From Mycoplasma imitans ATCC 51306 (lineage in GTDB: Bacteria; Bacillota_I; Bacilli_A; Mycoplasmatales; Mycoplasmoidaceae): a stretch of DNA of 64,000 bases. Below, piece by piece: positions 1-64,000 of the stretch (within the stretch, counting starts at the first letter, position 1; each line of letters opens with the position of its first letter). The stretch spans positions 94,256 through 158,255 of the forward strand of contig NZ_KI912416.1 of the NCBI RefSeq assembly GCF_000518305.1, written 5' to 3'. The position numbers and the translations under genes were made by a program. Below the pieces are notes generated by a model. It did not search any database. It was not told the origin of the DNA and saw nothing but the letters and a program-made list of their open reading frames with translations.

Positions 1-280
1 AAACGAAGATCTGAAAGTGCTTGTTGTACCGACTAAAGTTAATGCTAGAACAAGATTACATAATGATGTTTTAAGCATAGTAAAAACAAAACTAAATAAA
101 AAAGATGTTCCTTTAAGTAAAAATATAGTCTCATTCACAACTAAATCTTCAGCTTCAGTTGGTTATGAAAAATTACCGATAGTTTTGATTAACCAGCGTT
201 CAAAATATCAACAAGAATATATCGAAATTACCAAAGAAATCATTAATTTATTAAAAGAGAATAAACAAAATGGAAAATAA
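1..280 (+). CDS. ParA/Soj-family partition ATPase, C-terminal part (cut by window start)
   Basis: The frame is open from base 2 to the stop at 278-280, so this is the 3' end of a gene that starts outside the window. The visible ~92 residues begin with a V-V-P-T-K run like the V-P-x-x strand of Soj/ParA ATPases and end with the amphipathic helices usual at the end of that family. Walker motifs are not in the window. Its stop overlaps the start of the next gene by 11 bases, and dnaA follows, the chromosomal context where soj-type genes commonly sit. The family assignment rests mainly on context plus this short C-terminus. Confidence 0.6.
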   Translation, partial: NEDLKVLVVPTKVNARTRLHNDVLSIVKTKLNKKDVPLSKNIVSFTTKSSASVGYEKLPIVLINQRSKYQQEYIEITKEIINLLKENKQNGK

Positions 281-743
281 AAAAACAAAGAAAAAAGAAC
301 GAAGATTTACAGATCTTAGTGCCGATTTGGATGACGAAGTTGAAACAATCGATCCTGAATATGAAGATTCTAAAGAAATAAAAATCGAAAAAAACAAGAA
401 CAATCAAGTTGTTGATGAAAATGATCCATTCTTCTATTCTGAATCTTTTGAAGAAACAAGAGTGCAGCTTATTAAAGATAAAAAAGTTGAAAACAAAAAA
501 GAAATAATTAAAGAAACACCGGTAAAAAAAGATGTTTCAGATACTAAACAAGAACAAGAAACGAAAGATGTTTACATTGACAGTAGTCTTGAAATAATAG
601 GGCAAGAACCTTTAACTAAAGGAATGCACTTTTACACTAATTCAAGAGTTATTAGAAAAGTTAGAGAATGTGCTAAAAACAAAGGTTTAAGTATATCAAG
701 ATTAATAACGATGATTCTTGATAAGAGTATAAAAGAAGAATAA
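270..743 (+). CDS. Acidic protein with C-terminal ribbon-helix-helix-like domain, likely ParA partner
   Basis: A 157-residue protein. Residues 1-110 are highly charged (many K, E and D) and probably disordered. The last ~45 residues hold a compact pattern, a strand with F-Y-T-N followed by two helices containing K-G-L-S-I-S-R-L-I-T-M-I-L, which resembles a CopG/ParG-type ribbon-helix-helix DNA-binding fold. It overlaps the end of the ParA-like gene by 11 bases and lies 15 bases before dnaA, so the three are probably co-transcribed. A small RHH protein next to a ParA ATPase fits a centromere-binding or ParA-regulating role. That role is inferred; no ParB-type domain is visible. Confidence 0.55.
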   Translation: MENKKTKKKERRFTDLSADLDDEVETIDPEYEDSKEIKIEKNKNNQVVDENDPFFYSESFEETRVQLIKDKKVENKKEIIKETPVKKDVSDTKQEQETKDVYIDSSLEIIGQEPLTKGMHFYTNSRVIRKVRECAKNKGLSISRLITMILDKSIKEE

Positions 744-758
744 AATAGGTAATAATTC

Positions 759-2144
759 TTGAAAACAAAATTAAAAACATTTTTAGAAAAAATTTCTATT
801 CATTTTAATGAAGCTAATTCTGAACTCTTGAATGCTTTCACGCATTCTATTGATTTTGTTTTTGAGGAAAATGATAACATTTATATATATTTCGAAAGTC
901 CTTACTTTTTTAATGAGTTTAAAAATAAATTAAACCACATAATAAATGTTGAAAATGCCGTTGTTTTTAATGATTTTTTGTCAATAGAATGAAAAAAAGT
1001 TCACAAAGAAAATAAACGAATAAATTTATTAGATAAAAAAGAAGCTGATTCATTAAAAGAAAAACTAAACAATTTAAAAAAACAAGAAAAGTATAAAATT
1101 AATCCCTTATCAAGAGGTATAAAAGAAAAATACAACTTTAGTAATTATTTAGTTTTTGAATTTAACAGAGAAGCAGTTTATTTAGCTAAACAAATTGCCG
1201 AAAAGACGATAGATTCTAATTGAAACCCAATAATAATAGAAGGTAAACCTGGTTATGGGAAAAGTCACTTATTGCAAGCTATTGCAAACGAACGACAAAA
1301 GTTATTCCCTGAAGAAAAAATCTGCGTACTATCTTCAGATGACTTTGGATCTGAATTTCTCAAATCAGTCATAGCACCTGATCCAACTCACATTGAAAGC
1401 TTTAAGTCTAAATATAAGGATTATGATCTTTTAATGATAGATGATGTTCAGATCATTTCTAATCGTCCCAAAACTAACGAGACTTTTTTTACTATTTTTA
1501 ATTCTTTGGTTGATCAGAAGAAAACAATCGTTATAACTTTAGACTGTAAGATTGAAGAAATCCAAGATAAATTAAATGCAAGAATGATTTCAAGATTCCA
1601 AAGAGGTATCAATGTAAGAATCAATCAACCTAACAAGAATGAAATCATTAAAATCTTTAAACAAAAATTCAAAGAGAATAATCTAGAAAAATACATGGAT
1701 GATCATGTAATTGAGGAAATTTCTGATTTTGATGAAGGTGATATTCGCAAAATTGAAGGTTCTGTAGCTACCCTTGTTTTTATGAATCAAATATATGGGG
1801 CGACCAAAACCAAAGAACAGATTTTAAAAAGCTTTATTGAAAAAGTAACAAACAGAAAAAATTTAATCTTATCTAAAGATCCTAAATACGTATTTGAAAA
1901 GATTAAGTACCACTTTAATATAAGTGAAGAAGCACTAAAGTCTTCAAAAAGAAAAAAAGAAATTGTACAAGCCCGACATATCTGCATGTATATCTTAAAA
2001 AAGATTTACAACCAAAATTTGAGTCAAATTGGAAAGCTGTTAAAAAAAGATCATACAACAGTTAGACACGGCATCGACAAAGTGCAAGAAGATCTAGAAA
2101 ACGATCCGAATCTAAAGAGTTTTATTGACATTTTTAGAAATTAA
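759..2144 (+). CDS. dnaA: Chromosomal replication initiator DnaA
   Basis: This is the AAA+ initiator that binds and opens the origin. The protein has 461 residues, normal for the family, and two UGA codons (990-992 and near 1219) must be read as Trp. Domain I is at about 1-80. The Walker A motif is GKPGYGKS at ~162-169, Walker B is L-L-M-I-D-D at ~224-229, and the C-terminal DNA-binding helix-turn-helix ends with DHTTVRHG at ~431-438. The chosen start is TTG at 759, because no ATG lies nearby in frame and the translation from TTG gives a complete domain I. It is the third gene of the ParA/RHH/dnaA run. Confidence 0.95.
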
Positions 2145-2276
2145 AATCCAAACAAAGTATTTTCAAAATAAAAACAAAATAAATTTATATTATTAGAATT
2201 TATATAGTTCTAAAAATAATTAATTACTTAATTAATTCATCTTAATAAGTGTAATTTCTAATTAGACTTTGAAAGT

Positions 2277-3992
2277 ATGCTTAAAATTTTATTTTATAAC
2301 ACAACAAAATCCTTTAAAGTTCACATGTCGATTGTGTCAATTTTTCTATTAATAGAAAGTTTAACAACCGTATTGGTGCCATACTTTTTTTCGGATTTAA
2401 TCAACTTCGGTATTATTGGGGGAGATAAAGGTGCATTAACCAAATACTCCTTAATTTTATTAGGTGTAGCATTTATTGGTTTTGTATTCGGATACCTTGG
2501 AGGACGTTCAATCACAATTGCCTCTGTAGAGTTTGCAAAACAATTACGTGTTAACATCTTTGAAAGATACCAAAGTTTCTCTGCTAAGAGCACAGACAAA
2601 TTTGAAAAAGCAAGCGTTTTAACCAGAATGACAACTGACGTCAACTTTATTCAGCAAAGCATCCAATCTTTTAGGATGGCGATAAGGGGAGTGTCAATTT
2701 TCTTATTTGCACTAATATTAATGTTTATTACTAGTTGAAAACTGGGCGTAGCATCTGTAGCAATTATGCCAGTAATTATTGCTGGGATCTTACTTGTCTA
2801 CCGTTTTGTTATCGGGAACTATAAAAAACTGTTTAAGCAATATGATCAATTAAACAATTTAGCAAAAGAATCAATTGCTGGAATGAGAGTTGTAAAATCT
2901 TACCACCAACAAGATAATGAGATTCAAAAGTTCAATCGTGTAGCAGGTTTTATTTATAAAAACTTTACAAACATTGAAAGAACAACTGCACTGATTACAC
3001 CAATCTTATTATTCTGTATCTATGCGTTAGCAATTGCAATTGCTTGAATTGGTACTAAAGATATTGTTGAAGGTAAATTAGATATTGGTAGCTTGGCTTC
3101 CGTATTAGCTTATGCGTTCCAAATTTTAATTAACTTATTACTATTATCATTTGTTTATGTAACGATCATTACAGCTAAACCTTCTAAGGATCGTATTGTT
3201 GAAGTGTTGACTGAAAAGATTGATATTAAAGATAATAAAAACGCACTTCAATCTGTTGATGATTATGAAATAGAATACAAGGATGTTAGTTTCAAATATG
3301 TTGATAACAATCCTCACAACAATTTATCTAACATCAACATTAAGATTAAAAAAGGTCAAACAATTGGAATTATTGGACCTACTGGTTCAGGAAAAACTAG
3401 TATAGTTAATTTGCTTACAAGGTTATATGAATGTAATGAAGGACAGGTGTTGTTAAACAATGTCCGTGTGAACGATTATAGTCTTAAAGCATTAAGAGAA
3501 GCAATCGCAATTGTTCCCCAAAAGAGTATTCTTTATTCTGGAACAATAAAGGACAACATCTTAATGGGTCGCGATTACTCAGATGAAGAAGTGCAAAAAG
3601 CAATTGCTCAAGCACAAGCTGCTGAGTTTATTAACAAATTAGCTAACAAACTAGATTCAGTAGTTGAACAAAATGGATCTAACTTTTCTGGTGGTCAACG
3701 TCAAAGAATCTGTATTGCTAGAGCAATGATTCGCAAACCAAAGATTTTAATTTTTGACGATTCAACATCAGCTTTGGATACTAAAACTGATGCACTAATC
3801 CAATCAAGCTTTAATAATGACTTTAAAGAAGCAAGTAAAATCTTAATCTCACAAAGAATTTCGTCAATTAAGAATGCTGATCTAATTTACGTATTAAACA
3901 ATGGTCAAATCGTTGCTAGTGGCAACCACGATTATTTAATTCAAAATTCTGAACTATACCGTGAGATTAACCAATCACAAACAGAGCAGTAA
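2277..3992 (+). CDS. ABC exporter half-transporter, subunit 1 (degenerate catalytic site)
   Basis: A 571-residue fusion of a six-helix exporter membrane domain (about 1-310) and an ABC ATPase domain. Walker A is GPTGSGKT at ~367-374, and the signature S-G-G-Q-R-Q-R is canonical. Walker B ends F-D-D-S-T-S-A-L-D, so the catalytic Glu is Asp, and the H-loop reads S-Q-R-I-S-S-I, with Gln in place of His. These are the marks of the degenerate half of heterodimeric exporters of the BmrCD/LmrCD/TM287-288 type. The second subunit starts 5 bases downstream. The substrate cannot be told from sequence; drugs, lipids or peptides are possible. Confidence 0.88.
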
Positions 3993-3997
3993 TATTT

Positions 3998-5899
3998 ATG
4001 AGTCATAAAAAAGAAATAAACAGTCTAAAGAAAAAATACTTTAAAGAGCTGATTGGTTTTATTTGAAAACACAACAAGTGACGATTATTAATTTCATTTT
4101 TCTTTACGATTATCTCATCAATCACTTTAGTGTTGGTCAGCAACTTCATTAAGAGTTTAGTTGACGATTATGTAACCCCATTGCTTAAAGAAAAAGCAGC
4201 TGGTCAAACCCTTGACTTTACAGGGTTAATCGAATATTTAGCAATCATCGGTTCGATATTTATCTTAGGGGTGATATCAAATATCATTGCTGGTCAGATT
4301 ATGGCTAAGGCGACACATGCAACATTATTTAAATTAAGAAATAATATGTATGTTCACATGCAAGGATTACCAATTAAATATTTTGATACTACCAAGCATG
4401 GTGATATTATGAGTTATTACACCAACGACGTGGATACGGTGCGTAATTTAATTGTTCAAATTATTCCCCAATCGTTCCAAGCATTGGTGCAAATTGCAGT
4501 AATTTTAGGGTTCATGTTGCAGATTAGTGTTGTATTAACATTAATTACGATTGCAATGTTGTTCCCGATGATTATCTTATTTGGTTTCTTTGGTCAAAAA
4601 ACTAGAGCTAACTTTATTGCTAACCAAGTTGAAATTGCTAATTTAAATGGTGTAATCCAAGAATATATTGAAAACCAAACTGTATCTAATTTATTTAATT
4701 ATTCAGATACTGTTATTACCAAATTCAAATCAGCCAATCATAAACAAGCTGCAATTATGAGAAAAGCTAATGTGTTAGCTTCTATTGTATTCCCTGTGAT
4801 GTACAACTACTCAAACGTAATGTATATTATTGTAGCGATAACAAGCGTTTTCTTATTTGATGCTTACCAAGGTAAAGCTTTATTAGGACAACAAATCACT
4901 TTAGGGGTAATTGTTTCGTTCGTTGCTTTAGTACGCGCTTTTGTTGGTCCGTTAGCAAATATTTCACAAAATGTTAACTTCTTTGCCAAATCTAAAGCAG
5001 GCGCTGAAAGAATTTATACGATGCTGCATCAACAACCTGAAGAAAACAATGGCAAGATTATTCTTGATTACATTGAAAAAGATGAAAATGGTAATTGAAA
5101 AGTTGCTGACAAATGAACTAAGCAAATGGGTTGGGTAATCAATGGTGAAATCAAACCATTCCAAGGTAAGGTTGAGTTCAAACACGTTAATTTCTCTTAC
5201 GATGGCAAAAAGCAAGTTTTAAAAGATATTAATATTAGTGTAGAACCTGGTGAAAAGATCGCCTTAATTGGTAAAACTGGTTCAGGTAAAACAACGATAG
5301 CAAATTTGATTAACCGTTTTTACAACGTAACCGATGGCGAAATTTACTTTGATGATATTCCAATCTCATCAGTTGATGTAAATTCGATTCGTAAGACTGT
5401 GGGAATCGTTTTACAATCAACAGAACTATTCTCAGGTTCGATTCGCGATAATATCGCTTATGGTAACACCCAAGCCAAATTAGAAGATATTATTGAAGCG
5501 GCAAAATTAGCTAATGCTCATGATTTCATCATGACCTTACCTAACGAGTATGATACTTACATCACCAATAACGGTGAAGGTCTTTCTCAAGGACAAAAAC
5601 AATTGTTAGCAATTGCTCGGGTAAGTTTAATGAACCCATCAATCATGGTGCTTGATGAAGCTACATCTAATATTGATAGTAGAACTGAAAGAGTGATTAA
5701 AGAATCAATGGATAAGTTGATGCAAAACCGAACAACGTTTGCAATTGCTCACAGATTATCAACAATTAAAAACTCTAATAAGATTTTAGTTATCCAAGAA
5801 GGTGAGATCGTTGAGCGTGGTAATCATGAACAACTAATGGCAAAAAAAGGTCTTTACGAATCATTCTATCATTCTTCTTTCAATGAAGAGATGAGTTAA
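3998..5899 (+). CDS. ABC exporter half-transporter, subunit 2 (catalytic)
   Basis: A 633-residue exporter half: N-terminal membrane domain (about 1-340), an inserted charged linker, then the ATPase domain with Walker A K-T-G-S-G-K-T, canonical Walker B L-D-E-A-T-S and canonical H-loop A-H-R-L-S-T-I. Its signature is L-S-Q-G-Q instead of L-S-G-G-Q, as expected for the subunit that completes the inactive site of an asymmetric dimer. ATG at 3998 follows the first subunit by 5 bases. Both subunits together should form one pump with one hydrolysing site. Several UGA codons are read as Trp. Confidence 0.88.
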
Positions 5900-5918
5900 T
5901 AAAATTTATTTTTCGTTA

Positions 5919-5924
5919 TATAAT
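5919..5924 (+). promoter_or_regulatory. Putative -10 element upstream of rpmH
   Basis: A perfect TATAAT lies 20 bases after the stop of the ABC gene and about 68 bases before rpmH. No clear -35 is visible, which is common in mycoplasmas. A hairpin with a T-run lies between it and rpmH. Confidence 0.4.
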
Positions 5925-5944
5925 AGATAAGATAATTAAAAAAT

Positions 5945-5967
5945 GTCAAGCTAGGCTTGGCGTTTTT
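5945..5967 (+). terminator. Hairpin plus T-run between the ABC exporter genes and rpmH
   Basis: GTCAAGC (5945-5951) pairs with GCTTGGC (5955-5961) around a three-base loop and is followed by a short T-run to 5967. It probably ends the exporter transcript. It also lies downstream of the TATAAT at 5919, so it could act as an attenuator in the rpmH leader. Confidence 0.55.
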
Positions 5968-5991
5968 GTTAATGTATATTTTTAAATAGCT

Positions 5992-6141
5992 ATGAAAAGA
6001 ACATACCAACCTAATAAAAGAAAACGAGCTAAGACCCACGGTTTTAGAGCAAGAATGGCAACTGCTTCAGGAAGAGCTGTATTAGCAGCTAGAAAAAGAA
6101 AAGGCAGACACGTTTTAACAGTTTCAGACGAAGCTAGATAG
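5992..6141 (+). CDS. rpmH: 50S ribosomal protein L34
   Basis: A 49-residue, very basic protein beginning M-K-R-T-Y-Q-P-N-K and containing the family's T-H-G-F-R-A-R-M core, with G-R-x-V-L-A-A-R-R/K-x-K-G-R near the end. It is a component of the large ribosomal subunit. The rpmH-rnpA-yidC order is conserved across many bacteria near the origin and supports the call. Confidence 0.97.
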
Positions 6142-6151
6142 TTTTTAGTAA

Positions 6152-6505
6152 ATGAAAAGAGAAAATAGTTTAAAAAAGATAACTAATTTTCTAGAGATAG
6201 TTAAAACTAAAAACAAATATTATTCAAGTAATTACGTAATTTATGCTCAAAAAAACAGAGATAACAAAATTAAAATTGGAATCTCTGTGCCTAAAAAACT
6301 TTTTGCTAAAGCAGTAATTCGTAATAAGATCAAACGTCAAGTGCGTAGTTTCTTTAACGATTTTACCGATTGAAGTAAAAGTTTAAACGTATTAATTAAG
6401 ATTAATAATGCCAACTATTTAACCAATAGTTATTTAGCGAATAAGAAAGAACTTTTTGATTCCTACAAAAAGGTAATACAAAAGTTTAAAAGAAATTTAA
6501 TTTAA
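6152..6505 (+). CDS. rnpA: Ribonuclease P protein component
   Basis: A 117-residue basic protein that supports the RNase P RNA in removing the 5' leader of tRNA precursors. The family's basic helix is visible as A-V-I-R-N-K-I-K-R-Q-V-R in the middle, matching the R-N-R-x-K-R-x-x-R signature. One UGA (6371-6373) is read as Trp. The stop overlaps the start of yidC (TAATG), showing translational coupling. No RNase P RNA gene was found in the window. Confidence 0.93.
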
Positions 6506-7656
6506 TGAATAAAATACATTCTGAGATTTCGACCCAGTCGTTTAACCCGTTCTGGAGCGCAGCTACACTAAAAGAAAGATCTAGAATCGATCCAAATCTA
6601 AAAAAAGCTTTATCCTACTTTTGAAAGTTTTTTAAGATTTGTGTGTTTTTATTTCTAACTATAATCGGGCTATGGGGTTGTACCCAAAGTTACTCTGAAC
6701 CATGAACTGTATCTAACCCAAGAATTGGTGTTGGTTTAGAAATTGGTTATAACTATGGTGTTACAGGTGATTATCGTTACGATCTAATAACGAGCAACTC
6801 AGGTCCTTACTTTAGTTTTGCTGATTATCAATTATCTTACGGACCATTTTTAGCTTGATTTGTATGACCTGCTAGCCAGATCATCTTACCAATTCTTTAT
6901 TACACCAGAGTTCCTTTAAACCAAGGTGTTGACTATGGTTTAAACACAATTTTAGCGATCTTAATCTTATTATTTATTATTAGATTAATTACGATTGGGA
7001 TCACATTAAATTCTACTCTTAACACCGAAAGGATGGGTGAAGTTCAAGGTAAGATTGCCGAAATTAATGCTAAATATAAGAATGCTAACGATACGCAATC
7101 TAAGAAGATGAAACAGATCGAAATGATGCATCTTTACAAGAAACACAAGATTAAACCAGCTGCATTATTCGTTCAAGCGTTCGTAACGATTCCGATCTTC
7201 TTGATCGTGTTTAAGATGGTGTCTTTAACACGACCAATTAAAGCAACAGTTTTATTTAGTATTTGGGACTTATCAGTTACTCCAGGAACTGAAATTCTAT
7301 CAGACATCTCACGTAATTGGGTATACATCTTCTTCGTATTATTAGTAGTACCAATGCAAATTATTTCACAATGATTGCCACAATACTGAGCTACAAAACG
7401 TAACCGTAATGCGAAAACCACATCACAAAAAGGTTTAGAGCAACTAAAGAAAACTAGAAGAATTCAATGAATTCTGATCGTAATCTTCGCTTTATTCCCA
7501 GTGATTACTCCTTCGGCTGTGGGTCTATATTGGTTCTTAAACTCAATATTTACAATCTTGCAATCTTATATAACTCACGTGTTCATTGTTAAGCGGAGAC
7601 AAAGAACAAGAACAATCTCTAAACTAGATCAGATTCTTAACCGTGAACTTGATTAA
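6505..7656 (+). CDS. yidC: Membrane protein insertase YidC/OxaA
   Basis: A 383-residue polytopic membrane protein that inserts proteins into the cell membrane, alone or with the Sec channel. A first hydrophobic segment lies near residues 35-55. An extracytoplasmic stretch follows, then the conserved core: a membrane helix, a charged cytoplasmic hairpin rich in K and Q (around K-M-K-Q-I-E-M-M-H-L-Y-K), and further helices. Many UGA codons are read as Trp. Its start and stop each share a base with the neighbours rnpA and ksgA, so the three are one transcription unit. Confidence 0.92.
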
Positions 7657-8468
7657 TGATTAATAAGATTAATAAGTTTTTTAAAAATAATGAATTTTCG
7701 CCTTCTAAACAAAGAGGGCAAAATTTTTTAATAGATCAAAATATTATCAATAAAATTGTTCAATCAGTAGTTGATATTAACCCTTCAAAGGTCTTAGAGA
7801 TTGGTCCTGGAATGGGTGCGATTAGTGAACAATTAGTTAAAAAATATCTTGATAATTATCGCGCCATTGAGTTAGATAAAAAACTATTTCATTATCTTAA
7901 TGATGGAATCTTATCTCAACGCGTTTTGCACAACGATGCACTAGAGATCGATTGAGAATCCATCTTTGATCATTTAGGCGATAATCCTACCATGGTGGGT
8001 AATTTACCTTATAATATCTCATCTAAGTTGATCAAGAAGTTCATTTTGTCAAATTATAGGCGAGCTATAATCATGGTGCAAAAAGAGATGGGGTTAAGGT
8101 TGTTAGCCAAGATTAATTCTAAAGACTATTCGGCTTTTAGTGCTCTTTGCCAATATTCTTTAAATGTTAGCAAAATTATTGAGATTAATGAAACCGCTTT
8201 TATTCCCCAACCAAAAGTAAAATCAACTTTATTACTTTTAGAAAAAAAAGATATAGCTTTTAATGAGGGATACGAAAAGTTTTTAAAATTGATTTTCTTA
8301 CAAAGAAGAAAAACAATTTTAAACAATCTTAAAAATAATTATGACCCAAAATTAGTGTTACAAAGCTTAAACACACTAAATTTTAAAGAAACAACCAGAG
8401 CTCAAGAGCTATCACCTCAGCATCTATTTAGCTTATATGAATCATTATCGAAGCTATGCCAAAGTTAA
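7656..8468 (+). CDS. ksgA: 16S rRNA dimethyladenosine transferase KsgA/RsmA
   Basis: It dimethylates two adjacent adenines in the terminal hairpin of 16S rRNA during small-subunit maturation. At 270 residues it has the usual length. Motifs in order are Q-N-F-L-I-D near the N-terminus, the SAM-binding V-L-E-I-G-P-G-M-G, and the catalytic N-L-P-Y at ~116-119. UGA at 7953-7955 is read as Trp. The gene starts inside the yidC stop, and its own 3' end overlaps ispE by 32 bases. Confidence 0.95.
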
Positions 8469-9162
8469 TTTTTACTTAAAAATTAAGGAATATTCTCAAG
8501 AAGTTAAGAAGCATAAACTCGAATCTAAACTTATTCTTGTTAAAGATTTATATGACGATCTTTATTTAGAACGTTCTGATCACACTCGGGTTGATTATTT
8601 AGATATAAATAATAACCACCTTAGTTTTAGTGATGATATTTTAATTAGGACAAAGAGGTATTTAGAAAATAAGTTAAACCAAACTTTTGATTTCAAAGCC
8701 AAAGTTATTAAAAAGATTCCCACGCTTTCAGGCTTAGGTTCGGCTCCAAGTAATGCGGGTGTTTTAATTAATTGAATTTATCAAGAGTTTGGAATTATTA
8801 GCCAAATAAGTCTTTATGATATTGCTACAGAATTAGGTAGTGATATTCCGTTTTTCTTATCATCGTATGATTGCGCGATTATTAGCAACTTTGGTGATGT
8901 AGTTCAACAATCATCATTGGAAGGTTATCAGATAGATAAGATTATTTTTAACAAACAAAAACCTAGCACAAAAAAGATTTTTGAATTATTAGATTATTCC
9001 CAAATCAAACGCGAGAATCTTAACGATTTAGAAGAACCGTTTTTTAGTTTATTTCCCGAATTGTTACCAACATTTAATCAACTAAAAAATAAAAACAATA
9101 TTGTTTTACTAGCGGGAGCTGGTAGTTCTTTCGTCATTTTTAGAAAGCTAAATAAAATATAA
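8437..9162 (+). CDS. ispE: 4-diphosphocytidyl-2-C-methyl-D-erythritol kinase (IspE-like)
   Basis: A GHMP-family kinase acting in the methylerythritol phosphate (MEP) route to isoprenoids. The N-terminal Y-A-K-V-N-F-Y-L strand, the glycine-rich loop G-L-G-S-A-P-S-N-A-G, the L-G-S-D-I-P-F-F-L segment and a C-terminal A-G-A-G-S-S are present in family order. At 241 residues it is shorter than typical IspE (~280), and the loop differs from the usual G-G-G-S-S-D/N-A. The start at 8437 lies 32 bases inside ksgA, and the first residues are already conserved. ispF lies at 31.2 kb, supporting a working MEP route. Confidence 0.85.
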
Positions 9163-9163
9163 T
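9158..9163 (+). promoter_or_regulatory. Putative -10 element for argS
   Basis: TATAAT overlaps the ispE stop and lies 17 bases before the argS start. That spacing would give a very short leader. Confidence 0.4.
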
Positions 9164-9180
9164 AGAAACAATAAACAAAT

Positions 9181-10830
9181 ATGGTTTTTAAAAAAATTAA
9201 AGCAGAAATAGACCAAGCATTAGCACAATTAAAATTGCCGACTAACGTTGATTATTTAATCCAACAATCTAAGAATATTCAGTTTGGTGATTTTAGCACC
9301 AATATTGCGATGGTGTTATCAAAAGTTGAGAATAAGAATCCTGAAGAAATTGCTAATCAAATTATTGCTAAACTTAAGCACAACGAATTTGAAAAAATTA
9401 CTTTTTCAAAACCGGGATTTATTAACTTTTTTTTAAGTAATAATGATAAATTAGCAATTCTTAAAAGGTTGCACGAAACTAATTATTCAGTTGAGAAATT
9501 ACCTAAAGAAAAACAAGAATCAATTAACATTGAATTTGTTTCAGCTAACCCAACAGGTTTTTTACACTTGGGTCATGTAAGAAACGCTTACACTGGTGAT
9601 GTTTTAGGTAATATTTTAAAAGCAGTAGGTCATAAAGTAACCAAAGAATATTGGATTAACGATTTGGGTACTCAAGTATCTTTATTTGCTTTATCATCAA
9701 CAATTAGATATCTACAAAAATTAGGTATTACTAAATACGAATTACCTCAGGATTCATATCATGGTAAAGAACCAATTTTTGTAGCCGAAGATATGGTTAA
9801 AGATTTTGGTAATAAATACCAAGATATTAAGATTGAAGATAACAAGATTGCTGATGAAAAAATTGCTAATGAACTAATCGAATATTGTACTAATAAAATG
9901 TTGCATTTTATTAGACAAGATCTAGCTTTAATCGGTGTTGAAATGAATGTTTGAACTAGCGAAAAAGTCGTTTATAATTCAAACACTTTACAAACTTTAT
10001 TAAAAAACCAACTAAAAGATCATATTTATGAAAAAGATGGTGCTGTTTGATTAAAAACCACCGATGGTGGTGATGATAAAGACCGTGTTATTTTTAAAGA
10101 AAACAAACAACCTACCTATTTTGGAACTGATATAGCTAATCACTACCTAAAACATAAACGAGGATTTGATCGTTTAATTAATGTTTGAGGAGCTGATCAC
10201 TTTGGTCACGTTTTAAGAACAACTTATGCAGCAGAACTAACTGGTATTAAAAAAGGTCATTTCATAGTTGTGCTAATTGAAATGGTTAAACTGCTAAAAG
10301 AAAACAAAGAGATTAAATTTTCTAAACGTCTAGGGAATGCAATCAGTATTCCAGACATGTTAGAGTTTTTATCTAAAGATTCTTCTAGATGGTTTATGCT
10401 TAACCAATCTTGAACTAGCGGGATCAACATCGATGTAGATTTGACCAATAAAAAAGATAGCTCTAATCCAGTTTATTATGTTCAATATGCCCACGCAAGA
10501 ATTCATAAACTGTTATCAAAATCTGAACAGATCGATCTAACTAAAGTTGATTTATCATTATTAAAATCTGATGTTGAAAGAACAATGATTAATCATTTAG
10601 CTAGTTTTGAACATTATGTACATAATGTTGCTTCAACTTATGAAGTTAATAAATTGTTGAATTTTGTTTATACTTTGACCAAAAGTTTTCACAGCTGATA
10701 TAACTCTCATGAAATTTTAAACCAAAAAGAAGATATCAAAAACACTAGATTGTTATTAGCTAAATCAATTAAAAACTTAATTAACTATCTACTTAAATTA
10801 TTTGGCATTGAAGCTGTCGAACAGATGTAA
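9181..10830 (+). CDS. argS: Arginyl-tRNA synthetase
   Basis: A class I aminoacyl-tRNA synthetase of 549 residues that charges tRNA-Arg. The N-terminal additional domain (1-~110) is followed by the catalytic Rossmann fold with the HIGH-type motif H-L-G-H at 129-132 and the preceding S-A-N-P-T-G. The KMSKS-type loop is K-F-S-K-R at ~379-383. A DALR-type anticodon-binding domain ends the protein (Y-V-Q-Y-A-H-A-R-I near its start). Several UGA codons are read as Trp. mnuA follows 6 bases later. Confidence 0.95.
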
Positions 10831-10836
10831 TTTTTT

Positions 10837-12093
10837 ATGAGAAACAGAAACAGAAACAGTTATCGAGATAATAATTACAACAAAAGTAATAAACGGAAGG
10901 AATTTACTAAAAAAAGATGAATTTTATGGATTCTATTGCTTTTAGTTGCTGCACTTGGCTTTAGCGCTTATTTCTTAATTGATAAATTTTTACCTTCAAA
11001 AAAAGCAGAAGGATCTACTGGTAGATTTGATGGTTCTTCCCAACCGGCAAATCCCAATCTTGATAATCCACCACAGAGTGGTGAATACAAAAAAGTTGGC
11101 GATTTAAGACTAATGAGTTGAAACGTTCTAAACTTTGGTCAGCGTTATCAAACAACAAGTAACAAGTTTATGAACATTGTTAGAACGATTCAAATATCTA
11201 ATGCTGATATCGTAGGTTTAAGTGAAATCAATTACGATGACACAACAATCGTAAATAGATTGCAAAACGCCTTAGGTTCTTCTTGAAGTTATACTTTCAG
11301 TGGAACTAACTTTAATGAAAATTACCCAAGATCTAGAGAATCAGTTTTAATTTTATACAAGAACAAAGTTGTTGAACCAGTATCATATAGCGCAATAAAT
11401 CCTGATAATATTTATACAAGACCCCTATGATACACCAAGTTTAGAACACTATATTATGGATATAGTTTCATAACCTTTTTTGGACACTTCGATGCACCGG
11501 GTGCAAATACCAATAATGGTGAAACTCAAGCAGATGGTTACAGCCAACAAGGTTCTCAAGAAATTAAAGAATCTAAAGCAATCGCAACTGTATTTAAGGA
11601 TCTAAAACAACAATACCCAGATGTTGATATCATCGGTGCAGCAGATACAAACATCAAAGAAGCTAACAATAGTGTTTTCACTTCTAATGAATATTCATTA
11701 AACTATATTGATTTTAACGATAATAAAACTTATTATCGTACAACATTGAGTGAAAAAAATGGTTATGCTAACTCTTATGATAAATGATTTGTTTATGATG
11801 CTAATCAACACAACATTTTAAAAGAAAGTGATATCCCTTATAAGATTGATATCATAAATGCATTTAAAAATAAGATTTGAGACAGAAACAAAAGCTTAGC
11901 AGCTTGATTAGCTTCTCCTAATGGAACTAGATATCCCAATCCTACTGATTTTCAATTAATTAAAGATGTATCGGATCACGCACCAATCATTTTAGATATT
12001 AATTTTAAACCAGATACAAGCAAAGCTGATCCAGCACCAGAACAACAAGATCCAAGTTCTGAACCCGCAACTAAACCAGAAACCAACAATTAA
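10837..12093 (+). CDS. mnuA: Membrane-anchored nuclease, endonuclease/exonuclease/phosphatase (DNase I) fold
   Basis: A 418-residue protein with a very basic N-terminus, one membrane helix at about 28-48 and an extracellular domain. The domain starts with L-R-L-M-S-W-N-V-L-N-F, continues with I-V-G-L-S-E-I-N and ends with S-D-H-A-P-I, the core motifs of the DNase I/exonuclease III-like fold. This matches the mycoplasma MnuA surface nucleases that digest host nucleic acid for nucleotide uptake. The last ~30 residues are P/E/Q-rich and probably unstructured. A strong terminator follows. Confidence 0.87.
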
Positions 12094-12102
12094 CAACAAA
12101 AA

Positions 12103-12136
12103 ATAATATTAGGCATCAACCTAATATTATTTTTTT
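12103..12136. terminator. Bidirectional terminator between mnuA and glpF
   Basis: ATAATATTAGG (12103-12113) pairs perfectly with CCTAATATTAT (12120-12130) around CATCAA and runs into nine T residues. It lies between convergent genes and can serve both strands. Confidence 0.85.
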
Positions 12137-12164
12137 TTGCTTGCGTATGTAATTTTGATTACAA

Positions 12165-12895
12165 TTATTTGTTAATTAACAATGACAGTCCACCCATGAT
12201 TAGAGCTGCACCGATTGGAGCAAATAATGGAATTAAACTGTATTTGAAATCAGCAGAGATTACGTTTTTTAATTTCTTACCAAACATTTTAGCAGTCATG
12301 AAGTAAACAAGTCTAGGACCAAAATCACGAACTGGGTTAATTGCATATCCAGTAACTGAACCTAAACTTATACCGATTGCCATAACAAAGAACACAACTG
12401 TTAGTTTGTGATAATCACCAGCCATTACTCCACCTAATAAAAGAGCTGTTCCTAGCACTTCATAAGAGATATTTTGAAATCAAGCCTTACGGTGAGAAGG
12501 GCCTGTACATGAAGCACCTTTTAATAATTCAGCATCGTTTTCAATAATATGTTTTCAGTTAATTACATTAAGGATTGTTTGACCCAACATTGCTCCCAAC
12601 ATTTGCATGCCGATCATTCCAAATAATAAACCGATGTTAGCGCCTTTTTGGTTAATCATAAAATAAACTGTAACTGCAGGGTTTAAGTGCGCATGCCCTT
12701 TTAGAACTTGGATGCTGATTGCCACAGCACAGAATACGGCAAAACCTCAAGCTAAAGCAATTAAAACTCAGTTAGGGTTTGTTAATTTAGCGTACATGTT
12801 TTTAAATTTCACGCTAGCAACAACTCCGTTACCAAGAATGATTAAAACCATTGTACCAATTAATTCACCCAAAAGAATATTAGCGGTTGTACTCA

Positions 12896-12896
<1 letters not shown>
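12165..12896 (-). CDS. glpF: Glycerol uptake facilitator, aquaglyceroporin
   Basis: A 243-residue six-helix channel of the MIP family letting glycerol cross the membrane. The two pore motifs are H-L-N-P-A-V-T (NPA at ~72-74) and A-I-N-P-V-R-D (~186-191). The Asp after the second motif is typical of glycerol-conducting rather than water-only members. The start codon at 12896-12894 shares one base with the glpK stop, so the two are coupled. It is the last gene of glpO-glpK-glpF. Confidence 0.95.
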
Positions 12897-14420
<1,524 letters not shown>

Positions 14421-14457
14421 GTCTTATTTCGCAAAAATTAATTAAGTATTAGTATTA

Positions 14458-15612
14458 TTAAAAAATATCAATTTTGTAATCAGGTTTAAAGTTTTCTCTT
14501 GGTGTTAATTTCAGGTTAAGTAGTTCAGCAACTTCAGAAGCAATAGCAGGAGCTGATGATAAAGCAGGCGATTGCATACCAGCAGCTAAAATGAAGTTAG
14601 GGTTATTTTTACTCTTTCTTATAACAAAATCGTTTGTAGCAACATCAATTGGTCTTGATCCTGCTAAAGTTTTAATTGTTCTTTCAATTTTTAATGAAGG
14701 AATAATATCTTTACCAATCTTACCAATTAGATCTCATTTTTCCTTCGTTACTAGTGCAACATCTTCTGTTGGTACACCTTCTTGAGCGGTTGGTCCAACT
14801 AGGTAGTGCTCGTCTAAAGTTGGAGCAATAATTACACCCTTACCGTGAATTGTAGGCACCTTAAATAATACTGAATGAATTAAGTTCTTGTCGTAGTTGT
14901 CTAAAATGCGGTACTCACCACGGCGAGTAGTTTGTTTAAAATCATCAAAACCAAATTTGTTAGCTATTTTATCAGCATAGTGACCAGCTGCATTAATTAC
15001 TTTTCTAGCATAAATTTTGTATTTGTTGTTAATTGTTAAAGCAAATCTACCGTCTTCGTATTTGATATTAGTTACTTCAGAGTTAACTCTTAATCTAGTG
15101 TCGTTTTGTTTAGCAGCGCCTAGCAAAGCTTTGGTAGCTTCAACTGGATGGATTGCTATTGAAGAGGTACATAATAAAGCGCCTTTAACAGCTGGGTTAA
15201 CGTTGGGTTCTCTTTTAAGAACTTCTGCAGCTGATAAAACTTTCAAGTCTTTTTTATTTAATTTATTAGTTAATCCTCTTTCGTACAACATGTGAACATG
15301 TTCCATTTCTTCATCGTTGAAAGCAAGAACTAATGAATCAATTGCAACTCTTGGGAATTCTAAGTGTTTAAATCATTCTCTTCACTTTAAATTACCTCGA
15401 AGATTTAATTTAGCTTCAATCTTGTGTGGTTCAGGGTCAAATCCACCATGAATTAATCCAGAATTACCTAATGATGTTTCATCTGCAACCTTAGGGTTTT
15501 TTTCTAAAACAACAACTTCTAAGTTGTATTGAGATAGCTCATAAGCTATCGAGCCACCAATGATACCAGCACCAATAATAGCCACATCGAAACGAGTTTT
15601 TAATATACTCAT
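14458..15612 (-). CDS. glpO: Glycerol-3-phosphate oxidase (H2O2-forming, GlpO/GlpD family)
   Basis: A 384-residue FAD enzyme, the length of M. pneumoniae GlpO, that oxidises glycerol 3-phosphate to dihydroxyacetone phosphate. In mycoplasmas electrons pass to oxygen and hydrogen peroxide is released, a known virulence trait. The dinucleotide-binding motif G-A-G-I-I-G is at ~14-19, followed by E-L-S-Q-Y-N-L-E-V-V-V-L-E-K. G-N-S-G-L-I-H-G-G and the C-terminal A-G-S-R-P family motif are present. Two UGA codons are read as Trp. First gene of the glp operon, with a palindrome just downstream of its -10. Confidence 0.92.
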
Positions 15613-15633
15613 ATTTCTTATTTTTTTATGTTG

Positions 15634-15657
15634 TTTATATCGATATAAATTATTATA
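15634..15657 (-). promoter_or_regulatory. glp operon promoter with 16-bp palindromic operator candidate
   Basis: On the minus strand TATAAT occupies 15657-15652, about 40 bases before the glpO start. Immediately downstream, at 15649-15634, is the perfect palindrome TTTATATCGATATAAA. A symmetric site overlapping the expected transcription start is a typical repressor position. No -35 is convincing. The regulator is unknown. Confidence 0.45.
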
Positions 15658-15821
15658 ATTCGCTATATTTTCAAAACATTAGATACCAAAATTACGCAGT
15701 TTTATTATTGTTAACCAAATTTTGCACACCTGATAAAAAATATTTTTAAAATTTGAATTTTTAGGGTTTTTTTTAAGACGTTTTTTAATTTATAAATAAC
15801 GAATCAAGATTAAAAATAAAT

Positions 15822-15856
15822 AAAAAAAAACATCTTCTTTAGCAAAAAAGATGTTT
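15822..15856 (-). terminator. Terminator of the protease-like lipoprotein gene
   Basis: On the minus strand AAACATCTT (15856-15848) pairs with AAGATGTTT (15836-15828) and is followed by a run of T (plus-strand A at 15822-15830). It lies 43 bases past the stop of the upstream gene. Confidence 0.75.
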
Positions 15857-15898
15857 AATATTTGTTCTATGAAATAATTCAATATTTGAAAAATATTA

Positions 15899-18160
15899 TT
15901 AGTATCCTTGAGGGAATATAGCTGTAATTTTATTACTTGTAGTTGTTCCGCTTCCACTAGATGATGGTCAAGTAAATCCGTTAGGATAGAACAGTTCTAA
16001 GTTACTTCTATATGATCTAGTTTGGTGAGGGAAACCGGTTTTATCAATCAGGTTATAAGCGTAGTTAATGACTTTTGGATCGCCAGGATTTGGAATATTT
16101 GCTGCCTGTACTAAAGATGCAAATCCACCAATATGTGAAATGTCACCAAAGTTTGCCCTTGATGATACACTATCATAAATACCAATAATTTGACCAAATT
16201 CGTTGTAAACTACCGAACCAGAAGCGCCGAAGTATAAAGAAGAGAATTTAGAAAAGTAGTTAAATCCATATCGATCAATAAATGGACGGTTTCAAAGCTT
16301 TGTATAGATTTGAATATTATTAAAATCGGATCAAGTTCTAGAAGTTGCTGATGCAGTAAAGTTAGAATATGATGGAACATTAAAGAGATCTTTGTTAGCT
16401 AATCTAGATGAAGCAGGAACTCTAAAGTTGCTAGAATTATCAGATTCTATCTGATCATTATATCGTTCAGAAGGATTATTCTTCATCCAGAAAGTGAATC
16501 CTGCACTATCACTGTTTTTTGGATAACCAGCAATATAGACGTATTTTGCATTATCTACACCATATTGAGATGAAGGTTTACAACTAGCTAATCCTAAATG
16601 TTTAGACATGTAATCTAAAGTAGGGAAGAAATTACCTTTAGCGGGATTGTAATTAGGTAAATTTGGTGTGCTTTTAATTCTAGTTACATAAGAATCAACA
16701 GCTTGAGTTGATTTATTAATTCAACTAGTAAGTATGTTGTCTGCCTTAGACAAATCAACGTCTAATTCAAGAATACCAAAATCAGTATAGAATGAAATCT
16801 TACCATCGTATTGAGTTAATTTAATTAACCTTTGCTTAGTTTCTTCATCATATCTAAAGCCATTAGGATCATTAGAATTATTGATAGAATTTAACGTATT
16901 TTGCTTTCATTCATTCCACTTTTTATCAATTTGTGGTTTATATTGATTTAAAGCTTTATCATCTAAATAATCAACAGCTGCAAAAATAAGTTTTGGATTA
17001 CTAAACGCATTAGTATTGTTAATTTGACTACCGCTCCTATCACCAGAATTTTGATTATTGTTTGCGTAATATATCATATTACCAACACTTGAAAGTAATT
17101 GTTGGTTTGTTTGGTTGTTTGCTTGAGCAGTAAATGGTGGAGTCTTACTAGACTTACCTATAGCAAAACTACTTGGTTTAGCCCCTGTAGGATCTGAATA
17201 AGACAACATATCATCCATCTCTTTGGTGTTGCTGTTCCCGTAATTACCAATTACGTGTAGATTAGTAGCAATAAACAATTTAAGCTGTTTATTATTGTCT
17301 GGATTTTTAGCATAATCTAATACTCATCCAGTACCCTGATCTACAATCGGAGTGGTCGTTCCGTTATTTTCTGTGAAAACACCAGGTCTGATAGAGAAAG
17401 TTCTATCATATATTTCTTTATAAATAGTTTCGCTGCTTACTTCTGTATATTTTTGACTTACATAATCAGGGTAACTATTTTGTTTTTGTATAAATGCTTT
17501 ATCAACAGAAGGGAACCCGGGAAAACCATTAGGAAAGTTGGGTGGTGGTGGAGCCCCGCCATCAGATTCTCCAGCATTATTTACACTGGCAATGTTACCA
17601 GATGAACTTAAAGTCCTTGTGCTGCTTGATGATGAAGGTGGGTTGTTATCTTCTGGTGGACAATCATTAGGGTCGTGTTCAGTACTGTTTGGATCGTTAG
17701 GACTACCTGGGTTTGTAGTTCCTGAACCGTTTGAATTATTCATTGTTTGATCAGTGCCGTTAGTCATCATACCACTAACTGTGATATCTAAGTTTTTAAC
17801 ATCATCAAGTTTACTGGTTAGTGACACATCAACTTTAAATGCTAATGTACCTACATGATCGTTGGGAACAAAGTTTTTAGGCTCAAAATTAAATTTATCA
17901 AATTCTTTTTTATCAATTTGAGTGTTTAAGCTAAAAACAAAATAATTAAAGAAATTATTTGCATTTATCTTACTGGGTAAGATTTTTGTTTTGTCTTGGT
18001 TTTGATTAAATTGAACGGCAATATCGTTTGCAGTTAAATTTTTAAATACCTCTTCTGCACTCTTTGAAGCTGGAGTTTGTACCTTTTGACATGAAGCTGC
18101 CATAAAGCTCACAGCGCTTAATCCACATAATAACTTAAATCAGGCACTTTTTCTTAACAT
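15899..18160 (-). CDS. Lipoprotein with trypsin-like serine protease domain (mycoplasma DUF31 type)
   Basis: A 753-residue protein with a lipoprotein signal: basic start, hydrophobic core and A-A-S-C, with lipidated Cys at ~24. Residues 130-220 are low complexity (N, S, G, P). A protease-like domain follows, with the catalytic His in A-T-N-L-H-V-I-G (H ~302) and Ser in G-A-S-G-S-V-V (S ~647), the pattern of DUF31 mycoplasma surface peptidases. A catalytic Asp cannot be fixed by eye. The family includes proteases that cleave host immunoglobulin and others of unknown target. It has its own terminator and looks monocistronic. Several UGA codons are read as Trp. Confidence 0.78.
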
Positions 18161-18632
18161 CGTTTTTATATATACCTATGATTTAAATAGATTAATTATA
18201 AAACAACAATCGTAATAACCAACAAATAATTTTCAGAATAATAAAAACATGATTAACAGATTTATGATTAATGTGATTTTGTATTAAAAACAAAAACTAA
18301 AAAAAATAAGGAAAAAAAAATAATAAATTTTTTTCAAGAGGTTATTTTGCTTAAAAGATCACCTAGATAAAACCTTTTGTTAAAATTTTGGCCTTAAGAC
18401 GTTTCTGTAAAACTAAAATTAGGTATTTTAATTCTGATTTAACCTTGTTAGAATTTTACCAATCAGATTAGCTACCAACACTAATTTGATAAAAGGGCAA
18501 TAAAAATATAACAAAGTTGGTAAACACGCAAGTGTTACTAAATCACTAATCAAGTCGTTAGCTTGATATCTCGAGTTTAACCCAAGATTAATTTATCTAA
18601 CAATAATCTTTTTGTTAATTTCAAAATTAAGA
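18161..18632. other. Non-coding stretch with several hairpins, possible structured RNA
   Basis: No frame carries a convincing protein. The left part (to ~18340) is simple AT-rich sequence and should hold the lipoprotein promoter. From about 18350 several inverted repeats occur: T-C-T-G-A-T-T with A-A-T-C-A-G-A around 18435-18470, TTGGTAAACAC with GTGTTACTAA at 18517-18541 around GCAA, and ATCAAG with CTTGAT at 18549-18567. A strong terminator follows at 18633. A plus-strand small RNA is possible. No match to RNase P RNA, tmRNA, SRP RNA or tRNA consensus was seen. Confidence 0.35.
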
Positions 18633-18671
18633 AAAAAGCGAAAACACCTGTTCTAGATGTTTTCGCTTTTT
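18633..18671. terminator. Bidirectional terminator downstream of the ferritin-like gene
   Basis: AAAAAGCGAAAACA (18633-18646) pairs perfectly with TGTTTTCGCTTTTT (18658-18671) around an 11-base loop. It lies just past the stop of the minus-strand gene at 18690 and, on the plus strand, would end any transcript from 18.3-18.6 kb. Confidence 0.85.
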
Positions 18672-18689
18672 ATATTTACTCTGATAACC

Positions 18690-19202
18690 CTATTTTTGTG
18701 CTTTAGCTATATTTTCTAAATGTTCTTTTTTAATCTGATTAATCTTTTCATCAATTATTAATAGATCTTCTGACATCTTGAATGCGTTGATTAGATCAGC
18801 ACATTTTTTCTTTTGGTATAGTTGGTTTTCAATAAAGAAAGCCACAAAATTGTAAGTCGCAAAGTCTTTATTAATTAAAGCTACTTCAGCAATCTCATCA
18901 AAAGCTATCGCCACAGCTTTTTGGTGTTCAGATACTGCTTCTATAATTGCTAGAGGTTCGCTTGAGTCAACCAACTTAGGTGTAATCAACTCATTAGTTC
19001 TTATTCACTGTTCGTTGATTCTTAAGTATTTTTCAATCTTTTGAGCGTGTTCTAATTTTTCTTTAGCTCAATCATACAACAAGGCGCTAAAATGATCCAT
19101 GCCGTATTCATCAATCCGCGCAGAGTATTCAAACATCAACGTCGCAGAGCCCATTTCAGTATTATATTGGTTATTTAACAATTTTCGAACATTACTATTC
19201 AT
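18690..19202 (-). CDS. Ferritin-like protein with altered diiron site
   Basis: A 170-residue four-helix protein with the length and spacing of bacterial ferritin. Matching the FtnA pattern by eye, E16 (N-T-E-M) corresponds to ferroxidase ligand E17 and H52 to H53. The E50 position is K49 (in K-E-K-L-E-H), E94 is replaced in V-S-E-H-Q, and E130 is Gln in I-E-N-Q-L-Y-Q. So iron storage or oxidation of the normal type is doubtful. It could be a Dps-like or structural relative. Start ATG at 19202. It is monocistronic with a strong terminator. Confidence 0.7.
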
Positions 19203-19316
19203 TTGTTTACCCTAGAATAACAATAATCATATTAATATATTATAAATTATCATTTATAAATGATGAAATAAATAAAAATTATTCATATTAAAATTATAGA
19301 GTATTAGCCTTTACAA

Positions 19317-20144
19317 ATGCAAGCAAGAAAACTACAAGATTTTTTAATTAGCACAATCACCTTATTAAGGGACACGATTAAGAATAAGAAAGCGATCATC
19401 CCGTTAAATGGTGGTGTGTTTTCTTTTGTATTAGCTAAGATTACTAAGATCGCCATCAATAAGAATTTAATTTGCATCTATATTGATAATGGAATGATGC
19501 GACATAATGAGGTGGCAAACAAGATAAACTTTTTTAGAGAAAAGCTTGATCTTGAAGTTTGACATATAGATGCTAAAGAATTGTTTTTAAACAATTTAAA
19601 AGATCACACAACTTATGCGGATAAGAAAAAGGTAATTGATGACACCTTTTTAGAAGTAGTGATGCAAACGATCATTGATATTGGTGAAAAGATCGACTTT
19701 GCATTACTAGGGACTTGTTTTGACGATCCTAACCAAGGTATGAACATTTCTATGGCACTGGCTAATGATGTTTATATCTTTGAGCCACTAAAACAACTAA
19801 CTTTACAACAAGTAGTACGGCTTGGTGAGTTGTTAAGTATTGATCGGGATTTTTTAAAAGATGAAAATTTACCATTATCTGGTTTTGGGTTAATGGTTGA
19901 AGACGAAGTGCGTGAAGAAAAAATCTTGGTACTTAAAAAAGTTTATTACTTAATTAACACCCTTTTAGGTCAAGGGTCGCAAACCAAGTTTGAAATCGCT
20001 CTGCGTGAGGATTATAAGGACAGTAACGCTTTTAATCTTTATATCGAATTTAGCCAACCGATTTCAGAACAATTAGTTAAAAAAATAAAAGACCAAACTA
20101 ATGGTCTTTTAACTAATGTGAAGAAGATCTTTATAAAAGTTTAA
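19317..20144 (+). CDS. Degenerate GMP-synthase-like ATP-pyrophosphatase domain protein
   Basis: 275 residues that follow the ATP-PPase and dimerisation part of GuaA: Y-I-D-N-G-M-M-R-H-N-E-V matches the family's V-D-N-G-L-L-R strand, and L-S-G-F-G-L-M-V-E-D-E-V matches the G-P-G-L-G-V-R region. The glutamine amidotransferase domain is absent. The P-loop S-G-G-V-D-S is replaced by N-G-G-V-F-S (31-36), losing the Asp that holds Mg-ATP, so GMP synthesis is unlikely. One UGA (19560-19562) is read as Trp. Its stop overlaps the RNase J stop on the other strand. True function unknown. Confidence 0.65.
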
Positions 20145-21841
20145 ATCTCTCTTATTTGTGAAACTACCAACGGGTTGCGGTGTTTGTTTCTTCAGATGTA
20201 GAAACGGCAACTTTCGTGGATGATTTTCTTTAATTCGTTTTGCGAATAATTTTTGTTTTTAGCTAAATATTCATTAGCATTAGTTTTAATTTCATAGGCA
20301 ATCTTGGTCATTAAACCATGACTTTCTTTTAGATAAAAACAACCACTAGATTTTAGTTTAGGCAAGGTTTTAATCTGTTTTGTTGCTTTATCAATTACCA
20401 CAGTAATTGCAAAAATTCCCTCTTCAGATAACACCTGTCTGGTATTCATAATTCTTTTTACGTTAGGCGAAACTGATTTTCCTTCAATAAACAATGGTTC
20501 AGCATCAATTGTTTTATTCGTGTAGTATAGTTCGTGATCAATTAGATATACGATTTGACCATTTTTGTGAAGCGCAACGTTCTCTGGATCAAAACCGCAT
20601 TTTTTTGCAATTCTTTTTAATGAAGCGAACATCTTATATTCACCATGAATTGGGAATAAATATTTAGGTCTTAGCAAACTTAGCATCAATTGAATCTCTT
20701 GCATCGTTGCGTGACCTGATGCGTGTAACTTTAAAGAAGGAGAGTTTTCATAAATTGAGATTCCCTCTTCTTTAGATAGCTCGTTAAGTAAACGTTCAAC
20801 CGCAGCATAATTACCCGGAATCGGGTTAGATGACATAATAATTGAATCAGTTTTTTTAAGTTGAATCCAAGGATGACGACCGCTAGCCAACATATTTAGT
20901 GCTGCTAATTCTTCACCTTGAGAACCTGTACAAAAGATCATGATCTCATTATCTGGATGTTGTTCTACATATCTAGATTCAACAATATCATTATCTTTGA
21001 GATTGATATAACCAACATCTCTTGAGATTGATACGTTATTATCCATCGATTTACCTAACAAGCAAATCTTACGGCCGTGCTGAATTGCGATCTCAATCAC
21101 TTCACTAATTCTGGTAACGTTTGAAGCAAATGTCGATAAAATCACACGTCCATTAGCATTTTTAATAATATTACGAATATTATCGTAGATTTCTTTTTCA
21201 GAACTCGAGAATCCTGGTACTTCAGCGTTGGTTGTTTCAGTCATAAACACATCAATTCCACGTCTGCTAATCTCTACCACTTTGTGAATATCTAACTCTT
21301 CATTACCAGCATTAAAATCAAATCGGTAATCACCACTTTCAACAACATTTCCATTAGGTGTTTGAACACAAACACCAAAAGCATCTGGAATCGAGTGACA
21401 AACGCGATAAAAATCAATCTTAAAATGTTCAGTACTAAACTGAGATTGATCATTATAAGCAACAATCTTATACTTATTTAGATTGTGATGTTCATGCAGT
21501 TTCTTCTCAATTAATTTACTCGCCATTAGTGGCGCGTAAATTACGGGAACGCTTACTTCTTTTAGTAAATAAGGAATTCCGCCAATGTGGTCTTCATGAC
21601 CATGGGTAATTACAAGCGCTTTAATCTTATGTTGGTTAGCCTTAGCATAAGCAAAATTGGGAACAATCCCATCAATTCCTAATAGTTCAACTGAAGAAAA
21701 CTTGATACCGCAATCGACAATAATTAATTCATCGTCGTATTCGATACCATACATGTTTTTTCCTACTTCTTCTAACCCACCAAAAGCAAAAATTTTGGTG
21801 GGTTTTTTATTAGGATTAATATCTTTAAAATCCTTAATCAT
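20141..21841 (-). CDS. rnj: Ribonuclease J (metallo-beta-lactamase/beta-CASP)
   Basis: A 566-residue RNase acting in mRNA decay and 5'-end processing. The zinc-binding motif T-H-G-H-E-D-H is at ~79-85. The second metal His is in H-S-I-P-D-A, the Asp is in E-S-G-D-Y-R-F-D, and H-A-S-G-H with P-I-H-G-E lie in the C-terminal half. The gene crosses an in-frame UGA near its 3' end (20192-20194) and continues ~17 residues to TAA at 20143-20141. Convergent with the GMP-synthase-like gene. Whether it is J1 or J2 cannot be said. Confidence 0.93.
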
Positions 21842-22040
21842 TTTTGTATCTTGTTTATATGTAAAGTTTTTAGTATTTGATAAATACTATATGTTTTTCT
21901 ATCTAAAATAGAATTATCATAATTATATAACGATTATTTAGCATTTCAATTTATCGATTAAATAATCCTGATAAATAGGTAAATTAATAAGATTATAATC
22001 TTAAGTAAAAGACGTACTAGGTTAAAAAATACTCATTTGG

Positions 22041-22046
22041 TATAAT
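22041..22046 (+). promoter_or_regulatory. Putative -10 element of the large permease operon
   Basis: TATAAT lies 40 bases before the GTG start of the permease gene, in the divergent gap after RNase J. It supports transcription starting just upstream of 22086. Confidence 0.45.
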
Positions 22047-22085
22047 AACAACTATACTTTTAGTATTTATAGTATTTAAATATAA

Positions 22086-25000
22086 GTGTTTAATTTAATT
22101 AAGAGTGTTATCCGGTCGTTTAAGAAGGCCAAGGTTGCTTTAGTAAGCTTAACGTTTCTAATCTTCTTGTCTTCTTTAACTTATTCTTTGCTTGATAACA
22201 CGAATAAGAATTTAGAAAGCTCGTACGCTTATGTTAATCAAAAGGGTAATGCGGCTGATTTAGTAATTAATGAAAAATATGACTTTGGGACATTACAATT
22301 TGACTCAGATCCGTCAGTTGTGGTGCCAAATCCAAAATCAACTAATACCAACAAAGTTCATATTTTCTTATCACCAGAATCAATCACACCATATTTAAAT
22401 AATATTATTAGCAACGACAGCGCTAATATTTATGCGAATTTGATAAGTTATGAGATAAATTTAAATCCAAATTTGTCAAACCAACAAAGAATTAATATCG
22501 TTCAAAATGAAATTTTAACTGCGTCAAACCGGTTAAAAAATCAGTTACAATCAGACCCTAATGCGCGAATTGACAAGATCTTAAATGAAGAAAAGATTCA
22601 GTTCGAAAGGTACGAATCATTAGATGTTAGTGAGGGTGACTTACAAAAAAAGATCGTTCGAAATAATACTGATTACAAAGTTGATAAATTAGTTTTATAT
22701 GACGGTCAAAATATTAGCAACGCAGGAAATAATTATCAACAAGTTGTAGATGAGTTCCTTAAGCTTAAATCCGAATTTAACAAACTTAGACCTGATGAAG
22801 TGCCAGGTTTTCTCAAGGATAATCAAAGTCTTAAATCAATCTTAAGTCTTGTTTTAACTGGTATTAATGAAAACACGGTTGACCAGAATCTATCTAAGTT
22901 TGTTATAGCGGCTAAAAAAGTCATTAATAACACTCCTTTAGATAATAATGATCTTTTAAGAATTGAAGAGTTCATTGATACAGAAACCAATCCGATTAAT
23001 AACAATTGAAGCGTTAATTTTCAATGGAAATATCAGATTGTTCCATTAAGTATAAGATTAATTAACCCCACCAGTTATTTTGTTATAGTTTCAGCAAGTA
23101 ACTGGAAATATGATCAAGAAAAAGAAAAGAAAGCAACCTTTGAAGATCAAAAAACGATCGACGAATTATTATCGCTTAATGGCGATGCTTTTTTAGAAAA
23201 GTTTAATGCGATTGATGATCGTTATAAGATTCAAATTGATCAGACCAAATACCTTATTCTAGGAGTGGGAATCACCCCAGAGTTTGTTTATCCGATCTAT
23301 AGTTTTACGAACTTTATCCCCAATCCAGTAAACCAAAGAATCTATTACGTAAATGATTATGGTTATTCACGTTTACGTGAAGCTTTTAGTACCAACCCAA
23401 TTGAAACCAACATTGTGGGAAGGTTTGAAAACCGGAATTTAAGTCAAGCCCAACAAAAAGCAGTTCTAAATAAAATTAATCAGTGAGCCGCAGTAAACAT
23501 GTCGTGGCCGCCAAACTTAAAAGCTGCTTATTTTGCCGATGATATTGCGAATATTTTAAATTTAACAGCAGCTCGAACGACATTTATTCCATCGTTATTA
23601 AACACGATTAAAAACACTTCGTTGATGTTAACTGCTATCATTATTTCTTTAGCACTAATGGTAGGGATTTTAATTGTTAAAAACTATATTGAGAAAAACC
23701 GGCAAACGTTAGGAATATTGTTGGCTAACGGATTTAATAAAACTAAGATTAACCTATCAATGGCAATCTTTAGTTTTATTCCCTCGCTGATTGGTGGGAT
23801 GTTTGGGTACATTTTAGGTTTCATCTTACAAAAAGTTGCTATTAATGCGTTTAGCAGTTTCTGATTCATACCCGTCGAATTGAGGCAATTTAGTGCTACT
23901 GCTTTACTCACATCTTTCTTCTTACCCGTGTTAATCTTTGGGGTAACAAGTTTTTTAGTATCCGTATATTTAATGCGGAAAAACGTTGTTGATTCGCTAA
24001 AAAACGATAGTGAATACAAAGTCAGTAAGATTTCGGTTTATATTAAAAAACCGATAGCAATGCTATCGGTAATGGATCGATTTAGAATCTCAATTGCTTT
24101 CAACTCAATGTGAAAGCTATTCTTACTATGTGTATTATCAGCCGCCACGATGATTGTATTAATCTTTTCTTTATCAACACTGAACGTTTATGATAAAGCT
24201 AAAAAAGACACTTTTGGGGCGAACAACTATAAATATTATGTTGATCTAGCTACACCAACTCAACAATCGGGGTTGATTATGTACCAAGAGTTTAAAGATC
24301 TTGGCAAAACTGATCCAATTTTACCTGGATGAGAACAACATAAAAACTATTTCTTATCAAACTCAAGAACAGACCCGAACCAAGCAGGTTGAAACAATGT
24401 CCACATTGTCGGATTAAACGATATTATAGACCAAAATTCTAAGATTACTTACCTTAAAAATTATGTTCAATCAAAGATTGGTTTAGATTATTTAATTGGT
24501 CTAGGAGTGTTGAGTGCTAACCCGTGAAGTTTATCAAGTTCATTGATGCCTTCAAACCAAGCAGCGGCTTCAGAAAAATCGTATGAGATCTTTCTTAGAA
24601 CGATTGCTCAACACGTGTATCCAGATCTAAAAACTCCTGCTAATAACAACCCGAATTATTACATTAAGATTGTATTTAACCCCCAATTAAACCGTAATGA
24701 ATACAAGATTAATGAAGACCAAGCACTAAGTGGTGGGGTATTAAAACCTGAATTTATTCGTTTCTTAATTCAACAATTTGAAAACATTTCAAATAATACC
24801 TACGGTTTAGTAGATTACAAGATTACGTATAATGTAATCGGCTTAGGTGCAAAAACAATAGGGAATTTAGAAACTAAACAATCACCTAAATATGCTTATA
24901 CAAGAATTGATGCAGTAACTAATAACGATAAGAAATTCCAAATCAGGGGAATAAAGAATTGAATTAAAACTACGAAGTTAGATGAGGTGGATCGTAACAA

Positions 25001-26171
25001 TTATTTAGGTCCAATTTTGTATAACAAAAACAACGTAGTTCTTAATGAAGAATTGTTTAAAAAAACCGATTATAATCCGATTATTATAAATGAATTCGTT
25101 GCTAAAGATAATGATTGAAAAATTGGAGATACGATCGATTTTACAATCCAAAACAGGGTTGATCGAATTTCGGATAAATTAAATATTATTAATCACGATG
25201 ATTATGTAAAAAATCAAAAAGTTAAATTTAGGGTAATTGATATCTCAAGTTCGGCTAGAGATAACGAGATCTATACATCTTATGATTTGGCAAATAAACT
25301 TTTAGGGTTTAGTGATTTCGAAATTAAAAACCAATTACCGTTTAATGGTTACTTCTCTGATGATTTAGATGCTTTTGAACGTTCAACTCCGTTGTTTTCA
25401 GAATCTGGTTTATTTCCTTCAACATCTAACTTTTCAGAAGATAATAAGCAACTACAAAAGATTATTCGCAACAGTATTCTTAACTATTATTCATCTTTAG
25501 ACCCAGTAATGTCTTATGATCAATTATCAACCACTAAGCAAGCATATGTTGATGATTACAAGGCGTTGCTAGTTGCTCTTGGTGAAGTTAAAAATCTTGA
25601 TAATCCTAATTTTCATACTTGAACATTATTAAAACCAACTGATCAAGATATTGCTCAATACATCAAAAAGTTAGTAACAGTGTATGGTTCATTGCCATAT
25701 AACACGATGATTAACTACTTGTATAACAGTAGTTCAAACCAAACCATATTTGAGAACATTTCAAAAACATCATTAACGATTCAAAACGTGATTATTGCAA
25801 TGATTGTTCCAATTGTTACGTTAATTGTTATTTTGATTTCAAATATGTTGATTGATGAACTAAAAAAGATTGCTATCAGAATGAAAGCACTTGGTTTTTC
25901 TGATCGAGCTATCATTCTTTCATTCTTATCAATTTATATCCCCGTTTTCATTTTTGGGTTATTAGTTGGAGGACCAATCTCGTTAATCTTAGTTAACATT
26001 TATAATTTAATCATTTTAAAATCAGCTTCAATCGCACTATTTACCACAATTAGTATTATCCACATATTAGGTGCGCTAGCTGGGGTGATGGGGATATTTT
26101 CAATCTCGTTCTTTACGAATTGATACACTTTAAGAAAGATGAAGATTGCTCAAGAGATTAAAAATTATTAA
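22086..26171 (+). CDS. Very large FtsX/MacB-type ABC permease
   Basis: A 1361-residue membrane protein, open throughout when UGA is Trp (more than ten UGA codons). A first helix at ~17-37 is followed by ~480 extracytoplasmic residues, then helix clusters near 500-640 and 670-700, a second large soluble region of ~500 residues, and a final helix set at ~1230-1350. The last set contains a stretch like K-A-L-G-F-S-D-R-A-I-I, the FtsX-type coupling motif M-K-A-L-G. Duplicated FtsX domains with big external domains resemble lipoprotein- or peptide-handling MacB/LolC-like permeases. The start is GTG at 22086. The cognate ATPase follows 9 bases later. Substrate unknown. Confidence 0.8.
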
Positions 26172-26180
26172 TGAATTATT

Positions 26181-27674
26181 ATGTCGAATTTTCAGTTCAC
26201 TAAACAGATTGAAGAGGCTAAAATTGCTATTGAACTAGATTATATTAGTCTTGACTGGGATCAACCAACAGTCTTTTTTGTCGATAATTTCGGAGATTTT
26301 AATAATATCTATAACTCTTATATCGGTAATGTAATTTATTACATGCGACAAAAGACTGAAGCAGTTTGTTCATTAAGACCCAACTTTAGAATACAAGTTA
26401 ATAGTTTTTGTAACAACTTACTTTCATTAAAGCAAGCTTTAGATAACAACTATGGTAAGATGTTTTGTTATGACAATTACCAAACTAAGCAAAAACAATA
26501 TTTAGTTAGAAAATTCATTGATTACGTTAATGATTTAAGCAATCAATTAATTTATCAGATTAACGATTATATTTTTGAATTAAAACAAAAGAAACGATCA
26601 GTTGAAAGAAAACAGTATGTAAGAACGTCACAGGAGTATGAAGCCTTGCTTAATCAAGAATCTGCAGTGATGATTGATTATTTCAAAAAGCTAGAACAAC
26701 ACGTTTCTGACGATGCTTATTTAGGTAATGGTTGATTGAAAAAAACAAAGATTTCAATCAAACAAAGAGAAGAAAAAATTAAAGACTTTTTTAAGTTGTT
26801 ACACCTTAAGAATTTTGCTAAGGTTAAGTTAGCAAATATTTATAAAAAAATCGATAAATTTAAACAAAATCAAGAAACAGCTTTTTGAAATTTAGAAGTA
26901 AGTAAAGTTGAGATTTTAAACAAACCACATAAGGTGCGACAAGCTAACCCGATACGTCCTGATTTTGTTATTGATCTAAAGAATGTTTCAAAATATTATT
27001 CAAATGGAGTAAAAACTACCAAGGTATTAAAAAACGTAAACTTGCAAGTTCCTTGAGGAGAGTTTGTTGTTATTCTAGGTCCGTCTGGTAGTGGTAAAAC
27101 AACTTTATTAAACATTATTTCGGGCATGGACCGCGCCAGCAGTGGAACTACTTTTGTTGCGAATAAGAATTTAATTGGATTTTCAGATACCCAATTAACT
27201 AAATTTAGACAAGAAAACATCGGTTATATCTTCCAACAATATGGATTGTTACCTAACTTAAACGTTAAGGAAAATATTGAAATTGGTGCATTTTTACAAA
27301 GGGATGCTTCTAAACGTAAAGATATTGATGAGTTGCTAAAAAGTATCGGAATGTATGAACAACGAAATAAGTTGCCTACTGAACTTTCAGGTGGTCAGCA
27401 ACAAAGAGTGTCAATTGCTAGAGCTATTGCTAAAAACCCGACAATCATTTTTGGGGACGAACCTACCGGTGCTTTAGATGAAGAGATGACTCAGGTTGTT
27501 TTAGAAGAATTTGTGGAAATTAACAAGAAAAACAAAACAACTTTAATTATTGTTACTCACAACCCATTGATAGCAGATATTGCAACAATGGTAATTAGAG
27601 TAGGTGATGGTACAATTAAGTCAGTTACTAGAAACGAAAACCCTAAATCAGTTAGAGAAATAAATTGAGGTTAG
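26181..27674 (+). CDS. MacB/LolD-type ABC ATPase with long N-terminal extension
   Basis: A 497-residue protein. Residues ~270-497 are a standard ATPase: Walker A GPSGSGKT at ~300-307, Q-loop F-Q-Q-Y-G-L-L-P, signature L-S-G-G-Q-Q-Q-R, Walker B I-I-F-G-D-E-P-T-G-A-L-D and H-loop T-H-N. The first ~265 residues are an unrelated, charged, largely helical extension not found in LolD/MacB ATPases; it may dock onto the giant permease. ATG 26181 lies 9 bases after the permease stop. UGA codons inside the extension and before the stop are read as Trp. Confidence 0.85.
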
Positions 27675-27800
27675 TAGGTTATACATAAATAAAGTTTGGT
27701 ATATAGTTAACAAACCTTTTATTAACTTTTTTTATTTTTTACGTTTTTTCTTAATTTTTTACATAGCTTAAATAGGAAAACATAAGAAAATGAAGGTTAA

Positions 27801-28205
27801 ATTAAATCTTGTATAAAGTCATTCATTAATTCAAAAGAAAAGTTGATATAAATTTACTAAAAATAAGGTAAAGAGAATCAAAATATTATAAGAAAAAATG
27901 AAATAACTAGAAAAATTTATTGATGATGTTGTTAAATAAACAGATATAGAAAACGCTAAAGAATCATTAATCTTACCATTCGTCATCAAGAGATTGCTTT
28001 AAGTATTGGTTAACCACGAGTATAAGAAATAACTAAAACTTTTGTGAGAAATTCTGATAATAAAAAGGCTTGTGATAAGGATTTATATAAATGAAATGTC
28101 AAGCAACAAATATCATATTTTCTGTAGAAATTGAGATTGCTCAACAAAAACCAGGACTGGAATCTTACAAAAATGCAAAAGAATTACCGATAAAATTAGT
28201 GTTTG
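27801..28205 (+). mobile_element. Decayed left end of an IS256-family element
   Basis: Bases 27801-27900 resemble, with scattered changes, the left end of the IS at 63.67-63.75 kb (T-T-G-T-x-T-A-A-A followed by T-T-A-A-T-T-C-A-A-A-A). From ATG 27898 the translation, with several in-frame TAA codons, follows that transposase. M-K-x-L-E-K-F-I matches M-K-Q-I-Q-K-L-I, V-L-V-N-H-E-Y matches A-L-V-D-G-E-H, and R-N-S-D-N-K-K matches R-E-N-A-D-N-D. Most stops equal CAA to TAA changes, and one or more frameshifts are present. No right end was found, so only an N-terminal remnant survives. Confidence 0.65.
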
Positions 28206-28671
28206 ATTTCTTTCGTTAGTTTCGTTCTTTATGTTAGCGGAAGCAAAACTTTTATCAATAAGATTTCATAATTAATGATAGTAAATAAATAAAATTCGTT
28301 TAATAACAATATTAACGAGCTGACTAGATTTAATTTTCTCATTAATAAGAAACATTAATAATCGTTTAATTTCTTATGTGAGTCGATTATATACTAGGCA
28401 TAGGGTTCTCAAAATGTCGTATTAATGCTCATAAAATTTCATTTATAAATTTTGAATAAAAATTACGAGATCTCGCAAGTTAATAGACCAATATTTAAAT
28501 AAAAAAATTTAAAATAGTAATACATAAATAAATAACAAAAATATATTGAGTTTAGGGCTGTTTAGCGATCATTAAAAGGTATGGTAATCTTTCATAAAAT
28601 GTCCGTACTTTTAGAAAAAATGAATTTGAATTATAGTTTTGTCGAATAAATAGTTTAAGGTTATTAACATT
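28206..28671. other. Non-coding, AT-rich, probably decayed sequence
   Basis: No frame gives a recognisable protein and stops are dense on both strands. It lies between the IS relic and the first paralogous lipoprotein and should contain that gene's promoter. Confidence 0.4.
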
Positions 28672-29571
28672 ATGAAGTCTTATAACAAAATTAAAAGGTT
28701 GAAAGGTACCATTTTAGCACTAGCAATCCCGTCAATATTCCTAAGTAGTTGTTCTGCTCTTACATTAACAAGACAAAGCTTTGCAGATCCAAATAAAGAT
28801 AGTAATCCGAATACAACTAATCCAGAAGGATCTAATGATAGTCAAAACCCAAGTCAACGATTCACACCCGATCCAACCAGTCCGATTCAACCGTTTGTTG
28901 AAAATCCTAAACCTGCATTTTTAAGTGTTACCATAAAACCTAATGAAATGCAGAATACAAATTTAGTTGGTGCAGATAGATCAAATGTTGTTGTTGATTT
29001 ATCAGACAATAACATCACGTTGAATAAACCATTTCAGGTTAAATTCACTGGATTAACAACATTAAAACTTTTAAACACAATTTTAAAAAGTCCATCTTTA
29101 TACAGTCCTAATCTTATCTTTACAGATAGAGATGGAAACTGAAAACGTAATGGTGATGAAAACCTAATTTACATTAGTAGCGGCACTCAAGCAGGAAAAG
29201 CTGTCACGTTATTAAATTTTATTCTTAATAGTAGTGAATACGCAAAATTTAATAACCTAATAAGAATTAATAACGTTAAGCCAAATATTATTACTAGAAT
29301 CGATCCTTCGAATCGAAACTTGCCAATTTTAGCTTCGTACGATGGATCTGATTTTTCAACTAGCAACTTTGTAACAAATAGCTACTTGCAATTTAATCTA
29401 CTTGTTCAAAATAGTAATAATCCGTTCACAATTAATGAAGAAACCAGAACAATTACTTTTGACAACTTAACTTTAGAAAAGAGAGTTTATACACGCAATA
29501 ATGATTCTGTAACTTCAGTAAGAAACTGAATATTAGCTTTAGGAAGATTTACTATTTACAACGCTTTTTAG
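28672..29571 (+). CDS. Surface lipoprotein, paralog A
   Basis: A 299-residue lipoprotein with signal M-K-S-Y-N-K-I-K-R, a hydrophobic core and L-S-S-C (Cys ~27). A short N/P/S-rich linker (~40-85) leads to a ~210-residue domain ending L-G-R-F-T-I-Y-N-A-F. The next gene encodes a close paralog over signal and C-terminal domain. The signal and linker style recall VlhA-type mycoplasma adhesins, but the C-terminal domain was not recognised and no trinucleotide repeat tract precedes the gene. UGA codons at ~29140 and ~29526 are read as Trp. Confidence 0.75.
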
Positions 29572-29810
29572 ATAAATTTTTCTTTTAAAAACAGCTTTTA
29601 TGATTCGTTAATTACTTAACCAAAAAATTTAAAATATAATTATACAATCATTATATAATATAGATATAGATTAGAATTGGAGGGTTATTAACTATTATTA
29701 AATAATTTAAGGTTATCCTTAAAAAACCATTATTTATGATGTGCTTATTGACTTGCGCATTTGATTTTTAAAAATGTTTTTTGGTAATAATAGTTAAACT
29801 AACAAATATT

Positions 29811-30923
29811 ATGAATTTTATTAGAAAGAATAGCAAAATTAAAAGGTTTACTGGTGCAATTTTAGCGTTATCAATTCCATCAATTTTATTAAGCAGTTGT
29901 TCAACTCTTACGCTAACCAGAAAAAGTTTTACAGATCCATCTACACCTACTAATCCAAATTTAAATAATCCAAGTCAGCCTGACAACCCAAATACAGTTA
30001 GTCCTAACAGACCTAACCCAACAAATCCATTAACCCCAAGTCAACCAAACATAACTAATCCATTAAACCCAAGTGAACCTGGAACTATTACTCCAATTAA
30101 TCCAAGTCAACCAGGAAATACAAGTCCGATTTCGCCATCAGAACCTAACAACCCAAATCCAGTTAACCCTAACCAATCAAGTAACCAAAATCCAGTTACT
30201 CCATCTAATCCTAATTCAATTTCTCCAACTCAACCACCAGTTGTAAATCCATCTCCAAATTCAAACCCATCTGCTTTAACTGTAACAGTAGACCCTAGCC
30301 AAATGACGCACACAGAATTACCTGGTGCTGATAGATCGACTGTTGTAATTAACTTAGCAGATAACAACATTACGTTGAGAACCCCTTTATTTAACCAAAT
30401 TCCAAGTGTATCAACATTACAATTACTAAAAACTTTATTAAGAGGGAATCCAAGCACAACTGATTCAAATTTCATTTTTACAAATAAAGAATTTCCTAAC
30501 TGAGTAAAAAACACAGATAAAAACTGGTTTATTATAAGTAACCGTAATGAATCTAATAATAAAATAGTAACCTTATTAAACTTTGTTTTAAACAGCACTG
30601 AATACCAAAAGATAAACGGACTAGTAACAATTAATAATAACAGACCATTTGTTATTACAAGAATCGATCCAACGGATTCTAATTTAATTCTTTTAGCTTC
30701 ATTCTATTCTTCTAACAGCAACCTAAATAACAGCTACTTACAGTTTAATGTATCTGCTAAGGATGGCAGACCACCTTACTCAATTGATGAAGCTAACCGC
30801 TCAATTACTTTTGATAATTTAACTTTAGAAAAGAGAATTTACCCAGATAGCAATAACTCTACCACAACTGTAAGAAACTGAATGGTATCATTGGGAAGAT
30901 TCACAATATACAACGCTTTTTAG
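29811..30923 (+). CDS. Surface lipoprotein, paralog B, with proline-rich repeats
   Basis: A 370-residue lipoprotein. ATG 29811 is chosen because the signal (K-I-K-R-F-T-G-A-I-L-A-L, then L-S-S-C, Cys 30) then aligns with paralog A; an in-frame TTG lies 30 bases upstream. Residues ~45-155 are imperfect repeats built on N-P-x-x-P-S-x-P, far longer than the linker in paralog A. The C-terminal ~210 residues share G-A-D-R-S-x-V-V-x-x-L-x-D-N-N-I-T-L and the final G-R-F-T-I-Y-N-A-F with paralog A. Function unknown; a surface antigen is likely. Confidence 0.75.
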
Positions 30924-30952
30924 TTTAAAAGCATAGAATAAACCAAGTTAAG

Positions 30953-30985
30953 AATTTAATAGATCGCAATCTATTAAATTTTTTT
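30953..30985 (+). terminator. Terminator after lipoprotein paralog B
   Basis: AATTTAATAGAT (30953-30964) pairs perfectly with ATCTATTAAATT (30969-30980) around CGCA and is followed by a T-run. Confidence 0.85.
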
Positions 30986-31227
30986 ACGTTCTTTTAAAAA
31001 AAATTACATATCTTTTATAGGTTTAAGAAAATTGATCAATATTTAATAATGCAAGCTTGTTTTATTATGAACGAGTTATTTAGAGCAAAACAAAAGATTG
31101 TGTAAAATTTTGAAATATTCAAAAATCTGAGGTTTAAAATTTGTTGTTTAAAATCGGATTATTTTATCAAACAAGTTAGATTAATAGAAATTAAAAATTT
31201 ATAATTTATAATTTTTACTAATAACAT

Positions 31228-31695
31228 ATGGATATTAGAATCGGCCAAGGCTTTGATAGCCACAAACTTAAAAATAAGAAAAACAACCAGATTTTTCTGG
31301 GTGGAATTCCTGTAAAGACAGATCAACAAGTGATTGCAAATTCAGATGGCGACGTAGTACTTCACGCTTTAAGTGATGCTGTGTTGGGATGCGGCAGCTT
31401 TGGTGATATCGGTATGTACTTCAACGAAAATGATTCAGCTAATAAAGACTTGGATTCTAAAACAATCTTAAATTACTGTTTAAAGCTAATTAAAAAGCTT
31501 AAGTTAGATTTTGTTAATATCGATTTAACGATATTTGCTGAAGATATCAGAATTGATCCAATTAGATTAGAGATAAAAAGTTCTTTAATGAAATTAACTG
31601 GATGTAATTCTGTTAACGTAAAAGCTAAAAGCTACGAAGAACCAAGAAATGAAATTGCTTGTTCGTGTGTGGTTTTAATGAATACTAATAAATAG
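31228..31695 (+). CDS. ispF: 2-C-methyl-D-erythritol 2,4-cyclodiphosphate synthase
   Basis: A 155-residue MEP-pathway enzyme forming the cyclic diphosphate from the IspE product. The metal site D-S-H (G-F-D-S-H, ~8-12) and the S-D-G-D-V-V-L-H-A-L-S-D-A block with the second His are intact, as is G-D-I-G near 70. The C-terminal cytidine-binding loop, normally K-A-T-T-T-E plus a G-F loop, reads K-A-K-S-Y-E-E-P-R-N and is several residues shorter. A TATAAT at 31207-31212 may drive it together with hpt, which starts 11 bases after its stop. ispE lies ~22 kb away. Confidence 0.92.
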   Translation: MDIRIGQGFDSHKLKNKKNNQIFLGGIPVKTDQQVIANSDGDVVLHALSDAVLGCGSFGDIGMYFNENDSANKDLDSKTILNYCLKLIKKLKLDFVNIDLTIFAEDIRIDPIRLEIKSSLMKLTGCNSVNVKAKSYEEPRNEIACSCVVLMNTNK

Positions 31696-31706
31696 ATAAT
31701 AGGATT

Positions 31707-32252
31707 ATGGCAAAGTTAAACTACACGATTGAAAAAATTTTAATTACGAACGAACAAATTAATGAAGCTGCAGTAAAAGCTGCAAATTGAATTAATAAAA
31801 CTTACAAAGATGATGAAATCGTTTTAGTGGGAATCTTAAAAGGGTGCATACCTTTTATTGGTAAGATTATAGATAAAATTGAATGCGAAGTGATTATGGA
31901 TTTTATGACTTTAAGTTCATTCAAGGGTGAAACCAAATCACAAGGCACTCCAAAAATCGTTATGGACTTAGCTTATGACGTTAAGGATAAAAACGTTTTA
32001 TTAGTTGAAGATATTATTGATAGCGGTCATACAATCAAAATTGTTTTAGATTTATTAAAACAAAGAGGTGCTAAATCAGTTAAACTATTAACTTTTTTAG
32101 ATAAACCTTCCGGTCGCAAGGTTGATATCAAAGCAGATTATGTGTGCTTTGAGGTTCCACACGGCTTTTTAGTTGGCTTTGGACTTGATTACAAAGACAA
32201 ATTAAGAAATCTTCCTTACGTAGCGCACATGGCGTTAAATGATAAAAAATAA
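31707..32252 (+). CDS. hpt: Hypoxanthine phosphoribosyltransferase
   Basis: A 181-residue purine salvage enzyme joining hypoxanthine or guanine to PRPP. The PRPP-binding motif V-L-L-V-E-D-I-I-D-S-G-H-T lies near 108-120, with the early L-K-G-C-I-P-F loop. A late F-G-L-D-Y motif binds the base. One UGA near the N-terminus is read as Trp. ftsH starts 26 bases downstream. The hpt-ftsH order is widely conserved in Firmicutes and supports both calls. Confidence 0.95.
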
Positions 32253-32264
32253 AGATTTATAAAC

Positions 32265-32270
32265 TATAAT
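32265..32270 (+). promoter_or_regulatory. Putative -10 element at ftsH
   Basis: TATAAT ends 8 bases before the ftsH ATG. Transcription starting the usual distance downstream would give a leaderless or nearly leaderless ftsH mRNA. Confidence 0.35.
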
Positions 32271-32278
32271 AATTCAAT

Positions 32279-34582
32279 ATGTCGAACACATCAAATTTTA
32301 ATGAGCGGGTAACAGAAAACGCTAAACCGCCCAAAAATGTTAAATCGATAATTTGGAAAACAATAGGAATTATCATTGTGATGGCGATCATCATTGGTCT
32401 AATTCTTTTTTATGTTTTGCCAAGAAATACGATAGCAAACATTTCAAACATTAGATATGATAATGGTAATTTAATTGCTTCTGCAACAATTAATGGTCAA
32501 AGTGGACAATTTATCCTTGATCTAAGCAGATCTAGTTATCAAACCACTTACACATCAGGCTTGTCATTATCTATTAATGTTTTCTTAAGAAACCTTAATA
32601 ATGCTAACGGTCAATCTTTCTTTGTTTCATTAATCAGACCATCTAATGCTTCTGTTAATGACACAGTATTTAATATTGCTAACCTAACAATTAACCAAAC
32701 AAGAGGTATTGCATCATTAGTTAATGAAGGTGGTGGATACAGTGCAGTATTAACAACTAATTTAACAGCTATTCCGTTAGCTAATGAAAAGTTCTTACCA
32801 AACGATTTCAATGTTCTTACTGCAAGTATGGATTCATACCGTCAAGCAGGCGCGGTTGCTGGAATTAATAGATTACTAGCAGTTGGTAATGTTCAATTAC
32901 CAGATCAAAGCGCTGCAGTATTAACGCAGTTCTTAGCAAGCATTATTCCGTTTGTAATTCTAATTGCAATATACATCTTTATTGCTAGAAGATTTAGCAG
33001 AACTATGGGTGCTGGTGGTGCAATTGGTGAAGATGGTGAAAATGTATTTACAATTGGTAAATCACAAGCTAAATTAGCTAAATCAACTTTTAAATTCACT
33101 GACGTTGCTGGTATTGAAGAAGAAAAAAGTGAATTGATTGAATTAGTTGACTATTTAAAACGTCCAGGAAAATACGTTCAAATGGGTGCTAGAACACCTA
33201 GAGGAGTGGTTTTATATGGACCTCCAGGTACTGGTAAGACATTATTAGCTAAAGCAGTAGCTGGTGAAGCTGGTGTTCCTTTCTTCCAAGTTACTGGTTC
33301 AGCATTCGAAGATATGTTAGTTGGGGTTGGTGCTAAAAGAGTTAGAAACTTATTTGCTAAGGCAAAAAAAGCAGCTCCATGTATTATCTTCATCGATGAA
33401 ATTGACTCAGTGGGTTCTAAACGTGGTAAGTACGAAATTTCTGCAGGTTCAGCTACAGACCAAACACTTAACCAATTGTTAGCTGAAATGGATGGTTTTA
33501 GTACAAGAACTGGAATCATCGTAATGGCTGCTACTAACCGTTTAGACGTATTAGATGATGCATTATTACGTCCAGGACGATTTGACCGTCATATTCAAGT
33601 TAATCTTCCAGATATTAAAGAACGTGAAGCGATCTTAAAGATCCACTCAAGAAATAAAAACATCTCATCTAAAGTTAACTTGTTAGATATTGCTAGAAGA
33701 ACACCAGGGTTCAGTGGCGCTCAACTTGAAAACGTATTAAACGAAGCAACTTTATTAGCAGTTAGAGCTGATCGTACAAGTATTTCATTAACTGATATTG
33801 ATGAAGCGATCGACCGTGTAATTGCGGGTCCTGCTAAAAAATCAAGAGTGATTAGTGATTTCGAGAAGAATCAGGTGGCTCACCATGAAGCAGGTCACGC
33901 TTTAGTAGGTTTACACCTAAAAGGTGCTGACGAAGTTCAAAAGATTACGATCATTCCTCGTGGTCAGGCAGGTGGTTATACATTATCAACTCCTAAAGAT
34001 GCTGAACTTAACTTAAAGAAAAAAACCGATTTATTAAATATGATTGCAGGTGCTTTAGGAGGAAGAGCTTCTGAAGAATTATTTTTTGGTAAGGATGCAA
34101 TTTCTACAGGTGCATCTAATGACTTCTATAAAGCAACTAATATTGCTAAAGCGATGGTTACCCAATTAGGTATGTCAGATTTAGGTATTACTCAATTCTT
34201 GCCTTCAGAAGGTGGAATTAATCCTAATGCAAGATATTACTCAGAAGGTACTGCACAAAAAATTGATGCTGAAATTGCTAAGATTTTAGAACACCAATAC
34301 AAAGTTGCTTATGAAATTATTGAAAAAAATCAAAAAGAATTAAAACTTATCGTTGAAGCATTATTAATTCAAGAAACAATTGTTAAAAACGATATTGATT
34401 ACATTCACGAGCACTTAAAATTGCCTGAGCCAATTCTTAAATTAAAAGAAGAACAACTTAAAGAAAAGGCTGCAGCTAAAAAAGAAGAAGAAGCTGAAAA
34501 AGCTAATTTGGATGATAAAAAAGATGAATCATCTGAATCTAAGCAAGAACAAACTAAAGATTCTAAATCAGAATTAAATTAA
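32279..34582 (+). CDS. ftsH: ATP-dependent zinc metalloprotease FtsH
   Basis: A 767-residue membrane protease that degrades misfolded membrane and regulatory proteins. A first membrane helix at ~24-46 and a second at ~218-238 flank an extracytoplasmic domain. The AAA+ domain has Walker A GPPGTGKT at ~314-321, Walker B C-I-I-F-I-D-E-I-D and the second region of homology. The zinc motif H-E-A-G-H is at ~536-540. The last ~45 residues are a charged K/E/D tail. Start ATG 32279. A clear terminator follows. Confidence 0.97.
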   Translation: MSNTSNFNERVTENAKPPKNVKSIIWKTIGIIIVMAIIIGLILFYVLPRNTIANISNIRYDNGNLIASATINGQSGQFILDLSRSSYQTTYTSGLSLSINVFLRNLNNANGQSFFVSLIRPSNASVNDTVFNIANLTINQTRGIASLVNEGGGYSAVLTTNLTAIPLANEKFLPNDFNVLTASMDSYRQAGAVAGINRLLAVGNVQLPDQSAAVLTQFLASIIPFVILIAIYIFIARRFSRTMGAGGAIGEDGENVFTIGKSQAKLAKSTFKFTDVAGIEEEKSELIELVDYLKRPGKYVQMGARTPRGVVLYGPPGTGKTLLAKAVAGEAGVPFFQVTGSAFEDMLVGVGAKRVRNLFAKAKKAAPCIIFIDEIDSVGSKRGKYEISAGSATDQTLNQLLAEMDGFSTRTGIIVMAATNRLDVLDDALLRPGRFDRHIQVNLPDIKEREAILKIHSRNKNISSKVNLLDIARRTPGFSGAQLENVLNEATLLAVRADRTSISLTDIDEAIDRVIAGPAKKSRVISDFEKNQVAHHEAGHALVGLHLKGADEVQKITIIPRGQAGGYTLSTPKDAELNLKKKTDLLNMIAGALGGRASEELFFGKDAISTGASNDFYKATNIAKAMVTQLGMSDLGITQFLPSEGGINPNARYYSEGTAQKIDAEIAKILEHQYKVAYEIIEKNQKELKLIVEALLIQETIVKNDIDYIHEHLKLPEPILKLKEEQLKEKAAAKKEEEAEKANLDDKKDESSESKQEQTKDSKSELN

Positions 34583-34593
34583 TTCTTATAATT

Positions 34594-34623
34594 AAACAGA
34601 TTAGCTTAACTAATCTGTTTTTT
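34594..34623 (+). terminator. Terminator after ftsH
   Basis: AAACAGATTAG (34594-34604) pairs with CTAATCTGTTT (34610-34620) around a five-base loop and continues into T residues. It lies 11 bases past the ftsH stop. Confidence 0.85.
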
Positions 34624-34639
34624 GTATTAAAGCAAAAAG

Positions 34640-35263
34640 ATGGAAAACCGCTCTGCTTTTATTAACTTACTAATTAGAATAATTGATAATTTCACTTATT
34701 CAGAACAATTTCTTAATTTGATTGATAAAAAGGGATCAAATGGAAATTTTGGTTATTCGCTAACACCATTTATTAATAAAATTTCACGATTTGCTAATCG
34801 TGAAGATAGCCAGCCAAATCTTTATAATTCTTTAATTATCATTGCTTTATATATTAAAGAGACTGTTAAAACCACTCTTGGTGATATCTTATATGATCTA
34901 ACCTATCAAGCAGCTCATTATCTAAAACAACACGAAGCAACCCGTAATTATGTAATTGAGTGTTTTTATCGAGCTTTATTAGATTGTAAGAACAAATATA
35001 ATCTAAGAATCGGTGCTAAAAGCTTTTATGATATCTTATATCCTGTATTAAAATACCTTTATTTAAATAACGATCTTGCAACACAAGATTTATTAATTCA
35101 AAGTAAAAAGATATTGGATGAAAATTTCAATAAATGTTTATTATTAAAATCAAAAGTAGGTCGGGCTTCTTATCATGGAAAAAGATCGATCGGCATGTAC
35201 GATCCAGGAACTGTGTTTATTTATATTATTCTTGAAGGTGTAATTAAAATTTATGGTGAGTAA
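34640..35263 (+). CDS. Degenerate DhaL-like (DAK2 domain) protein
   Basis: 207 residues matching the all-helical DhaL domain that binds Mg-ADP in dihydroxyacetone kinases. The C-terminal G-R-A-S-Y-H-G-K-R-S-I-G-M-Y-D-P-G (174-190) is nearly the DhaL consensus, and G-A-K-S-F-Y-D at ~125 matches G-A/D-K-x-x-D-x-L-x-P. But the Mg-binding loop, normally G-D-x-D-H-G, is G-S-N-G-N-F-G (32-38), and the G-A-S-G-P-L loop is replaced by T-T-L-G-D-I-L. So nucleotide binding by the usual ligands looks lost. No DhaK partner is adjacent. The next gene overlaps by 11 bases. Function unknown. Confidence 0.7.
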   Translation: MENRSAFINLLIRIIDNFTYSEQFLNLIDKKGSNGNFGYSLTPFINKISRFANREDSQPNLYNSLIIIALYIKETVKTTLGDILYDLTYQAAHYLKQHEATRNYVIECFYRALLDCKNKYNLRIGAKSFYDILYPVLKYLYLNNDLATQDLLIQSKKILDENFNKCLLLKSKVGRASYHGKRSIGMYDPGTVFIYIILEGVIKIYGE

Positions 35264-36143
35264 AATTCTTAATCCAAAGATAAGAAGAATTGTTGTTATT
35301 GCTTCTTGAGTTCTATTAATTATTCCATTGATATCTACTTATTGATTTACTCAAGTTCCAAAGGTTTTGTTTGGGTTATATTTTGCTTGTTTCCCAATCA
35401 GTTTAATCATTTCTATTGGACATTATTACTTACATTTAAAGTTAAGAAAAAAACTTAATAATGAGTATGAATCAAAAGGTATTTTTGAAGGCTTAAAAAA
35501 TGCTAAAAAAATTAATATCGAACGAATCAAGGATAACTTTGTTAACAAAGATATTATTAAAGAAATCATTAAATCATCAGATGGTGAGATTCAAAATCTA
35601 GATAAGAAATTTAGCCAGCAAAATTTTTATCAAGAATATTTAGTTAAAGAAAAAGAGAACGATTTAAGAATTACATGTTTAGAATTTTGTAAATCCAAAT
35701 ATTCATTAAACTATCCATATAAATATGATTGTTATTATTGGGTAGAAGTCAATAATGTTTTAGATGAACCGTTTGCTTTATTAAACAATAAAGAAGATCA
35801 AAACCCAGGTTTTACTAAATATCTAATAAATGGGTTAAAATCTTACCAAAAAGAAAAATACGTTTTATATACAAAATCTGATGGTTTTGATCTATCTAAG
35901 GTAATTGATGATGAAATTTTAGATAATCTATTATTCAAAAAACCAGATACAAATATTAACGTTATAAACAAGAACAATAAAACGTTTTTATTAATGAGAA
36001 TGAGTTTTAATATATTTAATCTTTATTATGGCTCAGACTACTTTGATGAAGCAACATATCACCAGTTAGTGATTCAAAGAGTAGAAAACATTAAGCTGTT
36101 AATTGATCTATTTTATTCGCTTCGCAAATGCATAAATGATTAA
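35253..36143 (+). CDS. Uncharacterised two-helix membrane protein
   Basis: A 296-residue protein, not recognised. Two hydrophobic segments at ~12-32 and ~38-62 are followed by a charged cytoplasmic or extracellular domain rich in K, N and Y with no known motif. ATG 35253 lies 11 bases inside the preceding DhaL-like gene, so translation is probably coupled; GTG at 35256 is an alternative. Two UGA codons in the first helix region are read as Trp. Confidence 0.65.
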
Positions 36144-36162
36144 TAATTAATTAATAATGGCT

Positions 36163-36168
36163 TATAAT
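36163..36168 (+). promoter_or_regulatory. Putative -10 element for ptsH
   Basis: TATAAT lies 40 bases before the ptsH start in the short gap after the membrane protein gene. Confidence 0.4.
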
Positions 36169-36207
36169 TATTAGTAGTTAAATATTTAAAAATATCAAAA
36201 ATACACA

Positions 36208-36474
36208 ATGAAAAGCTTCAAAGCAACTATTGTAGATCCATTTGGATTACACGTAAGAACAGCGACTGTTCTATCTTCAAAAATGGGTGGTTTTAAATCA
36301 AAAGTTACCCTTAAAATCGTTGGTGGTGCTACCGCTGATGTTAAATCAATTATTAATTTAATGTCTTTAGCTGTTAAGCAAAACACACCTGTTGAATTCA
36401 TCATTGAAGGTGAAGATGAAGACAAGGCATGTGAAGAGCTTAAAAAAGCTTTAGTAGACAACAAATTAATATAA
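36208..36474 (+). CDS. ptsH: Phosphocarrier protein HPr
   Basis: An 88-residue carrier that passes phosphate from enzyme I to the sugar-specific enzymes II. The active His is H15 in G-L-H-V-R-T-A. The regulatory Ser site, phosphorylated by HPr kinase in Gram-positive relatives, corresponds to S47 in D-V-K-S-I-I-N-L-M-S. It stands alone, as in other mycoplasmas, with ptsI elsewhere. Confidence 0.96.
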   Translation: MKSFKATIVDPFGLHVRTATVLSSKMGGFKSKVTLKIVGGATADVKSIINLMSLAVKQNTPVEFIIEGEDEDKACEELKKALVDNKLI

Positions 36475-36536
36475 TTTACTTTTAATATTTTATTTTATAT
36501 ATAAGGATTGATTTAAAAGGATCAATCTATTTTAAT

Positions 36537-38525
36537 ATGAACATACAACAACAAACAATAAATACAATTCGCGTTCTGGGAATTGAAATGATTAACAATG
36601 CTAAATCTGGACACCCTGGTATTGTTATGTCAGCAGCGCCAATGATGTATGCTTTGTTCCGCGATCACTTAAATTATGATGTTAATGATCCAAATTATCT
36701 TAACCGCGATCGTTTCACCTTAAGTGCAGGTCATGGTAGTGCTTTATTATATGCAACAATGTATGTTGCTGGTTATAAGACGCTAAGCGCTAAGGATTTA
36801 AAAAACTTTAGAAAATTTTCATCTAAAACTCCAGGTCACCCAGAATCAACAATGTTAGACGGCGTTGATTTTGGTACAGGCCCATTAGGACAAGGTGCAG
36901 CAACATCAGTTGGTTTTGCAATGGCTGAAGCTAATTTAAATGCTCGCTTTAATAAGATTATTGATCACTACACATATTGTTTAATTGGTGATGGTGATAT
37001 CCAAGAAGGGGTATGTCAAGAAGCATTAGCAGTAGCTGGTAGATACCAACTTAAAAAATTAATCTGAATATATGATTCTAATGACGTACAACTAGATGGT
37101 CGTGTAGCTAACTCTACTAACTTTGATGTAGGAATGTTAGTTAAGTCTTATAAGTGAAACTACATTTTAGTTAAAGATGGTAACGATTATCAAGCAATCT
37201 CAGATGCGATTGCTCAAGCTAAGAAATCAGACAAACCCACCTTCATTGAAGTTAAAACTAAATTAGGTTTTGCAAGTTCAGTTGAAGATACAAACAAAGC
37301 GCACGGTTCTCCTTTTAATGATGATGAGATCAAAAAGATTCGCGCAAAACTTGATTACAAAGCTAAACCTTTTACAGTAAGTTCTGATGTTAAAAAACAC
37401 TTTGAACCAGCAATCGCTCGCGGTCAAAAAGATTCAGAAGAATTCATTAATCGTTTAGCTAAAGCCAAATCGGATTTAAGAGAGAAATTTATTGCCCAAG
37501 TTGAAGAAGAAAAGATTAATTTCCCTAAAAACTTGATCAATCAATTTAATGTTGATCAAAACGATTCAACACGTAATTTATTTGGCAAGGTATTCAAAGA
37601 GTTAACCAAAGTTAATGACAACATTTTAGTAATTAATTGTGATCTATCAGGTTCAACTAAAGTAATTACTCACGATAATGCTCGTTTTGATATCGGTCAT
37701 TATGACAAACAATTAGTCGATGTTGGAGTAAGAGAATTCTTAGCGGGATGTATTGTTAACGGAATTATGGCTCATAAGGGTTTAAAAGCAGTATGTTCAA
37801 CCTTTATGGCGTTTAGTGATTACAATAAAGCTGCACTAAGATTAGGTGCTATTAATGGCGTAAGTTCGCTTTATGTTTACTCTCACGATTCATTTAATGT
37901 TGGTGAAGACGGTCCAACTCACCAACCAATTGAACAATTATCAGCACTAAGATTAATTCCAGACGTGTTGGTTTATCGTCCAGCCAACTTCTACGAACTA
38001 TATGTAGCGCTTAAAACCGCATTTGACAAGAAGAATCACAAACCAGTGGTAATTTCAACTTCAAGAAGTGAATTTAGCTTAACTAAGGTTGATCCTAAAT
38101 CATTTGACGATGGTTATTATTACCTAAATAAAACTAAGAGTCCAAAATTGAGATTAATTGCAACTGGTTCAGATGCTGGTACAGCATTAAAGTTGGCAAA
38201 AATCTTTAAACAAGAAGCGATTGATATCGATGTAATCTCTGTGCCTTCATTCAAAAAACTTAAAGAAAAGTTATCTGATCTAGATGCACTTAAAGAGTTT
38301 AAGAAATACAAAAACATCGTGATTGAGTCAGGTGTAAGTAATATCTGATTTGAGTTTGTTAGTTTAGTAATCGGTGTTAATGATTTTGGTTTATCAGGTA
38401 ATCCAAACGAAGTAGCGACCTACTTCAGTATGGATTTAGAGTCATTAGTGAAATCATTAGCGTCAATCCTAAATAAGAATTATCCACAACAAAAGATCGA
38501 AGAACTAATCAAAAATGCTAATTAA
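36537..38525 (+). CDS. tkt: Transketolase
   Basis: A 662-residue thiamine-diphosphate enzyme moving two-carbon units in the pentose phosphate pathway. Visible marks are the early S-G-H-P-G, the thiamine motif G-D-G-D-I-Q-E-G with a downstream N, H-G-S-P-F-N-D, and the C-terminal half with G-V-R-E and E-D-G-P-T-H-Q-P-I-E-Q. UGA codons (for example at ~37066 and ~38346) are read as Trp. The 3' end overlaps secA by 11 bases. Confidence 0.96.
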
Positions 38526-41109
38526 CTGATTTAAATTAATCTCACCCAAAAACCGAATTTTAAAAAGAGCAACAATTGCTGCTAAGCAAGTAGATGCACT
38601 AAAAGACGAAATTCGCGCACTAAGTGATGAACAATTATTTAATAAAACTGAATATTTTATTAATGAATTAAAGAATAACAACAGAACAACTGATGATATT
38701 TTAGTTGAAGCTTTTGCGGTTATTCGTGAAGTAGTTTACCGTGAAACTGGTAACTTTGCTTACTTAGTGCAACTTATAGGGGCTTATGTCGTTCACCAAG
38801 GTGACTTTAGTGAAATGATGACTGGAGAAGGTAAAACCTTAACTCTGGTGTTAGCAGCATATTTAAATATGCTTGAGAAAAAAGGTGTACATATTGTTAC
38901 AGTTAATGAATACTTAGCCGAGCGTGATGCTGAGCAAGCAAAAAGAATTTTTGCTCGCTTGAATTTAACTGTTGGTTGTAATAAGGCTAACTTAGCACCA
39001 CACCTAAAAAAAGAAGCTTTTGATTGCGATCTTACTTACACAACTAACTCTGAGTTAGGTTTTGATTATCTAAGAGATAATATGGTGCGCAACTACCGCG
39101 ATAAAAAGATTCGTGGGTTGCACTTTGCCATCGTTGACGAAGGTGATTCAATTTTAATTGACGAAGCAAGAACACCATTAATTATTTCAGGTCAACCTAA
39201 AAAAGATTTTAGGATGTATTTTGATGCAGATAAATTTGTGGAAAGTCTTAATGAAGATGATTACAAAATTGACCCCGAATCTCGCAGTCCTTCATTAACT
39301 GAAAAAGGGATTAATAAAGCAGAAAAACATTTCAAGATTAAAAACCTTTTTGACTTAGAAAACTCTGATCTGTTTCACAAGATTGGTAATGCATTGACTG
39401 CAAGAAAGATCTTTCAAAACGGAAAAGAATATATCGTAAGAGACGATAAGATCTTAATTGTTGACCACTTTACAGGAAGAATTTTAGACGGGCGTAGCTA
39501 TAATGGTGGTTTACACCAAGCAGTTCAAGCTAAAGAACGTGTTCCAATTGAAGCTGAAAACGTGGTGGTAGCTACTGTTACTTATCAATCATTCTTCAGA
39601 TTGTACAAGAAGTTAGCAGCAGTATCAGGTACTGCTTTAACCGAAGCAGAAGAGTTCTTAAAGATCTATAATATGGTTGTGGTACCTGTACCTACAAACC
39701 GTCCTGTAATTCGTAAAGACCACCCTGACTTTATGTTTGGTAACTTGAAAACCAAATGAGAAGCAGTGGTTAATGAAATTGAAAAGATTCATAAAACTGG
39801 TCAACCAATCTTGGTTGGGACCGGTAGTGTGGAAGATTCTGAAATTGTGCACCAAATGTTGTTGGAAAAAAACATCATCCACGAAGTGTTGAATGCTAAA
39901 AACCACGCTCGTGAAGCTCATATTATTGCTAAGGCAGGTGAGGTTGGATCAGTTACAATTTCAACCAATATGGCAGGTCGTGGTACTGACATTAAACTTG
40001 GTAAAGGTGCTAAAGAATTAGGTGGTCTTTACGTAATTGGTACTGAGCGTCATGAATCTCGTCGAATTGATAACCAATTACGTGGACGTAGTGGACGTCA
40101 AGGTGATATTGGTGAAAGTCGTTTCTTCATTAGTTTTGGCGACCCTTTGTTCAAACGTTTTGCTCAAGACAGAATCATTAAGGCTCAAGAAAAACTTGCA
40201 TCAGATTACTTTGACTCTAAATTCTTCTCTAGATTTTTAAGCATGACGCAAAAGAAAGTTGAATCAGTTAACTTTGATATGCGTAAAAATTTAATTGATT
40301 ACGACCACGTATTGGCTAATCAACGTGAATTAATCTATAAGCAACGCGATAAGATCTTGATCGCATCTGAACTAATTGAAGTAATTGATCGTATGGCACA
40401 AAACTTTGTGGAAGGTTTTGTAGATACTTTCAAAGATCAAGCTAACCAAACGATGGTTAACCCAGTTGAACTATCAATTGCAGTACAAAAGCAATTACTT
40501 CAAGATGAAGAGATCTCAGCTTCACAATTCTACAACCAGACTCTACCAGCAGCTAAACAGACAGTTTTAAAATTAGTTAAAGAAGCAATTGCTAAAAAGA
40601 TTGAAGTAATGACTCCAGCAATCGCTAACAACGTGTTTAGAGATATCATTATTCAACAAATGGATGATGCATGGATTCATCACTTAGATCAGATGCTAAA
40701 ACTGCGTGAAGGGGTTTCATTACGTTCATTAGAACAAACATCGCCATTAAACATCTATGTTGAAGAAGCTAAAAAATTATTCGACCTAATGTTAAATAAA
40801 GTTGCTAAGAACGTAATTCTAGCTGTATGTGCGATTATCAACCCAACTAAAAACGTTGATATCAACGTTGAACAAGAACACCGACGCCTAGAAGCGCTTA
40901 AACGTTTAGAAGAGATCAAAAAACTTGAAGCACTACAAAACGGCGGTCAACAAGAAGCTAAAGTAGTTTTAGAATTCCCAGATCAAACGGGAAAGATGAT
41001 CGAACGCGAAGTTCCTGTTGATAGTTTAATTAAATTAGTTGATGGTCAAATCACATCAACACCAAAACCAACTCAACCAGAACAACCAGGCAATTCACTG
41101 CCTAAATAA
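38515..41109 (+). CDS. secA: Preprotein translocase ATPase SecA
   Basis: The 864-residue motor driving secreted proteins and lipoproteins through SecYEG. Walker A M-T-G-E-G-K-T-L lies near 101-108, and F-A-I-V-D-E-G-D-S-I-L-I-D-E-A-R-T-P-L-I near 210-229. A-G-R-G-T-D and the I-G-R-A/R-G-R-S-G-R-Q-G-D block follow. The C-terminal zinc-binding tail of many SecA proteins is absent, replaced by a P/Q-rich end. Start ATG 38515 lies inside tkt. The second codon region contains UGA (Trp). Confidence 0.96.
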
Positions 41110-41127
41110 ATAAATAATTATTTTTTT

Positions 41128-41179
41128 CAACTAAAAAGCATAAAACAAAAATTTTTTCAAAGCTTTTTAGTTGATTTTT
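41128..41179 (+). terminator. Terminator after secA
   Basis: CAACTAAAAAGC (41128-41139) pairs perfectly with GCTTTTTAGTTG (41162-41173) around a 22-base loop and is followed by T residues. The remaining bases to 41400 hold only the promoter of the next gene. Confidence 0.75.
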
Positions 41180-41356
41180 ATTTTCATTTTTTATAAATTT
41201 TTTGTCAATTTTTAAACATTATGCTTCGTTTTGCTTTTATACATATATAACATACAAGTAAGATTTTTTTACATTAAATGATAAAAATAATGTTCGTAAA
41301 AATAATTTGGGTTAAATGTTTAAAACATTTATATTGATATTATTTCAATTTATCAA

Positions 41357-41362
41357 TATAAT
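41357..41362 (+). promoter_or_regulatory. Putative -10 element of the lipoprotein/ugp operon
   Basis: TATAAT lies 38 bases before the lipoprotein start, in an otherwise gene-free AT-rich gap. Confidence 0.4.
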
Positions 41363-41400
41363 CAAGCCATAAGAATGGAAATAAGATAATTTAAGAATAT

Positions 41401-43620
41401 ATGAAACGTAAAACTTTTAAAAAAGTTCTAGGTGTATTAGGTTTATTTGCTAGTGCATCAATAGTTGTTGCAAGTTGTACAAAAACAAGCACAAGATTTG
41501 ACCAAACTGATGATAAAAAATTAGTATTAGCAAGCAGTTTTTCAGCTTCATCACCTATTGCTGTAGCTTTAAATGATGTAATTAGTCAATACAACAAAGA
41601 AAAACCGTCAACTGATTACCCTGTTGAAGTGTTTTCAATTGCTGGTGGTTATGATGGTGGTAACGAAACAGTTAATACAAAGCTTGCCTCTAAAGATAAA
41701 ACTCAATTCTTTAATATGATCTTCAATTATTCAACAGTGTCTGCACAATTAGTAAGATATGATCAAGCTTTAAAATTAAACAAAGGTCCTGAAGCTGTTG
41801 ATACATCAATGTTTTCACCTCGGTTCTTGCAAGAAAACTATGAGATTCCAGGGAATTATGATCAATCAGTTTATGGTGTTCCAATTACTAGATCAACCGA
41901 AGTGCTAGTAACTAACGTCCCAGTAGCTTATCAATTATTAAGTCAAGCAAGAGTTAACAACGATTTAACAATTGCTAGTGATCAAGCAACACAAAAACTA
42001 TGAGCTGAATGAAAGATGAAAGCTCAAAAGAACTTAGGTAGTCCTAAATCTACACGAAAGGTAGCAACAGATGAAATGATGGTGAATGAAGGTAAACCTA
42101 CGACTGATCAAAATACAGACACAGCAACTGTTTCTTCAAATTATATCAAAACGCTATGAGGTGATTACCAATCAGTTGATGGCGGTCTTAAAGGATATAC
42201 TTTTGATGCATCAGCATTAAACACAACCACTGGATTAGTTGATTTAGCTACTAGAATTGCTAAATCTTACCCAAATAAACTTAAACCAGTAAACGATCGT
42301 AAACCAACTGATCCTCAAGGTGTTATTGGATTAGACTCACCAAGTAACTTCTTATTCAATGCAAGCTTTTCTCAAGTAAATGGTGACCGTAATCAATATA
42401 TTATTAGAAAAGCTGCTGATGGCAAATCTTATGATTTCAACGCATTATTATCTAATAAAGACAATCGTGCTGAACCGATAAAGAACGTATTTAATGATAT
42501 CCAACCATTAATGAATGCTAACGGTTTATTCTTAAACAACGGTGGTAACTATTCTTCAAACTGAGGTAAATTCCATCAACTAGCCTTCTTCATCAGCTCA
42601 ACTTCAGGTTATTACCAAAGCTTTGCTTCAAACAGTCAACAACATAACCTAGTGTTTACTGGTGTTGATGCTTCAGTAGGAACTTATCCATTCCCTAACT
42701 TTACAAGTAATTTAAATGCACCAACTAAAGCTGAATATGATGCTGGTGCTATCGGTACATTTAATTCTAGCCGTAAGCGTTATGTTATCTACAAAAAAGA
42801 TATGCTAACCGATACATTGAAGCAAACAGATACTAATGTTGCTTTTCCTGATGAAACTACAAGACAAAAAGCTGAACAAGCTTTATCTGAAGTTTTAGAA
42901 CCAATGAAAGATACTCTAGGTACTAAAAGAAACACATTAATCGGATATATTGGTACAAATTTTGATATATCAAAATTTGATAACGCTGTTAAAGATAAAA
43001 TCTATGCCGTTGGTAATTTAACCAATCCTAGATTTCCAACCGCGTTTGTTCTTTCAAAAGATGCTAACAAAGTAGCAACCACTACAGAACAAACTTTACA
43101 AGCTGATGAAGCAGATATCAGAATTGCGCCAACTAAGTTCAAATCAACTGATGAAAAAAATATAATCTTAACTCAAGGGCCAAGCTTAATCGGTATCCAT
43201 GCTAATGAAAACGAAGACTTACAAACAAAACGTTTCATTAACTGATTAATGAAAGGGAATATTACTATCCCTGCTTCACAGGGTGGAAATGGTGCGCAAG
43301 CAAGTACAGGTTATAACGGAACACCATTAAATTACATCGTATTAAAAGCTTCATATATCTTACCAACTAGAGATTTCTTAAATGATCCTAAGAATATGAG
43401 CGCAGGCAATCCTTACCAAAACATTGCAACCAACGCCTTTAAATCAATATTAGACGATCCTAAATACGCGGCTTACAATGATGTTCCAGACTTTAGAAGT
43501 GGTACATTTAGAAAGTCTATAGACAGCGCTCTAGTATCAGCAAACAGCTCTAAGTCTAATTTTGATACATTCTTAAGTAATCTAAATAAGATTGTTCCCA
43601 CAATCGTAAAACAAAACTAA
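41401..43620 (+). CDS. Large lipoprotein, putative substrate-binding component (MG185-like)
   Basis: A 739-residue lipoprotein: M-K-R-K-T-F-K-K signal and A-S-C (Cys ~26). The body has the feel of an extracellular solute-binding protein (V-L-A-S-S-F-S-A-S-S-P-I early, S-V-Y-G-V-P-I-T-R-S-T-E-V-L near 160). It stands first in the order lipoprotein - nuclease lipoprotein - ugpC - ugpA - ugpE, the order of MG185-MG189, so it probably feeds this ABC transporter. A signal plus Q-G-P-S-L-I-G-I near 600 are the clearest marks. Substrate unknown; breakdown products of the nuclease or a glycerophosphodiester are possible. Several UGA codons. Confidence 0.72.
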
Positions 43621-43666
43621 AACAAAATAACTAAACAAAATAATTAACTTAGTTATTTTGTTTTTT
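43621..43666 (+). terminator. Hairpin plus T-run between two genes of the operon
   Basis: AACAAAATAACTAA (43621-43634) pairs perfectly with TTAGTTATTTTGTT (43649-43662) and is followed by T. It starts right after the lipoprotein stop and 19 bases before the nuclease start. It may make downstream expression lower than that of the lipoprotein. Confidence 0.75.
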
Positions 43667-43684
43667 CATTTATCGCTACAAAGT

Positions 43685-44521
43685 ATGAAACTTAATAAAT
43701 TATTAATCACAACAGGAATCATGGGAATGATTATTCCCGTTATTAGTTCATGTACTTCAAACAATAATACAAGTAGTATTCCTGCTGATAGTAAACCGTA
43801 TTGAGAAGATTTATATAATCAATATGGTGTAACTAAGTTTACTGATCAGCAGATTCAAAATCATTTGCAAAAGGCTAAACTGTTAAGATGATCTGACGGG
43901 GATACTCCTTTGATTCAATTTTATCAAGCAGATAATCCAGATCAATTAAGCAGTGAAACTAGTTCAATTCGGATCGAAGGAATAGATACTCCAGAAAAAA
44001 CTAAAGTTGTTGATAACAACATGCGAGTGCCTTCAGATCAGACAGAATTAATGTATGCAGAACAAGCAACTAAATTTGCTCAAAAAACGATTCCAGAAGG
44101 AAGCAATGTTTACTTTTGATATGCTGGTTCAAAAAGTTATAATCGGTTAGTGGGAACAATTTATTATGATTTTAACCCAGTGAAAAAGACCGCAATTAAT
44201 TATGGTTCGAAAGTTGTATTAAACGGTTTAGCAATCCCATTAATTAAATCAGTTAATGATTTACTTGATACTAATTCTGAAACTTATGTAGCCACTTGAC
44301 CAATCGGGATTGCTGCAAACATCGCAATCCTTGATAAATTAAATATCTGATCACTTAATAACGATCTGAGCAAATCGCTTAAATCAATTTATCAAGTTCG
44401 AGGGGTTGATGGTAGTTGAGTAAGCTTCTTGTATCCAGGGACGAATAATTACAAGAAATATGCTAAGAGGGGGCAAGATCCAAACGATTACGCGCAAAGC
44501 ATATGACCTTTCTATGAGTAA
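43685..44521 (+). CDS. Surface lipoprotein nuclease, thermonuclease (SNase) fold
   Basis: A 278-residue lipoprotein (I-S-S-C, Cys ~23) with a staphylococcal-nuclease-like domain. W-S-D-G-D-T carries the calcium-binding Asp pair, R-I-E-G-I-D-T-P-E carries the active Arg and Asp, and Y-N-R-L-V-G-T-I carries the second Arg. Homologs (MG186, MPN133) are described surface nucleases with calcium-dependent activity. Its place between a binding lipoprotein and an ABC transporter suggests degradation of host nucleic acid coupled to uptake, which is inference. Several UGA codons. Confidence 0.85.
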
Positions 44522-44597
44522 GTTAATTTCGTAGTTGTAAGCAATAATTAAAATATTAAAATCTTAATTTGGAACTGAATTATAGAACAATAACAAG

Positions 44598-46328
44598 ATG
44601 GAACATTCTAAATCAACATTAGAAATACAGATTGATAATTATCAAAATAAGCATCAAGAATATTCAAAACAAAAAAAAGAAACACCAGCTATTGTAATTA
44701 ACAACTTGGTTGTAGATTTTGGGGAAACATTAGCTTTGGATAATGTTTCGTTTGAAATTAAAAAAGGAAAACTAGTTACTTTCTTAGGACCTAGTGGTTG
44801 TGGTAAAACCACAACTCTTAACGCGATTGCTGGGTTGTTAACACCTACAAGTGGACAAATCTTATTCTCTGGGTATGATGTTACTGATAAAAGCCCAAAG
44901 GATCGCAAATTAGGTTTAGTTTTTCAAAACTATGCTTTGTACCCGCACTTAACGGTTTATGAAAATATTGCTTTCCCGCTTTATAACGACGAAGGGTGAA
45001 AGAAAAAAGCGGCATTTAAATCATTGATGTCATTAACCCGTGCCGAGTGTGTTGTGTTTAGAGCAAACGGTGCAACACAAGAAGAGATTAACGCTTGAAA
45101 TAAATCAGGTGAAAATCGTTATTACGTTCCGATTCAGATGCGAATTGATTGTGATAATAAAGAGATCAATTTGCATAAAAACCTTCGTGAATTGAATTCA
45201 CAAAAACGTTTACTTAGTGTTAAAAAACACATTGAAATTTCTAGTTTATCTAAAGATGTGGCAAATAAGTTATCTGAAGCTAAGAAATCTAATAACAAAG
45301 AAACTATTGGTAATCTAAAAAAACAATATCATAAAACTGTCGTTGAAATTAAACAAAAATACAAGAAATTAATTTCAGATAATAAGCAAGAAATTGCTAA
45401 AGAAAAACAAGTAATTAAAAACTCACCAGAATTACTGGAAATTAAAAAACTAAAATCACAAATGGGTCGAATTGACCGTGAATTATTGAATATTTACAAA
45501 AATTTAAGACAAAAATTAGTTGAAAAATATTCATTAAATTTATCTAAATTAACACCGCAAGAAAAAGCCGAATATGATCTTCAAATGAAGAATAATATTT
45601 CGATTAAAGAAGCAATCAATCAAGCAGTTTTAGAAGTTGCTAATCGTGTGGAAATTACCAAAAATTTAGCAAAGTTTCCAACCAAGCTTTCTGGTGGTCA
45701 ACAACAACGTGTAGCAATCGCAAGAAGCATCGTTCGCCATCCAAAAATTTTATTAATGGACGAACCACTATCTAACTTAGATGCTAAGTTAAGATTGCAA
45801 ACCAGACAATGGATCCGCTCAATTCAATCTGATCTAAACATTACCACGATTTTTGTTACTCATGACCAAGAAGAAGCTATGTCAATTTCAGATGAAATTG
45901 TATGTATGTCTAATGGTTTAATCCAACAAATTGGGACACCAACAGAATTGTTCAACAAACCTAAAAATGAATTTGTTGCCAAATTTTTAGGTGTACCTGA
46001 AATGAATATTTTAACCTGTGAACAAAAAAACAATAAGGTTTATTACAACAACAGTCTAATCGTTAAATCTGATCTAAAAGATTATCCTAAGATTCGTGTT
46101 GGTTTTAGAGATGATACCATCATCATAAAAGACGATGGTATCAATAAAGCTACAATCAAACAGATTGAAAATCTAGGGAAAATTACAATTGCTAAATGTT
46201 TGTTTTATGATCAATTAATTAATGTTAAGCTAAACCATTCAAACTATCAAATTAATGATGAGATTAAATTTGATATTGATCAAAATAAATTGCACTATTT
46301 TGATATTGAAACAACTAACAGGATCTAA
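44598..46328 (+). CDS. ugpC: UgpC/MsmK-type ABC ATPase with ~200-residue insertion
   Basis: A 576-residue importer ATPase. Walker A GPSGCGKT lies at 64-71, Q-loop V-F-Q-N-Y-A-L-Y-P-H-L-T near 113-124, signature L-S-G-G-Q-Q-Q-R at 364-371, Walker B L-L-M-D-E-P-L-S-N-L-D just after and H-loop T-H-D-Q-E-E-A. A normal member has ~100 residues between Walker A and the signature; here there are ~300, the extra part being a K/E/Q-rich segment with coiled-coil character (~150-350). MG187 homologs share such an insertion. The C-terminal ~120 residues form the regulatory OB-like domain. UGA at ~44998 and ~45096 is Trp. Confidence 0.9.
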
Positions 46329-46330
46329 TT

Positions 46331-47320
46331 ATGTTTTTTAATTGACTACTAAAAAAGCGCCAACAAAAAAAGAATACAGAATTAGGAATCTTAGATAAAA
46401 AGGTTTCATTTTTAGTGCCTTTAGCTTTATTATTCCCTAGCTTTATCGTAATTCTTTTATTTACGATCTTACCATTTTTCATGGTAATTGAAAAAGCGTT
46501 TACTCCATTAAATAGTGTTTTAGATCTAAATTCAGGGTCGTTTGGGTTTAAGAATTTTGAAACTCTGTTTACCAGCCAACCGTTTGTTATTGGACTGAGA
46601 AACTCGTTTTTATATTCGATTATTTCTTTACCAATAACGTTGATTATTTCAGTAATAATTTCATCAGCAATCGTTTTTGTTTATAACAAAGTTGCACGAG
46701 GATTTTGACAAACGATTTTTTTCTTACCTTACGTAACTTCATCAGTTGCAATCTCAATTGCTTTTATTTACATCCTAGATTCATCAACAGGGGTGTTAAA
46801 CGCTATTATTGGTAAGAATATTCCTTGATTAAGCTCAGGTGAGATTGAAGGATATAAAGCTTTATTTGGGGTATTAATCTACGGAGTTTGAAGAAATTTA
46901 GCATTCAACGTACTAATCTTGTCAATGGCAATGCTATCAGTTGATAAAACCTTATATAAAGCCGCTTCAATCGACAGCGCTTCGCCGATTAAACAATTCT
47001 TCAGAATCACATTACCATCAATTAAGAAATCAATTAATTTCTTGTTAACTTTAGGAATCCTTGGTGGATTACAAGTATTCCCATTAGCAATCTTTTCAAA
47101 TAATCCAGATGCAGCACTTGCTAACGGGGCATCAACAGTACTAATATTTATTTTTAAAAGTATTAGAGCAGCCGACTATGGCTTAGCAGGAGCTGCAACA
47201 ATCGTATTATTTATCCTAGGTACTTTTTATGGATTGTTCTTACGAAACGCAGTTAATTTATTCGACGCAATTATATTAAAGGTGAAAATCAGAAATGTTC
47301 GCATTAAAGCTAAAATTTAA
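46331..47320 (+). CDS. ugpA: ABC importer permease, UgpA type
   Basis: A 329-residue permease with about six membrane helices. The ATPase-coupling EAA loop is visible as K-A-A-S-I-D-S-A-S-P-I-K-Q-F-F-R-I-T-L-P. It starts 2 bases after the ugpC stop and overlaps ugpE by 26 bases. Substrate is not defined by sequence; sugar phosphates or glycerol derivatives are the family's usual cargo. Several UGA codons are Trp. Confidence 0.87.
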
Positions 47321-48272
47321 GAACTGGATTTCTCGAATCAAGATTAAGAAAAACTACGAACGTGTTAGTTTTGAAATCAAAGACACTACTTGAAGAAGCA
47401 TCATCCTAGGATTCATCTTCAAGTCATTAATCTTGTTATTCTTTGGAATGATTATTATCTTTCCATTTTATTTCATGTTGGTAGTTGCACTTGCACCTGA
47501 CCAACAGGTGTTAGACCAAAGAAAACCGATCTTGTGACCAGATTCATTTAACCCAGTTAATTTTGCTAGAGTTTTAGGTGAAAAAGACTATTGATATGCT
47601 TTGCTGGTAACAGCATTTATCACAGCCTTATCAGTAATTTTGAGATTGTTCTTTACAATGACGTTTGGTTATGCTTTTTCATTAAGAAACTGAAAGTTTA
47701 AGCGCGCATTTTGATTATTGTACTTATCAATCTTAATTTTGCCCGAATCAGCTTTGTTAATTGGTCAATTTAGAACAATCACCTTATTAGAATGAAATGA
47801 TCGTGCTGATCCTAAGATCTTAATATCGTTAGTGACACCATATGTTGCTTCAATCTTTTCGGGTTATATGTTTAAAAATGCATTTGAAGCAATTCCAGGA
47901 AGAATAAAAGAATCAGCCCTAATCGATGGATGTAGTGGTGCTAAATATTTCTTTAAAATTGCTGTTCCTTTGGTTAAGCCAACAATCTGAACAGTAACGA
48001 TCCTAACTTCATTTGCATCATGAAACTCATATCTATGACCATTGTTATTACTTGATAGCCAATCAAAAGTTTTCAACGTAATTAACCTGTGGGTAATACG
48101 TCAAGGAATTGATCCTAACAGCGATCCAGGGGGTCAACAAATCATTTTAACTAACTTAAGAATGGCAGCAACTATTGTTGCTATCGTGCCGATGTTCATT
48201 GTTTACTTTATATTTAGAAAACGCATTATGAACTCAGTTGGTAGACGTGGTAATAATACGATCAAAGGTTAG
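47295..48272 (+). CDS. ugpE: ABC importer permease, UgpE type
   Basis: A 325-residue partner permease of the MalG/UgpE kind. The EAA loop reads E-A-I-P-G-R-I-K-E-S-A-L-I-D-G-C and continues F-F-K-I-A-V-P-L-V-K-P. ATG 47295 lies inside the end of ugpA and its first residues are basic, so coupling is likely. Numerous UGA codons are read as Trp. A small membrane protein gene follows after 9 bases. Confidence 0.87.
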
Positions 48273-48281
48273 TAATTATTT

Positions 48282-48443
48282 ATGAAAGATAAACTAGTTA
48301 ATTTTTGAAGAACAGCTTCAACAAAGGTTAGAATCTTATTAACAACATTAGTTATTCTAGTTGGTTTGCTATTCGTTGGATTGTGCGTTTATGGCGTAAT
48401 ATACGTCGTGATTACAGCAATCCAAAATGGTACGTTTTGATAA
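48282..48443 (+). CDS. Small single-helix membrane protein
   Basis: A 53-residue reading frame (ATG 48282, TAA 48441-48443) with two UGA Trp codons, a basic N-terminus and one strong hydrophobic segment at ~18-45. It is tightly packed, 9 bases after ugpE and 21 before nrnA, so it is likely real and part of the operon. No family recognised. Confidence 0.6.
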
Positions 48444-48464
48444 TTAAATAATAAGGAGCAGATC

Positions 48465-49433
48465 ATGGTTAAAGGTAATATACAACAAGCAGTACAAATC
48501 ATCGAAAAATACGATCATATCGTAATTTTTCATCACATTAGACCTGATGGGGATTGCTTAGGTTCGCAATTTGGTTTAAAAGAATTAATACAAACAAATT
48601 ATCCTAATAAAGAAGTAAAAGTTGTGGGAGATAAAAAAGATAGTTTCCCATTTTTAGAAATGGAACATGATCATCTTGATCATGAATGATTCAAGCACAA
48701 AAAAGTATTAGGGGTAGTTGTGGATGCTAACTACAAAGAACGAATTGAATCACGCTCATTATTAGACGATAAGTTGTTTGACGCTGTGTTAAGAATTGAT
48801 CATCATCCAAATGAAGATGATCTAGATGCTAAAGCATTTTTTGTTGATTCAAGTTATATTGCTGCAGCTGAACAGATTGCTGATATCGCATACCAAGCTA
48901 AGTGGAAAGTAACTCCTAAAGCTGCTAACTACCTATATCTAGGAATCTACACTGACTCTGGTCGATTTTTATTTAAGAATACCTCAGCACGAACGTATTC
49001 ATTAGCTAGTATACTAGCTAATGCTAATGCTGATATGTTCTATATTAATCAAAACCTAACTAAAGTTAGTCTTAATGATTTAAAGTTTCAACAATACGTG
49101 TTTGCTAACTATCAAACTAAAGATGATGTAATCTACTTTGTTTGTTCTAAAGAAGTTCAAAAAGCTGTTAACCGTTCACCATTAGAGTGTGCTAGAGTTA
49201 ATATGTTAGCTAATATTGAAAACTTTAGAGTTTGGTTATTCTTTATTGAAGAAGATGATAACAAATGAAGAGTTGAGTTTAGATCTAACGGACCTTCGGT
49301 TAGAACTGTTGCTGTAAAATGAGGTGGTGGTGGTCACGAAATGGCCTCGGGAGCGATCATTAATGGCAAGGAAAACATCATTAATGTAGTTAATGATTGT
49401 TCAGAGCAAACCAAAGCATTTTTAGCTCAGTAA
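48465..49433 (+). CDS. nrnA: DHH-family phosphoesterase, nanoRNase/pAp phosphatase
   Basis: A 322-residue two-domain DHH/DHHA1 enzyme that degrades 2-5 nt RNA fragments and dephosphorylates pAp. The metal ligands are in H-H-I-R-P-D-G-D (~24-31), V-D-A-N near 86, I-D-H-H-P-N near 112 and T-D-S-G-R. The substrate-binding G-G-G-G-H-E-M-A-S-G-A is near the C-terminus. This is the MG190 position in the conserved block. A good ribosome binding site AAGGAG at ~48452, unusual in this window, precedes ATG. UGA codons (~48687, ~49266, ~49319) are Trp. Confidence 0.92.
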
Positions 49434-49450
49434 TAATTCAAAACAATAAG

Positions 49451-49490
49451 AAAAATTAGTTCTATTGAATTTAACAATGAACTAATTTTT
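49451..49490 (+). terminator. Terminator after nrnA
   Basis: AAAAATTAGTTC (49451-49462) pairs perfectly with GAACTAATTTTT (49479-49490) around a 16-base loop. It ends in T and lies 18 bases past the nrnA stop. Confidence 0.8.
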
Positions 49491-49567
49491 ATTATTTAAT
49501 TTTGATCAAAATATACGATAAAACGAACGTATTTTAAGTAAATATTGCTTGATGTTTTTTGGCATTT

Positions 49568-50064
49568 TTAACTTACGCGGCGAAGTGTTATTAGATGATC
49601 TAAAGTTGCAAAAATATTTGATATTTTTTGTTCTTCTTCATTTGTAGGTATTATGTTTAAACTCCAGTAACCACACTCATCATTAGCTTTAGATTACCTA
49701 CATAGGAAGCATAACTTTTTGCAACATTATTTAAAGCTTCGGCGATCATCTGATCAGCCTTAACTTTTTTAGAAAACAGAACCCCACAAACATTTTTATA
49801 ATAAAATTTTTCGTTTCTATAATTTATTGTTCCAGCATTTGCGTCATTGTTTGTTCAGGTAATTGCGTTTTCATAAAGATACTCATGATCGTTCTAATAG
49901 CCCGTTGTTTAATGTTTTGATGAATAAACAGGATAACGATTTTTGTAGTTTTTTCTTCAGTAGTTTTATTTACTGCCAGCACATAACCTCTAGTAATTTC
50001 AAAAAATTTGACATTCTTTGCCGTTCGACTCGTTAGTGAATCCAGAAAAACGAATTACTGGTTT
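49568..50064 (-). pseudogene. hsdS: Ruined type I restriction specificity gene (hsdS), one target-recognition half
   Basis: Read on the minus strand in shifting frames, a typical HsdS half emerges in the right order. K-P-V-I-R-F-S-G-F-T-N-E at the 5' end is followed by F-F-E-I-T-R-G-Y-V-L and R-Y-P-V-Y-S-S-K. Next come E-Y-L-Y-E-N-A-I-T-W-T, A-G-T-I-N-Y-R-N and N-V-C-G-V-L-F. The end is N-I-I-P-T-N-E-E-E-Q-K-I-S-N-I-F with L-D-H-L-I-T-L, before a stop at 49568. At least two in-frame stops and three frameshifts interrupt it. No hsdM or hsdR is in the window. It would have chosen the DNA sequence recognised by a type I restriction-modification enzyme. Confidence 0.78.
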
Positions 50065-50365
50065 TTATTATTACTATCCTTTTTGTTTTTATAAAAAGCT
50101 AATCCAATAAAAGTTGATTGATAATAATTTGTCGTTAATCATAAAATCATTAAATTTGCTTTATTCGCTATATACTATCTACAACAATATATAAAAAGAA
50201 CAAACGCATACTTTTTTAATAACAGTTGTTGGCAAATTTACAAAATTTTTAAATTAATTTTATAAAAACATTCATTTTTACCGATAAATTTATATATTTA
50301 TTTTAATTATTAATATTTTTTAAATACGTTTATAAACGCATATGTCTGATTATTAAAAAGCTATC
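50065..50365. other. AT-rich non-coding gap upstream of uvrB
   Basis: No gene is supported. The left ~90 bases may be further decayed hsdS sequence; the rest is A/T-rich with many stops on both strands. Confidence 0.4.
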
Positions 50366-50396
50366 TTGTTCAGTAAATTTATGGGTATTTTATAAT
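50366..50396 (+). promoter_or_regulatory. uvrB promoter candidate
   Basis: TTGTTC (50366-50371) and TATAAT (50391-50396) are 19 bases apart. The -10 lies 36 bases before the uvrB ATG. Confidence 0.5.
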
Positions 50397-50431
50397 GATT
50401 TTAACTTTGATCTGAATATCAAAATCAACAA

Positions 50432-52426
50432 ATGGCAGATAAAAAATTCAAACTAGTTTCCAAAAATAAACCAGCAGGTCACCAACCAGAAGCAATCAAA
50501 AAACTTGTTGATGGTCTTAACAAGAAAAAGAAATATCAAACCTTATTGGGTGCTACAGGTACTGGTAAAACGTTTACAATTGCTAATGTAGTTGAAAAAA
50601 CGCAAAAAAAGACGTTAATTTTAGCTCATAACAAGACATTAGCAGCTCAACTATATTTAGAATTTAAGGAATTATTTCCTAATAATGCTGTTGAATATTT
50701 TGTTTCATATTTCGATTTTTACCAACCCGAAGCATACATTCCAAGAACGGATATGTATATTGAAAAAAGTTCAGTTACTAACGACGAAATTGAAATGTTG
50801 AGACTAGCATCGCTTAACTCTTTATCGACAAGAAATGATGTAATAGTGGTTGCTTCAGTTGCTTGTATTTATCCTGCTGCCAACCCTGAAGATTTTGATA
50901 TTTACCGCATAATTTTAAAAGTTGGTAACACTCTTAAGCTTGCCGATCTAAAAGAAAATTTAGTTAGATTAAACTATGAAAGAAACAACGAATGTAATCA
51001 ACCAGGTACATTTAGAATAAAAGGTGATGTAGTTGATATTTTTCCTGGTTATGTAAATGATCATATTATTAGATTGAGCTTTTTTGGTGATGAATTAGAA
51101 GAGATTAGAAAAATTCACCCAACTGATAATAGCGTCATTGAAAAATACACATCATATGTATTAGGACCAGCTAACGAATATATCTTGAATTTTGATCGGA
51201 AAGATAAAGCAATAAAAAGAATTCAAGAAGAATTGATGTTTAGAGTTCAAGAATTTAAAAATCAACAAAAGCTTGTTGAAGCACAAAGGCTTCAACAAAG
51301 AACCGAATATGATATTGATGCAATTAAAGAGTTTGGTTTTTGTAATGGAATCGAAAACTATGCTTTTCATTTAGAATTGCGTGAAAAAGGTTCAACACCT
51401 TGAACTTTGTTTGATTTTTTTGGTGATGATTGGTTAATGGTAATTGATGAATCTCATATTTCCGTTCCTCAAGTTAAAGGAATGTTTAATACAGACAAAT
51501 CAAGAAAAACAACACTAGTAGATTATGGTTTTAGATTACCTTCAGCACTTGAAAATCGTCCGTTAAATTATGAAGAATTTAACGGTAAATCTGATCAAGT
51601 TATTTTTGTTTCGGCTACACCGAATCAAGAAGAAGTTGAATTATCTAACAACGAAGTAATTGAACAAATTGTTCGACCTACTGGCCTGTTAGATCCAACA
51701 GTTGAAGTGCGTCCTAGATTAGATCAAACGAATGATCTAATGAACGAATTAAAAAAACAAAAAGAACGCAACGAACGTACGTTTATTACAGTTACCACTA
51801 TTAAGATGGCAGAAGATTTAACTGAATATTTAAAAGAACGTAACTTTAAATGTGCGTATATCCATAATGAATTAAAAACATTGGAGCGATCTTTAATACT
51901 TAACGATTTAAGAAGGGGTAAATATGATTGTGTTGTGGGTATCAATCTTTTACGTGAAGGATTAGATATCCCTGAGGTTTCTTTAGTATGTATTTTTGAT
52001 GCTGACAAGCCAGGTTATTTCAGAAGTGATAAAGCATTAATTCAAACGATTGGACGTGCTGCACGTAACCAAAATGGTCGTGTAATTATGTATGCTGACG
52101 AGATGAGCAAGGCGATGAAAATTGCTATTGATGAAACTAATCGTAGAAGAGAGATTCAACAAAAATTCAACAAGGAACATAAGATCACCCCTAAGACGAT
52201 TATCAAACCGATTTACGATGATTTAAAAAACAAAGCATCAAACAAACAGATCGAAGAAGTGATGCGTAAAAGCAAAGCTAAGGGTAATAAATTTGTCAAG
52301 ATGATTGAAGAGTTAAGAACTGAAATGCTTGAAGCTGCTAAAAATCAAAACTACGAACATGCAGCTAGCATTAGAGATTTAATCATAGAACTAGAAACTC
52401 AGCAACTAAGCAAGACTAACAAATAA
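50432..52426 (+). CDS. uvrB: Excinuclease ABC subunit B
   Basis: A 664-residue helicase-like DNA damage verifier of nucleotide excision repair. Walker A G-A-T-G-T-G-K-T lies near 41-48, and the beta-hairpin region [12 protein letters not shown] near 93-104. D-E-S-H follows, and helicase motif [11 protein letters not shown] lies near 535. The C-terminal UVR motif ends the protein ([18 protein letters not shown]). One UGA (51401-51403) is Trp. Flanked by its own promoter and the phosphate operon. Confidence 0.97.
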
Positions 52427-52470
52427 ATAATATTTTTTTGGTAGAATTCTTATAAAATTACTCAACAGAA

Positions 52471-53628
52471 ATGAAACCTTTTTTTAAGAAGAAAATATCA
52501 TTATTTTTTTCAACAGTTTCACTATCATATTTAATGAGTTCATGTTCATTAAATTTTGTTGTTATAAACACAAGGGGTTCATCAGCGGTGCAACCTTTTA
52601 TGGATGCATTATCAGAATTGTATGCTAAATATGCACCTGTTGAGATCTCCGTACAAGCTGGTGGATCAACCACAGGCATTATTAGTGTCCTTGATGGCAC
52701 TACAAATATTGGTAACGCTTCTAAAAGTCCAAGAGACCAAATTTTAGCCAATCACAGATCGGTTCAAGAGTGAAAAGATCTACAAGTTAAAACAGTTACT
52801 TTAGCCAAAGATGCAATCGCAATTATTTATAAGAAACCAGCAAATACTTCAGCTAGCGATTTTTATTTAGATGCTAATAATATCGATAAAATGTATGATG
52901 CATTTGCTGGTTATGACACGGTTTCATTATCAGATTTTTACTTTGGTAAAAATCTTAATGGAAACTACAATGTCGTTCCTTTTGCTCGAGCTGGAGGAGC
53001 TTCAGTTTCTGGAACAGCCGAAGCTTTCTTACACAACTCAGGTCTAATTAAAGACGATCAAATCAATAAAAAAACTTTAGACGCTCTTAAAGGTAAGATC
53101 GATTATGGTTCGCACACGATCACAACAGGTGAATCAAATATTGAAACATATAACTTTTTTAAAACTAATGCTAGATTGGTCGGTTCAATGACCTATCTAT
53201 CATTAGGTTTTATTATTAATAACCTAACATTGATCAAAAACGATGGGTTCGATCTTCTTAATTACAAAGTTGACGATAAGGTGATTGTTCCATCAATTCA
53301 ATCTGTTAGTGATGGCGATTATCGCTGGATCAGACCTTATAATTCAATATTTTCTTTATCAAATAAAGACGAAAGTCGTCTTAATTCTATTAAGCAATTC
53401 ATTAAGTTCATCTTATTTGATAATAAACCCGATGTTAGAAAACGAATCGAAGACATTTATCAAGCACAAGGTTTAATTACACTATCAGATAAAGATTTAA
53501 AAAAGATGTTTTTACTTAATGATGGATTAAAGAATATGTCATCACAGGAATTAATTCAGAAACATGAAGATGCATTTTGAGTAAGTGACTATTCATTTGA
53601 TCCAGTTAGATTTGGAGTTGAATTCTAA
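52471..53628 (+). CDS. pstS: Phosphate-binding lipoprotein PstS
   Basis: A 385-residue lipoprotein (L-M-S-S-C, Cys ~25) that binds phosphate outside the membrane. Typical PstS marks are R-G-S-S-A-V-Q-P-F near 37, Q-A-G-G-S-T-T-G near 64, I-G-N-A-S-K near 81 and A-G-G-A-S-V-S-G-T near 173, the last matching the R-x-x-G-S-G-T phosphate loop. It is first in pstS-pstCA-pstB-phoU, as in M. genitalium MG412-MG409. Its TAA overlaps the permease ATG by one base. Confidence 0.92.
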
Positions 53629-55586
53629 TGTTGAATACAAGTAGATTTAACGATTTTAAAAAAGCTAGAAGTAAACTTTTTCAATCGATTTCGTTTAGTG
53701 CAGCGTGGTTGTTTGCAATAGCATTTATTGGGATCTTTTCTTTTATCTTTTATAAGTCAATCCCTGGATGACAATCATATGGTGCTAGTATTTTTAAACT
53801 AGATTTTAATTTAGTTCAAAATAAAGCAGGAATCTGAGCGCCATTGACCGTAACTTTATTTGTTACCTTTGTGTCGTTATTGATAGCTGCTCCGATTGGA
53901 GTGAATACAGCAATCTTCATCAAGTTCAGATTGAAAGAAAAATGAAGAAAAACCTTTAGAATTATCGTTAATATTCTTGCTGGTATTCCTTCAGTTGTTT
54001 TTGGGCTGTTTGCTGCTAACTCATTAGGTTATTTAGTTCAGTTAATTTTTCAAACTAGAACATCATGAAATTTAATAACAGCCATTATCATGTTAACGTT
54101 CATGATTATTCCAACGGTTGTAGCCATGAGTTACAATTCCCTTGAAAGTGTTGATATGAGTATCTTATCAGCTTCAATTGCTCTTGGTACAACTAAGACA
54201 AAATCTATTTATAAGATCTTTAAAAAAGAAGCTAAAAACGGGATTTATGTATCATTACTAACCGCTTTTTCAAGAGCGATTAGTGAATCAATGGCGTTAA
54301 ACTTTATTTTAACTGCGCAAAATTATAATATTGTAGGTCACACCCCATTTAATGAGTTTTTACAATCGGGATTAAAAACAATAGGGGCAATTATCTCATA
54401 TAATTTCTTTGCTGAAAATGGTTCAGAAAACCTAAGAAGTGTTTTATACCTATTTGGGATTATCCTATTTACGTTTACGATTATTATTAATATCTTGGTG
54501 CTATTTATTAATAAGAGTTCAACCAAGAAAAAGTATCCTTGAGCAATTAAGGTTGAGACATTTATTGCTAACTTAATCTTATTTATACCAAATCGTATTA
54601 GTCGATCAATCGTTTATTTAATAAACCTTATTAAACGATCAGCAAGCTTGTTTAAAGTGCATAAGAATACGATTAGAGTTAAGGCTTATGATTATTCAAA
54701 AAAAGCAATCGAATTCTTATGTACAGGAATCTGTATCGCGTTTATTTTATGAATCTTACTTTACACGTTTTATCATGGGTTTATTGCGATTTTTAGTCCT
54801 GATCAAACAATAACATCGTTTGCAGCAAACTCAACTGGAAGAGCTACTGTTAACACGTTGGTAATCATTTTCTTTGGGATTTTGATTTCGTTTCCAATTT
54901 CATTATTTATTGCGATCTATGTTAATGAGTACGCAAGAAATAAGAAAGCTAAAACCACAATCTTATTTTTTATTGATGCATTGGGATCAACACCATCAAT
55001 TTTATTTGGGATCTTTGGTTTAACTTTTTTTATTCAAACATTAGGATTGGCTATCGGGGGCAGAAGTTCAAACTCAATGTTTGCAGGGATTTTAACTATT
55101 TCATTGGTAATCATGCCAGCATTCATTCGAATGCTGCAACAAGGGTTAGCTTCAGTTCCTAATTCAACAAGAGAAGCTTCTTACGCATTAGGAATCTCAC
55201 GATCACAAACAATTTTAAAAATCATTTTACCTCAAGTAATCGAACATATCTTAAGTAGTATCATCCTATCTATTTCAAGAATTCTAGCTGAAACAGCTCC
55301 GCTATATATTACAGCAGGGCTATCATCATCAAACAACTTTAGTCTGGGATTATGAGGTCAAACTTTAACTGTAAGAATTTATAGCCAACTCTTCTCAACA
55401 AAGGCCAACGCACAGAACATCATGTTTGAATCTGCCTTTATGTCGATTCTATTAATTTTCATCTTTATCTTAATCAGTAATCTGTTAATTCCTTATCTGT
55501 TTAAAAATAAATACAAAATAGCCATCTGATGGGATAAGTTAAAAACAAAAAGAAAAAATAAGAAAGATAATCTAAAGTATGCGTAA
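53628..55586 (+). CDS. pstA: Fused phosphate permease PstC-PstA
   Basis: A 652-residue protein with two consecutive permease halves. The N-terminal half (about 1-300) has an EAA loop near [15 protein letters not shown]. The C-terminal half (~350-640) has the stronger copy [19 protein letters not shown]. In most bacteria these are two proteins, PstC and PstA. The same fusion is known in M. genitalium/M. pneumoniae. Coupled to pstS by TAATG, and its end overlaps pstB by 8 bases. Confidence 0.9.
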
Positions 55587-56556
55587 CAAAGTTGATCCAC
55601 AAACTAAGGAATTATATCTTCAAAAAAAGGGTGAATATAAAGAAAAAATTAAACAGTTAATTCAACAAAAGAAAGAGTTGATATCAACTAGTAACAAAGA
55701 TGAATTAACTAAAGTTAATGAAAAGATCAAAAGATATAAGATCTTGTACAAGAACAAAGATCCTAATTTAATTCATTTTAAAGACGATTATAATTTTGAT
55801 AATATCTTCGAAATTGATAATTACAACCTGTGGTATTCAAATAAAGCAAAGCATGCGCTAAAAGATATTAATCTAGCGATTAAAAAGAACAAAGTAACAG
55901 CGCTTATAGGACCTAGTGGTTGTGGTAAATCATCTTTTATTCGTTCGCTTAATCGGATGCATGATCTAACTGATGGTGTGTCTAAAACCGGAAGTATCTT
56001 TTTCTTATCTAAAAACATTTATTCTAAAACATTACCAGAATTAGAACTACGTTCTAAGGTGGGAATGGTGTTTCAAAAACCAACGCCTTTTTCATTGTCG
56101 ATCTACGAGAATATTGCTTATGCATTAAGATCTCATGGAATTAAAGATAAAGCCAAGATTGAACAGATAGTTAAAGAGTCTTTAGAAGGTGCTGCATTAT
56201 GGGATGATGTGAAAGATATTTTGTTCCAATCAGCTCACGGACTATCGGGTGGTCAACAACAGAGATTATCAATTGCTCGTGCGATCGCACTTAAACCAGA
56301 AGTTTTATTAATGGACGAACCTACATCTGCGCTTGATCCGATTGCGACCAATAGAATTGAACAACTGATTCACCAACTGAAAAAGAGTTATTCAATCGTG
56401 ATCGTAACTCACTCAATGGCGCAAGCACAAAGAGTTAGTGATGATACAGTTTTCTTTTACGAAGGTAAAGTGTTAGAACACGGTACAACAAAACAAATCT
56501 TTACTCAACCTAAGAATGAGAGAACAAAAGATTATATTGATGGAAGGATTGGCTAA
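55579..56556 (+). CDS. pstB: Phosphate ABC transporter ATPase PstB with N-terminal extension
   Basis: 325 residues. From ~75 on it is a standard PstB: Walker A G-P-S-G-C-G-K-S, the PstB-typical [15 protein letters not shown], signature L-S-G-G-Q-Q-Q-R, Walker [12 protein letters not shown] and T-H-S-M-A-Q-A. The first ~70 residues are a K/E/Q-rich, probably coiled-coil extension absent from classical PstB (~255 residues). Start 55579 overlaps the permease end by 8 bases; no later start fits as well. Confidence 0.92.
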
Positions 56557-56558
56557 TT

Positions 56559-57245
56559 ATGTCAAGAAATTACAAATCATTAAAATATTCAGAACAAGAA
56601 TTAATCAATAAATTTTATGAATACATTGATCACGGGATCAAGATTCATGAAACTTTATTGAAAGCTTTGTATAACTACAAAAATGGCGAACCATATCTTG
56701 AACTTTTAGATGATATCTTCAAGATGGAAAAGCATTCTAACATCAAACAAGCCGACTTATTAGATGATTCAACCTGAGTTATTTCAAAAGAGCAACCACA
56801 AGCTTCACACCTAAGATTTATCATTGCAATTATCTCTTCATCAAACGATATCGAAAGAATCTGTGACTATGCAAATAATGTTGCTAAATTCTTAAAAAAG
56901 AACGATAACATTACACCGCAAAAGTTAGATGTAATTATTGACCTTCAAGAAGAAGCGTTAACTAACTACAAAGATGTAGTTACTCATTTAAAAGAAAATG
57001 ATGCAGAAGAAACATATAAATTTGCTGACATCAGACAACAAGAGTTTGAATCTAAATACAAGAGATATCTAAAGAATTTCAAAAAATACGATATTAATTC
57101 TGAAGATGAATTACAACTAAACCTATTGGTTGACACGATTCTAGTAATCAAAAACATTGAAAGAATCAACGATCATCTGGTTAATATTGTTGAATATTTT
57201 GTATACATCAAAGAATCATCTTTCTTCTTTGATAAGAAGATTTAA
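56559..57245 (+). CDS. phoU: Phosphate transport regulator PhoU
   Basis: A 228-residue, entirely helical protein with the two repeated three-helix bundles of PhoU (E-x-x-x-D-x-x-E-x-K patterns, here L-L-D-D-I-F-K-M-E and S-S-N-D-I-E-R-I-C-D-Y-A-N in the first half, I-K-N-I-E-R-I-N-D-H near the end). It restrains the Pst transporter. Position 3 bases after pstB confirms it. One UGA (56775-56777) is Trp. Confidence 0.9.
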
Positions 57246-57277
57246 TCTGCTCAAAAATAAATAAAGATTCATCATAA

Positions 57278-57307
57278 AAAATAAGTCGATTGGTCGACTT
57301 ATTTTTT
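57278..57307 (+). terminator. Terminator of the pst operon
   Basis: AAAATAAGTCGA (57278-57289) pairs with TCGACTTATTTT (57294-57305) around TTGG and ends in T. It lies 33 bases past the phoU stop. Confidence 0.85.
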
Positions 57308-57340
57308 AAATAATTAAGCGTTAATTTGCATAAAAGTAAT

Positions 57341-57369
57341 AAAAAAAACTAACAACCAAAGGTTGTTAG
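57341..57369 (-). terminator. Terminator of the nrd operon
   Basis: On the minus strand CTAACAACC (57369-57361) pairs with GGTTGTTAG (57357-57349) around three bases and runs into eight T (57348-57341). It lies 18 bases past the nrdE stop. Confidence 0.85.
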
Positions 57370-57386
57370 AAATTATTATTTTGTAT

Positions 57387-59555
57387 CTAGATTTTGCATG
57401 CTTCGCAATCCATATTGCTTGCTTGATCTTTAACTCAATCTAAGTTTTCAGAATCTTCTAAAACGTTTTGTCTTACACGTACATAATAAACAGATGCGCA
57501 TTTAGATTTATAAGCTCTAATATAAGCCTTGTTTAAGTCTCTGGTTGTAGCTGTATCATTCATAAATAAAGTTAATGATATTGCTTGGTCAACGTGTTTT
57601 TGAGCTTGAGCACAGATATCGATATAAGGATTAGGTCCTAATTCGTAAGCACCGTCTTTGTAATACTTGTAGTTGTTTTCATCTAACTTGTAAGCTAATG
57701 AATAGATTCTACCAATCTTACCTTCTTTACGAACTTCAACGGGTGCTACAACTGGTTGTAATGATGGTGTACATGAAGATAAGTAAGAAATGCTACCAGT
57801 TGGTGCGATAGCTAATAAGTGAGCGTTAGCTAAACCAGTTTTCTTAATTTCTTCTGTTAGCGCTTTTCAATCAGATTGGGTAGGAATTTTAATCTTGTAA
57901 TTTTCAAAAAGTTCTTTAATTTTTGGATTTTTAATTACATACGTACAAGGATCACATTTAGTATATTTATCAAAGTAAGAACCATCAGCATACTTAGATG
58001 TTTTGAAGTTAGCATAAGTTTGTTTTTGTTCAACTGCTAAACGATTAGATGCCTTGAAAGCATAATAAGCTAATGTATAGAAGAAGAAATCGGTAAATTC
58101 TAAAGCTTCAGGTGAATCATAATAAATTTCATGTGTTGCTAAAAATCCATGTAAGTTCATTGCACCTAATCCTAAAGCGTGATTATTAGCATTACCATTC
58201 TTAATTGAAGGAGCGCAATCTAAATTAGCATTTCTAGAGACATGATCTAATGATTTGATTGCGTAATAAACTGATTGTTCAAAACGATCACCAGATTTCA
58301 TCATCTTGTCAATATTAACTGATCCTAAGTTACATGAGATATCTTGACCTAATTTCTTAATTGAAAAGTCTTCATTATATTCAGTTGATGATGAACTTTG
58401 AACAATCTCTGAACATAGATTAGACATCACAATACGACCGGCATTAGGATTACGGTTGTTAACCGTATCGTCGAATAATAAGTAAGGATAACCAGATTCG
58501 AAGTGTAATTCAGCAATAGTTTGAAAAAACTTACGTGCTGAAATATACGTCTTTTTAATCTTAGGGTTATTAACCATATTATGGTATTCTTCAGTTACTT
58601 TAATATCTGACAAAGGTTTTCCATAAACTTTTTGTACATCATATGGTGAAAACAACGCCATTTGTTCGTTGTTTTTAGCTAATTCAAAAGTAATATCAGG
58701 AATAACTAAACCAAGCGCTAATGACTTAATTCTGATTTTTTCATCAGCATTTTCACGCTTAGAATCTAAGAACACCATCACATCAGGGTGGTGAGCATGT
58801 AAGTATGCTGCTCCTACACCTGGTCTTTGACCTAATTGGTTTGCATACGAAAATGAGTCTTCAAGGATCTTCATTACAGGAATAACGCCAGATGCTTGAC
58901 CTTCAATATGTTTAATTGGCGCACCAAACTCTCTTAGATTAGTTAAACAAAGAGCTACACCTCCACCGCGTTTAGATAATTGTAATGAAGTAACAATCGC
59001 ACGACCAATTGATTCCATATTATCTTCAACACGTAATAAGTAACATGAAACGTATTCACCTCTTTGTTTCTTACCAGCATTTAAAAACGTTGGTGTTGCT
59101 GGTTGAAAACGCCCAGATAAAATTTCAATTAAAATGTTTTTAACGTTTTCAAAATTCTTACCGCCTAAGAATAATGCATTCATCAAACAACGTTCGCTGT
59201 AAGTTTCATAAAACTCTTTACCGTCATTACTCTTTAAACAATAAGCGTTATAAAACTTGAAAGCCCCCATAAATGAAGGAAATTCGTGATCAAATTCTTT
59301 GATCACACCGTAGAGCTCTTCAAGTTGTTCTTTAGTTACATTTTCGACAACTTCTTTTTCATAAAAGTCATGCTTAATTAAATAGTCCATTCGCTCATGA
59401 ATCGAATTAAACTTCTTAGTTCTTGGTTTAACATGCACTTGCATATAAAGTGCTACTGCTTTAGCATCATTAAGCGCAGAGTTTTTACCTTCATCTAATT
59501 TACTCATTGCATTGTATGCTAAATATCCATTAGCTTCTTTGAAACTATCACTCAT
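57387..59555 (-). CDS. nrdE: Ribonucleotide reductase large subunit (class Ib/Ie type)
   Basis: 722 residues, the catalytic subunit converting NDPs to dNDPs. Active-site features in order are the first redox Cys in V-S-C-Y-L-L-R-V-E-D-N, K-R-G-G-G-V-A near 200, N-L-C-S-E-I-V near 390, and the C-terminal D-C-E-A-C-K-I pair that relays reducing power. The N-terminal ATP cone of NrdA is absent, as in NrdE. UGA at 57867-57869 is Trp. The start at 59555 is preceded by an AGAGGA ribosome binding site. Last gene of nrdF-nrdI-nrdE, ~100 bases after nrdI. Confidence 0.95.
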
Positions 59556-59658
59556 TTTTATATCCTCTTTTGTTTTTTTAATAATTGCTAAATTTTGTTT
59601 GTTTATTGATTTTTTAAAAAAATTAATAATTTTTTATTCTTGGTTTATTAGTATATAT

Positions 59659-60114
59659 TTATTCTTGTCAATTTCACAATTTTTGTATTCGTTCGCGAAC
59701 TAATTCTTCATCATATTTAGTTCCGATTAATTCAAAAATATGTAATAATGGTACTTTTAATTTAGCTCTAAGTACATGACCAGCTAGTCCGTATGTTTCA
59801 CCAAAATTGGTATTACCACTAGCTACAACCGCTACACAATGTTCTCGGTTTTGCAATTTGTTTAAAAATTTAATGACTTGCCTAGGCACTGCCCCCTTAA
59901 AGTCGTTTAGTCCACCTGAATATGTTGGACAGATTAATACGTAATCGAAATCGACTTCAATTTCTTCATTCAAACTGATTGGAATTCTGGTTGCAGGCAA
60001 ACCCAATTTATCGCAAAACTTTTTTGTATTTTCAGTTTTGCTGGAAAAATACACAACACGCATTTCTCCATTGGGTTTTCTTTTAGGCACATTTAGATTT
60101 TCTTTGATTTCCAT
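59659..60114 (-). CDS. nrdI: Flavodoxin-like NrdI
   Basis: A 151-residue FMN protein that supplies the oxidant activating NrdF. The start V-V-Y-F-S-S-K-T-E-N-T binds the flavin phosphate, and I-C-P-T-Y-S-G-G and V-A-S-G-N-T-N-F-G form the flavin loops. The final residues cross two UGA codons (W-N-W-Q-E) before TAA at 59661-59659, so the protein is longer than a standard-code reading gives. It lies 3 bases after the nrdF stop. In class Ie systems NrdI is needed to form the DOPA radical on NrdF. Confidence 0.93.
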
Positions 60115-60117
60115 AAA

Positions 60118-61137
60118 TTAGAATTCTCAGTCATCATCTTCTGTTTCTTCAGTTACACCCATAATATATGAGCTTCCATTACCACTGAAGAAATCATGGT
60201 TTTCATCAGCTCTAGCTGATAGTTGTGCAAAAACTTCTGGTGAGATTTTTGTTTCCTCTGGTGTGAATGGTGATTCATAACCACAGTTTTGTAAGAACTT
60301 ACCGGCGTTGTATAAACTGAACGCAATTGCTTCATCAGCTAGACCAAAACCGTCGTAGAGTTCTCTTAAGAAATCCTTTTCCAGTTCAATGATTTTGTAC
60401 AAGGTATCAAAAACAAATTTTTTGTATTCTTCTTGTTTTTCTTTAGGTAGTTTTTCAACCTTCATTCTGTACTTGTAACCTGAATAATAGTTGTGAAGCA
60501 CTTTATCTCTTAAAATTAAGCGAATGATATCACTAGTGTTTGGTAGTTTACCTCTAGCCGCTAAATAGAATGGTAAATAAAAACCGCCATATAATAAGAA
60601 TCCAGGCATTAATGCTGCTGCAATTTTTGACTTCAATGGATCATCTGAAGTATAGTAAGGAACTAAAAATTTAGCTCTAGCTTGCAACTTTTCATTGTTA
60701 ATCACTCATTCATGAGCTTCTTCAATTTCATCACTTGTATTTAATGTTGAGAAAATTGTTCCATAACTACGCGCATGAACACCCACCATGAAAGAAAAAT
60801 TCGCATAAATAAATTGTTCATGATCAGTTAATGAGTGAGGGATCTGAGCAATATCGCCTAATGTACATTGAATCGTATCTAAAAGCGTTAATCCAGTAAA
60901 TGTTCTAGTAACTAATTGCTTTCACTCAGCAGTTAATTCATTTCAAGATTTAAGGTCATTTGAGACTGGTATCTTTTCTGGCAACCAGAAGTTTTGAGTA
61001 ACTCTTGTTCAAACTTCTAAGTCTTTTGGATCATTAATTACGTTCCAGTTAATCGAACGCATAACTCCTTTTTGTCCATTTGCAACATAGCCTAATGGAC
61101 TAAATGACTTATCATAATATTTGTTGTTATTTGACAT
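60118..61137 (-). CDS. nrdF: Ribonucleotide reductase radical subunit NrdF, VPK (class Ie) variant
   Basis: A 339-residue NrdF throughout (N-F-W-L-P-E-K-I-P-V-S, F-T-G-L-T-L-L-D-T-I-Q, end S-S-Y-I-M-G-V-T-E-E-T-E). D87 and the ligand histidines H121 and H215 remain, as does the radical Tyr Y125. The other three carboxylates are gone: F-M-E-A-V-H is F-M-V-G-V-H (V118), L-E-S-F is M-P-G-F (P178) and R-D-E-A-V-H is R-D-K-V-L-H (K212). I re-read the V118, P178 and K212 codons on the minus strand. This V/P/K set defines metal-free class Ie enzymes using a DOPA radical made with NrdI, known from Mycoplasma and related bacteria. UGA codons are Trp. Confidence 0.95.
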
Positions 61138-61182
61138 ATAAAAGTACCTTTTCTAATGATTTAAACGCTTTTAAGGGATAAG

Positions 61183-61233
61183 AAATATTATTTTTATAAA
61201 AATTTGGGCTTAAGATTTATAAAAATAATATTT
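61183..61233. repeat. 18-bp perfect inverted repeat in the nrdF leader
   Basis: AAATATTATTTTTATAAA (61183-61200) is the exact reverse complement of 61216-61233, with a 15-base spacer. It lies 46-96 bases before nrdF, between its start and the likely -10 (61280-61275), so the nrd mRNA leader would fold into a long hairpin. No T-run follows on either strand at the arm ends, so a simple terminator is unlikely. Confidence 0.6.
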
Positions 61234-61274
61234 AATGCAATTAACTGCTTAATAACCCCTTTTGCCTTTTAACA

Positions 61275-61280
61275 ATTATA
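61275..61280 (-). promoter_or_regulatory. Putative -10 element of the nrd operon
   Basis: TATAAT on the minus strand, ~138 bases before nrdF, upstream of the long inverted repeat. No convincing -35. The rest of the 61138-61639 gap holds no gene. Confidence 0.35.
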
Positions 61281-61586
61281 AGAGAAAATAAGCCATAATA
61301 ATAAAAATATTAATGAAATTTATATTTATATTATTAAGCAACTTTTCGTTTCCCTTTATTTTATTGATTTCGAACAAAAACCAATTGAAAAAAAATTTAG
61401 ATAGTCCTAATAAATTTATGTAATTTTTTGTTTTTCTGGAAGAAAATTTTACGTTCGGGCAAAAAATATTAAACAACGTTATTCAAAAGTGGGTAAAACA
61501 ATTTATTTTAAACAACTTTTGGATATTTAAAATCATTTGTTTGACCAGTTAATTAATATCGCGATAATTAAGATAATTTTTAATTA

Positions 61587-61604
61587 TAACTATACATATA
61601 GTTA
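61587..61604. promoter_or_regulatory. Palindromic operator candidate upstream of thyA
   Basis: TAACTATACATATAGTTA: two 8-base arms in perfect inverse order around CA, ending 35 bases before the thyA ATG. Position and symmetry suit a regulator binding at the promoter. It resembles the NrdR box loosely, but the core is two bases longer. Confidence 0.4.
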
Positions 61605-61639
61605 AGCAACCTAATTATTTTAAAAAAAGGGGGTAGGTT

Positions 61640-62509
61640 ATGAAAACATATTTGAATCTGTTGCAAAAAGTTTTGAGCAAAGGTGAGGTTAAAAAAGACC
61701 GCACAAACACAGGCACAATTTCTTATTTTGGCACTCAAGCTCGATATGACTTACGAGAAGGATTTCCTTTGTTAACAACAAAGAAAATGGCATGAAAGTC
61801 AATTTGTTACGAACTATTATGATTTCTTAAGGGTGATACTAATATTAAGTTTCTAGTTGACCATAATGTAAACATTTGAAACGAATGGCCATATGAAATT
61901 TTTAAAAAGTCTTCTGATTTTAAAGGCGAAAGTTTGCAAGAGTATGTTGAAAAAATAAAAACTGATGATAAATTTGCTAAACAACATGGAAAACTAGGTC
62001 CAGTATATGGAAAACAATGACGAGATTTTAATGGTGTGGATCAAATAGAATTGGTGATTAATGAAATTAAAACTAATCCATACTCTCGTCGCTTGATTGT
62101 GAGCGCATGAAACCCACCAGAAGTAAAAGATATGGCGTTACCACCATGTCATAGTTTTTTTCAATTCTTTGTTAATAAAGATAATGAAATATCGCTTCAA
62201 CTTTATCAAAGAAGTGGTGATATGTTTTTGGGTGTTCCTTTTAATATTGCATCGTATAGTTTGATGCTTTTAATGGTTGCGCAAGTAACAGGACTAAAAC
62301 CGGCTGAATTTATTCATACAATTGGAGACACTCACATTTATTCTAACCATGTTGAACAAGTTAAAACTCAATTACAAAGAGAACCTAAAAAATTACCAAA
62401 AGTTGTTTTAAATCCTAACATTAAAAACATCTTCGATTTTAAGTTTGAGGATATTACATTAGAGGATTACGAACATCACGAACCAATTAAAGCAAAGGTA
62501 GCTGTGTAA
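61640..62509 (+). CDS. thyA: Thymidylate synthase
   Basis: A 289-residue enzyme methylating dUMP to dTMP with methylene-tetrahydrofolate. R-T-N-T-G-T near 22 and the R-R-x-I-V-S-A-W-N-P block are present. The nucleophile is C170 in A-L-P-P-C-H, followed by [19 protein letters not shown] and [17 protein letters not shown]-type sequence before ATG is a strong ribosome binding site. The stop overlaps the next gene by one base (TAATG). UGA codons in the first half are Trp. Confidence 0.96.
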
Positions 62510-63459
62510 TGATTAAATTAATAGTAGCAATGGATCAAGCCAATTTAATTGGTAAACAAGATAAAATGCCTTGACATATTAAAGATGAATTTCAGCATTT
62601 TAAAAATACAACAATTGGGCACTCATTGTTGTTTGGCAAAAGAACCTTTTTAGGATTACCTGGAAAATTAAAAAATCGTAAACATTTTGTTTTTAGTAGA
62701 GAAGATATTATCCCTGATGCTGATGTAACAATTCGCAATGAAAAAGAATTAATGGAACTATTTAAAGCATATAAAGATAGCCAAGATATTTTATTTATTG
62801 CTGGCGGAAAATATGTTTATGAAAAATATTATCATTATGCTGACGAACTTATTATTTCACGTATTAAAAAGAAATACGAAGGCGATATTTATCTTAATTT
62901 AGATTTATCCAATTACGATTTGTCTAAAGTGCAAGAATATAGCGATTTTACCGTTGAATTTTGATTAAAAAAACCAAATATTAATAAAATAAATCCCAAT
63001 GCAATTAGTTGAGATGAATACTTCATGATGTTAGCTACAATATCGTCCATGAGATCAAAAGATCCATCGACACAGGTAGGAGCGTGTATTGTTAACAAAA
63101 AGAAATATGTAATAGGTTTAGGGTATAATGGAATGCCTAAAGGATTTGATGAAAAATTTCCTTGAGACCGCACAAACCTAGACAGTGCTAAAACTAAATA
63201 TCCATATGTAGTTCATGCTGAAATAAACGCTATTCTTAACACAAGCACGATTATAGAAGATTGTACACTTTATACTAATTTATTTCCGTGTTCAAATTGC
63301 GCTAAAACTATTGCACAAAGCGGCATAGTTGAAGTTGTTTATGAAGATAATAAATATGAGAATCTTCCTGACTACAAAATAGCTACCTTTATTTTAGAAA
63401 GCGCCAACATTAAAGTTAGACAACACAAGATAATCCACAAGGTAATTAAAAAAGATTAA
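62509..63459 (+). CDS. Dihydrofolate reductase fused to dCMP deaminase
   Basis: One continuous 316-residue frame when UGA is Trp. Residues 1-~155 are dihydrofolate reductase: L-I-V-A-M-D, the [11 protein letters not shown] loop, F-G-K-R-T-F near 43 and I-A-G-G-K-Y-V-Y near 103. After a short linker, ~165-316 is a deoxycytidylate deaminase: D-P-S-T-Q-V-G-A, zinc ligands H236-A-E238 and P-C261-S-N-C264. The product dUMP feeds ThyA, encoded just upstream and coupled by TAATG; DHFR regenerates the folate ThyA uses. Three UGA codons, two in the linker (62962-62964 and ~63010), lie in the coding path, so a standard-code reading would miss the fusion. Confidence 0.93.
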
Positions 63460-63467
63460 TAACATTT

Positions 63468-63498
63468 AAATAATAACGTTATTTGCGTTATTATTTTT
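63468..63498 (+). terminator. Terminator of the thyA operon
   Basis: AAATAATAACG (63468-63478) pairs with CGTTATTATTT (63486-63496) around seven bases and continues into T. It lies 9 bases past the fusion-gene stop. Confidence 0.8.
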
Positions 63499-63666
63499 TT
63501 GATTATTTTAAAAAAACTGTTAAATTTGCCGAAAATCTTAATAAAAATATTTTTGTTTTAAAAATAAATGTAGAATTTAAAAGCTAACAAAATTTCATTT
63601 TAAACCGTAATTGATTAGATACTGATCGAATCACAATCGATTAAATTTTCTTAGATTTTTAGATTA

Positions 63667-64000
63667 GCGGGCACCGAATTCAATTTTGTGTAAAACAATT
63701 AATTAACTCAAAAAAGAAAGGTTAATATAATTTTATAAACGGTAAACAAAAATGAATTCAAAAGACGAACAAATGAAACAGATTCAAAAATTAATCGTTG
63801 AATTTGTAAAACAATTTGGTCCTAGTAGCGGAAAGCAACTATTAAACATCACTGATTATATTGCTAGCCTGTTTTACAGGCTCTTGTTGATGGTGAACAC
63901 GTTGGCAAACTAGAATTATTGAGAGAAAATGCTGATAATGATGAAAACGTGTATCAAAACGGATCATACACTAGAAATGTTAAGTGAGGGCAAGAAGAAA
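63667..64000 (+). mobile_element. Left end of an IS256-family insertion sequence (cut by window end)
   Basis: The sequence from about 63667 contains A-T-T-T-T-G-T-G-T-A-A-A-A, like the terminal repeats of IS256-type elements, followed ~60 bases later by a transposase start. The same left-end pattern, decayed, occurs at 27.8 kb. The exact outer boundary and any target duplication cannot be set because the right end is outside the window. Confidence 0.6.
63752..64000 (+). pseudogene. IS256-family transposase N-terminus, apparently frameshifted
   Basis: From ATG 63752 the reading M-N-S-K-D-E-Q-M-K-Q-I-Q-K-L-I continues to D-Y-I-A-S-L-F, then runs off into Y-R-L-L-L and a TAG at about 63911. In another frame, from ~63879, Q-A-L-V-D-G-E-H-V-G-K-L-E-L-L-R-E-N and Q-N-G-S-Y-T-R-N-V-K-W follow, the normal N-terminal part of this family (compare E-N-G-S-Y-S-R). 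The shift falls in the perfect inverted repeat AGCCTGT-TTT-ACAGGCT near 63866-63882. The gene is broken, carries a sequence error, or is expressed by frameshifting. The rest is outside the window. Confidence 0.65.

Follow-up and report, generated by a model that had tools for sequence, protein, structure and literature searches.

A putative metal-free class Ie ribonucleotide reductase in Mycoplasma imitans, encoded in an nrd-thyA block of probable horizontal origin

Results and discussion

The nrd-thyA locus

The window, that is, the whole stretch of 64,000 nucleotides analysed here from contig NZ_KI912416.1 of Mycoplasma imitans ATCC 51306, carries nrdF, nrdI and nrdE on one strand and, divergent from them, thyA and a gene for a fused protein. 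The genes of the block and its left border are as follows.

56559..57245, plus strand: phoU, left border of the block
57387..59555, minus strand: nrdE, catalytic subunit (722 aa; TIGR04170, 927 bits against a cut-off of 750)
59659..60114, minus strand: nrdI, flavoprotein, predicted oxidant supplier (151 aa; TIGR00333, 154 bits against a cut-off of 74.65)
60118..61137, minus strand: nrdF, small subunit of ribonucleotide reductase (RNR), assigned to class Ie, VPK variant (339 aa, table 4)
61640..62509, plus strand: thyA, thymidylate synthase, divergent neighbour, in the same arrangement as in the M. synoviae type
62509..63459, plus strand: fused dihydrofolate reductase (DHFR)/dCMP-deaminase-like protein (PF00186 and PF00383)

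Mycoplasmas use genetic code 4, in which TGA is read as tryptophan. Under this code nrdF is an unbroken frame of 339 aa with five TGA codons as Trp, and under table 11 the same five codons interrupt it. A gap of 3 bases separates nrdF from nrdI, as expected from an earlier note on this DNA, which had placed NrdI next to NrdF, and a further 103 bases separate nrdI from nrdE, giving the order nrdF-nrdI-nrdE. The best solved matches of NrdI were the NrdI proteins in 6ebq and 7mmp. NrdE contains the motifs SCYL-170, NLCSE-379, SCNLGS-407, VYYVR-689 and, at its C-terminus, CEAC-717, which we take to be those of the active site. In the fused DHFR/dCMP-deaminase-like protein, about 157 of 316 residues are covered by the best matches found in the loci of the M. 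synoviae type and the M. genitalium type.

Metal-site residues and class assignment of NrdF

From the residues at the metal site, the earlier note had assigned NrdF to class Ie: three Glu residues that bind metal are replaced by Val, Pro and Lys, and Asp, two His and Tyr are kept. All seven residues were found at the numbers that it gave.

60877..60879, minus strand: D87 codon, kept carboxylate (M. florum Asp88)
60784..60786, minus strand: V118 codon, in place of the first metal-binding Glu by alignment
60775..60777, minus strand: H121 codon, kept
60763..60765, minus strand: Y125 codon, predicted DOPA site (M. florum Tyr126)
60604..60606, minus strand: P178 codon, in place of the second Glu by alignment
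60502..60504, minus strand: K212 codon, in place of the third Glu by alignment (M. florum Lys213)
60493..60495, minus strand: H215 codon, kept

When aligned with class Ib and class Ie proteins, the window NrdF had no Glu at the three positions. The alignment held 263 R2 rows (142 rows from 140 loci, many genomes appearing twice, plus 121 proteins; 211 distinct), which were drawn from the best matches (best 80 loci and best 120 proteins), so that the residue sets found, VPK in 168 rows, EEE in 88 and QSK in 7, are not a census. Since no row among the 263 had a mixed V/P/K-E/E/E-Q/S/K set, the replacement is not a matter of chance. All of these rows keep the Asp, the Tyr and the two His residues, while the three columns were Glu in 100% of the 78 distinct EEE rows and V/P/K in 100% of the 127 distinct VPK rows, the window's included. 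At the level of genomes, 39 were R2-positive and the residues were read in 31 of them (20 VPK, 11 EEE; G012, G016, G017, G025, G026, G030, G034 and G036 were left out). Columns telling the VPK rows apart from the EEE rows (conservation of at least 97% and 90%) served as diagnostic; in 27 of 27 of them the window NrdF had the VPK letter, a result that speaks for consistency more than as independent proof, because the three defining columns are among them and the window itself is a VPK row. Two further residues were conserved across the sets: W51 was invariant in the 127 distinct VPK and the 78 distinct EEE rows, and Y324, a tyrosine in the tail, was conserved in 127 and 77 of them, respectively.

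In an NrdF tree of 62 chosen rows (56 different; two QSK rows were flagged for long end branches), the 55 VPK rows formed one clade with support of 100/100 on a very long branch, and the window NrdF lay inside it. Class Ib was rejected for the window protein, in which three of the four carboxylates are absent and which is placed in the VPK clade; the QSK variant was rejected on the V/P/K residues at the three positions, and the tree is also against it. Collectively, the residue set, the clade and the nrdFIE order passed each sequence test that was run and support the assignment of NrdF (60118..61137) to the VPK variant of class Ie, as the earlier note had it. Since the three metal-binding glutamates are absent, the protein likely works without iron or manganese.

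Sequence relationships of the block

For the comparisons below, G003, G005 and G047 were taken as M. tullyi, M. bradburyae and M. zalophi, respectively; G053 (M. synoviae type) and G008 (M. genitalium type) were named by an NrdF identical over the tree columns, and G009 (M. gallisepticum type) by a nearly identical NrdF. Identities of the window NrdF were 84-87% with the M. synoviae and M. zalophi types, members of another family, and 73-75% with its congeners G008, G004 and G007. SecA showed 44-47% identity to the M. synoviae/M. zalophi types and 63-71% to the same three congeners. ThyA was 69-73% identical to the M. synoviae/M. zalophi types versus 54-61% to G002, G004, G006, G007 and G008. 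PstCA, encoded by a phosphate-transport gene beside phoU, was without the identity pattern of NrdF and ThyA and had matches in 11 of 11 genus genomes and in none of three M. synoviae/zalophi types.

Trees were built for NrdF, NrdE and SecA, the last being the one vertical marker. The genus stays together in the SecA tree (18 rows, with a long-branch warning for G020). In the NrdE tree (25 rows), the M. gallisepticum-type group that contains the window sits beside M. synoviae with support of 99/97, inside a 100/100 clade that also holds the zalophi types. It is this tree that gives the M. synoviae placement, the NrdF tree singling out no one Mycoplasmopsis lineage as the nearest. For NrdF, a single clade of the genus was rejected (p-AU 2.2e-5), as was a grouping of the window group with G004/G007 (p-AU 3.6e-5); a grouping of the M. 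gallisepticum group with the M. genitalium-type G008 was rejected weakly (p-AU 0.0405).

The NrdF and NrdE of G004/G007 (L014, L018, L037) group with Mycoplasmopsis agassizii (100/98 for NrdF and 98/96 for NrdE), which is likely a second transfer between families.

Gene order, empty site and borders of the block

The M. synoviae type has the same divergent nrdFIE / thyA-DHFR arrangement, with identities of 87% for NrdF, 67% for NrdI, 76% for NrdE, 75% for ThyA and 63% for DHFR. The order in G008 is thyA-DHFR-nrdFIE, all in one direction. The site of the block was compared with an empty site in two relatives: in G005 the flanks are 43 bases apart by DNA alignment, and in G001 the distance from phoU to the next gene is 52 bases, the block being absent from the site in both. 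In G009, a stretch of 7.8 kb separates phoU from the next conserved gene; the block occupies about 6.2 kb of it, and short frames make up the remaining 1.6 kb or so. For the window and G003 the reading covered the left border, and the right border was read in G009 only, because the window stops at its contig end (base 158255 of the contig), to the right of the nrd-thyA block and inside short frames at 63752-64000 (plus strand). In G005 and G010, nrdFIE is found at other locations without an adjacent thyA. The block has likely been moved or lost within the lineage since its acquisition, and its presence at the phoU site may reflect relocation inside the lineage or a fresh insertion, both of which fit.

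Given the trees and the empty site, nrdFIE, thyA and the DHFR gene were likely gained horizontally from the Mycoplasmopsis synoviae/zalophi lineage, with an M. synoviae-like donor; the direction of transfer is taken from one source, the nesting in the NrdE tree. Alternatively, the VPK NrdF could have descended vertically in the genus, its likeness to the M. synoviae lineage being due to slow evolution or convergence. The VPK NrdF proteins of the M. genitalium-type G008 and of G004/G007 would suit such a history, as would the weak rejection of the grouping with G008. However, NrdE gives the same placement as NrdF, the divergent nrdFIE / thyA-DHFR arrangement is common to the window and M. synoviae but not to G008, and the site of the block is empty in G001 and G005, so we regard vertical descent as improbable. 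Judged from the sequence data as a whole, we are highly confident in the combined reading that nrdF-nrdI-nrdE encodes a class Ie VPK reductase, likely free of iron and manganese and with a DOPA radical on Tyr125, and that its block with thyA and the DHFR gene was likely acquired horizontally.

As to a mobile element bordering the block on its right, a transposase piece was considered but found no support: two short frames there gave no credible Pfam match (best E 0.21) and no NCBIfam match. The stretch at 63752-64000 (plus strand), whose frames have no credible family match, is possibly a repeat. The frames that separate DHFR from the following conserved gene in G009 gave sub-threshold matches only (best HpcH_HpaI, E 0.0034). 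ARAGORN detected no tRNA at the block that would point to tRNA-linked insertion, either in six loci or in the window. The GC content of the block (0.310) compared with that of the sequence to its left (0.311) is uninformative.

Ribonucleotide reductase content of the genome and the genus

The draft assembly of the organism (922,439 bases, 24 contigs, 95.86% complete) has one match each to PF00268, PF02867 and PF07972 (NrdI). No second R2 and no class II or class III reductase (PF13597, NRDD) was matched in these 922,439 bases; the same profile searches were positive in 7, 11, 3 and 6 of 14 control genomes for PF00268, PF02867, PF07972 and PF13597, respectively. The single-contig relatives G003, G005, G009 and G010 have the same single RNR set. 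By genome content, the predicted metal-free class Ie enzyme is therefore the sole RNR of the draft genome, in line with the proposal of the earlier note that a normal metal enzyme might not be present as a backup, although with 24 contigs a second enzyme could lie in a gap. The only PF00268 match is likewise the outcome of the search for a second NrdF.

Among the 11 genomes of the genus, VPK class Ie occurs alone in six (G000, G003, G005, G008, G009 and G010); two, G007 and G004, have it together with a class II-type gene, and the class II type occurs alone in two (G002 and G006). G001 (one contig, 97% complete) had no match for R2, R1, NrdI, class III or ThyA. This close relative (L162, L200; SecA 86%) is a mycoplasma that apparently lives on deoxynucleoside salvage. 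The B12-dependent class II-type NrdJ of the genus (L175, L176, L177, L178) scored above curated cut-offs in G002, G006 and G007; the class II protein of G004 is divergent, falls under the curated cut-offs and is without the usual cysteine-rich C-terminus.

Considering that G001 has no RNR match at all, and that three PF01712 deoxynucleoside-kinase matches in the M. imitans genome exceed the cut-off, so that salvage may add dNTPs, the nrd genes might be a decaying relic in a cell that lives on salvage with an inactive reductase. We consider this very unlikely: nrdF, nrdI and nrdE are all open and full length with their active-site motifs kept, the 27 diagnostic columns of NrdF are all conserved, and NrdF is better conserved than any other product of the block when compared with the four nearest relatives (96-97%).

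With M. imitans, a mycoplasma near M. gallisepticum and M. tullyi is added to those with a predicted metal-free enzyme as sole RNR by genome content. Withholding of iron or manganese by the host would therefore not be expected to stop dNTP supply at the RNR step. The close species, with nrd genes beside phoU, elsewhere, or with no RNR match, offer a natural comparison, and the transfer together with the empty site thus makes the dispensability of ribonucleotide reduction testable.

Relation to known class Ie systems and proposed mechanism

The best solved match of the window NrdF was the class Ie NrdF of Mesoplasma florum (6gp2; E 6.5e-184, 614 bits), followed by 9r5l, 6ebo, 7mmp and 7mmr; these five top entries scored about 594-614 bits and the following chain 396 bits. 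The M. florum protein (MfR2; 6gp2, 6gp3, 8bt3, 8bt4) has the VPK set and 77% identity to the window NrdF, with numbering shifted by +1 (Asp88, Val119, His122, Tyr126, Lys213, Trp52). The two differ in lying in different NrdF subclades and in that the window protein is known as a sequence. The NrdF in 6ebo and 7mmp, which we take to be the Aerococcus urinae enzyme, is near the window NrdF by score and below M. florum (594 versus 614 bits); 7mmp holds NrdF and NrdI chains, and the latter ranks with the best matches of the window NrdI.

Class Ib NrdF (EEE) shares the fold family and the NrdI and NrdE partners with the window protein, but keeps the three Glu residues, and the window NrdF is 49-54% identical to the best named class Ib proteins and 32-35% to its EEE-type relatives L022-L031. 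That it is an ordinary class Ib enzyme (dimanganese or diiron) whose metal site has varied without harm has next to no probability, even though NCBIfam calls it class 1b (NF010572, TIGR04171) and many public records of NrdF homologues use the same name, since the three columns that are always Glu in the 78 distinct EEE rows are none of them Glu here, the protein lies inside the 100/100 VPK clade, and of the 12 NCBIfam models matched none names class Ie.

The papers of Srinivas and of Blaesi from 2018 are reportedly the discovery papers of class Ie, which is said to have been described in mycoplasmas. Since the class was described in 2018 and was catalogued over GTDB in 2025 (PMC11846895), the finding of the earlier note is correct but mostly explained: the family and its mechanism are already published, and the window enzyme is one more member. 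In this catalogue, John et al. 2025 count 128 VPK genomes in GTDB, 93 of them Mycoplasmatales and virtually all with nrdFIE, and 65 species with VPK alone, and infer horizontal transfer in general; the order given there for VPK enzymes is nrdF-nrdI-nrdE, which the window order matches. The Gardnerella vaginalis class Ie NrdF is metal-free and obtains DOPA from tyrosine like class Ie VPK, but has Q/S/K and not V/P/K, the order nrdHIEF, and a purified form that is inactive unless reduced NrdI is added (PMC11846895). The new part here is the history of the nrd genes, namely the likely transfer and the empty site.

According to published work (PMC11846895, PMC7615503, PMC8463856, PMC8902622), VPK enzymes from M. 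florum, S. pyogenes and A. urinae are active at <0.2 metal per subunit. When they are co-expressed aerobically with NrdI, the tyrosine undergoes meta-hydroxylation to DOPA, which adjoins Asp88 and lies near Lys213. In this work no in vitro protocol yields the DOPA, and its chemistry is left open. DFT work on the M. florum enzyme (PMC8902622) dealt with Asp88, Val119, His122, Tyr126 and Lys213; the role assigned below to W51 is that of M. florum W52 in this paper, and that of the tail tyrosine (Y324 here) draws in part on PMC8463856.

By analogy with the M. florum, Aerococcus urinae and Streptococcus pyogenes enzymes, a metal-free state and a DOPA radical are predicted for the window NrdF. Following published M. 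florum-type work, reduced NrdI would send superoxide, or the protonated form of it, as the oxidant along a channel leading to Tyr125; this residue would be meta-hydroxylated to DOPA and then oxidised. The radical would be held and gated by D87 and K212 and would reach NrdE by way of W51 and Y324 in the tail; in NrdE, a thiyl radical would initiate ribonucleotide reduction.

Exchange of sequence between M. synoviae and M. gallisepticum has been reported, with 11 regions that are >90% similar; in the accessible part of that report, nrd is not named among the exchanged regions (PMC5797395). A transfer of nrd into the M. gallisepticum group was not found in the literature on M. gallisepticum/M. 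synoviae and ribonucleotide reductase. Our search found no publication on M. gallisepticum with a metal-free ribonucleotide reductase and none on M. synoviae together with ribonucleotide reductase, and the papers found on M. gallisepticum nrdF do not have class Ie in their titles.

The ferritin-like protein and iron

The window also encodes a ferritin-like protein.

18690-19202, minus strand: ferritin-like protein (PF00210)

At the ferroxidase positions it has E K H E N Q Y Q versus E E H E E Q E E in 3kx9. In the ligand names used here, which presumably denote the ferroxidase ligands, E50 is changed to K and E130 to Q, a loss common to the copy of G003 (M. tullyi type); E50 and E130 are kept in G001, G005, G010, G004, G007 and G011.

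One could speculate on a lineage-wide retreat from iron, in which the M. gallisepticum group captured a metal-free nrdEIF-thyA-DHFR block from an M. synoviae-like neighbour as its only RNR, the ferroxidase site of ferritin decayed in part of the lineage, and a sister species dropped ribonucleotide reduction. We put this forward as a tentative picture that is rather doubtful as a whole.

The ferritin copy of G009 (M. gallisepticum type; L182) has an in-frame TAG and, because of this stop codon, was kept out of the comparison (L180-L199). Against simple decay, K was found at the E50 position in 6 of the 11 more distant ferritin rows (L189-L199).
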